This document shows, in pieces, positions 1 through 64,000 of a DNA stretch of 64,000 nt. Source of the DNA: Rhodamnia argentea (taxonomy: Eukaryota; Streptophyta; Magnoliopsida; Myrtales; Myrtaceae); the NCBI RefSeq assembly GCF_020921035.1, contig NC_063158.1, positions 21,190,178-21,254,177 on the forward strand, in the 5' to 3' direction. The translations under genes were made by a program, and so were the position numbers. Under the pieces are notes generated by a model. It worked only from the letters and a program-made list of their open reading frames with translations, was not told the DNA's origin and did not search any database. Positions within the stretch are counted from its first letter, which is position 1, and each line of letters starts with the position of its first letter.

Positions 1-451
1 GAGATTACAAGATTATTTTTGGGTATAAGATAGTTTTGGGAAATACTTCAAAGATTGAGCGGTCGTAGCTATGCAATTCTCCGGACTCATACTGTATCAT
101 TTTGCAATTGACTCTCCCTGTGAAATAGATACTGATCCTCGGACCAAGTCATGTAAATCTTTGGTGTTCCTTATCGCTCATTGTCGAGTTTTCTGTTAAT
201 TTCTATTTCTCGGTTTAGATTTAGATTTACAGAATCGGTTATCCATTTGCTTTATTTCACGACACACGCGTGTTGCAATCCCCTATTTCACAAACAAGAG
301 GGATCACTTCAAAATAAGGAAGAACGAACTTCCCACTTATTATTGTGTTATCTAATTTTATTCCATCAAGAGAGACGCTGGCACTTACATAAGAGAGAAT
401 TCTTATTCAATAAGCACGAAAATATCTTCCTAGAGTTCCTTCATCAGTAGA
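1..451 (-). repeat. 3' flank of CAD copy 1, shared with copies 2 and 4
   Basis: Read on the minus strand, this sequence runs on from the stop codon of CAD copy 1. It is clearly similar to the sequence after copy 2 (about 6880-7351) and after copy 4 (27296-27760). Shared landmarks are a 'gatctactgatgaagg' start, a conserved 'gtaagtgcca' stretch and a terminal '(a)gtatttccca' block. No gene is seen here. The open frame at 181-450 on the plus strand is not conserved and looks accidental. Confidence 0.7.
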
Positions 452-2233
452 TCACTCCAAGGAGTTCTCAATGTCTATAACAAAGCGGTACTTCACGTCA
501 TTCTTTTGGAGCCTCTCAAGAGCTTCATTCGCATATTGAATAGGAATTACTTCAATCTCTGGATGTATCTCATGTTTGGCGCAAAACTCGAGCATCTCCT
601 GCGTTCGCTTCGTACCGCCGACCGCACTTCCGGAGATGGTCCTCATTCCTAAACAAGATACATGTAATTTAAGAACGCAACCAAAAGAGGAAATGAATGC
701 TAAGATCTATGTCGAGAGAACATTTACCCCTGAGAAGACTCATTGGACTGAGTTTCATTTCCTTGCCTGGAAAGCCCACCAAAGCCAAAACTCCTCCTGT
801 CTTCAGCAATGACATGTACAGATCCAAAGGGTGGTCTCCTGATGCAGTGTCGATTATGAAGTCTAAAGATTTTGACAGAGCCTGTAAAGAAAACCGCAGA
901 ATCAGATCTACTGAGGACACCCACAATTTGAGAAACCTGAAGATTTCAAGTGGGTTATCATCACTAGACTCTTACGCTCATTTGTTCCATGTCTGATGAG
1001 AGCACGAACTTGTCTGCTTTCAACAGATTCAAGGCATCATCTTTCTTGGAGGTGCTTGTGCTGAAAACGGTGACGTTCAACCCGAAAGCCTTGGCGAACT
1101 TCACAGCCAAGTGACCGAGCCCGCCAAGTCCGATGACTCCTAATGATTTTCCAGGCTGATTCATCTGGTGGCGGATCATTGGAGTGTAGACTGTGATCCC
1201 AGCACACAACAGGGGTGCTGCTTGAGCCAATGGATACTTGTCAGGTATCTTGTAGCAATACCTACAGATTCAACACTTAGCTATGTAAGCGCAGAAAGGG
1301 CACAATGTAAATGGATTTGGCATTGGGGTAAAAAATATGAAGACAGAAGATTCAGGATGCTAGCAAATTGGTAAGTCGGCACCAGAAGTTGTCGTGGAAT
1401 TAATGTCGGATGAGATTCTGAGTTATCTCATGTATAGTAAGTGACGTGGCAAACGATAAATGAGTGGATCTTTAAACCGAAGTAAGTAATCACGCACCTC
1501 TCATGAACAACTATGAACTGGGAGTATCCTCCCTTGCAAGTGCTGCCATCTTCATAAGTGCCGCCAATCGTAGAAACAATACCTTTCGAGCAATGAATTT
1601 CAAGTCCTCCATGACAGTACTCGCAATCTCTACATGAGTCGACATAAGTCCCGACACCCACATGGTCTCCGATCTTGAACTTGCCGATGTTGCCACCGAC
1701 CTCTGTTACAATGCCCACGATCTCATGCCTGAACATACGTATATCTCGTATAAGCAGCACACCCAGATCGACGGTGATGAACGGCGCATGTGGTGAAATT
1801 TTTTTTTTTTTTTTTTGGCCGGCAGTGTCTCTAGGAATATTTCAAAGAAGGACGCAATATTTGAAGGAATAGACAATATTACAATTACGTTAGTAACAAA
1901 GGTACATACCCTGGGACCAAGGGATACTTGCAGTGCATAAATTGGTTGCGTGTGCACAGAACGTCCGCATAGCAAACCCCGCAATGAGTGATTTTCACCG
2001 AGACCTCCTCGCTTCCAACCGCTCTGTCACAAGAATAATGCTATGGACTTTGCTCGTCGGAAATGGCAAAATAACTTACGGGTCGGGGCCGCACATTTAC
2101 GTAGCGAGACCAGTGATTTAGGATGCGATTGGCTAGTTTACCTGCGATCGAACTCGTAAGGAGAGAGGAATCCAGAGTCGTCTCTCGCCGCCCATCCGTG
2201 GCAGTTCTTTCCCGTCGCTTTGCCTGAACTCAT
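452..2233 (-). CDS. CAD: CAD/mannitol-dehydrogenase-like protein, copy 1 (intact, 6 exons)
   Basis: This is a zinc-dependent, NADP-preferring medium-chain alcohol dehydrogenase of the plant CAD/ELI3 (sinapyl/mannitol dehydrogenase) group, which interconverts aromatic or sugar-derived aldehydes and alcohols in the cytosol. CDS is complement(452..648, 728..881, 976..1261, 1498..1728, 1910..2023, 2142..2233), 357 aa, the usual family length. Every intron is GT-AG and every junction stays in frame. Visible residues: catalytic-zinc ligands Cys48 (HCGVC), His70 (GHE) and Cys165 (PLLCAG); structural-zinc Cys101/104/107/115 (C-x2-C-x2-C-x7-C); Rossmann GLGGLG at 190-195; Ser213 in VFSTS, the NADP-type signature. 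The start is the first ATG and matches the other copies. Oddities are LLRG where the sisters have LLMG at the end of exon 5, and a divergent VLCTRNQF stretch after the catalytic Cys. Substrate cannot be told from sequence. Confidence 0.9.
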
Positions 2234-2300
2234 CTTCTCTGGTCTTTACCTTTTGAAGGGGTAGGTTGCAGAGATGTTTGACAATCTATTGCGTTCCATG

Positions 2301-2358
2301 TTATATAAACATCCCGGTTTCTTGCACTATAGTCATAAAACGTACAGGGTGACGTCAC
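2301..2358 (-). promoter_or_regulatory. Likely promoter of CAD copy 1: TATA box and TGACGTCA palindrome
   Basis: On the minus strand a TTTATATAA box (2301-2309) lies about 70 bp before the ATG. A perfect palindrome GTGACGTCAC (2349-2358) lies about 45 bp further upstream. TGACGTCA is the classic bZIP/TGA-factor core. The same palindrome followed by CTTAAG occurs before copy 4, so it belongs to the duplicated promoter. Use in vivo is inferred. Confidence 0.5.
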
Positions 2359-2543
2359 TTAAGCGTCATGGCTTACTGCCGGATAACGGTCCCCCAACGA
2401 TGATTGGACAAAGAAACACACAAAGTAGAGACAGCGAGAAAAGTCCACGCAGCCATTGTTGAACGAGCTAGGTTGGACTAATCCCAAATATATAACGGTA
2501 ATTTCATAACACTTCTTCGCGTTACATAAAAAGACCTGATTGT

Positions 2544-3410
2544 GGGTTTTTTTCCAAATTAATTTTTTTTTAAAAATATGTATAAAAATATTTATTAAAA
2601 ATAAATATTTACAAATTTGGGCCTCGCTCGGCGGTTGAGGTGCCGAGTAGCCCTTGTTCGGCAGCCCCATTGTCGAGCAAGGCCCATACCGGGCCTTTTT
2701 TTTTATTTTTAAATTTCGTATATTTTTTTAATTATTGATACTTATAATATTATAATTTTTTTCTTGTGAAGCTTATCTTTATAACATAAATAGCAATAAT
2801 AAATCCCGAAAATACTAAAAAATAGGAAAACCCATCTAAATGATCCCGAATTGCAAAAATCCATTGTTCATCACCGCCAACAGCGGTGAATATTAATTAG
2901 GATGCCGTTTCGCATCAGCCGACCGAATTTGAGCCCAATCCGATGTCGTCCCCCGATCCGCCGGTTCTTGACACATCACCGTTTCGCTTTCCGGTTGGAT
3001 TTCTGCCTCTCCAATAGATGAATATATCATGAAAATCTTATTTTTTTTTCATATATCTCACCAATTTTATTCTATGAATATTTTTAATTAATTACATAAT
3101 TACAACATTATTTATTAATTATATATCTTAGTAAATTTTTACATTAATTATTGCTATTTATGTTATAAAGATAAGCTTCACAAAGAAATATATATATATA
3201 TATATATAATATTATAAGTATCAATAATTAAAAAAAATACAAAATTAAAAAAAAAAAAGGCTCGGTATGAGCCTTGCTCGACAATGGGGCTGCCGAGTAG
3301 GGTTGTTCGGCACCCCAACCGCCAAGCGAGGCCCAAATTTGTAAATATTTATTTTTTAAAATTATTTTTGTAAATATTTTTTAAAAAAATTAATTTGGAA
3401 AAAAAAAACC
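2544..3410. mobile_element. Non-autonomous long-TIR element, Mutator-like (867 bp)
   Basis: Two inverted arms of about 265 bp (about 2544-2810 and 3145-3410) pair along their length, including 'gggcctcgctcggcgg' against 'ccgccaagcgaggccc' and a shared 'taaagataagcttcac' block. The ends are GGGTTTTTTTCCAAA on the left and its complement on the right. The 9-bp sequence CCTGATTGT lies at both edges (2535-2543 and 3411-3419), as expected for Mutator-like transposition. The central 330 bp has no coding capacity. Its ends and GC-rich CTCGGC modules match the 4-kb element at 21862-25921, so both belong to one family. Confidence 0.8.
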
Positions 3411-3419
3411 CCTGATTGT

Positions 3420-4628
3420 TGCTATTTAAGGCTCGAAAAATGAATTATTTGAAAAGCATTTTGTTAAAAACAATCGCTTATCACTACAAATAATTATTCA
3501 GTAAGAATTATTTTTATTTTTGATAATAATTTATGTTAAAACATTTTCCTGGACGATGAAAATATTTTTGTTCATTAATTTTTTTTTTTAGAGATATAAG
3601 CGATCGTTTTTAGGAAAGGATTTTTCAAACCAAATATTTTACGCGAAACAAATGCACTCTAATTCGTGTGTGTTAGTGTCATATTTCATCTCCTTCTGGA
3701 CATTTCACAACCGCGCTTATATTCCACACACTTGCATAGCGACGCCTTTTTAATTAGCGCGAAGGGTCGGTGACAATAAATAAAGATGATTTGTCCAAAA
3801 GAAAATAAGGAAAAGTATGCTGGAAATTTCAAATGTCGTGGACGGAATGCAATTGATTCTAAATCTTTTAATTCGCATAATCAAGTCCTAAATGTATTTC
3901 AATGTCATGTAAATATGAGTTGATTGACGATTTCGACAAGAGGCACTCATTTAAATGTTATTCCATAAATATTAATACTAAAATTTTGCTGATTTACTAT
4001 CAAGGAATAGAAGATTCATCCTCAAAAACCATCGTATAGTGTTGTAAAATTTGTCATTCGAGGTTATATTTTCCTTCATCTGTAGTTAGAAGAAATTTCC
4101 TCCAATCATACCTTTCATTGATAAATCTCAAGTTATGAACATCACTCACGTGTAAGTTTAATTAAATATAAGGTATGCTTTCCTCCAACTCGAGACTTGA
4201 TTATTGGTCATTCATCACCTTGACATCCGCACATGTAAACTTATTTTGATTTAGGGTTTGGGATGATGTGTGCGCGCGGGATGGGCGAATATCGTTGTGA
4301 GTGGTATCGATGGAAGTAGGGAAAGATGAAGAGTGTATGGAATGAATGTCGATGGATGCATGATAGATTATGATTAGAACCAAGTCAAACAAGACGCACC
4401 GCGAGCCGAGGACAAAGATCGGAATAGGAGAAACTCACAACCAAGGCCTATAAAAAATTACCAGCCAATAATACAATGCTTCTTTGGCTCACCACCGAGG
4501 AAGAATCCACTTTCCAAGGATACAGAAATCAGTGATACATATTTGTTCATACAAAGGAAAATCTCATATGTTATTAATATTCAAGTCATGTCCCTTACAT
4601 TTGAGATTTCGCTTCATCTCATAGATGA
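3420..4628. other. AT-rich intergenic DNA, nothing recognised
   Basis: No open frame with family features, no terminal repeats and no tandem array were found. The minus-strand frame at 4201-4392 has no recognisable motif and is probably chance. Confidence 0.5.
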
Positions 4629-4645
4629 ACTATTACATAGGAAAT

Positions 4646-5245
4646 GGTTGATCTGTACTTTTGCCCCCCCTCTTTTTTGGGGTTTTTTCCGGGCTCGGTT
4701 GCCCCCTTTTTTCCTGGCTTTGGGTGTTCTCGGACCCGTGTTTGTGCTGTACTCTCTGGTCTCACACGCTGCATCTCTCCATTGAGTCCTCTCGAGACTT
4801 CTGGGTGCTGTGCCTTTGCTGGTCTACTGCTACTCTTCGGGTGGCCTTCACGGATGCTGCTCCTTCCTCGCGCTAGCTGCAACTTGCGTGGATTTTATGT
4901 TGTTGCAGTTTGCTTCTCAAGTCAATCATGGGACTTTCCTTCTCTGTTGCTGCTGATCCATTGCTCGTTTGTCCGGGAGGCGCCTTTTCTCCTCCTCCCA
5001 GCCTTGTCCTTTAGTTATCTGTTAGCTTTAGGTGTTTGGCCGCTTGTTTGGCCTTCATCCACTAGCCTGTTAGCGGATCTGCTACTTTTTTCTCTGGGTG
5101 TATTTTGCGACCGGTTCACCGGTGAACTCTCCATGTCACACTATGTGTCATGTTGAGTTCATGGTTTTTGTGACCGGTTTCTTTTGTATCTAGCTTTTGG
5201 ATGATCATTACATACTTACCTTACCAAAAAAAAAAAAAAAAAAAA
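4646..5245 (+). mobile_element. Poly(A)-tailed retro-insert with 17-bp target duplication
   Basis: A 0.6-kb, comparatively C/T-rich block ends in about 21 A residues after 'cttaccttacc'. It is flanked by an exact 17-bp direct repeat ACTATTACATAGGAAAT (4629-4645 and 5246-5262). That is the mark of LINE-type target-primed reverse transcription. No reverse transcriptase is seen, so it is either a 5'-truncated LINE 3' end or a non-coding RNA copied by a LINE. The open frame at 4644-5156 is rich in Phe, Leu and Ser and is not convincing as a gene. Confidence 0.75.
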
Positions 5246-5262
5246 ACTATTACATAGGAAAT

Positions 5263-6110
5263 TGACAAACATTCAAGACATGAGCAATACCCGAGATCAA
5301 TGATGTAGGAACTAGAAAATATATAAAGACCTAGGCATTAGAAAATGCATTAAAACACTTAGAGACTTTAACTTTGACTCTTGAAACCTACAACATTCTT
5401 AAGACTCATAAAACTTGCACTCAGATTTGTTCACCATTCTGGATAGCCCACTAGACACCTTTAAAGATCAACAAATAGCAAATGAATCATCCAGAACAGC
5501 TTATGGTCACTAGGTAATCGATTAGTAGTCTTGGAATCGACAACAAGCTAGTAAATAGAGATTTAGGTAGTCAATCGGCAACCATGAAATCAACTACTTG
5601 CATACTGAATCTACAACTCTCTTACACAATCGAAAGCTTCAACTTGTAACGATGAACAAAGCCCGGTGCTCCCACATCATGGGAGGGGGAGAAGAGAGAG
5701 GATGGGTTTTTATTTGTTAGGTTGGGTTAGCTAGGTCACATGTTTGGGAGTAAACTCACCATTCAGGTGCTGTAGGTTGGAAATTTACGTATGTAAATGT
5801 GAGAGATGTCCATATCCGTAATCATAGGACTTGTTGGTTTCTCGAATAAGGGATGAAGAAAAAACATACCCTATATTCATCCAGATGTTAAGTGATTAGT
5901 CATTCAAATATGTGGATTAGATTGATTTAATAGTTACAGTATTCTCCAATATATCGGGTCATGTTAGTTGTCCGATGGGCCTTTGCTTGATTGCTTGTTT
6001 CGGTACGTACAAAGCATTAAGATCCTAACTCTTATTGAGACTTTCCGGTTACCTTCTCTCTCCCTCCAACGATGACAACATTGAAATCGCAAGTCAAAAG
6101 ACCCCGTCCG

Positions 6111-6113
<3 letters not shown>
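5263..6113. other. Intergenic DNA, nothing recognised
   Basis: Low-GC sequence without coherent reading frames or identifiable repeat ends. Confidence 0.4.

Positions 6114-6158
<45 letters not shown>
6114..6158. repeat. (CT)n microsatellite
   Basis: About 22 uninterrupted CT units. Confidence 0.95.
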
Positions 6159-6161
<3 letters not shown>

Positions 6162-6539
6162 GAGTCTTCCATCTAATGCCGTGGTGTCGACGAGGAGTTC
6201 TTGACCAAATCAATTTGATTGACAGCTACTCCAACACCTCTTAATTTTGCAATCCGATAATCCTTGTTTAGACTCGAGGCTATTGAGTGCTGCGAAAAAT
6301 TTAGTTCTTATAATTGTTGAATAATCAGTTTGATTTTCACATTCCATCTGTCTTGGTCCATTTGAGCTGATTTCCAGTGAAGGTAGTGATTTTCCTTGTA
6401 ACATATGCGGCATTTAGCCGAAAAAACAGAAAAACGAAGTGGACCGAAAGCGATTTTTCCCTTTGTCTGGGGCTAGGGTTCTATGGGGGTCGGTGTCCCT
6501 GAAGGACGGCAATATAACTCCAAGTGGTGGTCTGTCATC

Positions 6540-7351
6540 CCAGAGTCTAGAAACTTAGAGAGAGATAGAGAAGCGACGATCATATTCTCAAATTATATCT
6601 CGAATTTGAACTCATATTTCAAATTTGACCAGGCAGAAGCCTTGCCCATATTTTGGGTGTCTTCTGATTTGGATTTAGACTGTCAGCGAATTCTAGTGAG
6701 TCCAGAATTTGATGGGGTTTGATCTTGGATAAAGGATAAACAAGGAAGAAAATTAAGGTTTTCTAGTTTGAGCCAGCAACTCGCATTAGAATTTACAAGA
6801 AAGGTGCCCTGCTCGATTATCATAAATCATATCAAACAAGAAGAGTGTTAGGTTTTCTCTCCATAAGTTTTCTTAGTGATTTTTTTGTGAGCTTAGTAAA
6901 GTTGTTTTTTGGGGTAAGATAGTGGTGGGAAACACTTGAGCAATTGAACAGCAGTAATTATACAATTCTCCGAGCTCATACCATACTTTTTGTACGGTTG
7001 ATTCTCCAGGATGAAGTAGGTACCGACTCTTGGACTGAACCACGTAAAACTCTGATATTCTTTATCACTCACTGTCATTTTTTCTGTTAATTTCCAGTTC
7101 TCTGGTTAGATTTAGATTACAAAATCCTCGGAGTGTTCTATCCACGTTATTCCACAACACACAGATTTGCAATCCCCAAATTCACAATCAGAGAGAGAGA
7201 GAGAGATCACTTCAAAAAGAGGAAGAACATACTTTCCACTTATTGTTGCGTTATCTAATTGTATTTCATAAAGAGAGTCACTGGCACTAAAATAAAGATA
7301 CAATTCTCATAGAACACGCACGAAAATATATTCCTTCAGTTCATCAATAGA
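6540..7351 (-). repeat. 3' flank of CAD copy 2, inverted relative of 27296-28080
   Basis: Read on the minus strand from the stop of copy 2, this block matches the plus-strand sequence after copy 4 for about 0.8 kb. Examples are the 'ggtgtcttctgatttggatttagact' region near 6655 against its complement near 27950, and the 'aaaggataaacaaggaagaaaatt' region. It extends the segmental duplication well beyond the coding exons. It is non-coding. Confidence 0.7.
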
Positions 7352-9437
7352 TCACTCCAAGGAGTTCTCAATGTCTATCACAAAGCGGTATTTCACGTCA
7401 TCCTTTTGGATCCTCTCAAGAGCTTCATTCGCATACTGAATAGGAATTACTTCAATCTCTGGATGTATCTCATGTTTGGCGCAAAACTCGAGCATCTCCT
7501 GCGTTCGCTCCGTACCGCCGACCGCGCTTCCGGAGATGCTCCTCGTTCCTAAACAAGATACACGTAAATTTAAGAAGGCAAAGAAAGTCATGGGTCCTAA
7601 TCTACCCGAAGTGGAAATGAATGCTGAGATCTATCGAGAGAATATTTACCCATGAGAAGACTCAGTGGACTAAGTTTCAATTCCTTGCATGGAATGCCCA
7701 CCAAAGCCAAAACTCCTCCTATCTTAAGCAATGACATGTATAGATCCAAAGGGTGATCTTCTGATGCAGTGTCGATTATGAAGTCTAGAGATTTCGACAG
7801 AGCCTGTAGAGGAAAAAAACCACAGAATCAGATCTACTTACAGCACCCGCCGTTTGGGAAACCTCAAGATTTCAAGTGGGTTCTTATCATTGGACTCTTA
7901 CGCTCATTTGTTCGGTGTCCGATGAGAGCACGAACTTGTCTGCTTTCAACAGATTCAGCGCATCATCTTTCTTGGAGGTGCTTGTGCTGAAGACAGTGAC
8001 GTTCAATCCGAAAGCCTTGGCGAACTTCACAGCCATATGACCGAGCCCACCAAGGCCAACCACCCCTAGCGACTTACCAGGCTGATTCATCTTGTGATGG
8101 ATCATCGGATTATATACCGTTATTCCAGCACATAGTAAAGGTGCAGCGAGAGCTAGAGGATACTTCTCAGGGATCTTGTAGCAATACCTGTAGAGTAGCC
8201 GTTTAATATTTGAATCCGTCATGAAATCACACGAGTCAGATGGAAATGACTTTCAGTAGCCAAGATATTGACGAGTTAAAAAGATGGAAAATCCTTAAAA
8301 GCTAGCACATAGCTCTTCGCCGACGACGCAAAACATTATCTCCACAAGCAGTGTCGGGTCAATAAGACTAGTCCTACGTTAGTTTCCGCATACGAACACC
8401 ATCATGAATCCTTCCAATAGGGTAACAAGTATACGTAGAAAGGTTACCTCTCATGGACAACTATGAAACTAGAATATCCTCCCTTGGTGATGGGACCGTC
8501 CTTACAAGTGCCATTAATCGTTACAGTTGCTTTGGAACAATGCTCTTCATGGCGAACTTCACAGCACTCGCACTCTCTGCATGAATCGACGAAGGTTCCA
8601 ACGCCCACATGGTCTCCGATCTTGAACTTACTAACCTTATCACCCACTTCTTGTACAATCCCCACGATCTCATGCCTATTCACATGTATGTATACAAGCT
8701 TATTTTAGAGGATATTAGTGAAACTCGAAGTGTTGCATCGATGGCTAACTTTTTCAAAGACTTCACTGAACTTCGCATTAGTAAACAAAATGGAGAAGAA
8801 TTAAAGTACCCCGGGACCACAGGATACACAGTACTATTTCTCTTGTTGCGAGTGTAAGCTACATCGGCATAGCAAACGCCGCAATGAGTGATCTTCACTG
8901 AAACGTCATCGCCTCCAACCGGTCTGCACAGGAATAATTTTCTTAGTTTAGACAGGGGGAAATAGGGAGAGCTATTAATAACATATTCAAGCGTGGATTC
9001 AAATGAAAATGTAGAGAGAGATATTTGTCAATGCCTCAAAAAGGGCTATAACCTTGGGATTTTTCACAATGATGCCTCAAACTTTTTGAAATTTCTCAAG
9101 AATAACTACAAACTTCATGTTCCCACCCATAGAAGACTATGAAACCATGTTTTGTTAGAAAAGGTAAAGTTGTGGACACCTTTAAGACTTTCCATAGCAA
9201 ACGTGATCATAATTGTCTCAAACTACAAATTTCAGACATAACAATTCACAGGACACAAAGCACATAGGCGCAGTGCTTCTTTACGGACGAGTTTCAGGCA
9301 ACAACTTCAGTAAAACACACCATGAAAACACAAATCTACCTGCGTTCGAATTCATAAGGAGAGAGCAGTCCTGAGTCGTCTCTCGCAGCCCATCCACGGC
9401 AGTTCGTGCTCATCGTCATTACTTTGTCTGAAGTCAT
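7352..9437 (-). CDS. CAD: CAD/mannitol-dehydrogenase-like protein, copy 2 (intact, 6 exons)
   Basis: Same family and exon plan as copy 1: complement(7352..7548, 7650..7803, 7902..8187, 8448..8675, 8810..8923, 9340..9437), 358 aa. All introns are GT-AG and in frame. Catalytic-zinc motifs HCGVC, GHE and PLLCAG, the structural-zinc spacing C-x2-C-x2-C-x7-C (here [15 protein letters not shown]), GLGGLGH and VFSTS are all present. The N-terminus is two residues longer than in copy 1, and three in-frame ATGs lie within the first nine codons; the first is taken by alignment with copy 6. Exon 3 is one codon shorter. Exon 6 starts GTRSISG where other copies have GMRSISG. A likely TATA (ATATAT, minus strand, about 9553-9561) lies about 115 bp upstream. 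Enzyme substrate is not determinable from sequence. Confidence 0.9.
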
Positions 9438-10087
9438 CTCTCTCTCTCTCTCTATATCCTCGAACGGTGATATGTGAGAGCTCTTGTGAGTAAATGCCGT
9501 CGGTATTCGAGGATTCCTAAGGTGAGGCAATGAAGAAATCTCCGTGAGTCCATGGAATATATAGTCCGTGCGGCGTCCTCTATAGCGTCATCGCCAACGT
9601 CCTCTACAGTGTCATCGCCAACTTCACCTGTCGACCGGTTTTGACTTTTTGGGTTTTTTTTCCCCAAGCTAAGCCGGAAAGGAACAAATATTAGGATAAT
9701 AATGACATAGACCCCACATTTTCTAAAATCACATACTGTCTTGAAATTAAATATTTCTCAGATCAGACCAATGCCACTACTCAAGGGCGACAAAGGCTAC
9801 AAAGAGATAAAGACGGCACGAATGTTATAATTTTTATACGGCATTCGTTCAAGTACTATAAAAATTTTCTCGATCACATAAATGTCATAATTTTTTTGCA
9901 GTGCTCATTTCAGTGCTATAACTTTTTTTTTCTCCGATCACTTGAGTGATATATAATTTTTCAATGGATTACTTGAGTGCCATAATTTTTTAAAAGTGTT
10001 CACCACAAGTGATATGACACGTCGGATTTTCAACACTTCGCTGTACGTTTTTATTTTTTTATTTTTCATTTAAATGATATATTGAAA
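9438..10087. other. Upstream region of CAD copy 2, then AT-rich dispersed repeat
   Basis: The first 120 bp hold a short CT run and the likely TATA of copy 2. From about 9740 there are imperfect direct repeats built around 'gagtgccataattttt', interrupted by the LTR at 10093 and continuing after it at 12967. No gene is seen. Confidence 0.5.
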
Positions 10088-10092
10088 GTTAT

Positions 10093-12966
10093 TGTCACGC
10101 TCCGATCCTCGAGTATGCAATATCCCTACCTAAACGCTTCAGGTCATAAGGGATAACGTCCCGGGCGCGTTGTCGATCCAATTTTTTTTTTTTTTTATCT
10201 TCTGATTAAGTACATGCGGAAACGATTTACTCCCAGACAACACATCAAAGAAAGAATAGTAAATCGGGATACACAACAATCAACCTCCATAAAAGTCTAT
10301 TTCAATTAAGACTATTCAATAATCCCGAGAAATACATTTATACTCATAGGCCCCACTTCAGGGCTACTTCTCACAACCCACAAAGAATATAAGGTCGGGG
10401 TTCATATTATTCCCAAGCTACTCCACTCCACTTCTAGTTCTCCATAATTAAGGGCCTGAAAATGGTTAATAATAACGGGATGAGATATAAATCTCGGTTA
10501 GTCAACGTCTAAGCTCGGCTAGGACGTTGATTCGCCTGTGGCGGCCTAAGCACGCAGCAACGATCGATAATAGATCAATAGCGAGCGCTCTGCGCCACGG
10601 TCTAGCTATCACGGGAAAGGGCATAACCCAACAATATATCACAATCATATGCAAGCTTACCACGCTTTGGATCCTATGTAATGCAATACTCGATTTGACT
10701 CAACAATCACGACAACCAAGGCAAACAACTAGGACACCCGAACAACTTGCATTGACAGAAAACCACACGTGTTTCGGTTATTAATGGCCACTTAGCCTAG
10801 CATATTAGATAGTTGGTGCATAGCACACTAGACGATTGGTGCTCTTTTGGCGGGACCAGGCACCGTTTCATTCTTTCGGCAACGGCAACTGCTAGGCCGG
10901 TGTGATTCCGATCAACACGGCACAGCATAACATGCGTTCTTGTAAGGAGTGTCGGTCCATCACAAGCCGCAACCGGCATTTGATCAACCCGTGACACGGA
11001 TTGTTGTGTATCTGACAAGTAGTATAACTCCGATCGACACGGCACTAACTAGTCGGGAAAGCCATCATATTACCACACAAGCACACCATACAACCAGCCA
11101 CTTCTTATTTTGGACGTTTAGTCAAATGCTCACGCGGTCATGCTTCAAAACTTGGCCCAAGGCTATTTTCATACTCAAATACGCAATTTGATCCACACGT
11201 GGTCATATAAATGCACGGTTTATCCACCGGACTTTGCATTTTATACGGGATGATTAATCCTCGTGTGTGTGTGTATATATACACCACATCGGTGCACTCA
11301 GCGATCAATTAATAATCACCCATCAATCCATCGTTAATAATAATTAATCATTCCGGTTACGATTAATTGGCCTAACCGCAATTAATTAATTCAATTACAC
11401 TTAATTGAGTCCATCTTAAACAATTAACACGGCAATTAATATCCCACTCGACTATAGCTAAATAATTCTCGCGATCAATCAATCACCTTGAGTCCATTCA
11501 ATACGGTCTAACAACAATTGGCCACAGTTTATTTTATCCAACCAAAGCTAATTTAAATAACTGTGATCATTTAACCTAAGAAAGATTACTAACCTAACCC
11601 GACCATAGGTAGCTAACTAATTTAAGATAAAAATTAATTAATCTATCCCTAAACGCAATTAACGACCTAACTGAGAGTTAGGAGTTAACTCACTAACTAG
11701 CCGTTTGTCAACGATTCGGGCGCGGCGGAGACAACGACGACAACGGTGGGCTCTCAGCTACGGCACGGGTCGGCCCGGGCCCACAATGGTCGACGCTTTC
11801 GAGTGGAATCCACAGGCTCGGATCGCAGGGTGTGACCTCTGGTCGGGCTCACGGGCGGAAGGTCTCGGTTGTGGGTTCCTCGGGCTGGGGTTTTCGGGCG
11901 ACCGGAGCTCGGGCGACCGGCGGGTTGACAGGCGGCACAAGGAGGGCGAGCGGCAACGACCGGGCGAAGGCCTGAATGACGACCGGCGCGGTGTGGCTGT
12001 AGGGCGTCGGGCTGGTGGTGGCGTGACGCAAGGCCGAGAAGGAAGGTGGAGCTCGCGGGTCTCTCGGGCCTCGCGTGGCTGGGCAAACGGCAGAGGGAGG
12101 TGGCGCGCCGAGCTGGGTGACGCAGCGGCGGTGACTGATGGCGAGGTGTGGTGGTGGCTGGGTGGGTGGTCAGATGAGCAGGAGGGGGGATGAGAGATAG
12201 ATGGGTCGCGGGTCAGGTCCGTTTGTGGCCGACGGACGGCGAGCGGTTGGGGCGACGGCGAGGCAGCTCGGCGATCGGCGATGGAGTGGACAGCCGGTGG
12301 TTGGCGGTGCAGGTGGGTTCGGCGTCAGGCGTGCACAGAAGAAGGGGGGAGGAAGAAGACATGGGAGTCGTCGGGTAAGGGGAGGGGGAAAGGAGAGAGA
12401 GAGAGAGGGAGAAGAGAAAATGACGTGACTAGAAGGTGATGGAGTGATGGTGATGTGGTGGGAGGAAGTTTCCGCAAGCGGGGGAGGGGAGAAAGGTCGG
12501 CAAGCTGGGGGGTGAGAGAAGAGAGGAGAGAGAGAATGGTGAGAGAGAGAAAAAGGTGATGGGGGTGGATGGAAGAAAATATAAGTGGAGCTCCCAAAAT
12601 CCAAATGATCAAATCAAACTTTCAAAAATTTTGTCTTCTAATGCAAATATTCGAGAGCATTTTGATCAATTTGCAAACTGGGATTGATTGGTTATTTGGT
12701 TCAACCGATTGAGGGAAAATTTGAGATTCTCACATTTAGGATTTGTCAGGGATTCGTGAGGGCTAGATTGAAGCGCGAAGGGTCTTAGTACTACGACTCG
12801 ACGATTTCACTATTTTAACTTGACTTTCTTTAGTGACGTCTCATAACAAATCAATCATCGTCCCTAAAATCCTCAAAAATCCAAATTTAATTACCAGACT
12901 GGAATTCATGACTAAAATTCATCGAATCTATTTTTCTTACGGACATCGAAATTCTAGGACATCACA
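10093..12966. mobile_element. Solo-LTR-like element, 2,874 bp, TG...CA, 5-bp duplication
   Basis: The block begins TGTCACGCTCCGATCC and ends GGACATCACA, and has an exact 5-bp duplication GTTAT on both sides (10088-10092 and 12967-12971). These are the marks of an LTR retrotransposon insertion. There is no second LTR inside and no gag or pol. The simplest reading is a solo LTR left by LTR-LTR recombination, most likely of a Gypsy element with very long LTRs. A TATA-like run (tgtgtgtatatatac, near 11268) and a GC-rich section (11700-12560) fit an LTR with promoter and leader. Long open frames in the GC-rich section (for example 11705-12193) are compositional. Confidence 0.7.
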
Positions 12967-14468
12967 GTTATGACTCTCAAGTATGCATTTTTTTCAGAAG
13001 TTATGGCATTTGAGTGGTTAAAAACAAAAAAATTGACACTCAAGTGAGCATTTTACAAAAGTTATGATACTCGTGATATCCTCATCTGGCTACATATGAT
13101 AATTAGAACTTTGTCGAGAGTTATCATATCAAATCACATGGCAGCTTATACGGTATGTGCCATGTCATCAATTGAGTGTACTGTAAACAAGATAAATGCA
13201 CTGGAAAAAGGAAACGAAAAAATGAAAAATGAAAAGAGGAGAAAAAATTGAGACATTAATCAATGAATATAGTACATAAACTTTGCCAACAAAGGAGACA
13301 TTAATCGGTGAATATAGTACATATAGTATGAAAATTTTTAAAACTCAATTGGTAAAATTAAAAAGTTTAAGATTAAATTTGCCAAAGTGTAATAGGTAAG
13401 GACTTTTGGACACTTGTCCCATATTGGAGGACCTTTTTTTGCGATGTTCTAGAAGTTCTAAAATTTGTTACTGAAGTGCGGTTGAGTCGTAAAAATTTTA
13501 AAAAAAAGTTCAATTAATTCATAAAAATTATCAAATTGATAAAATCAAGTCATTCTATTAACTCCATCCAATTTGACTAACAAAAAATATTGGTGTTTTT
13601 TTTTTCTCTCTTCATGGCATTGGCGTGGCTAAAATATGAGGAACAAGGCTAAAACAATATCATTTTGAATAACTAAAATTTTTTATTCTAACTATTATTT
13701 TTATTTTATAAAAATAAGTAAATTTTTAAAAAAGGAAGGTAAATCATATTTACCGAAATGATGTCGTTTTATTCTTATCTCTTATATTTTAGCCACATCA
13801 GAACCACATAGGAGAGAAAATAATAAAAAAGCCACGTTAGCATTTTTCGCCGGTCAATGGACAAAATTAGCGGGAGGACTTAATAGCATTAATTTGATAA
13901 GTTTTAAAACTTGATTGCACTTTTTATAAGTTTTATAACTTAATTATACTTTCATGACTAATTTTTGGACTTCCACTCACTTATCTCCTGCTTTTAAAAG
14001 GAAAAAGTCTATTAGACGATCTTCGGAGAGATCTAACTCTTAGCTGGTCTAACCGGTCAAACTTGGATTTGGATGTTATCTCTAATAAATTCAAACCCCC
14101 ATATATTACGCTAACATGTGGCCTTCAAGAATTGATTTGCTAATCCGAGTAAAAAGGTGAATTTCTTTCGTAACACATTCGGTTTAATAATCGATACGTG
14201 TCTTTCAAACGAAACGGGTTCTCGTAATACGCTTAAACTTAGAGATGTAATTTAACAATCAAACCAATCAAGTAGTTTTTATTCTTTTAGCACAAGGCAA
14301 ATGACTAGGTTGGCCCCAACACACTCAAACACGTGACATGACGCACAAGATCCATGATCGACCAAGGGAATAAAACCTTTTCTTCCACTAAGAAAGCCAC
14401 TAGTGGTTGCTTGGATGATTATATATCATGGAAAATTATCCAATCTGTCATAAATTTATCATACGAAG
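12495..14468. repeat. Tandem duplication, unit 1 (about 1.97 kb)
   Basis: This stretch is repeated next to itself with an offset of about 1,973 bp (unit 2 at about 14469-16441), with perhaps 5-8% divergence by eye. Unit 1 holds the last about 470 bp of the LTR plus about 1.5 kb of the DNA next to it. The duplication therefore happened after the LTR inserted. Confidence 0.85.
13447..13977. repeat. Fold-back (inverted-repeat) element inside tandem unit 1
   Basis: The left arm ('agttctaaaatttgttactg', 'ttatcaaattgataaaatc') pairs with the complement of the right arm ('ttgataagttttaaaac', 'catgactaatttttggact'). No open frame. Related sequence occurs again at 15419-15950 (the tandem copy) and near 46918-47110, so it is a dispersed MITE-like repeat. 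Exact ends were not fixed. Confidence 0.55.
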
Positions 14469-16441
14469 AGAGAGAGGTCGACAAGTTGAGGGGTGAGAGA
14501 AGAGAGGAGAGAAAGAATAGTGAGAGATAGCAAAAGGTGATGGGTGGAAGAAAAGACAAGTGGGGCTCACAAGTGGTCAAATCTAACTTTTAAAAATTTT
14601 GTCTTGTAGTGCAAATATCCGAGAGCATTTTGGTCATTTTGTAAACTAGAACTAGTTGGTTATTTGGTTCAACCGACTGAGAACAAATTTGAGATTCTCA
14701 CATGTAGGATTCGTCAGGGCTAGGTTGAAGCACGAAAGGTCTCAGTACTACGACTCGACGACTTCACTATTCTAACTTGACTTTCTCTGACCGACGTCTC
14801 GGAACAAACCAATCATCGTTTCTAAAATCCTCAAAAATCCAAATTTAATTACCAGACTGGAATTCATGACTAAAATTTATTGAATCTATTTTTCTTATAG
14901 AAGTCGAAATTCCAGGACGTCACGATTATGACACTCAAATGTACGTTTTTTTTTAGAAGTTATGGCATTTGAGTGGTTAAAAAAAAATTGACACTCAAGT
15001 GAGCATTATACAAAAGTTATGGTACTCGTAATATCCTTATCCGACTACATATGATAATTAGAACTTTATTGAGAGTTATCGTACCAAATCACATGGTAAC
15101 TTATACTGTATGTGCTATGTCATCAATTGAGTGTATTGTAAACAAGATAAATGCATTGGAAAAAGGAAACAAAAAAAATGAAAAATGGAAGGAGGAGAAA
15201 AAATTGAGACATTAATCAATGAATATAGTACATAGACTTTGCCAACAAAGGAGACATTAATCAGTGAATATAGTACATATACTTTGCCAATTGGCAAAGT
15301 ATTAAAAGGTTTAGAAATCAATTAGTAAAATTAAAAAGTTTAAGATTAAATTTGCCAAAGTGTAATAGGTAAGGACTTTTGGACACTTGTCCCATATTGG
15401 AGGACCTTTTTTCGCAAAGTTCTAGAAGCTCTAAAATTTGTCACAGAAGTGCGGTTAAGTTGTAAAAATTTTAAAAAAAAGTTCAATTAATTCCTAAAAC
15501 TTATCAAATTGATGAAATCGAGTCCTTCTATTAACTCCATCCAATTTAACTAACAAAAAATAGTGGTGTTTTTTTTTTCTCTTACATGGCATTGGCGTGG
15601 CTAAAATATGAAGAACAAGGCTAAAAAAACACCATTTCGAATAAATACAAATTTTTATTCTAACTATTATTTATATTATATAAAAAAATAAGTAAATTTT
15701 TAAAAAAGGAAGGTAAATCATATTTATCGAAATGATGTCGTTTTATCCTTATACCTTATGTTTTAGCCACATCATTGCCACATAGAAGAGAAAATAATAA
15801 AAAAAACCACATCAGTATTTTTCGTTAGTCAATGGACAAAATTAGCGGAAGGACTTAATTGCATTAAATTGATAAGTTTTAAAATTTGATTACACTTTTT
15901 ATAAGTTTTAGGACTTAATTATATTTTCATGACTAATTTTTGGACTTCCACTCACTTATCTCATGCTTTTAAAAGGAAAGAGTCCACTAGACGATCTTGG
16001 GAGAGATCCAACTCTTGGCCGGTCTAACAGGTCAAACTTGGAATTGGATGTTATCTCCAATAAATTCAAACCCCCATATATAACGCTAACATGTGGCCTT
16101 CAAGAATTGATTTGCTAATCGGAATAAAAAGGTGAATTTCTTTCGTAAAACATGTGGTTTAATAATCGATATGTGTCTTTCAATCGAAATGAGTTCTCGT
16201 AATGCGCTTAAACTTAGAGATATAATTTAACAATCAAACCAATCAAGTAGTTTTTATTCTTTTAGCACAAGGCAAATGACTAGGTTGGCCCCAACACACT
16301 CAAACACGTGACATGAGGCACAAGATCCGTGATCGACCAAGGGAATAAAACCATTTTTTCTACCAAGAAAGCCTCTGGTGGTTGCTTGGGTGATTATATA
16401 TCATGGAAAATTGTCCAATCTGTCGTAAATTTATCATACAA
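14469..16441. repeat. Tandem duplication, unit 2
   Basis: Second copy of the 1.97-kb segment. It starts inside LTR sequence ('gagagaggtcgacaag', equivalent to about 12492), passes the LTR end near 14925 ('ggacgtcacg') and continues through the same flank, ending 'ttatcatac'. The LTR piece here has no 5' part. Confidence 0.85.
15419..15950. repeat. Fold-back element inside tandem unit 2
   Basis: Tandem copy of the inverted-repeat element at 13447-13977, with scattered substitutions. Confidence 0.55.
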
Positions 16442-17800
16442 ATACTAATTCAGTCCTATATTTTAAATTTTATCTATTTAATCCTAAACTTTCAAGCGAA
16501 GTTTAACTGTTATGCTTCTGATCAATTTATACCTGAAGTTGCTATTGTGGCGGTGGGCGGGTGATGATTGGATTTCCAGTCAACTATTTCCGGTGAAAAT
16601 TGACCCGAAACATTATATTGAAATTTCCCGTGAAGTTCTAGGACTAAATTAGAAAAAGTAAAGAGTTTATGTCAGAATTGACAGCTATAAATAGATGTAA
16701 GACTAATTAGATAACTTTTCCCGTATCACGATACTTAGGTGATGTGACCTCTAATTTATAGCTTGTTTATTAATCGATAGATGCAATATATTTACCAAAT
16801 TCCATCTGCCAAGTGTAGTAGTATCTGCCATAATTATAGGGAGCTTATTATTGCGGTGTGCGTTCGTTTCACGTAAAACTCCATGAAAAAGGAAAATGAT
16901 TTTGAGAAATCATTTTCCAAAAAAACGGCTTGTTTTCCTTTGTTTGGTGATATGTGGCCGAAAATATTTTTTATTGTTTTGTTCTCATTTGAAAAACGAT
17001 TTCAATCTCATGACTTTATCTTAGAAAATTTTTTATTTTGGAATTTTTAATTATTTTTAATATTTTATACTTTATATTTTTATATTTTATATTATTTCTT
17101 ATTTCTTTTCTTTCTTTCTTCCTTCTTCCTTCGACGCAATGTCCTCCACTACGACTAGCCGGTGGCGGCCACGGATGAGTTCGAGGCTCGCCACCGACAG
17201 CCAGTCAATGAGTCCTTGTGAGCGGCGGAGGTAGAAGAAATAAGACAAGGGAAGAAAAGAAAAGAAAAGAAATAAAAAATAAAAATAAATGTAATTAAAA
17301 TGTAAATATAAATTAAAAATTTTTAAAAACATTAGATATTCAAAAATTGAAAAGTTAAAACATTTGAAAGGAGCAATTCTGGAAAGTGCTTTCACCTCAT
17401 TAGATTCAAGAATTCACTTTTCTAATTTTGTACATGAATTTTTTGATAACATGAAAGTGTTTTTCATTGACTAAGTCATTTTCGATGAACCAAGAGGGTG
17501 AAAGTCCGGAAAACCAAATCCTGAAAAATACTTTCACTCAAACAAACCCATCCTCTGTGCGTCCACTCTCCTCGCTCTAAAATGCCTCATCATTTTCTTT
17601 TTCGATACTACCTGGTTCTTGATTCACCAAATTATGCAGAGAAATGTTGAAGTTTTAAGGAGATATTTGTTCTCGACACAGCGTTGAAGTTTCCAGACGA
17701 TTTGGATGTTCAGAAAATTTGTGGTCCGAGCCTCTAAGTGGGCACGATCACCGGATCACGCATGCAAATATCCAAAGGGGGTTCTTTTGCCACGTTAATC
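16442..17800. other. Intergenic DNA with a possible degenerate inverted-repeat element at about 16857-17555
   Basis: A 'gcgttcgtttcacgtaaaa' start near 16862 is roughly the complement of 'actttcactcaaacaaac' near 17530, which could be the ends of an old MITE-like element. No target duplication was found. The rest is AT-rich without recognisable genes. Confidence 0.3.
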
Positions 17801-17808
17801 GAAAGAAA

Positions 17809-18642
17809 GGCTTAATACCTAAAAACACTTCCAACTTTAGTACTTGTGAAAGCTATATCCAAATTTTTTTTTTGTCTCATAAAAAAACCCAAATTTTTAC
17901 TTTTATCAAAATTCTACCAATTTAACAACAAAAAAAAAACCTTCAACTTTAGCATATATCCCAATTATATCCGAAACTTTTTTTTGTTTCATAAAAAATT
18001 CCCAACTTTTACTTTTATCTTAATTCTACCATCGCCAACCTTCCGTCCATAATCATTGTTATTTAATCCTATGTGGCTTCAAGTTTCTTGCCGAGTTTAA
18101 CAATGAATCTTTGAAATTTAGAAACCGTGGGTTTTAGGGATGACGAGATTTTAGATCGTTTGTCCAAACATCTCCATGTCTAACCGTTTTTTAGGCTACT
18201 GAGTGTCGAAGAAAATACAAAATGTGTCGTCTTGAGTAACTCTGTATCTTCCGGCAATATGTAGGGAAGCAATCAATAGAAGAGAAGTTCAAAGGTTTTT
18301 TCATGTCAATTTTGTTGAGTTGTAATTCATTAACGACGTGGAAATGTCACATAAAATTAACTAATTGTGATTATGGACGAAAGGCTAACAATGGTAGAAT
18401 TTGGATAAAAGTTGATTTTTTATGAGATAAAAAAAGTTTTGCGTATAATTGGGATATATGCTAAAGTTGATGTGTTTTGTTTTTTTTTTTTACTAGGCCG
18501 ATGGAATTCTGATGAAAGCAAAAGTTTGGGGTAGAATTGAGACAAAATTAAAAGTTAAAGGTTTTTTATGAGATATAAAAAAATGGATATAATTGTCACA
18601 TATGCTAAACTCTAAAGTTAGATGCTTTTTGGGTATTGGGCC
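17809..18642. mobile_element. Fold-back element with repeated arms (834 bp)
   Basis: Ends GGCTTAATACCTAAAAA and, on the opposite strand, GGCCCAATACCCAAAAA. Arms of about 250-290 bp pair, and each arm holds two direct sub-repeats of about 115 bp (an 'aactttagcatatatccca' unit, a T/A run with 'tttcataaaaaa', then 'acttttatc..aattctacca'). No coding capacity. A target duplication is not clear ('aagaaa' against 'aagtaaa'). Confidence 0.6.
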
Positions 18643-18746
18643 AAGTAAAAAGTGATTCTTAATTTCAATAACTAAGGTTGGCGAAAAAAAGTCAGAACTC
18701 CTATTTCACGTGAAGTATGTGATGACGTTCTTGGGGACGGCGCAAA

Positions 18747-18756
18747 AGCCTATTTA
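18747..18756 (+). promoter_or_regulatory. Likely TATA box of CAD copy 3
   Basis: A TATTTATAG motif lies about 105 bp before the ATG of copy 3, a usual distance in plants. Placement by eye only. Confidence 0.4.
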
Positions 18757-18858
18757 TAGCGCATGAAACTCCATGGTGTTTCCACTGCAATAGACTCGGT
18801 GATCTCTCCATAAATTTTAGAATCTTCTCCCTATCCATCTCTTCAAAAGACACAGAAA

Positions 18859-20522
18859 ATGAGTTCAGACCAAGTGATGAGAAAGAACTGCCATGCATGG
18901 GCAGCAAGAGACGATTCAGGGCTCCTTTCTCCTTATGAGTTTGAACGCAGGTAAACTTTCTGGGTTGTATGTCTGGACCGATATCTCTTCCATTTCCATT
19001 TTCAAATGACTTAATCGGAAGCCTATCCTCCAACAGAGTGGTCGGAAGCGACGACGTGTCGGTGAAGATCACTCATTGTGGTGTTTGCTATGCCGACGTA
19101 GCTTATACCCGCAACAAGCGAAAGAACTCTGTTTACCCTTTGGTTCCCGGGTATGTCCTCGTTCGTTTGATTTAGTAACATTCACGACCGAGGAAATGGT
19201 CACCAAAATATGTTCTCATCATTTTCCAGTAGCACTCAATCGGTGTAATCAGCAAAACTCAGCCAGTAATTAAAACCAGTAACGTTATCCCAAATGAACA
19301 ACCGCACATATTTGAGATTTCACAACAATTTCTCCAGGATATCTCGTTCAAACCAAGAAAGAAAATGAACCCTTCAATCTTGTATACATATATATAGGCA
19401 TGAGATCGTGGGGATTGTGCAAGAAGTGGGTGGCAACGTTGGCAGCTTCAAGATCGGAGACCATGCGGGTGTCGGAACCTATCTCGACTCGTGTAGACAC
19501 TGCGAGTACTGTGATGATGGACAAGAAGTTTATTGCTCAAAGGGAATTACAGTGACAATCAATGGCACGTGCGCGGATGGTACCCCCACACGGGGAGGAT
19601 ATTCGAGCTTCATAGTTGTCCACGAGAGGTACTTTTCTACATATTCTTTGTGAAAGTTGCTGATATGGTTCACATTGTGCACCTGTTAATAACCGCGGAA
19701 TCAACAGGTTTTGCTACAAGTTACCTGAAAAGTATCCGTTAGCTCTGGCAGCACCTTTACTGTGTGCTGGAATCACAGTCTACAGTCCGATGATCCAACA
19801 CAAAATGAATCAACCCGGGAAATCAGTAGGCGTGGTTGGACTCGGCGGGCTCGGTCATATGGCTGTGAAGTTTGCTAAGGCTTTCGGACTGAATGTCACC
19901 GTTTTCAGCACGAGCATGTCCAAGAAAAATGACGCCTTGAACTCGTTAAAAGCAGATAAATTTGTGCTCTCATCTGACAAGGAACAAATGGCTGTATGAA
20001 TCCTATGACCCAGTTGATATCGTCGGGTATCGTAGAGTTGGTTTTGGCGATCCTAAGACTCTTTTGTGCTTTTTCTAGGCTATGGCTAAATCTCTGGACT
20101 TCATCATCGACACGGCGTCTGGAGACCATCCGCTTGATCTGTACATGTCATTACTTAAGGTAGGAGGAGTTTTAGCTTTGGTAGGCGTTCCATGCGAGGA
20201 AATAAAACTCAATCCACTTAGCCTTCTCATGGGTAAGCATTCTCTCCACAAGAACTATCAAATTGATCTTATTATCTCAGTTCAAAATACACTTCCTAAC
20301 ACCTCTAATTGCATATTTGGTTTAGGTATGAGAAGCATTTCCGGAAGTGCAGTAGGTGGTGTAAAGCGAACGCAAGAGATGATTGATTTCTGCGCTAAGC
20401 ATGAGATTTATCCAGAGATCGAAGTGATTCCGATCCAATATGCAAATGAAGCTCTTGAGAGGCTCCAGAAGAGTGATGTGAAGTACCGTTTCGTGATAGA
20501 CATCGAGAACTCCTTACAGTGA
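18859..20522 (+). CDS. CAD: CAD/mannitol-dehydrogenase-like protein, copy 3 (intact, 6 exons)
   Basis: Exons 18859..18950, 19037..19150, 19398..19628, 19708..19993, 20079..20232, 20326..20522 give 357 aa with all GT-AG introns in frame. All zinc ligands are present (HCGVC, GHE, PLLCAG, and [15 protein letters not shown] for the structural site), with GLGGLGH and VFSTS for NADP. Differences from copy 1 include a GDHAGVG turn, FCYKLP at the start of exon 4, MSKKND after the NADP Ser and a Gln C-terminus (NSLQ). Exon 4 ends with GCT just before a GT donor whose readthrough would hit TGA at once, so correct splicing is needed for full length. It is the best-preserved copy on the plus strand. Confidence 0.9.
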
Positions 20523-20665
20523 CTCTGCTAGTCAAGGAATACCATGATCCAAATTAAGGTTATAGTCCAGACGAAATCGATCTCAATCTCTATGGATTGA
20601 GCGTATGAAGACGAATAAGTAGGATGTAATTCTTCTCCATTGCAAGCGTGTTTCGTTTTCTTAAC

Positions 20666-20671
20666 AATAAA
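20666..20671 (+). terminator. AATAAA poly(A) signal of CAD copy 3
   Basis: AATAAA 144 bp after the stop codon. The surrounding 3' flank (20540-20790) is found again in inverted orientation at 31000-31260, next to fragment copy 5. Confidence 0.5.
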
Positions 20672-21363
20672 AAGGTGATTGATTGATGAATGTTTTTGTT
20701 TGAGTGATAATTTGAGTGAACTCATTGTATACAAAGAAGCCAATGAGCCTCTGAATGGAATCGAAGGTGAAATCTTTACTCAATTTGACTACAGCAGAAT
20801 AGATCGTACATTACAATTTTATTTCATCACTCCAACTAAACGAGCCGAAAGTCCGTTCGACTCGGATACAAATATCGTGCTATTGTCCCATCTTCATTCA
20901 TTATATTCATTTCATCTACGTAAAAATAGAGATTATAATCATGATAAGAATATCTCTGGACATGAATTGGCGAGGATGACCTAAGTAAAGGTCTGCGATC
21001 AAAATCATTCGGTGGATCTGGCGATCACTAAAACCCGATGGACACGGATTAGGTTCTAAAGTCATGTTCAGGTTGAAGTTTTGGTTTGAATCCACGGAAA
21101 ATAACAAATGAAGTTGAGTACAAACATGAGAAAATAACTATATGCAATTCACACTGAAAACTTTCAAAGAAGCATTCTCACATAACCAATTTGCATCTAG
21201 AATTCTAAAAACCTCCAATTAGCCTCCCAAATTGCGTCAACCATTTGATCCTATCTACAGATTTGCCATTTTTTCATTCCAATTTTGCACTTCCCAAAAT
21301 TTTAGTCAGCCCACAATGGATACCTATTTGCTCAAAACCCTAGCCCGCCGTCAAGACGCTTAA
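20672..21363. other. Intergenic DNA between CAD copies 3 and 4
   Basis: The first about 120 bp is the 3' flank shared with copy 5. The rest shows no gene or repeat ends. Confidence 0.4.
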
Positions 21364-21451
21364 GTGACGTCACCCTATACGTTTAACCCTATTGCGGGTC
21401 GACATATAAACAATAGAAAAGCAATACAAATGAAGTAGGCGATGACGTCAC
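21364..21451 (+). promoter_or_regulatory. Two TGACGTCA sites upstream of CAD copy 4
   Basis: GTGACGTCAC (21364-21373) and ATGACGTCAC (21442-21451) are each followed by 'cctata', suggesting a small internal promoter duplication. The first matches the palindrome before copy 1, in the same relation to the gene. TATA candidates follow at about 21402 and 21530. Confidence 0.5.
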
Positions 21452-21861
21452 CCTATATGGTTTTTGAGCACAGTGCAGGAATCCGGTATGTGCATATTAC
21501 ATGGAAGGCAATAGATTGTCGAACGTATCTTCTATAAAAAACCAGAGAAAATGAGTTCGGGCAAAGCGATGGGAAAGAACCGCCATGGATGGGTGGTGAG
21601 AGACGACTCCGGATTCCTCTCTCCTTATGACTTTTATCGTAGGTAAGCTTGCCGATCGCATGTTAAGTCCCCGATCTCGTTGCTTGAACGCGTAGCCTCC
21701 TTGACTTGCAAGTTATTTTGCCATTTCCAATGAGTAAAGTCTGTCGCAGTATTCTTGTGACAGGGCGGTCGGAATGAGGATGTCTCGGTGAAAATCACTT
21801 ATTGTGACGTTTGCTACGCGGATGTGGCGTACACTCGTAACAAATTGAAGCACTCCAAATA

Positions 21862-24800
21862 GGGTTTTTTTCCAAACCAGGTGGAAAAAAGAATATAATT
21901 ACCAAAACAGGTGTCAATTTTTTTTATTTACCAGATCGGGTGTCGCTCGGCGATCATAATGCCGAGCGACAGGCAGCTCAGCGATCACACGCCCGAGCGG
22001 CCGAGGGGCGGCCCGCTCGGCACTTATAGTGCAAGCGGGCCGCCCCCTCCTACCCCGCCCATTGGCCACTCGATCCGCCATTTGAATTTTTTTTTTCATT
22101 TTAATTTCATATTTTTTTTTATGTTTATAATTGTCGCGACCTAAAATTTGAAACCTCTAGGCTAATGGATTATCGGGTCAATTATTCAACTAACCTAACT
22201 CGGACTCTCCTAAGTTCATACCAAATCGCAACTTAACATGCAAATATATTTGAATTGGAGTCGCCACTAATCGTTTTTAGTAGGTCGATTAGAAATCTAA
22301 GTAAATTAATGGGAGAACTAAATTACTTCTATGAACCGGAGATTCTAAGTTCGGGAACTTGATTACGCTAGATTACTCTAACGCCCTTTCGGTACCATTT
22401 TATTTCATGAAAATGAATTTGTCAAGCAACATTAATTGATTTTAACCTAAGTCACTAATAAAGGTTATCATGCGATTGCACAATCAATTAATTGAAACTG
22501 GTATATTTGTAATAAATTTACCTTAAACTATTTTCTTGATCACAAAAAATCTAAACTAACACCAGTGACAAATTTATCTTAAACTAATTTTTTTATTATA
22601 AAAATCCTAAGTTGATATAACTGTGATGAATTTAAACTCCGTTAAGGAAAGTATATTACTTTAAGATTTTTCATAGTATTAATCCTTTACTTTACCTATA
22701 CTTTTCTTATTTAATTTTCCAGCTTGCGGGGATTGATAGTTAATTTGGGAGAGAGTACGGAAGTCAAAAGGAACACTAAACATGGGGGCCTGCCTTGTAA
22801 GTTGTATGGAGCGGACCAAGCTTTCCCTCCTTTAACGTGAAGAAGTTCGAGCTTTGAATCTGTCCTGTCGACAAAATTGATTTTATGTGGAAAAAAAAGG
22901 GCGGCTCTTACAAAGAGTGAAACGACAATGACCAAAAAGCAAGAAACATTTTTTCTCCTTAAGCTTAATAATGCAAGTTTCTAATCTTTTGCTAACCAGG
23001 ATTTGAGATTCCAAGGTTAGTACGATGGCTGCCGGCTCTTTTGAAGGTCTTCATATGAATTTTATACATGAACATATAGCCAAAAAAGAAAGTTATAAAT
23101 ATTATATAACATTACTAGTAATTAAAGCTCGATACCCGTAACGATTACCTAACAAAATCCCTTCTTTATATGGAGCACATATCGTCACATTTGGAGTTCA
23201 TGTCCTCCTCCCCGCTAGAGATCATCCAAATCCAATTTTCGAATAGCGAGCAAAGAAGCTAGATCTATATTAAGGGAGAATTCTGGTCGAGCGGCCGGCG
23301 AAAACTTGCGTCGAAGACCAAATCCTTATCAAAGTACATACATCAGTGTCATGGCATGCTCTTGGCAAGTCCAAGGAATTTGAAAAATTTGGGACGATGA
23401 CGTTATCGAAGTTCTTGAAAACCATCTTTGCCCCCCAAGATATTTAAGATCAAGAAAGATAGCAGATTAGGGCAGCGGTTTTATTTTTTCTATCTTTTCA
23501 TTAGACAAACAGATATAATAAATTTTCTATTTTGATTTTAATATCCGACGCGAGGCGGTTGGCAGCTACGTTAGAATGTGTCCTAACCTTTGACGGAAAA
23601 AAATGAAAAAGAAAAAAGAATGTGTCCTAACCATGGAACAACTAAATGTGCAATTTATTGATTTTGCCTGTCAAACGTGAAATCCCAACATAACATTTGG
23701 CCACCATATAAGACCAACCCACCTTGCAATCCCTAATAATACAATTTGTCAACACTAATATTTATGACACTGACGTTGTTTTAGCCCAGATAATTTAGGA
23801 TCACACCAAATAGACACTAATCATCTCAAGTTATTGGTATTCATTTGTCAACCTCTCAAGAAGGTAAATTAGATATGCTATTCCACTCCATAAAATAAAA
23901 GAATATAAATACTATCTATTCAGATTAGTGACCTTTTGAATTTCATCTTTGGCCTCAACTTAGAATTGATTTTTCTCACCGACTAAGTTCGAGAGTGTGT
24001 AGTCGGGGAAAGCAAGTGTAATCGGTAGAAGCGGGGTACACTCCTCGTCTTCTTGTGGTTTTGTTTCTCAATCTTATATATATAGCTCTCTTCTCGACAA
24101 CAGGAGTCACTAACCACCACGAACAGCACCACCGAAATCAGCCCTAAGTCGAAAGCACTACCTTAATCCGAGTGCTCACTTTGCCCGAAGTCCTACTGTT
24201 TGAGCCATGCAAGATCCATCCAATCGGCCATTCCGATAAGGTTAGAATTTAGGAGCTTAATGATGTTGACACATGACTTTTAATCAATTTTATTTTTTTA
24301 AAAAATTATAAAAAAAATCCATAAAAACAAAAGAAAAAACAAGAAAAGTCAATTGCCAAGACTAAGGGACAACTTTTTAACCAAAAATATTTTTTCATAT
24401 TTTCGCATTTTTTAATATTTTTGAAAATAAAAAATACTTGAAAAATCGAGAAAAATAGCATTTGAGGCTGCAAGAATTACACAAAAATAGTGAATATATA
24501 TTTTTTTAATTTCCTTTTCATTTTGGCATCTTAAAGTTTGAAAATTTTAAGTTGGAAACATAATAACAGAAAGATGAGCCCAACCATCTTCTCCAAAAAG
24601 ACGCCGACACTGCCAAGGTTGGTATGACGTTGTATTTTCCAAAAGCCAAACAGGTCACATAATCCTCCCAAGTCAACAGTTCCAGGTCATTGACATACCA
24701 TGCTTAACTGGCAATTCAAAGTCGGACCTAAAAATAGAAGATGATGCTGGAAGAAAATGCGACAATGACTATGCAAGAGAAGCTTTTCTTTCCTTCTCGC

Positions 24801-25921
24801 TGAATCATGGAACAGACCATGCAATTGCATCAATTTAAAGGCACAGTATATAGAATAGTGTTTCCTTTTGTTAATACAGAGCTAGGCCGAATTACGAAGA
24901 TCGCATTTTATTGTACACAAGCGACTAGCTTGATAAATTGAAAAAAATTTCATCCCTTATAAAAATAGAGACTATCTAAAACTTGATTGTCAAAACAAGG
25001 AGTTTTCTCACCCCAAAAAAATTTGTCGGTTGTGCGATTTGGGAGGTTGTTTATCAAGTACAAACGTAAACCATGTTACTGTGATTTCGTGGTGATTGTG
25101 CCTCCCGTCTTCACACTCATCGACCACGCGTCCTCCAATGCATTTAGTTTATTTTCCGTTAAAAAGCGAAAATCCAAAAGCGAGAACAATTTGTCTTGGC
25201 GTATGCTTACTGCAATTACCTTGACTTCTAGATATTCAATTAATTGATTGTACAATCGCATGATAATCTTTGTTAGTGACTTAGGTTAAAATCAATTAAC
25301 GTTGCTTGACAAAATTCATTTTTATGAAATAAAATGGTACCAAAAGGGCGTTATGGTAATCTAGCGTAATCAAGTCCCTGGACTTAGAATTTCTAGTTCG
25401 TAGAAGTAATTTAGTTGTCCCACTAATTTGCTTAGGCTTCTAATTGACCTATCAAAAACGATTAGTGCCGACTCCAATTCAAATATCTTTGCATGTTAAG
25501 TTGCGATTTGATATGGACTTGGGAGAGTCCGAGTTATGTTAGTTGAATAATTGACATGATAATCCATTAGCATAGAGTTTTCAAATTTTAGGTCGGGACA
25601 ATTATAAACATAAAAAACATATGAAATTAAAATGAAGAAAAAAAAATTCAAATGGCGGATCAAGTGCCCGGTGGGCGGCGGGGGAGGAGGCGCCCGCTAG
25701 GCATCGAAACTGCCGAGCCGCGGCCCGCTCGGCACGTAAACTGCCGAGCCGTGGCCCGCTCGGCATCGGTACTGCCGCTCGGCATCATAACTGCTGAGCG
25801 GGCCACCCGCACTGCCGACCGGCAGTATGATCGCCGAGCTACCTGCCGCTCGACATTATAAGCGCCGAGCGACACCCGATCTGGTAAATAAAAAATTGAC
25901 ACCTAGTTTGGAAAAAAGCCC
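21862..25921. mobile_element. Long-TIR Mutator-like element, 4,060 bp, non-autonomous
   Basis: The element sits in exon 2 of CAD copy 4 between exact 9-bp duplications CTCCAAATA (21853-21861 and 25922-25930). It starts GGGTTTTTTTCCAAAC and ends with the near-perfect complement. The inverted arms are about 640-685 bp long (21862-22494 and 25237-25921) and include a GC-rich subterminal block, then a highly similar about 400-bp AT-rich block. The interior (22495-25236) has only short frames and no recognisable transposase, so it probably moves with an enzyme made elsewhere. A 9-bp duplication plus long TIRs is the Mutator-superfamily pattern. Removing it and one duplication restores the ancestral exon 2 junction (the HSKYPLVPG region). 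Confidence 0.85.
25650..25885. repeat. GC-rich palindrome array in the right arm of the Mutator-like element
   Basis: Short stems of the form GCTCGGCA...TGCCGAGC recur with loops of about 7 bases (for example 'cggcacgtaaactgccg'), in alternating orientation. A shorter version is in the left arm (21944-22050), and a two-stem version is in the small element at 2544-3410. Confidence 0.7.
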
Positions 25922-27295
25922 CTCCAAATATCCCTTGGTCCCAGGGAATGTAATGTGGTCTGCTCCTTTTAAATGTTTTCATTTGGATGTGATGCTCAGG
26001 CGAGATATGTAAATGTTCAGGCATGTGATCGTGGGGATTGTAACAGAAGTGGAGGGCGACGTTGGCAAGTTCAAGATCGGAGACCATGTGGGCGTCGGGA
26101 CTTATGTCGACTCATGCAGAGATTGCGAGTTCTGTGATGGCGGACTAGAAATACATTGCTCGAAAGGTGTTGTTTTTACGATCGGCGGCACCTATCATGA
26201 TGGCAGCACTCGCAAGGGAGGATACTCCCAGTTCATAATTGTTCACGGGAGGTGCGTGATTACTAACCTCGGTTTAAAGATCCACCCAATTATCGTCTGT
26301 CACGTCACTCAGTATACATAAGCTTACGCGAATCTTGTCGGATGGCAATTCCACGACAACTTCTGGTGCCGACTTACCAATATGCAAGTATCCTGAATCT
26401 TCTGTCTTCATATTTTTGACCCCAATGCCAAATCCATTTACATTGTGCACTTTCTGCGCGTACATAGCTAAGTGTTGAATCTGTAAGTATCGCTACAAGA
26501 TACCTGACAAGTATCCATTGGCTCATGCAGCACCCCTGTTGTGTGCTGGGATCACAGTCTACACTCCGATGATCCGCCACCAGATGAATCAGCCTGGAAA
26601 ATCATTAGGAGTGATTGGACTTGGCGGGTTCGGTCACATGGCCGTGAAGTTCGCCAAGGCTTTCGGGTTAAACGTCACTGTTTTCAGCACAAGCACCTCC
26701 AAGAAAGATGATGCCTTGAATCTGTTGAAAGCAGACAAGTTCGTGCTCTCATCAGACATGGAACAAATGAGCGTAAGAGTCTAGTGATGAGAACCCACTT
26801 GAAATCTTCAGGTTTCTCAAACGGTGGGTGTCCTAAGTAGATATGATTCTGCGGTTTTCTTTACAGGCTCTGTCGAAATCTCTAGACTTCATAATCGACC
26901 TGCATGAGGAGACCACCCTTTGGATATGTGCATGTCATTGCTGAAGACAGGAGGAGTTTTGGCTTTGGTGGGCTATCCAGGCGAGGAATTGAAACTCAGT
27001 CCAATGAGTCTTCTCATGGGTAAATATTCTCTCGACAGAGATCTTAGCATTCATTTCCTCTTTTGGTTGCGTTCTTAAATTACATGTATCTTGTTTAGGA
27101 ATGAGGAGTATTTCCGGAAGCGCGGTCGGCGGTATGGAGCGAATGCAGGAGATGCTCGAGTTTTGCGTCAAACATGAGATACATCCAGAGATTGAAGGGA
27201 TTCCTATTCAGTATGCGAATGAAGCTCTTGAGAGGCTCCAAAAGAATGACGTGAAGTACCGCTTTGTTATAGACATTGAAAACTCCTTAGAGTGA

Positions 27296-28080
27296 TCTAC
27301 TGATGAAGGGACTCCAGGAAGATATTTTCATGCTTATTCTATAAGAATTCTATCCTTATGTAAGTGCCAACGGCTCTCTTTGGGGAATTCAATTAGGTAA
27401 CGCAATAATAAGTGGAAACTATGTTCTTCCTCTTTTCGAAGTGATCCCTCCCTCTCTCTGTTTGTAAATTTGGGGATATCAACTTATGTGCGTTGTGAAA
27501 TAACATGAAAGCTAACAGATTTTAATCAAAATGTAACATGAGAACAAGATATTAATAGAAAAATCGACCAAGGAGGGATGAAGAACACTAAAGATTTATG
27601 TGGTTCAGTCCTAGAGTCGTTGACAATTTAAAAGGGAGAGTCAACTGGAAAAAAAAAATTCTAATATGAGTCTGGAGAATCATATAGTTACGATTGCTCA
27701 ATTGCTCAAGTATTTCCCAATACTAAATTACACCCAAAAACAAATTTACTGAGCACGCAAAAAAATCACGTAGAAAACTTACCAAGAGAAAACCTAACCT
27801 CTTCTTATTTGCTATGCAGAGTTTCTTTCTTGTATGTTCTTATGGAACTTGCTTGCTCGAACTGGAAAACCTTGATTTTCTTCCTTTTTATCCTTAACCC
27901 AAGATCAAAGCCGATCAAATTTTGGACTCAATTGAATTTGGTCAAAGTCTAAATCCAAATCAGAAGACATCCAAAATCCCCGCAAGACTTCTACCTGGTC
28001 GAATTTGAAATATGGGCTCAACTTTGAGACATAATTTGACAGCGTAATTGCCGTTTCTCTGTCTCTCTAAGTTTCCAAAG
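27296..28080 (+). repeat. 3' flank of CAD copy 4, shared with copies 1 and 2
   Basis: Plus-strand counterpart of 6540-7351 and of 1-451. It contains the phrase 'aacactaaagatttatgtgg', also present after copy 1, which resembles a sequence common in plant retroelements, so part of this shared flank may itself be a repeat. Non-coding. Confidence 0.65.
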
Positions 28081-28514
28081 TCTACAGATAAATCTGAAGT
28101 TTCTGGAGTCTACGATGACAGACCACCATTGCAGTCCTTTAGCTATCATCACAAGGTAGTAGGTGTTATTGACAATTGCAAAACTTCAGCAACTGATCAT
28201 GCAAAAATGGAAGTCCACCCTCATAGCAATCTATCCGAACGCCGCCACGCTGAAAATTCCGGAGTTGGCCTGGTTGCAAATCAAACAGTCAGACCGTTAT
28301 TTCACTTACTCCCCAAATCAAAAGGAAATCCGACCTGAAAAGATCAGAAATTCTTTGCTCGGGTCGATTGGAGCGGTTCCTTCCCAGAGGTTGGGTGTTC
28401 AAGTCCATATTTACAGCGGAGGGGACTTTTAGATCAATTGAAGGTGCAGGTAGTTGCTACACGTTGTAATCAACTTCCTGGAATGTATTTCTATGAGATT
28501 TTTTTTTTCTCTAG
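28081..28514. other. Intergenic DNA, nothing recognised
   Basis: Two overlapping open frames (28048-28338 and 28163-28432) show no known motif and no GT-AG context that would join them. Confidence 0.4.
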
Positions 28515-28625
28515 CTGTGAAGGCGGCAACAATACAGATAGTCCTTTATGTAGCCCTTACTCATACCCGGCAGCTATGTCTACACATTAAAAATGCCTTT
28601 TTACACGGAAGGTTAACTGAATTAT
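28515..28625 (+). pseudogene. Relic of a Copia reverse transcriptase
   Basis: About 37 codons read like the Copia RT segment KAATI..VL..A.TH...L..IKNAFLHGRL, whose usual form has DVKNAFLHG with the first catalytic Asp. That Asp is replaced by Ile here (HIKNAFLHG). No other part of the element is seen on either side. It is a small remnant. Confidence 0.6.
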
Positions 28626-29108
28626 TGACACCTAAATTTTGACTTCCATTTTAGTCATTAAGTGCATTTTAAAATCAGGAATTAACCTTAATGTGATACC
28701 TGAAAATTTATCTTGCGTAATCTAATTATAAAGCTTTTGAATTACAAAATAGAAGAACGAATAGGTCAAAACTTTGACTCTAAAGTTAATACGATATAAG
28801 CCGATTTCAGGGACCAACTCAAAGTGAACCCGGCGTCCAATGACATCGGCAGTCTTGACAACCCCGGCAGTCGCGCCGGCCGGCAACGGCGACAATGGCA
28901 ATGATGCGGCCGAACGGCGATGGCTCAACAGCAGATCAATGAATATACAAGTTGACTCAAGTTTAGAATTTACCAAACTTGTGTCCTACGGTTGTTGTTG
29001 TCCAAAGATGAGCAAGGGACTAAAAAAGTCAAGGATCTTCTAGAATCAAAATCTTAGGCCATCATGATTAAATCTTCAATCTACCTAAGTAATCTAACTT
29101 CATTGGGC

Positions 29109-29333
29109 GCCTAGGCTACTTTTAATGGATATAAGACAAATTTCATGATGTTTTCGGCAAGAAACTCCCCTATTGGACCATCTAAGTTTATTATTATGTA
29201 TGTAAGACAAGATTTCATCATGAAGGGACAAATGAACTCTTTCTATTTGACCACCTAAGTTTAATATTATGTATGTAAGACAAGATTTCATCATGAAGGG
29301 ACAAATAAATTATTTCTATTGAACCACCTAAGT
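29109..29333. repeat. 73-bp tandem repeat, about three units
   Basis: Units begin 'ctaagt' at about 29182, 29255 and 29328, with a more worn unit from 29110. The shared core is 'tatgtaagacaagatttcat'. Period 72-73 bp. No coding role seen. Confidence 0.85.
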
Positions 29334-30160
29334 CTAAGATATCTTAGAGAATCTAGAGGCTATCATGATATTATCATAGTTTCATTAATGCGGAGGCCAC
29401 ATGGATTAATAGCAACAAAGTGCTTAGATGTAATCATAAAACCTAGAAATCTAATGTGCCACCTCTTGACTTTAGACCAACATTTAACAATTTTGGAATG
29501 GGCCATCTACCTTAACATCATGAGGAGAAATGATTGCCAAAGACCCATAAATGAACTCATTCACCCAAAATTCGGCACCCATACATGCCCTCTCTCTCTC
29601 TCTCTCTCTCATGCGATCTCTCTTGGCTTTCCACCCTCTCGATCAATTATTGCCGCCGCCTAAACCCGAGATTGGTTCGGCTTCGTCTCGCGAGGTAAGT
29701 GGAGTCCCTAGCTCTAGGCTAAGGCGATGGGTTTGGTGCTCGAGTCCGATTATGTGTATAATGGTCGTTAGGGTTCATTTAATTTGATCAGATTTGTCAA
29801 AATGGTGGGGCATATTCCCTTGTTGATGAATTTCCCAGTGACGCTTTATAATGCAAGTAAAAAGCTCACATGATTTATGTTGCATTTGCATTAATTTTGT
29901 TCATAATTACACCTCAAGTGATTAAGCGGGTATGCTGCAGTCAACTTATTTCGTTCCTTGACCATTCGTTTGGAAAATCCAGGTTAGTTTTCTAAACCCT
30001 TTTTAGATCGACAGCTCTCTTGGTTTAGGTTATCATTTTGACATCTCGTGTTCGCATTAATGAGTTTCAAACGGCACATCCCTTCTATATTTATCGATTC
30101 GGTTCGGTAATGCATCCCTTCTATATCATAATTGTGCTTTTTAGCCTTGATGGTATCGAT
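29334..30160. other. Intergenic DNA with a CT run
   Basis: A (CT)11 run at about 29590-29611 is followed by leader-like sequence and a GT splice-like site ('cgcgaggtaagtgg', 29688). This resembles an LTR promoter/leader region such as 36120-36480, but no LTR ends were found. Confidence 0.35.
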
Positions 30161-30164
30161 TCAT

Positions 30165-30462
30165 GATGATATGCGCTCTTATGATGTTTACCTTTTATCA
30201 AATCGCAATGATATACGCTCTTGCGATCTTGATCCTTTTACTAGATCACAATGATATACGCTCTTGTGGTTTTGTCCCTTTATCAAGTCGCAATGATATA
30301 CACTCTTGCGATCTTGATCCCTTTACCAGATCACAATGATATATGTTCTTGTGGTTTTGGTCTTTTTACCAAATTGTAATGATATACGCTCTTAAGATTT
30401 TGGTCTCATTTTTCCAAATTATGATGGCATACGCTCCCATGATCTTGGTCCCTTTTCCAAAT
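30165..30462. repeat. 42/43-bp minisatellite, about seven units
   Basis: The core 'aatgatatacgctcttg' recurs at about 30166, 30208, 30251, 30293, 30336, 30379 and 30421, with spacing alternating between 42 and 43 bp. Neighbouring units differ in a paired way ('gcgatcttgatc' against 'gtggttttg'), so the true unit may be a dimer of about 85 bp. Confidence 0.85.
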
Positions 30463-31281
30463 CACATACTCGGTCAAGCCATCCAAAGGTCGACCGACTA
30501 TTCTCTGCTAGAGAAAGTGAGAAGGAAAGTAAAAGGAAAGAATATTTGCTTCATCAATGAAGAAGTCGGTGGATGGGAGGTATAAAAGAAGGCAACAAAG
30601 GACTATTGACGCCAAAAAAAGCCTTGTTAGATCATGGAAGTTGCCGACATCTGAATTTTGACGATCGATTTAGATACTCATTGCATAGAAAAATTAGGAA
30701 TCAACCATGATCCACATCCAAAAAGATTATTAGTTTGCATTTGTATGGTAAAAGCATTTTCTTATTTTGGCAGCATTAATAGTAATAGGCCCATATAATT
30801 GCATTGTAATTGCACTGAAGTTAATGGATGGTTGGACTAAGATGATAGAGTAAAAATTTGACCAAGCCCATGTTCAATAGGTGACCAAAATTGTGTCTCA
30901 AGTTAGGAAAAAGTGATTAAAATTTGGAACAACAAAGCTTTCCATTATAATGGACTATCTATTACACTGTAATGGAATTGAGGTGCGATTTGAAAGAGTG
31001 TATGTGTTGAAGCAAATGAGGAAAGATTTGATCTTCGATTCCATACAGAGAGGCTCATTGGCTTCTTAGTATTACAATGAGTTCACTCAAAATACAACTC
31101 AAAACAAAAATATTCATCAATCAATTACCTTTTATTGTTGTGAAAATTAAACACACTTGTAATGGAGAAGGATTACTTTCTACTTATTCGTCTTCATACG
31201 CTCAATCATAGAGATTGAGAGAGAGGTCGTTTAGACTATAAAAGTTAAATCTTGATCATGGAATTCCTTAACTGAGCCAAG
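30463..31281. other. Intergenic DNA; last 280 bp is inverted 3' flank of CAD copy 3
   Basis: From about 31000 to 31260 the sequence is the reverse complement of 20540-20790 (for example 'cattggcttcttag' and 'aattaccttttattgttg'), diverged but clear. Nothing is recognised before that. Confidence 0.55.
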
Positions 31282-31717
31282 TTACTTTAAGGAGTTCTCA
31301 AGGTCGATCACGAAACGGTACTTCACATCACTCTTCTAGAGCCTCTCGAGAGCTTCATTTGCTTACTGGATTGGAACTACTTCGACCTCTGGATAAATCT
31401 CATGCTCGGCACAAAAGTCGATCATCTCTTGCGTTCGCTTTATACCGCCTACTATACTCCCTTAAATGCTCCTCATTCCTAAACGAAATATGCAACTAAA
31501 GATGTTACGAATTGAAATTTAAGCCGAGAAAAACAAGATTGGTCCGATAGTTCTTGTGGTGACAGGATGCTTATCCATAGGGGATTGAGTTTGATTTCCT
31601 CGCCTGGAAGGCCTACCAAAGCTAAAACTCCTGCTGTCTTAATTAATGACATGTATAGATCAAGTGGGTGATCTCCCGATGCAGCGTCGACGATAAAATC
31701 CAGAGATTTAGCCATGC
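31282..31717 (-). pseudogene. CAD copy 5, fragment of exons 5 and 6
   Basis: Exon 6 (31282..31478) keeps full length but has in-frame stops, among them TAA just after MRSI, TAA where the sisters read QYAN, and TAG where they read LQK. Exon 5 (about 31575..31717) lacks one base at its start, has an internal deletion of about 9-10 bp near its end, and its donor reads AT instead of GT. Exons 1-4 are absent; the sequence upstream is unrelated and leads into copy 6 on the other strand. It resembles copy 3 in both exon and 3' flank sequence, so it is probably an inverted partial duplicate of it. Confidence 0.9.
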
Positions 31718-32110
31718 CTAAAACAACTGTTCAGGTCTTTTTTCTTTTTCTTTTTTGTGAGTAATGCCTCATCATTTCCTCAAGTATTTTCCTTCTATGG
31801 TCCGAGACTCTAAGTTGACATGATGATGCACGCTAATGCGTAATACCCATTTGGCAATGGATTAATATATTATCCTACTTCTTCCTCGGGTGAATTGAAG
31901 CAAAAACATAGGAATCGTCAAAGTTGCTACACACGTGACGTAAGCGATGATGTAATTTAGTGAGGAGGTCGCACATATATATTTGCATGAAAATTCACTA
32001 GGGTTTTCATTACCGCACAAGAGATCATCGAACATTTGCACCTGATCTGGTGAAAAAAAAAAAAACAATCATCATTCAGTCTCTTCAGAGGTTTAACTAG
32101 GCAGAGAAAA

Positions 32111-33873
32111 ATGAGGTCATCACCGGACAAAGAGATGAGCAAGAACTGCCATGCATGGGCAGCGAGAGATGATTCGGGGCTTCTCTCTCCTTACGAATTT
32201 GAGCGAAGGTGACGAGTTTAATTAGTGTAATATTTACATCAGATGCGTGTCGTACCTAATCGAATCTCTCTCCATCTTCGAATGACTGAACGTGTCCTTT
32301 GACAGAGGCGTGGAAAGCGACCATGTATCTGTGAGAATCACTCATTGCGGCATCTGCTACGCTGACGTGGTGTATACCCGCAACAAGATGAAGAAAACCG
32401 TGTATCCTTTGGTTCCCGGGTAAGTATTGGCCACGTCTAGTATCTATTCGATTCGGAGATGGTGTTGTCACGACAATATGTTCATTACCAAACGTGGTTC
32501 TTCACTGCATCAAACTTTCAGAATTCCCATCTTTCTTTTCCTTGGTTCTTATCTGTGTCCGTAGGCATGAGATCGTGGGGATTGTAACAGAAGTGGGTGG
32601 CAGCGTTGGCAAGTTCAAGATCGGAGACTATGTTGGTGTCGGAACCTATCTGGACTCATGCAGAGCTTGCGAGAATTGCGAGGATGCGCAAGAGATTTAT
32701 TGCTTAAAGGGAGTCACGATGACAATCAATGGCACTTATCAGGATGGTTCGATTACACAAGGGGGATATTCTAGTTTCATAGTCGTCCACGAGAGGTAAT
32801 TCACGTTATGTTACTCGATAGAAAAGCAGGTAAATTGCCAACAAAGTCCTAAAATTATTAGAGGTTTGATGATAACGTTTTAGAGTACACGGTGCTAATG
32901 CGCTATTTTCCTAAATTGTCCATTGTTTTTGTTTGATATCCTTCTGTTAGCATTCATTTCTTATGAAACGTATTTTAGGGTATGCTAGATACAGCACTCA
33001 TTGTTGAACTTACAGGTATTGCTACAAAATACCCGAGAAGTATCCCCCAGCTCTAGCAGCACCTTTGCTATGTGCCGGAATCACAGTCTACTCTCCAATG
33101 ATTCACCACAAGACGAACGAACCTGAAAAATCCATAGGAGTCATCGGACTTGGCGGGCTCGGTCATATGGCTGTGAAGTTTGCTAAGGCCTTTGGATTGA
33201 CTGTCACTGTTTTCAGCACCAGCATCTCCAAGAAAGATGATGCCTTGAGTCTGCTAAAAGCAGACAATTTTGTGATCTCATCTGACAAGGAACAAATGGC
33301 CGTGAGATTAACTACGATCGCGTCTTTAAGTTTTTCAAGCTGGCTATCATACCAGATACATTCCATTTTAGGATTTTCTTAAATGTCCTGTTCTCGGTAC
33401 AGGCTTTGTCAAAAACTCTGGACTTCATAATCGACACGGCATCTGGCGACCACCCATTTGATCTATACCTATCACTGCTTAAGATAGGAGGAGTGTTGGC
33501 TTTGGTTGGCTAGCCTGGTGAAGAGATAAAAGTCAATCCGCTCAGCCTTCTCGTGGGTAAGCATTCTCTCAATAAGTGGCAGTTCATCTCTTCCTTATCT
33601 TCCAATTCACTCCCTCTTTTGGCACATTAGAAACGATGACTTTTTTGGCATCTTGAAATGCATATCGACGGTTTAGGTATGAGGACCGTTTCCGGAAGTG
33701 CAGTTAGCGGTACAAAGCGAACCCAACAGATGCTTGAATTCTGCGCCGAGCACGAGATATATCCCGAGGTTGAAGTCGTTCCCATTCAATGTGCGAACGA
33801 AGCTCTTGATAGACTTTGAAAGGGCGACGTGAAGTACCGCTTTGTAATAGACATCGAGAACTCATTGGAGTGA
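32111..33873 (+). pseudogene. CAD copy 6, full length with two in-frame stop codons
   Basis: Exons 32111..32208, 32306..32419, 32565..32795, 33016..33301, 33403..33556, 33677..33873 have the normal lengths, GT-AG borders and phases. The zinc motifs ([29 protein letters not shown]), GLGGLGH and VFSTS are intact. TAG at 33511-33513 in exon 5 (after ALVG, where sisters have a residue before PG) would end the protein at 279 aa, and TGA at 33817-33819 lies in exon 6. The loss of the C-terminal part of the nucleotide-binding domain should be fatal. With no frameshifts it looks like a young pseudogene, unless one stop is a sequencing error. A TATA-like run lies at about 31974-31985 and AATAAA at 33997-34002. 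Confidence 0.85.
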
Positions 33874-34379
33874 TTTGATTCAGCTTACTAAATCACTTTA
33901 TGTTTAGTGGAAGCAATAATGCAGGAAATAAGAGTGTAATGACAGTAATAAGTAGGCAGTGGTCCTTTCATTATAAGTGTTTGCCTCCTCCTTTCTAATA
34001 AAAAGTCCAAAGTTACTTACATTTCAAGTGAATTTCCATTATGATTTCTCTAAAAAAGCCAAATCTTCATTTCCCCAGCAATTAGTCCAGAAGTATTTCC
34101 ATAGCGCTGAGAAGTTGCAGTTTCGGGATAGAGGAAGAAGATCCTTTTGGTAGTTAATCTAAATTTTAGCTTGCATACATGCGACAAAAAAGATGCTAAC
34201 TTTGGATTTGTGGAAGGTTGTCGCCCTCTCTGATTGTTGTGGCTTCAAGATTTGAGGAGTCCATTGATCACAGTAAAAGACATAATTATTATGACAACGC
34301 AAAAAAGGAAATGACACGGGAGAATGTACCGATGTGAAAGTTGAGCTTATCGATCATATTGAAAAGTCTCATAGTCTAA
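33874..34379. other. 3' flank of CAD copy 6, no further gene seen
   Basis: Includes AATAAA at 33997-34002 and then unique-looking sequence up to the LTR at 34380. Confidence 0.4.
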
Positions 34380-35271
34380 TATCACGGTCCGCCTAAATCC
34401 TTGATCGAGAATGGACCGTGACACGATCAACCGGCCATGCCATGATTCATTCAACAAATCAATGCCTGGTTGGGCATGTGGATCAACCAGCATTAATCCC
34501 ACTCGACCAAGCATCAGCCAAGACGGTCGAGCGAATGAATCAGCAAACACATCAGAATAGGAATCATTGCACAATGTAGTGGACGAACGGAATAGATCCA
34601 TGCACGATGGACGAATCATACAGCTTGACTGAGTGCATGGTGCATCCCTCAATTAGGATGAATCCGGGATTGATGCGGTGCTCGTTCACCCTGAACTAAC
34701 GTACGATGCAGGACTCATTCAGCATGACGCCACGGACGATGTTATGCATCAACCGGCGGCCAATCTGCATGATGCAGCGAACTACCCGATGAACGATTAA
34801 GCGAACGAGCAGACACATGAAGAGTCATCGAGACCCCTCATCTCCTAAAGGCTTCTAGAATATCCATGGGGCAGTTCACACAATGATTCAGCCATGGGGG
34901 AGCCTAAAAGACTCACTAAGGGAAGATCCATGCAAGACATAACCCAAGAACCCATGCAATACAAGACAAGGGGAATAGGACGAGCAGAAAAGGACGAAGC
35001 TGGGTAGTCCAAGGGGCCATTCAAATCTGCCCTTTTTTTGTATAAATAAGGGTGAACCCCCCACATTGTAAACACCTTGTACACAGCATTCACCAAGCAA
35101 TAGAGCATTCTCTCTTCCGAATCTCTCTCTCGGTTCCCTCTCTTTCTCTCCACCAATCGTGAGTTGTGAGCGTGTGTGAATGATCCTCGAGCCAAGGCTT
35201 GATTCGGGCGAACACCACCTAAAAATCCCCGAGTCGCTACACGGTCGTGGTTCAAACACTGCCCCATGACA
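34380..35271 (+). repeat. 5' LTR of the TR-GAG-like element
   Basis: Ends '...gttcaaacactgccccatgaca'. A TATA-like 'gtataaataag' lies at about 35040 and a CT-rich leader follows it. Confidence 0.75.
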
Positions 35272-35865
35272 AGCGGTATCGGAGCCGGTTGTGGAGGTGT
35301 GTGTGAGCTGTTGCACCAAGAAGAAGTTAGTGGTGCACACCAAGTGTTCAAGAGGATGTTGTCTAAAATAAGACTATTGTTGTCAATGTTGCTGCTGGTG
35401 ACAAGGTCGTCCATAACCAGGACGCGCTATGTGGCTATGACGCTTGGGACCCCTATCTAAAGAACAAAGACAAACATCGAGCTACCTCACGTGATGCTTT
35501 CTCACTATTCAAGGAAAAAATCACCCACATGAAGGCTATCATGGACGAGTTCTTCGACGCGAAGAAGGATTGGCTTGAGAAGCTTAAGGAAGAACTCCGC
35601 GACAAGTTCAACTCCGGCTTAAACATTGTCGCTAGGAGAGCCGTAGAGTGAACCGACGCCCTGGACGCGCTGACTGGCAACCTTCAAGTGGAACTCATGG
35701 TTGTTAAAGCCGATTACACGGCCTATAAGACAGCTACGGACAGTAAGCTTGAACAACTCAAGAAGGAATTCAAGGCTTGCAAAATAGCCGTGACACAAGG
35801 TGTCATCACTGTGATGTCGAGTCCAAACCTTGACATGCCCAAACCGCAACTATTCAAGGGAGAGC

Positions 35866-38211
35866 TTTGAAGGCTTGAATTTTCGTCCGTTTAATTAGCA
35901 GGTAAAATGAGTTTTGTAATGACAATTATGTGGCAAGTAAGAAACTATTTGAAGTTAAATGAAGTGTGATTTTAAGGCATAATGTTATGTCATAAGTTTT
36001 GGAGTATTTGACAATGACCTCAGATTATGAGTTTTGGATGGCATGAGCTTGAGCTTTGATCCGGTTGAACTGTCAAGGAAATTGAGCTCGATTGGAACAC
36101 GAAATGAACCCACGACCGAACCAATTAAACCCCCCACTATATATATATCCCTCCCCCTCTCTCTCTTCTCTCGTTCTCTCCCTCTCTCCCTCTCATGCGA
36201 GACCACCATTTCCCTCTCCCTCGTGAGTTTTACCCGAGCTTCCCCTTGCCCATATAGCGCCCCTCGCCGCTCAAGCTTGCCATTAATAGCAACGGCGGTG
36301 ACTCTCATGACCTTGGCTCATCGCCGACGATCCTAGCTTGTCCTTCAAGCCTTGACGCCGCTCATTTCCCTCTCTTGAGCTCTCGGTCGCACGACCCAAA
36401 GGAAAGAGTTGATTTCTATTTGGTCATGAATCAGCTTCGTCTTTACTTAGTTTCGATCCTAAGGCAAGTGAAACTTCTAACTCTTATGCTTACTTGTTGA
36501 TTTATCGCTTAATTGGCTGCAATATAGTATTTTGAAAATGGGTATTTGAAAACAAATATAATCTTGCATGGGTTAGGAAACGAGATTGATTTGGGGATTC
36601 ATTGCTTGAATTGTCGACTGTGAGTCTTGGGTACGTTGAATGCGTGGTATGATCGTGTGAATTTTGTTGAATTAGTTGAAATTGAGTTGTTTGACTTGTG
36701 TGGGTGTTCGGCCGTGCATGTGGGACGAGTGTGAAAAGTGTGTGTGGTGGTTGTGGGTCTTGTTCTTGGTCGAACGTGGAGTGTATGGTGTCAATTTATC
36801 GTTGGATTGTCATATTTCAGTGTCGAGTTGCATTGCATCTAAGAATCAAGGCATGAGTTGTAATCTGATATGAGAAAATGCATGATCGAACTAGTGTGGG
36901 ATGCTTGTTGTGTTCAATGAGTCTTGAATGGTGTGGGTAGCATTTGAATCTACATAATGTAATTTGAGGATCCCGTCGGCCTGTGTCCCAATGAGGATGT
37001 TTGATATCTGCTTGTGTCCGAATAATCACTCCCTGGGAGCATGAGTGGAAATCGGGAAGTCCATGGCTTGTGTCCCATTGGAATGGAGCCCCGGAGTAGG
37101 GGAAGATCGAGGTATGTATCTCTCATGATTCATATGGCCGGTGTTCCATGGACGAATAGCTAAGGTAATACTCGGAATCGAGGCCTGTGTCCCTTGGAAC
37201 AAAAATGAGGCATGTGTCCCACATGAACTCGAAAATGAAATGATAACTAAAGAATAAACTTGGAGTTGTTTGCGTTTCACATGCGTGTCAGGAATTGTCG
37301 CATGAGTGGTGCGATGTTGTCTCGAGTTTCATGCCTGCATGTTTTGGATATCGAGTCCCGCTTGATTGAGTAATTGAATCGCTTGCTAGTCGCTAAGTTT
37401 ATTGTTTCACTGTTGAGCTCTAGGCTCACTCGTGTGGTTAAACTATTTTTTAGATAATTAGGTATGACGACTCCTCCCGCCATCCCCTTCCTTCGTTATG
37501 ATGCACCTATTGACTTTGTACATAGTGGAAAGAGTATTACGACCCCGAGTTTCCTGCAAAACAGTTTCGAATTTTGGTTTCAGTACTGTGGATAGATGTG
37601 GGTTTGTCGGAAATGTTGATTTCGCTCCATTTCGTATCTCTATTCATATTGAACTCGTCTGGACACTTGTCTCATCCTCTGTCGTTCATGCCATCCGATG
37701 ACGACAATGACGACGACCGTGAGGTGGAGTAATGGGTGTATTCGGAGCTACAAGTAATTAGTTATATATGCGATAGACACTTTTTGACTTGGCCGCAGAT
37801 TAGTAAGGGCTAGGATGAGAGTCATGGTAGTGGAGGTAGTCAGTGTGGATGGTAGTCACCTTTTGATTTTATCCCAAAAGCTTGTGTGTAACTCTAATGT
37901 AAGCCTAATGACACACACACACACACATGTATTTAATTGGTAATTTGGTGTTTTGTTGAGTGTGAATGTGTAATTGTATGATTGGTGCGCGAGATAAATC
38001 CTTTTAAGACCGACCCTGAGTCTGTTCGTGCCTGTCCTCAATTCCTGTGATTTGCCCTTCTTAAGGCTTTCGCAGCATTTCTCGCATGAGCTCTTGATTT
38101 ATAAACTATAACAAATTAAGCGAGAATCCGTTAACAACGCGACGGCCTAGGATCTCACAGGATCCTCTCAAAGATAATACCAGAGCCATAGATTGAGATC
38201 GGACCCTCACA
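35866..38211 (+). mobile_element. Nested solo LTR in gag, about 2,346 bp
   Basis: Starts TTTGAAGGCTTGAATTTTCG and ends CGGACCCTCACA, consistent with decay of an LTR that began TGTGAGG and ended CCTCACA. Flanks are AGAGC and AAAGC, a 4-of-5 match, and the gag frame is continuous across the site. It carries a TATA-like run and CT-rich leader (36135-36195), a spliced-leader-like region, and repeated 'tgtgtccc' motifs (36960-37230). No coding domain. Confidence 0.65.
36980..37230. repeat. Degenerate tandem 'tgtgtccc' repeat inside the nested LTR
   Basis: The motif gcctgtgtccc or close variants recurs at about 36978, 37011, 37069, 37190 and 37211, with irregular spacing. Confidence 0.5.
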
Positions 38212-39806
38212 AAAGCGATCTACCAAAGAGGTGGAAAACTTCCTCTGGGTAGTCGAACAATACTTCGATGCCATGGGAATCATGGACAAAGGAGCCAAGG
38301 TGCAGATAGCTACCATGTACTTGTATGTGGTAACGTTGCTGTGGTGGGATGGATGATGCAACGACAAGCGGCGGTGCGAGACCTATCACTCACTGGCCCG
38401 ATAGTTTGCTGTTGCGTTCCGTGAGCAATTCTTCCCTGAATGCACCACGAATGAAGCCTGAAGCAAGCTGTGCCGACTCTCACAAAAGGGAGATGTCCAC
38501 AAGTACGTTTGGGAGTTCTCCGAGCTCATGCTCGTGATCCCGGACATGACCAACGCCGAGGCCTTGTTCACATTCGTGGACGGGCTCAAATCGTGGGCAA
38601 AGATGGAGTTGGAACGTCGTGAAATGCAAGAGCTATCCAAAGCTCTCACGATGGCTGAGTCCCTCATTGATCTTCATCAGTACGATGAGACCAAATCTAA
38701 GGGCAATGGTGGGGGAACTGATCCTCACCACGACAACGATCATGATGGCAACCGTGGTCTATGACCTGAGCGATGAACATGAGTAGAGGGGACGTCCACA
38801 CCGTCCTACCCAAAGGGCAATTGTCCCCAAGGCACGAAGCCGCCACCATCCTCGTGCTTCATTTGCTAAGGAGATCATTGGGTCAATGAGTGCCTACACA
38901 AAAACAAAATCAACACCTTGATCACCTCAAAAAAGGAAAAAGATGAGCTAACGGAGCAACAAGAGCCAAAACAACGAGAAATCCAACTCCAGACCATCAA
39001 GATAATTGACCCGGCGAACGCAGGGAAAACTCCAGCTTCGCCCAAGAAGCCATCCACGAGCACAGCGAGTCTAGCATTCGTGGAAATCAAGGTGCACGTC
39101 GGATCATGCAAAACGACACTAAACGTCTTGGTTGGCACCGATGCGTCAGATATCTTCATGCTGAGTGAAGCGGGAAAGTGGCTGGGGCTGCGGGTAGAGC
39201 CGAATGGGTAACTATTTAAACTAGCCAACTCGGTAGATAAGTTGATCGTTGGCGTAGCTTGGAAGGTGGATCTTGAAATCGGTGGATGGCGTGGCGAACT
39301 CCCATCAACGTCATTCCGCTGGACGATTATGACTCCATATTGGGGTTGAATTTTTTTTATGAAGCCAAGGTGATGGTCGACGTACAAGGTAAGGTAATTA
39401 TCATCGCTGACCCAAAGTGCCCAACGATGATGCCATTGATCTTTGGGTTGGCCAATACCAATAGCATCGCCACGATTCAAATCGCGGACAACAAGCCGAC
39501 AATGGACGAGCTTGAGGCCAAGCGAGCACAGCATCCTTCGGACAACCTGAGGATAGAATAGCAGCGTACGTCATCCTCATATGAGGTGTCGATCCATATC
39601 TTATTTCCCGAAATGGCCGACTGGTCAAGCAACACGGACGGGGCTGAGTAGAGACAACATTCTTTGTGGATTCCCCTAGGTTCGCTCGCCGGCAGAGAAG
39701 TGGAATAGGCGGTACTGAAGGAAGAATAATCGCCAACGCTCACCAAGTCAAGCGAATGATCTCGGGACAGGAGCGCCGAGGACGTCGCTCGATTTGGTGG
39801 GGAGAA

Positions 39807-40504
39807 TATCACTTTCCAACTAAATCCTCAATTGAGAATGGACCATGACACGATCAACCGGCCATACCATGATTCATTCATCTAACCAATGCATGGCAAG
39901 GCGTGTGGATCAACCAACATCGATCCCACTCGACCAAGCATCAGCTAAAACGGTCGAACAAGTGAATCAGCGGATACATCAGAACATGAATTGCTACACG
40001 ATGTAGTGAACAAACTAAATGGATCCATGCACGATGCACGGATCATACAGCCTGAACTAGCATGATGCATCGCTCGATTAGGATGAATCGAGGACTGATG
40101 TAGTGCTCATTCACCCTGAACCAACATACGATGCAGGACTCATTCAGCATGATGCCACGGACGATGTTGTGCATCAACCAGCGACCGATCTGCATGACGC
40201 ATCGAACGACCTGATGAAGACCGAGCAAGCGAGCAGGCAGATGAGGAGTCACCAAGATCCCTTGCCTCCCAAGGGCTCCTAGAACATCGATGGGATAGTT
40301 CACACAATGATTCAGCTATGGGGGATGCTAAAAGACTCACAAAGGGACAAACCATGCAAGACAAAGAACTCATGCAATGCAAGACAAGGGGAATATGACG
40401 AGCAGAAAATTACGAAATTGGGTATTCCAATGGGCTATTTGAAATTGCCCTCTTTTGTATAAACAGGGGTGAAACCCCCACATTGAAAACATTCATCAAG
40501 CGAT

Positions 40505-40557
<53 letters not shown>

Positions 40558-40666
40558 GTTGTAAGCACGTGTGAACGATCCTTGGGTCAAGGCTTGATTC
40601 GGGCAAGCATTACCCAAACATCTCCCGGTCGCCGCACGATCGTGGTTCAAACACTGTCTTGTGACA
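39807..40666 (+). repeat. 3' LTR of the TR-GAG-like element
   Basis: Homologous to 34380-35271. It carries an uninterrupted (CT)23 run at 40508-40553 where the 5' LTR has only short CT stretches. Confidence 0.75.
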
Positions 40667-40675
40667 CTAAAATAG

Positions 40676-41439
40676 TAGGGGTGAGCATGGGCCGGGTGGG
40701 CCGGGTCCGGACCTAGACCCCGAAACCGACCCCGTTATAATCGGTTCCTAGTTTTTAGAACCAAGAACCGACTCTGTTTGTCTTGGAACCTGTTTTGGAA
40801 CCGACCCTGTTTTTCGGTCCGGTTTCGTGGTCTACTCGAGAACCTGTTTTCCCTTTTTTTTTCATCAAAATAATATGAGCATTGATGAAATGAGCAAAAA
40901 AAATTATAATACACCAAAAGCAACAATCCAAAAAATAATAATAAATAATAGTATGATTCACCAAAAGCAACAAACCTTGATATAAAAAATAAAAGTTGCA
41001 ATCCATCAAAAGCAACAATGATCCTCCAGAATCTTGAATTAACATAGTGCAAATCTTTCTATCACACTTCAATTTTCGTTGTACCCATTAAAAAAGAAAT
41101 GAAATTGTAAGATCCAAATAACATGCTAAAAGATACCACATTTAACGCGCATGAACCAACACTAGAAAAACTCAAACACCACGAGCATAAAACCAAAATC
41201 ATAGTTATTTGGATACTACATTATGGTGTCTTTTTTTTTTTTTTAAGTAACTAAAAACCGGTTCTAAAACCGGTCCGGGTGGGTTTTCACCTAGAACCGG
41301 AAACCGGACCGGTTTCAACCGGTTCCCAAAAATTGGAACCGAAACCCGAACCGGTTTGAGCAAGAACCGATTCCCGACCCTGTTTTTCGGGTGGGCCGAT
41401 TCGGGTTCCGGGTAAACCCAGTCCGGTTGCTCACCCCTA
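40676..41439. mobile_element. hAT-type non-autonomous element, 764 bp
   Basis: Perfect terminal inverted repeat TAGGGGTGAGCA and an exact 8-bp duplication TAAAATAG (40668-40675 and 41440-41447), both typical of the hAT superfamily. Both sub-terminal regions carry many short 'accggttc' and 'gggtgggcc' motifs, so the ends can pair further. No transposase. It inserted one base after the end of the 3' LTR. Confidence 0.85.
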
Positions 41440-41447
41440 TAAAATAG

Positions 41448-45675
<4,228 letters not shown>

Positions 45676-46550
45676 TCAGATTCTCGGAATGTTCAAGAGT
45701 TTTGGATTACTGGATAGTCGCTGTTTTCTTGTCATTACATCTTGCCATATACAGCGTGAAATATTTTTTCTGCTCAAAGCCGGCTGATCCGGTCTAGATT
45801 GCAGGTACGAATTCGTATCATTTATGTCAGTGATTTGTTGTGATGGGTACAGAGCTTAATTTAGGAACTGCTTGTTAATTTTACGTCTGTTGGTTCATTA
45901 CAATGGCAGTCTTCTTTATTTATTGGACGCTATGTATTAGGTGCTTGATAATAGCACGCACACATTGTATTTATTGGAATTATATCGTATGCATTGAGTT
46001 TCTTTTCTCTTTCATTCTTTGCTAATTGCTCTAAAAAGTACAGATTAAATTCTCTAATATATTCGATTCGCAAGGTGGTAAGTCAATATTTTGCATGGTT
46101 AGAACAATTTCAAAAAATTCCCAACAATATAGATATATTCAATCCTGTCTTTATATATGAATATTGTTAGAGTAATTAAATATCAAAACAACACCTTCAT
46201 CTAATAGTTCAAATTTTTAGACAAGTTAGTAGGTCTACATAAAATCTTACATAGATATCAGAGTAGAAGGTCCTAAGTTCAAACATTTCTAGACAGATTA
46301 CGCCTTCATATAATAGCTTAAGTTTTTAAAACAATTGATATTGGTCTTCACAAAATCTTAAAAGTAAGTTTTTTTTTTTTTGGGCGAATCTCTTAAGTTA
46401 AATACAATTCTTTACTTGCAATTAACATTTTTTTCTTATGGAGTGTTAATAAGAAAAACACAGAATGTAATATCAGCCATGTATGGAGGGCAAATTTGGA
46501 CACAAAACTTGGACGCCTTGACCCCGTTTTTATGGTGGAGGTCAAATTCC
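45676..46550. other. 3' end of the Rab gene and intergenic DNA
   Basis: The first few hundred bases are probably 3' UTR. From about 46080 AT-rich repeat-like sequence begins, with a near-repeat of 'cttcatctaatagttcaa' and 'cttcatataatagcttaa'. Confidence 0.4.
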
Positions 46551-46553
46551 CGA

Positions 46554-46661
46554 CGAGCTTCAAATACTCATTCTAGTGCAATTTTTTTTTTTAATACTCA
46601 TTCTAGTGCAAAAAATGAGCTTCAAAGCTATGTCGAGCTTCAAATACTCATTCTAGTGCAA
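46554..46661. repeat. Short direct repeats around 'caaatactcattctagtgca'
   Basis: The 'aatactcattctagtgca' unit occurs three times (about 46562, 46593 and 46642), twice preceded by 'gagcttc'. A partial inverted copy ('tatttgaagct') follows near 46770. The next 700 bp include a relative of the fold-back element at 13447-13977 (about 46918-47110). Confidence 0.6.
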
Positions 46662-47451
46662 AAAATTTCACTCGGATCACTTACATGCCAGTTTTTTGAA
46701 AAATCTATCACATAAGGGCCAACTCCAATCTACTTGGCCGGAAACTCGACATAGCTTTTTTTTATTAGTATTTGAAGCTGATGTGGCTCACCGGAGGTTC
46801 CTTCAACAGTAAAAAAATTTAAAAATTGATAAAACATAATAAAATAAAAAGTACAAACTTATTTAGATTAAAAAAATAAAAAGCTACAAATTCCAAAAAA
46901 ATGATCTGTGTACTAGAGATCCTAAAATTTGTTACAAAAGTGTAATGAGTTTTAAAACTTACAAAAAGTATATTCAAGTCCTAAAACTTATCAAATTGGT
47001 GCAATCGAATTGTTCATTTTAACTCCATCAATATGGACTAGTGGAAAATACTGACGTTTCTTAATATTTTTTCTCTCATACGTGGGAATGATGTGGCTAA
47101 AACAGCATCATTTTTTGTTCAAATCCGATTTTTAATACAAATTTTATTTAGAATAGATTTAAAATAAGCTAAACAAAAAACAAAAAAATGAAGAACACAT
47201 CCCTCGCTGCTTGGTTCTTCAATCCTCGCCCCCTTCTTTTGACGGTTTTCTTTTTGTTAAATTTTTAAGCTTATTTTCAATTTATTTTTAAATAAAATTT
47301 GTATTGTAAAATCAGTTTATTTTTAGCTTATTTTTAAATCTATTTTTAATTTATTTTGATTTTTTAAAAAGTTCATAAGTCCTCGTGGACTTATTTTTTA
47401 AAATGCCACTTTATATTAAAAAATTATTTATTTATATCACGTGTTAATTTT

Positions 47452-48454
47452 GGCCGGAATATCTCGTCGGAGGCACTATAATTTTTTCTTCGATTTGGCA
47501 CTTAAATAATCCGACTAAAACTTTTGGCATGAAAGTGAACGCCATACGCAACTTTTGATACTCGAGATCTACCTCTCCCCTTCCAACGAAATCTCAAGAA
47601 ATGGATGGTATCCGAGGCCTATATCATATCCCCATATTGCTTCAAAATCCAAGGCCTTGCTACTACCCCCAACAATTTCCTACACCTCCTTCCGTTGTAC
47701 GACCATTTTGGCCATGAACACGCTTATTGCCTCTTCTGCCCACGAGCCCTACGTGCCTCAGGAGCCTACATCCGTGGCGGAGGCTGGGTGTATCACCAGG
47801 GATCAATATTCTACCCAGGTAAACAAGGTGGACATGCTCCTAGTCGCGTGACATCGGAGCCCACAGGGTAAGGTTTCGACGGGCATTGCCCAGGGAGGTA
47901 ATTCAAGCTTTATGGACCAGGTGGATGACTAAGATGTGGATAGGTGGTTTCGACAGATGGAACTCGAGTTGGGGATGTGATCCAGAGGCTTGGTGATCCC
48001 AGGTCATTAACATCAACCTTCTATCACTGTGAGATTTTTTGGGATCATTGCTAACCATTATGAAAGATTCGAACTTAGAACCCGCTACTCTGATACCATG
48101 TGAGATTTTGTGAGACCATTATCAATTGTTTTAAAAGTTTAAGCGGTTAGATGTAGACATGTTCAATATTTAATTATTCTATTAACCACCACAACCCGAA
48201 GTTTTACGGACGAAATAAGAGCTGCTCCTCTTCCAAAAAGGGTTCATGTAGCATAACCAACACTAGTATCACGGTTTATGAGACCCTTTAGAACATGTTG
48301 GGGCATTTTTTTCCAGACTGCTATGATGTTGCACACAACACCGAGCGCAATCTTGTGTCCACCGTTCCCCAGCGACTTTGATCGAGGCGGCCAATATATG
48401 ATTTAGCAGTCTGAAACCGGGGTCTTCCATGAACTAGTTGATGCATTTATCCCG
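47452..48454. other. Intergenic DNA, nothing firm
   Basis: Overlapping frames at 47555-47871 are open but have no known motif. AT-rich repeat-like sequence follows. Confidence 0.35.
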
Positions 48455-48463
48455 CACTTCTCC

Positions 48464-49342
48464 AGAAAAATTATCAAAATAGTCCTAAACTTATTATAAA
48501 TGTGCAAATTTAGTTCTGAACTTTTTTTTGTCAATTGAATCCTAAACTTTTTTTATTTGTGCCAATTTAATTTATCCAGTCAATTTTGGCCGAAAATCGC
48601 TGACGGGCGTGGCTTGCTTTGACTTGAACAATTTTAAATAATAATATATTATTTTCTTGATTTATTTATTTATTTTCTCTTTTTCCTTTTCTTTATCCTT
48701 TTTTTTTTCTCTTTGTTCTCTTTCTTCTTCTTTTTTCTTCCCTTCTTCATCTAGCTGGTCCTCGAGGTTCGGTGACCAGCCAAAAGCAAGGGCCAGCGAG
48801 GTTGATATCGCCGGCCCTCTAGGCAAGCTTGCCCCCACCAGCCATTGGCATGGGCGAGGTCGAGGTCGAGCTATGCTTGGGCAAGCAAAGCTCACCGTCT
48901 CCTTGCCCGACCCTAGCAAGGCTCAATCTCACCGACCTTATCATCTCTAGGAGAGGTCGAGCCACGCATGGGGTGAGTAAGGTTCACCTTGTCTTGCCCG
49001 CCTTCACTAGCGGCTAGCAGGGGCAAGCTTCGCTAGGGGTTGGCAAGGTCGACCTTACCGATCCTCACTTTGGTAGGTCACCAAGGTCTAGTGACCAACT
49101 GGAAGAAGGACGAAGGGATGAAAAAAAGAGAAAGAAAAGAAAAAGGGGATAAATAAATCAATAAATACCCGTCAACCCCAGTAGCACCACGTCAACGCAA
49201 GCGATTTTCAGTCAAAAGTGACTAAATAGACTAAATTGGCAAAAGTGCAAAAGATTGATGACTCAATTGGCGCAAAGAAAAATAGTTTTGGGACTGAATT
49301 AATATAATTACAATAGGTTTATGACTTGTTTGGTAACTCTCG
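48464..49342. mobile_element. Inverted-repeat element with GC-rich centre, 9-bp flanking repeat
   Basis: Arms of about 190-200 bp (48464-48660 and 49145-49342) pair through 'caaatttagttctgaac'-type and 'gaaaatcgctgacg'-type blocks. Flanks are CACTTCTCC and CATTTCTCC, 8 of 9 identical, which fits an old Mutator-like insertion. The centre (48750-49080) is GC-rich with repeated 'gcaagcttgcc' and 'ggtcgaggtcgag' motifs and no credible gene. Confidence 0.6.
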
Positions 49343-49351
49343 CATTTCTCC

Positions 49352-50678
49352 AATTGTTTAGAAGGTAGAGAATTCACTTTTGGAGGTCAAGCAGCAGTTG
49401 GAAAAGTACCTTAAAAATTATCTTCATCAATCCATCAAGTGGCTATTGAAATTCGTTAACTCCCTTCTGATGCTAATCTACAAACCTGCCTTGCTCCAGA
49501 CATCAGCCTTCGTTTTTTCTCCCTTGTAACACAGTAAACAGGCTCCGACCAAAAAGGAAACAGGCTAGATTGCACTATCTAAACCAATGGCTTAGACCAA
49601 ACATCCATGTAACTTCCTTTATACATCTAGCATAAACGTCGGAGAAGAACATAAGTCGATGCGATGTGTGTTAGTTACATTGATTGCTTTGACGATCGAG
49701 ATATGGACCGCCGAATCTGACCGTCCAGAATGTATGACATCTTGACTTGCTTTGTGCATTTCGCAGCAATCACCATAGCAAAGAAGAATAATATGTGGAA
49801 TCCATTTACCTTCTGCCCATCAGGCATACTTGATGAGACTGAGAACAGAGGGAGAGGCAAGTGATGGAGGTTGTTGTACCTAACCAGTTGACTCCTGACC
49901 CCTGTTGTGCTTGCACGTACTAATTAAGTAACACGACTAGACGAGAAGGCCCATCGAAACATGATTTCAGGGTCCGAGTTCTTCGACTGATGACATTTGT
50001 CAAAACACTGCTTTGAGATCGCCTCATTGGAAAAGAGAACGGTGCTATCTTTATCTGAAAGGCTTGAACGTGCATTTGTCACTAAGGACAATACAGATGT
50101 TGCTCCTCAAGCCATCTCATTTACTTGTCATCCAACGGCTGTTAGGTTGTGGTTCACACTCCTTAGAATTTGGAGTAAAGTCCTTATTTTATTGATAGTT
50201 TGGATTTGTGCTCATCAACAATTATTGTCATAAATAATCTATTTCTCTTGTAATTGAAAGTTATAATAGAGATGTCGGAGTTTGAGAGGTGCTGATTATA
50301 GTGGAATCATCTGCTCGATGTAATTCTAAGTTTAGGGTCAATTGGGATAGAACCTTGTGTCTCAATTTCTCTTTCTTATTTTTACTCTTTACCTGTCAAG
50401 TATTACTGGGTAATCTACCAAACGGGGTAACTCATAGATGCTGATTCAAGCATACAAATAGGGGGCTGACCATTTTTATTTCCTTAATTTCTTCTCAAGC
50501 TTCTCTCACTCATATGAACACTGGTTTAAGCATCGGACGACGAATCCAGATATAAAACTAGGACGTCTTGACCCCGTTTTTGTGGTATAGGTCAATCTTG
50601 TGGTGAGAGCTTCGACAAGTTTGCGATTCCCATTGTGAGCATCAACAATAGGAGCCCGCTAACTTGTTCAAACTTAAA
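49352..50678. other. Intergenic DNA, nothing recognised
   Basis: A 50-bp stretch near 50555 ('cgtcttgaccccgttttt') repeats sequence near 46510, so both may belong to one dispersed repeat. No genes seen. Confidence 0.4.
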
Positions 50679-50871
50679 GCTTAGATTTAGGATCAATTTA
50701 ATTATCATTTACATGAATTGTACTTAAGTCTAATTGTATTCTCATCCTATATATGGGGGTTTGTATTCTTCATTTCTGTAATGCATATATGATGTTCAAT
50801 TTTCTTCATTTCTGTAATGCATATACGATGTTCAATTTTCTCTCTTTCATCACGATTCTCAACTTGGTATC
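50679..50871 (+). repeat. 5' LTR of the Copia element
   Basis: Carries a 36-bp tandem duplication ('cttcatttctgtaatgca' twice, about 50768-50840) that the 3' LTR lacks and that accounts for nearly all the length difference (193 against 152 bp). Confidence 0.7.
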
Positions 50872-51869
50872 AAAGCACTTATTGTCATCTGAGGTATCGT
50901 CCATCGAGTAAACAACTCCAACTGCATCGGCCGCATTTCTCTACGATGTTTGCAACACTGCCAACTGTACTGGCCGCATCTTTCCGCCAGTCCATAGTCT
51001 AATGTAGATGTTCTATAGTATTTCACAGCTTGTTTCGAAAAAATAACACCACCACCAAACTTACTACCCTCAGACAAATTAAATCTTGGAATTTCTTCGC
51101 GAATGGCCGCTCAACATTGTCTTAGACGCCACCATGCGTCGCTCCGTCTCGAATTGACCAAGCTTGCTACTATTGAGTGTTATTCCGACGCCTTCAGCTG
51201 CTTGTTTTGGGAAATAAGCATTACCATCAACCTTGCCGTCCTCTGATGAGTCAGACCGCGCCAACCGCATCGCCGTTTGTCGTCTCATGCATCTGTACAC
51301 GCCACCACGCGACTGTACACGTACGCTCCAGCTGCTCCTAACATCGCTGACATCATCCCCACATGTTCTCAACATGTGCTAGAATCAACCGTTGATTAAG
51401 ATGACGTCATCCTGAGGTTAAGGCACATCAGGTTTTGCCACGTCAACGTCTTGCCATGTCATTTGTTCACGTGAGCCTCTGACTATTGACAATTGATCGG
51501 CGTTGATCGATTCAATCAAACTGGTATGATCGGCTCCAAAGACATTTTTTGACCAGATTCCGATCGATTCCGAAGATATATTTTTTTTTTCTTGGTCCTT
51601 CAACTTTCACTTATATTTACTGATCATGGAGGGTGAAAAGTACAAGACAGATGGGCCTCCGAAGAAAGGAAAACCCGAAGTAGAAAAGGAGGAGAGGAGG
51701 TCCAGTTATCGGGCAAGTATTGCTGTCTATAGGCTTGACATATCCAATGGGCTACTCAGTTTGCGTCTCTAGAATAGTGGTTGAACGAAGCCGCGAGCCC
51801 AACTCGATTCAGAATATGAAGACATTCTAGAAGGATGGGAGTTGTGCGCCATGAAGTCGGTGACGGCCT

Positions 51870-54800
51870 CTGCTCCGATTGAGGATTTCATTGATCCGTC
51901 GGAAGAGAAGCCATGAAGGTGAGATCTCCTACTACATTGGCACAATCAGATTCAATAATAAGAGATAGCGAGGTAGATTGCTATGCGGTTTGAGATTGTT
52001 GACGATTCACCTAGAATTGTGCCCCTTCCTTACGTGCCAACGCTTCAACTTACTCTGAATCAATGGCGGGGACATCCTTGATAATGCCATTAATGCAATT
52101 TCCTCGCTCGTCATGTAGAATGACCGTGACCACTCCCGACGTCTCGCCCGAGAAGAAAGACACGTCAACATTCAATTTCTGTGTCCCGGTCGAAGGAGGC
52201 CGCCATTGCTCATGTAGGTTTTCTGCTTGTAGTTGTCTATTTGGTTGCCATCTGCAATAGCTGGAATTATTAGCATGTGCGGTGTAAATCGTATGTTCCG
52301 GATCCAGTGATTGTTGGCGGAAGATCATTGCATTTCTAGCTTTCCAAATTTGCCACGGAAGATGGGCAATAAAGGTCACCAATGGTTGGTTCGGTGATGG
52401 TCTCTACAGCAGGTATATTAACTATTCCTCAATTCGCGTTATTCTCTACTGGTTAATCGACGTATTTATTAGTGGATGTGACTAGATCTGTGTTGTCCGG
52501 GGGCACAACAATAGCAAGTGTTCAACGGTTTCTAGGGCTTGGCGACAAAGACCGCAATCGGGGTCGGGTATGATGTTTCGTCGAAATAGATTAGCTGCTG
52601 TCGATATTGCATTGTGACACACGCGCCATAGGAAATGTCGATCTTAGGAGGTACTTGGTAGTTTCCATATTTGTCTCCATAGAGAAGGAGGGGGCTGATG
52701 AGAGGTAGATACTATAGACTTAGTAGGGGTTGACATTTGGAGTGCTCGACAAGCTATTTTAACCGAATATCGACACGAAGTAGATTGAACCCACAGCAGT
52801 CAATCTTGGGAATTCTGGTCGGTGAGAAGGATTGTCATTATCTCTTCAACCTTTTGTGATGAGAAGAAATTGCAAAGGAGATGTTCATCCCATTGAAAGG
52901 ACAGAGTAATAAAACCAGCAAGTAGTTTAGGTTCGAGGGGTGCTGGTTCACCACCTATAGGTCTAGTTGGTAACCAATTATCATAGGGAATGTGGATTCT
53001 ATTTCTATTACCAACTTGCCAATGCACAAAAGGGGCAATAGAGTTGCGGCCGGTCAACAGGCTTTGCCATCCCTAGGATGGCCTTGCCCCCTTTATGGCT
53101 TCTCAAAATGAACTATGTGGGAAGTAGAGGCCCATCAATAAGGTAGCCTAAAGGCTGGCACGGTCAGAGTGGAGCCTCCATGCGGTTTGGCCAAGCATTG
53201 CATGGTTAAAGCAAATAAGATCACGAAAACCAAGTCCGCCATCAAGCTTGCTACTTTTAAGAAGCTCCCAATTGCGCCAATGCAAACCGTAACTCGCATC
53301 CTTATTAGACCACCAAAAGGCTGCAATCCTCCTTTCAATAGCATGGCAAACCGAGAGAGGCACCTTAAAAACTGTCATGGCATACTGGGGTATAGCTTGG
53401 ACACTGCCTTGATTAAGACTTCTTTCCCTACAAGCGAAAATAGTTTTTCTTTCTAGCCTGCTAATTTATTATGAACTCATGTTAAAATCTAGGAAAACAA
53501 TTCCTTTTTGGTCTAACCCCAGTCGAAAGGAAGGCCTAAGTACTTTCCTATATGAGCTAACTCCGGAACCCGCATCTCAATAGCCGGAGAACTCCTCAAC
53601 CGTTTTGGGCATCCACGACTAAAATACATCCCAAATTTATTTAGATTTATGGCCTGTCCCGAGGCATATCAATACTAGTTTAGAATATCATTTAAACTGT
53701 GGCATTCAGATATCTTGGCATCAAGAAGAAAATAGAATCATCCGCAAACAGAAGATGTGAAAGAGTTGGGCAATAACGATTCGGTTTAATGCCTTTAAGA
53801 CACCCCTTTTGGATTGTTGCGGTTAACATAGATGACAAAACATTCGATACTAGAATAAATAAATAGGGCGATTGCGGATCACCTTGCCTCAATCCCCTCG
53901 AGGGGTAGAACTCTAGTAATGGGGCCCCATTTAGGAGGACGCTAAAAGAAACAGATTGGACACAAGCCCCGATCCATAATACCCATTGGGCCGCAAATCC
54001 CATTTTAAGTAAACAGGCTTCCAAGAAATCCCATTCGATTCGATCATAGGCCTTCTTCATGTCAAGTTTCAAAAGAGCCCGAAATCGTTGCTTTCTTTGA
54101 CGGACTCGAAGTTGGTGAAGAATTTCTTGGACGATTAGTATGTTATCCTAAATTTGTATTCCTAAAACAAGAGCACTCCATTCCAGGTGTATAATAGTTG
54201 GTAGTAGAGGTCTAAGCCGATTGGCCAGGACTTTTGAGCAAATCTTGTATGATAAATGGCATAAACCGATTGGACGATACTGATCTAAACACTCTAGATG
54301 AGGCACCTTGGGTGTAAGAGTAATATGTGTATGATTGATAGACCGAGGAAGCATACCAATGTGGAGAAACCCATTAACCATTTTGAGAATATCTTGCAGA
54401 CAAGTAGCCTAGTGATATTGGTAAAACAAACCGCTAAGCCCATCAGATCCCGGCGCTTTAGATTATCCTAGTTGAAACACCGCTAGCCGAACATCATCTA
54501 TAGTTGCAGCTTGAGTTAAAAAATTATTCATATCTTCGGTAACGATAGCGGGATAGTGGGCGAGGATTGGTTCAAACCGTCGGTTACCTTGGGTATAATA
54601 TAGGTCGCTAAAGTAAGATAGAATGTAATGTTGCAACGGTGAATATCCTCAAATCCAATCTCCCTATAGTGTCTTGAGCATTGAAATGCGGTTGCGAAGT
54701 CGCCTTTGGATTGTATTAGTATGGAAAAACGTGTATTTCTGTCCTCATATGATAGCTGTTGTATTCTTGACCGAAGCCCCCAATATTGTTCCTCCTATTT

Positions 54801-55796
54801 CCACAAAGCATCAATTTCATTCCCGATATGAGAAATATGTATCGTATCGGTAAGTGATCCCGTTGACTGATTTGTTGGAGTCTCCAGCTTCTATTTAAGC
54901 AAGGAAATAGCAGTTGCAGCATTAGGAAATGGCATTCGACGTCACTGGGCTAAATATCGCAATACCCAACGCAACTTCACAGGGCAAGAGTTATCAACAT
55001 GAGCTGGAGACAACCATACTTCTCTAACTACTTGAAGGCAATCAGCAGAATCATTCTAGTATGCTTCATATTTGAATCGACGTCTTTGGGGTGGTGATGA
55101 ATGAGTCAAAGAGAGCATAAGAGGGCTATGATCGGAACCCACGGGTGGCAAAGCAAACACTTCAACCCGTAAACACATAAGACGCCAATCCAAAGAACGA
55201 AAAGCTCGATCCAGCCTTTCCTTTACACAATTTGGGCCCACCCTATTATTAGACCACGTGTAGGCACACCCTTTAGAGTCAATTTCCATAAGTGAGCATC
55301 CCGTAACGAAGTCTCTAAAGGCAATCACTCGATAATTGTCAATCTCCCAACCTCCTATTTTTTCCCATACACAAAGCATTTCATTGAAATCACCTAGGCA
55401 CAACCATGGATGGTGAACATGCTGATGGATACCCCGTAGAGCATGCCGTAGCTATTGTCGCTCCCGAAAAGAGTTGGGGGCGTGTACAAATGTTATCTCC
55501 ATGGTGAAGTGGCTTTCACAATCAGTAAAAAGCAAGTGAATAATCGAGGTAGTTATAATATAAACAGAAGCTATCTCATTCCAAAATAAAGCTAAACCTC
55601 CCGCCGTGCCAACCGACGGGACGATGAAGTCATGCAAAAAATGGAGCCTCCGTTGGTGACGATGGACAACCTCATCTGGTTGCTTCGTCTCCTTAAGAAA
55701 CACCAGGTTGGGCCTATCCCGAGCTACCAGAGCCCAAACCTCTCGAATCGTTAGAGGGTTGCCCAACCCCCGGCAATTCCAACACAAAAGCGTCAT
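51870..55796 (-). pseudogene. LINE ORF2 remnant (endonuclease, RT, RNase H)
   Basis: Begins MTLLCWNCRGLGNP and runs through an AP-endonuclease-like domain with GDFNE and GSDHSP. The reverse transcriptase shows YRPIGLC, LDMKKAYDRIEWDFL, GLRQGDPQSPYLF and the catalytic FADD (about 53720-54380). A zinc-finger domain with FRRN..PDPDCGLC lies near 52560, and RNase H begins KLNVDVSF (about 52200), with IESDCANVV near 51950. Many stops and shifts. Confidence 0.8.
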
Positions 55797-56289
55797 GGAG
55801 TACGTGGTAGCTTATTAGGGCTGGCAAACGGAGCCCGTTGAGGTAATTCCTCATGCAAAACTAGGGTGTCGGTGAGCCGAGATTCATCAACCAAACTAGG
55901 AAAGGCTGAAATGTCATAAGGAGAATATCACTTAGTCTTCTTTGAGGATGAGCCGACATGTTGTTTCCCTTTTTGCTTTCGGGATAACCTTGCGACAGCT
56001 GGAGTAGGCTGATGTAAAGTCAGAGCCTTTTGGGTGTATTGATGTTGATAGGAGGGTAGTGTATTGAGAGTGAATGGGGCAGGTTGCTATTTATTTGAAA
56101 TTTGTTGTAGGGTTAACCGCACAGGAGAGGCAGCTCCCGGAGGGTTAGAAGGCTCTGAATAAGTTTTTGTAGAAGGTGGAATAAAGTGGTCAAATACAGC
56201 TATCGCATCAAGCAAGGGAGTGACTATATGTATAGAGGGTGGCGGGGTTGATGAGTTAACAGCTTGGTGTGAAGTGCCCCCAAGGGCTA

Positions 56290-57160
56290 GTAAGAGGGCC
56301 AGTGATGGCTAAGGGCTCACCGAGGAGGGAGAAGATGACACCGTTGACAATGCTGGTAAAGGACTCGATCGCTCATTGTAGAATAGCCGCCAAAACGGAC
56401 TATACTCATCAAATTCTGCCTTGAGCCGGCTTCCATAGCTGCTATTCATGTTAGAATCAAAACGACTCTCATCATAAGGCAAAGTGGGGCAATCCCCGGC
56501 GTAGTGTCCAATAAAACCACATGAATAGCAATAAGTGGGAAGACGCTCGTACTTAAAATCGAGCCATAGTTCTACTCCCCGATAATTAGCAAGTATTCCC
56601 ACTTTGAAGTTCATTTAGCAGAGAGATTTCCACCATAGCCCTCATTGCTTGTGGCACTTGAGGAGATCGGGATTCAATTTTCACTTGTTGAACATTTCCA
56701 ACTTGCCCCATTATTCTTCCAACAATACCGCTAGTATGCTACCCAAGTGGCAATCCCAAAATGCGAATCCAGAAAGCACATCTAGAAAAATCATAGCGTT
56801 GTAATGGAATAAGGGGTTCGCTTTACTTTAGGACTAGTAGGTAGTTAGCAAACGACCGGGGTCCCGTCGTGAGGATCCTTTCCTTATCTTGCAAGGTAGG
56901 AAATGTGAAACTATAGAGATTCTAGCCTTGAGAAATGATGACAACATTTTCCATTCGCCATGCCTTTTTAATGGCTGTTTGAAAAGTCGTGAAATTTACA
57001 CCGGGGCTATTGAACAAGATACCCACCAAAGTAGCTTCACGGTTATCAAGTGTCTCATCCGATATATTTGCTGTATCCTTACTGCTCGTTAACTTACCTA
57101 GTTTTTTACAAAGACCAGCCAATCGAAAAGAAGCAGCCGCTAGGTCTTCCATGGAGCTTT
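56290..57160 (-). pseudogene. LINE ORF1 remnant (DUF4283 and CCHC knuckle)
   Basis: The N-terminal part reads as a DUF4283-type domain (NFTTFQTAIKKAWRMENVV). Further on a zinc knuckle CYSCGFIGHYAGDC (about 56500-56540) follows LWLDFKYERLPTY. Plant L1 ORF1 proteins have this order and bind RNA. Several stops. Confidence 0.75.
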
Positions 57161-58740
57161 TAGCCAGAAAAAGACAGTTTAAGGCTATCAAGGACACAAT
57201 TGACACAGAAGTTGGCAAAGGAATGTGAGGGAAGTACGAGAAGAGTGATAGCGAAGGTCAAAAGGGGGTTGAAGTAGGCAAGGTGGGATATGTACAGAGA
57301 AGTAAAAAAGGAAACGTGGTGATGCGGTGGAAGGAGCAAGTTGATAATTGAGTACCCAATACCAGGGAATGAATAGAGAGGGGCAGAAAAAAGTTAATCA
57401 AGGTTGGTGGACGAAGATGGGTGTTGAGATGGGTGATTCGAAGAACAAGAAGATGCCATAGTTGTTGATCGGAAGATGAGTAAGCAAGTAAAAGAAAGAG
57501 GGGAAGCGGTAGAAGCTGCCATAATAGCAGAGAGAATTCCCTCAACACGGGGAAATCTGATTCCGAAGATATTTCACCATGCTAAGTCTATTTTTTGCAT
57601 CATTTTTTCCATATCTTCTCTCCAAGTACTTGTTTCTTCACATAGCTCATACAAAATTGCTATGTTTAAGATGGTAAAGTGCATATAATGGATAAAATTT
57701 TTAAGCATTGTCGCCGACATGGTCATATGACATCCAATTGCTATCTATTCGGACCAAAGCAACTTATAGGGCCGAACAATCAACCCTGTACCATACGCAT
57801 GTCCGTCCACCACTACTTCTACCATAGAGGATTCTCCAATGAGACTGTCTGTCACTTTGTCCTTAGAGGATCTAGTAGTTCTAGCTCCTATGTCGCTAGT
57901 ATTACTGTTATATCCGTCGCCTCGGGTACTTCTGATTCATTTTTTTGTTGTGCCTGCTATAACCACATGACTTCAAATTCTAATTCAGTCAAAGTCCTAT
58001 ACTACACATGCACCTACTATTCACATAGTTGATAATTTATAAATGACACTCATCCATAAAGGAAACATTTCAACATCCACATTTATCCTTGCCTAACACT
58101 TTTCTAGTTCCCAAACTCTCACTAAATTTGATGTCCCAGGACAACTCTATGAACTTGGCTTTGACATTTTTTTCTCTTCTGATAGTTGTCACATCCAGGA
58201 TCCACGGAAGGGACAAACCATTGGAAGGATGTAGAATGGGACATCTATTTTTTCCCAACTCTTTCACTAGTTGTGGTACCATAGTATCATTTAAAACTTG
58301 GCATTCTTGGTTAGGTTATGCTTCTCCCTTTAGATTAAGATCTTTGATTTCAAGTGGATGTTTAGGTTTTGTTGACAATAAAAATTTTGATTGCCCGACT
58401 TGTCAATCGGGAAAACATCGTGTCTTATTATTGATCTTAGTGAATTTGTCTCCCATTCTCCTTTTGATCTAATTCACTTTGATATTTGGGGGCCATCTCA
58501 AACCCTACCACAAGAGGCTCTCTCTTTTTTTATGATCTCTATAAATGATCATTCTCGTTATAACTTGCTTTATTTTATAAAAATAGATCTAAAGTTACTT
58601 GCCTTTTTATCTATCGTTATTTTGTTGCAATGATAAAAATACAATTTTCTCGAGATAACAAAGTTTTTTTGTAGTGATAATGCCAAGGTATATAAAGACA
58701 TCGAATTTCTTAATGGTCTCTCCCAAAAATGGTACTATCA

Positions 58741-59470
58741 TTTTTTTTAAGAACTTTCAAAATGGTTGACCAGCACGAAAACAGGACACATTTTAGATAG
58801 GAAAAGGCTACCATGACCGTCCCACCAATTCTGATGGTGGGACGGTAAAATTGTAGCCACAAACTTATTTTGGTGAAACCGAATCACATACTGGTTCGGT
58901 TTCACCCTTTTAACTGTCAATTTTCTTTTTCTTTTTTTAAATTGTGAGCTAAAATTAAAAAACAAAATTATAAGAGGAAAATAATTTTTATTTCACACTT
59001 CATCCCTGCGTGCTTTGCATAAAGCATTCATTGATTGGGAGATCGTATGGTCAGAAGTATCATTCTGCTTAATAATTGTTAGATTAGAATTCCCAATTAG
59101 ATATCATTGTTGTTAAATTATAATAATGTATAAAAGCAGAATAATCGTGTACAATAAATAAGAGATGCTAAATTTTGCTACTTTCACTCCTTTATGTGTG
59201 CTTAATATTGTGCTAAATGATAAGGTTCTCATTTTTATTATTCTTTTAAAGGGTAAGCTTTTGTGATTTTGCAACATTTGAGCCATTTTTTACGATTAAT
59301 TTAGAAAATTTTGTCTTCCGGTTGTGCAAATAAGTCCCACTAGCATAATCTCATATTTGTGACTATAAAAGCACCATTACAAATGGTCCGGTCAGCTTAG
59401 CGGAGCCCTTTTAGATATCACCCTCCCTCTTCTACTCTCTACCTCTTGTTAAGAACAGCTTCGGATAGAG
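58741..59470. mobile_element. Unidentified insert in the Copia integrase
   Basis: Copia integrase codons stop near 58740 and resume near 59470-59525. The sequence between has no integrase similarity and holds the two hairpins and AT-rich DNA. A TGTTAGATT at 59086 and a GAACA near 59455 could be LTR ends but have no matching duplication. Some integrase sequence may also be deleted. Confidence 0.45.
58816..58906. repeat. Two perfect 12-bp hairpins in tandem
   Basis: Stem 1 is accgtcccacca (58816-58827) with tggtgggacggt (58835-58846), and an outer GGCTAC/GTAGCC pair (58806-58811 and 58853-58858). Stem 2 is ggtgaaaccgaa (58872-58883) with ttcggtttcacc (58895-58906). They lie inside the unidentified insert in the Copia integrase. 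Confidence 0.9.
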
Positions 59471-60222
59471 ATTTGTCTTACCGCTACATACTTTATCAAC
59501 TATCTTTATCACTTATCATAGTTAACAGTTCTCCTTATAAGTGCTTGTATGGTAGTAACCCAAATTACAATTTTCTTCGAGTCTTTTGAAGTGCTTGCTT
59601 TGTACATCTTATCCACACGTACGCACAAAGCTAGAACCTCGTGCTTGCTTTTATGGCTTCCTTGGGTATATGCATTGATCACAAAGAGTATAGATATTGG
59701 GATCTTATCTCTAACCATCTCCTGTGTGTCTCATCATGTTACTTTTTGAAAACACATGATTTTCTCTTCTTTTCTTCCCTTCAAATCATTGAATCATGTC
59801 CCCTTCTTCACCAATCCTTCAATCGATTTTTTTCCTAGAAGATCTCACACCTCTATCTACTTGTGAATCTTCCTATCCTAAATTGTGTTCTTCTTCTAAT
59901 CTTAGTGCAAGTCCTTCTAGCAATAACACCTCGGTCGCTTCTAACATGTCTACCCTATCCGCAGATTCTCCACTATTGGACATTCCATCATCCTCTGTCC
60001 GTCATTCCACCAGAGTAAGTCCACCTTCTATTCGACTTCGTGATAATTATTGTTACCCTAGTATTTAACCCATACATACAGAGAAGCTAGTCCTAATGCT
60101 CTTTAGCAGCAAGCAATGATAGATAGCTGCAAGGCTTTAGAGAAATCTCATATAGGGGATTTGATTAATTTGTCTCCTGGTAAGTTTAATGTTAGTTGTA
60201 AATGGGTGCATAATATTAAAAC

Positions 60223-60490
60223 TGTAAAATAAATCTAGATCTTCAAGAGAGATTGAGAGAGAATAAATAAAGACTGCATCTTTACTCAATTGGCTTGTCA
60301 TTACACTTCATTAGAAAAGGGTATTTATATTCGAACAATATGCATAGGAAAGAAAATAATCTATTCTAACAAGGAAATTATCTATCTAAGAAAATCATGA
60401 AATATCAAACAATATCTCTAATTTCTAAAAATATCTCTAAGAATATTCTCTAGTAGGGAAATCTTCAATATCCATAAATGTACTTCAACA
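60223..60490 (-). mobile_element. Solo Copia-type LTR, 268 bp, exact 5-bp duplication
   Basis: Begins TGTAAAATAAATC and ends GTACTTCAACA on the plus strand, flanked by AAAAC on both sides (60218-60222 and 60491-60495). On the minus strand it reads TGTTGAAG...TTTTACA, with a TATA-like 'aatataaatac', giving the orientation. It interrupts the Copia reverse transcriptase. Confidence 0.85.
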
Positions 60491-61827
60491 AAAACAAAGG
60501 CAAATGGTACTATGGATCGATACAAAGCTTGTTTAGTACCAAAAGACTTTACTTAGAGATACATAATTGACTATGAAGAAACTTTTACTCCCGTGACACA
60601 CCTTACTTTTGTCTGTAGTCTTCTTGTTGTGGCCATGGATGGAGATCTCCTTGAGGAAGTCTATATGGTGCATCCTTCTTGGTTCTCATACTTCCAATAA
60701 AGTGGATCGATTACGTTGAGCATTATACGGATTAAAATAGGTCCCTTGTCGATAGTGTTCCAAGTTTAGCTCAAGGGTGGAATCCCCTAGTTAATTCAAT
60801 TTCTATGACCATGTTTTTTTTATTCGACACACATCTCATGGGTCTATTATGCTACTCCAATATATGGACAACATAATTATCGCTAGAGATTATCATAATA
60901 TCATTTCAAAACTCCAACAACATCTCAGCCAATAGTTTGAAATGAAACAATTGGGTGATCAGCTATGTTTTAAACTTAGAGGTTACTTCAGATTCATTTG
61001 TTTATTTTCTCTCTCAAGCCAAATATGTCACTAATCTTTTTTCTTGAAAAGGATTCACTAACAATGAGGTCGCTACAACTCATATTGAGATTAGTGCCAA
61101 ATTTGATGCAAAAAATGGGACTACTCTTTTCAATCTTACGTTTTATCGATAGCAGGTCGTTAGTCTTATATATTTCATTGTTACTCACCCCGACATCATC
61201 TATATTATTCACATTTCAGTCAGTACATGATTGCGCCTCGTAAAACTCATTTTGCCGCAGTCTTTCGAATTCTTTATTACGATCAAATATACCTTATTTC
61301 ATGGCCTTCCCTTTTCTGCTCACTCTACCTTGGAATTGACAACTTAGTCGATTCTCGGCTAGGTCGGTTATTCTCAAGATCATCACTCCACTACGAGTTA
61401 CTGTTTCTTTTTGGACAACTCACTTATTTTATGGTGTAGCAACAAATAGACCATTATCGCTTGCTCTAGTACAGAAGCTAACTATTGAGCTCTTGCTGAT
61501 GCAACATTGGAATTATTATGGTTACAATGGATACTAGAAGACATAAGAGTGCATCACACTAGCAGAACAATCATTCATTGCGACAACTAAAGTATTATCC
61601 AAATAGAACATAATGATGTTTCCATAAAGAGCACCAAACACATTGAATATGACTATCATTGTATTGGGTATCATGTGCACAATGGCACTGTACAACTTGT
61701 CTTCACTTTATCCGCTGACCAGACTATTGATATCTTTATCAAGACACATCCACCTGGGCTCTTTTTGGATCTTTTTTCCAAACTCCATTTGACTTCTTTC
61801 AAGTCACCTTGAGTTTGAGGGGGTAGA

Positions 61828-61979
61828 CATTAGATTATATTATGCTTAGTAATTAGGATCAAGTTAATTGTAATTTACATTTACTTGAGTCAATTGTACT
61901 CTCACCCTTTATGTAGGGGTCTTGAGTTCTTCATTTTATAATATAGAGACTTACAATTTTTTTTCTCTCTACTGTAACA
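61828..61979 (+). repeat. 3' LTR of the Copia element
   Basis: Starts CATTAGATT, apparently a decayed TGTTAGATT, straight after the purine tract, and ends ACTGTAACA. Confidence 0.65.
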
Positions 61980-62677
61980 ATAGCTAGCTATGTAGGGGGA
62001 ACTTTTTATTTGTTTTCTTTCTGTTTTTTACTTTTGCCATGTTGCACCGGTGACATTGGCAAATTCAAAGACACTATGATCCCGCAAGCAACAAGAGCGA
62101 TAAATGAGAAACTTCAAGCAAAAATAAGATAAAGTTCATTCTGCTTTCCATTATTCCCCAATATTATTGACCAAAGATTTTACCTCTCTTGAGAGGTAAC
62201 GATTTCCCCGTTCAAAAATAACAAGATCGGAAGGAGAATAACGGAAACATGTTCTCTCTTTCGTGATCTTTTCACCTATACGTCGAAGTCATTCGCGTAA
62301 ATGCGTTTTTCTCGCTTTAGATCATTTTCCGATCTATCTGATCAATCACAATCATTGAAAATATGAGTCAGATAAACTCCAAAATAGAACAAAAGACAGG
62401 AAAAAAATAAAAGGAAAGAAAAGAAGATTGAAAGAGAAGAATAGAAAGAACTGAGCCAATTACCTACCGGCAAATACCAGAGATACAAGAGATACAAAAT
62501 GATTACAACTATTGATATGTGGCCACATATCTTTTGTTAATTCTCGTCACGGAAGGACATGACTCGTGTCACAACAAATGATACAGGGCCACGTGGACTT
62601 TTTTTTGGCTTGCCAATGCTTGTAAATATTTTGTTTCCACAGTACTACTTATTCCCCGGAAGAAAAATGGACTAGAC
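61980..62677. other. Intergenic DNA and 3' flank of the bHLH-like gene
   Basis: No repeat ends or genes seen. The last part is probably the 3' UTR of the minus-strand gene. Confidence 0.4.
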
Positions 62678-63496
62678 TTAGGTCACGAGATCTTCTCCAA
62701 CTTGCTTCTCCATGGCTCTAAGAATCGCTTGAGCGACGTCACTGGCCTCCAAGGCTTGATCTTGAGCAACCACAAAAGCTTCCATGGAGAAGACACGGTC
62801 GCACGAAACCCTAGCTTGCAAAACATCAAGACCCATTTCGTCTAGGGCTTCCAAGATTGAAACAAGCCCATCTTCTCTTCTCTCGCAATTGACTTTCAGT
62901 TCGAATTTGTCTCCAACCTTTTGTACCTTCACCTGTTGGAGACCAACTAGAAGTAAGACTTTGGAGGAGACTCCATGACTTCAATATCATGCATTGGAGC
63001 AACGCTAAAATATTCACTAAGCCAAACCAAATTCTCTTATTTAAAGATGTTCTAATAGATTTTTCCTAAGAAAGGATAAACGAATCCATAGACCAATTTA
63101 AATAATCTAATATGTTGAGATCGAGATTGAGGGATCGAGACAGAGAGACCTCGGGTTCCCTCATATTCTTAAGAAGGAGTAGGCATCGTTTCTTCACAGC
63201 TATAAGGCTTGAGTACTCTCTTCGTATAGCTTCCAACTTGAGCTTGAGCTTGCATATGTTGGCTAAGTAATCCGAAATCAATGAACTCTTCCTTACCTTC
63301 ACATCAATAGCAAGGAGGAGAGATATTGTGTCACAACGCAAGCATCAAAACCTACTTCATACAAGTAAAGAACATAAAAAAGAATGGACAAAGAAGAACT
63401 TTGACACTATTTTTCACCATCACTCACAGATTTTGAGTTGGCTAGGGTTTTTAAGATGTGAATCTTTCTCCTCCTCAATGCAACGCTCTTCCTCAT
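62678..63496 (-). CDS. Small bHLH-like/ACT-like regulator (3 exons, 156 aa)
   Basis: Exons complement(62678..62932, 63150..63296, 63428..63496), all phase 0 with GT-AG borders. The short N-terminal part (RRRKIHILKTLANSKS, then VRKSSLISDYLANICKLKLKLEAI) resembles the helix-loop-helix of a plant family of small atypical bHLH proteins, which lacks a clear basic DNA-contact set. Residues about 73-156 read as the ACT-like dimerisation domain seen at the C-terminus of plant bHLH factors (KVQKVGDKFELKV, DGLVSILEALDEMGLDVLQARVSC). It is likely a nuclear partner of bHLH proteins; the exact member and pathway are not known. The exon 2 donor (GAG|gtctct) is weak, so that border is the least certain. Confidence 0.75.
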
Positions 63497-63503
63497 TCTG
63501 TGG

Positions 63504-63506
<3 letters not shown>

Positions 63507-63554
<48 letters not shown>
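63507..63554. repeat. (CT)24 microsatellite in the 5' leader of the bHLH-like gene
   Basis: On the gene strand it is a GA repeat ending 11 bp before the ATG, probably in the 5' UTR. Its length is likely to vary among individuals. Confidence 0.9.
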
Positions 63555-63555
<1 letters not shown>

Positions 63556-63578
63556 AATTTGAATGTGGAAAGATGGAC

Positions 63579-63592
63579 TTAAATAGCACGTG
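63579..63592 (-). promoter_or_regulatory. TATA box and G-box of the bHLH-like gene
   Basis: On the minus strand a CACGTG G-box (63587-63592) sits next to TATTTAA (63579-63585), about 85 bp before the ATG. The G-box is the binding site of bHLH and bZIP factors, so feedback by the same family is possible but inferred. Confidence 0.5.
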
Positions 63593-64000
63593 GAAGGAAT
63601 GAGAGGGGATGTGGGTAGAGATAAGTATGTCTCGGGATCCTTCACTAGACATGCTACTATACCCTTGTCTTATATGAAAGTGGAGTCTGCCAATCCAATT
63701 ATTTAATTTAAAGGAGATAAAAAAAAACAAAACAAAACAAAACAAGAGATCAAAAGATAAATAATATCGTTCGGTATCTATCGTTTTCCCCTTGTCCTGA
63801 AAATACACTCAAAATTTAGATACATCAAATTTATTCCCCAAGCAAATGATGTAAAAAAAAAAAGGTTCATAATGAATTCTAAAGTTTTCCTTTTCACTGA
63901 CCGTGATTGCAATAATGATAATAAATAATACATGCAATTTCACCTAATGCTATATTACAGTCAGAAACTGACTGTCGCTCAATTCCTTGCCTCACCCATG
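63593..64000. other. Upstream DNA of the bHLH-like gene, nothing else recognised
   Basis: AT-rich, with an 'aaaac' short repeat near 63725. No genes seen. Confidence 0.4.

Follow-up and report, generated by a model that had tools for sequence, protein, structure and literature searches.

In this work we have studied a 4,060-bp element (positions 21862-25921, no strand assigned) in a 64-kb window of the Rhodamnia argentea genome, the window being the whole stretch of DNA that was analysed. With a probability of about 0.88, we consider it to be a Mutator-like transposon of the non-autonomous kind, derived by deletion from a lineage of 11-14-kb MULEs, which was mobilised in trans and whose arms have been extended by LTR sequence. 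The element has target-site duplications, inverted ends, and ends common to transposase-bearing elements. Each of its arms is made of two pieces, the TIR common to the long relatives on the outside and, over the inner 365 bp, the terminus of an abundant LTR. The derivation of the inner half of each arm from an LTR and not from Mutator sequence is new here and was missed by an earlier note on this DNA, as was a shortened solo LTR in the right part of the element.

Boundaries of the element and the interrupted gene

Two exact copies of the 9-bp sequence CTCCAAATA, at 21853-21861 and 25922-25930 on the forward strand, flank the element, and this sequence occurs at only those two sites in the whole window, on either strand. 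The termini of the element are GGGTTTTTTTCCAAACCAGGTG and, reverse-complemented, GGGCTTTTTTCCAAACTAGGTG. The left arm (21862-22496, 635 bp, forward strand) and the right arm (25235-25921, 687 bp, reverse strand) are separated by 2,738 bp and are identical at 440 of 501 positions in their main block and at 532 of 602 aligned sites overall (88%). Long TIRs are called diagnostic of MULEs, and the element has both these and an exact duplication of a length, 9 bp, within the 8-11 bp of Mutator-like elements. There are 45 stop-to-stop frames of at least 40 amino acids within it, the longest of 89. Nine of the 45 were searched against Pfam and gave no match up to E = 1, and the transposase and plant mobile domain (PMD) proteins of the long relatives described below gave nothing convincing when compared with the element (best E 0.22); a MURA-type transposase of its own, as an autonomous element has, was not found in these searches. 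The earlier note had described the exact 9-bp duplications, arms of about 0.64-0.69 kb and a 2.7-kb interior without transposase, and our results agree with it on each of these, both copies of the duplication being confirmed to the base.

The outer, Mutator portion of the left arm (21862-22131, forward strand) has a terminal GGG, GC-rich hairpins and repeated CCARAnCRGGTG motifs, of which there are three in this arm. The right arm contains an array of imperfect palindromes with a period of 31 bp (25690-25871, reverse strand; lag-31 identity 0.43), a value reached in none of 500 shuffles; in the left arm a 31-bp period was no better than chance (reached in 40 of 500 shuffles). Strong hairpins are predicted for both arms when single-stranded (z -5.9 and -6.6). 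Because the motif bound by maize MURA is about 32 bp long (PMC3310237), the array may be a candidate set of transposase binding sites, although this is a guess. A search of positions 21300-26300 against Rfam gave three matches, every one far under the gathering score of its family, and an exact pattern taken from the arm had no match in IMG/VR.

The interrupted gene is CAD copy 4, with exon 1 at 21551-21642 and exon 2 split into a 5' part (21764-21861) and a 3' part (25931-25945), all on the forward strand. Without the element and one duplication the sequence reads AAG CAC TCC AAA TAT CCC TTG GTC CCA GG and is collinear with copies 1 and 3. The earlier claim that the insertion site within the exon is exact to the base is supported. 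It had also been claimed that removal of the element restores the codons of exon 2, which is true locally; it does not bring the whole exon back into frame, because there is a 1-bp deletion at codon 35, upstream of the element, and the donor that follows the 3' part is GA instead of GT. With a further 1-bp deletion at codon 253 and a stop at codon 255, copy 4 is a pseudogene with several lesions besides the insertion. Nor is it the only damaged member of the group, since in-frame stops are also found in the CAD sequences at 31282-31715 (reverse strand), which matches the last exons, and at 33397-33873 (forward strand), which is the end of copy 5. The solved structures nearest to the copy 3 protein are 10-hydroxygeraniol oxidoreductases, nerol dehydrogenase and sinapyl/cinnamyl alcohol dehydrogenases.

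Several other repeats were seen in the window. Two adjacent direct repeats of 2 kb (12489-14464 and 14470-16439) are 88.9% identical, and the direct repeats 34378-35261 and 39805-40656 (80.6% identical) surround frames that appear gag-like by eye; the latter pair is perhaps an old LTR retrotransposon. Frames of a LINE, resembling reverse transcriptase and endonuclease, were recognised by eye from the translations of 53148-55811 (reverse strand).

Long relatives that encode a transposase

The first 200 bp of the element had at least 41 matches in its own 346.7-Mb genome, a lower bound, since 40 of 118 first-look candidates were scored. From these matches we picked eight pairs of ends lying on opposite strands at a distance of 11-14 kb. 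Each pair encloses an element, of 11,104-13,637 bp in length; these elements start with GGGC(T/A)TTTTTCCAAA and have TIRs of 219-364 bp; the left end of one of them (C2, 16.5 Mb) was placed by hand. The 9-mers flanking these elements are identical in four cases, agree at 8 of 9 positions in three and at 7 of 9 in one. Further pairs were found on C9 (12.3 kb, flanking 9-mers 8/9), C3 (28.2 kb, 8/9) and C1 (21 kb). The genome thus contains other elements that share these ends and are flanked by 9-bp repeats (four of the eight exact), and their absence was one of the outcomes that the earlier note had named as refuting its reading.

Matches to the transposase and to the PMD protein were obtained with tblastn in all eight long relatives, including L031, from which the queries were taken. 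Two members were searched against Pfam. L031 has the MULE (PF10551), SWIM (PF04434) and PMD (PF10536) domains, and the scanned frames of L021 matched the first two of these. In the loci L021-L036 (G000; C1, C2, C3, C4, C6 and C9), which are long MULEs, the PMD gene is separate from the transposase and lies on the opposite strand. The ends of the window element are therefore common to elements with matches to a MULE transposase, as expected for a Mutator element, and it agrees with the description of a non-autonomous Mutator-like element given in the earlier note, no transposase having been found in it. Among nine loci (the eight long relatives and L039; eight loci for the second transposase part), the median pairwise dN/dS was 0.50 for PMD (36 pairs) and 0.56 (36 pairs) and 0.38 (28 pairs) for two parts of the transposase. 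Values above 1 occurred in single pairs, and several copies have in-frame stops which are either real or come from the simple alignment.

Composite arms and the interior

The LTR stub in the left arm occupies 22132-22496 (reverse strand) and is the end (TGTCGCGACC...) of an abundant LTR. Searches with the inner left arm (22080-22496) and the inner right arm gave 2,432 and 1,889 first-look candidates respectively, and 40 were scored in each. In both searches 14 of the 40 scored hits, the two arms of the window element included, span the junction between TIR and LTR. The other 26 begin at the LTR terminus or close to it, at query positions 40-55 for the left arm or 48-85 for the right, mostly where TGTCGCGACC begins (window position 22132; query positions 53 and 61). 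At a locus on C3 there is a 14,952-bp LTR retrotransposon with TG..CA ends, a 5-bp duplication (GGTTG) and LTRs of 1,385 and 1,344 bp. It has the same terminal bases as the captured LTR, to which it is 75-76% similar over 304 bp, and is related to that LTR without being its donor.

The C3 relative of the window element is composite at its right end only; the left end is a plain TIR, of which about 140 bp could be aligned and which extends to about 225 bp by eye. Flanking duplications were compared for these two composite-arm loci and agree at 9 of 9 positions for the window element and 8 of 9 for the C3 element. No transposase was found in the composite-arm loci on C11, C8, C1 and C3, and those on C11 and C3 have PMD only. 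An element at 8.6 Mb on C9 also has one composite end, and the scored lists of composite arms do not include its other end. A 162-bp stretch of the left interior of the window element recurs at about 580 bp from that other end, and the same spacing, 577 bp, is found at an end at 19.06 Mb on C8. These locus coordinates suggest that the left interior originally went with a plain left end, in which case the left composite arm of the window element would be a later replacement.

From left to right, the interior begins with a MITE-like, short and abundant repeat of about 150 bp (22495-22645), often paired elsewhere. The left interior (22497-23747) is shared for most of its length, at 89-93%, with four other loci (C10, C9, C8 and C7). 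It is followed by a joint at 23748-23751 which none of the other scored hits has and which would mark the breakpoint of a deletion or recombination: the four loci match its left side up to 23747, and five loci of the right block start at 23752, the others further in. The right block itself (23752-24263) is of low copy number: of 40 candidates scored, it was present at eight loci outside the window, five of them adjoining a composite arm. At 24264 an abundant repeat begins with TGTTGACAC, the matches starting at query position 525. All these features are on the forward strand. An assignment of the whole right interior to a retrotransposon was rejected for 23752-24263, which is low copy, and accepted, as LTR, from 24264. 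Since both LTR termini (TGTTGACAC...GGTCGGGACA) are present, the right part contains a solo LTR of 1,337 bp (24264-25600, forward strand). This LTR is a shortened one, its counterparts in the relatives on C11 and C8 being about 2.3 kb long (2,317 and 2,299 bp, respectively). The joint of the deletion of about 0.98 kb relative to these two lies at 25136-25141 (forward strand), with a short microhomology TGC seen by eye. No 5-bp duplication surrounds the solo LTR (AATGA versus ATTAT), so it is not proven that a simple insertion and later recombination between two LTRs gave rise to it. The right block and the solo LTR are common to loci on C11, C8, C3, C2 and C9. At C8:7127700-7147400 (L042, L043) there are two copies of the right block that face in opposite directions, with 92.8% identity over 1 kb, which suggests an even longer inverted end, of over 3 kb.

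Origin of the element and alternatives

In Mutator transposition a staggered cut is made at the target and its repair yields a 9-bp duplication. The long members of the lineage encode the MULE transposase together with a PMD protein on the other strand. One of them most likely supplied its transposase in trans; this enzyme would have recognised the shared ends and carried the element into exon 2 of CAD copy 4, the 9-bp duplication arising when the staggered cut was repaired. The LTR of a retrotransposon would have come to adjoin the family TIR at one end, part of this composite end would have been copied onto the opposite end to give the long arms, and internal deletions would have reduced the element to 4 kb. 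The arms probably grew in this way, one end capturing the LTR and the opposite end receiving a copy of it, because the same junction is found in 14 arms of the 40 hits scored and the C3 relative is composite at one end only. The closest matches to the arms and interior of the element are about 94% at best, and as no closer copy was found its own mobility is only inferred. As a general statement, we incline slightly towards the view that Mutator arms can lengthen by absorbing another transposon, an LTR being fused to one TIR and the composite then copied across, so that the inverted repeat is approximately doubled to tripled.

Could the two halves have come from different elements? It is possible, but we regard it as the less probable course, that the left half is from an element of the C10/C7 type and the right half from one of the C11/C8 type, joined at 23748-23751 by recombination or by transposition that employed ends from two elements. 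The loci with a nearly full left interior (four besides the window) and those with the right block do not overlap, and only in the window element are both halves together at full length. Moreover, in the LTR part each arm is nearer to an arm of another element (left arm to C8 arm 94.0%, right arm to C10 arm 93.2%) than to its partner (90.7%). However, the C9 element at 8.6 Mb has the 162-bp piece of the left interior near one end and the right block with a composite arm at the other, therefore both halves can stem from one ancestral element and an internal deletion suffices. In addition, among seven arms compared, the right arm is nearest to the left arm in its outer part (83.1%) and over its whole length (87.7%); the tree of these seven arms is poorly supported, and sisterhood of left and right is not rejected (AU p = 0.23).

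The low-copy, non-LTR block at 23752-24263 raises the question of a Pack-MULE, in which the interior holds a captured fragment of a host gene. Three of the eight other loci of this block (two on C5, one on C8) have no demonstrated adjoining composite arm; yet the other five adjoin composite arms of the same lineage, and Pfam recognised no captured gene piece in the nine of 45 frames scanned. We consider such a capture unlikely. It is still far less probable that the element is of the Foldback type, with long arms of tandem repeats and not moved by a Mutator transposase. The 31-bp palindromic array of the right arm and the predicted hairpins of both arms recall such elements, but the array spans only about 180 bp, tandem repeats do not run throughout the arms, whose inner half is the LTR stub, and the ends are those of elements with MULE transposase matches.

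Age of the insertion

The earlier note proposed that the element may be young because its arms are close in sequence. This argument is not supported, since over the whole arm the left arm is nearer to the C8 and C11 arms (both 90.2%) than to its own partner (87.7%). The K2P divergence between the arms is 0.089 for the inner part, 0.24 for the outer part and 0.128 overall, and that between the noncoding parts of CAD copies 1 and 4 is 0.187. As the arms of different elements are about as close, we rejected dating of the insertion by arm divergence, and the arms indicate neither a young nor an old age. The element is absent from CAD copy 1, so the insertion postdates the split of copies 1 and 4, unless copy 1 has lost it. 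Dating by loss of constraint was rejected also: scored only where copies 2 and 3 agree, the copy 4 branch has 21 nonsynonymous and 10 synonymous changes and the copy 1 branch 12 and 10, counts that are too small to show whether the insertion or the frameshifts came first.

Relation to known elements and significance

Deletion-derivative MULEs such as maize Mu1 keep the ends of their family and have lost the coding region, as is the case for the window element. In contrast to Mu1-type derivatives, its arms (635 and 687 bp) are partly LTR, and they exceed the TIRs of the eight long relatives in length by a factor of about two to three. The long relatives resemble Abermu of barley (PMC9168764), which is described as having GGG...CCC termini, a 9-bp TSD, large members and a MURA-like ORF, joined in some types by a second ORF that runs the other way; such ends and a 9-bp TSD are present here, a likeness by description and not by nucleotide comparison. 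The barley element differs in its TIRs of 138-145 bp and in the opposite ORF, which is of unclear function there and matches Pfam PMD here; the term "mobile domain" is absent from the main text of that paper. PMD was first described with a rice MULE (PMC5418596), and the combination of MULE transposase and PMD within one element is common to the MULEs of that study and ours. However, fusions of the two were reported there from several grasses and Amborella, whereas in our long relatives they are separate frames on opposite strands. Rearrangement of TIRs is known from MULEs with multiple long TIRs (PMC3310237), where acquired sequence can enter extended TIRs. There the TIRs are duplicated, mostly in tandem, while here a TIR is lengthened by an LTR fragment. 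Our literature search, by titles and openings of abstracts, found no report of an LTR fragment as a MULE arm, which is weak evidence of novelty.

It has been suggested that transposons may produce PMD proteins against silencing (PMC8616336), and the separate PMD gene of our long relatives has a median dN/dS below 1. In one set of MULEs the TSDs were 8-11 bp and the TIRs 14-500 bp long, and why TIR length varies so much is described as not clear (PMC6446971). The steps by which arms grow could be put in order here, because all composites have the same junction and one genome shows plain TIRs (0.2-0.36 kb), a one-sided composite (C3) and the two-sided composite arms of the window element side by side. 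Our results also caution against dating MULE insertions by the divergence of their arms. If the proposed course is true, capture of an LTR and copying of the extended end would be a concrete route to the great variation in MULE TIR length.
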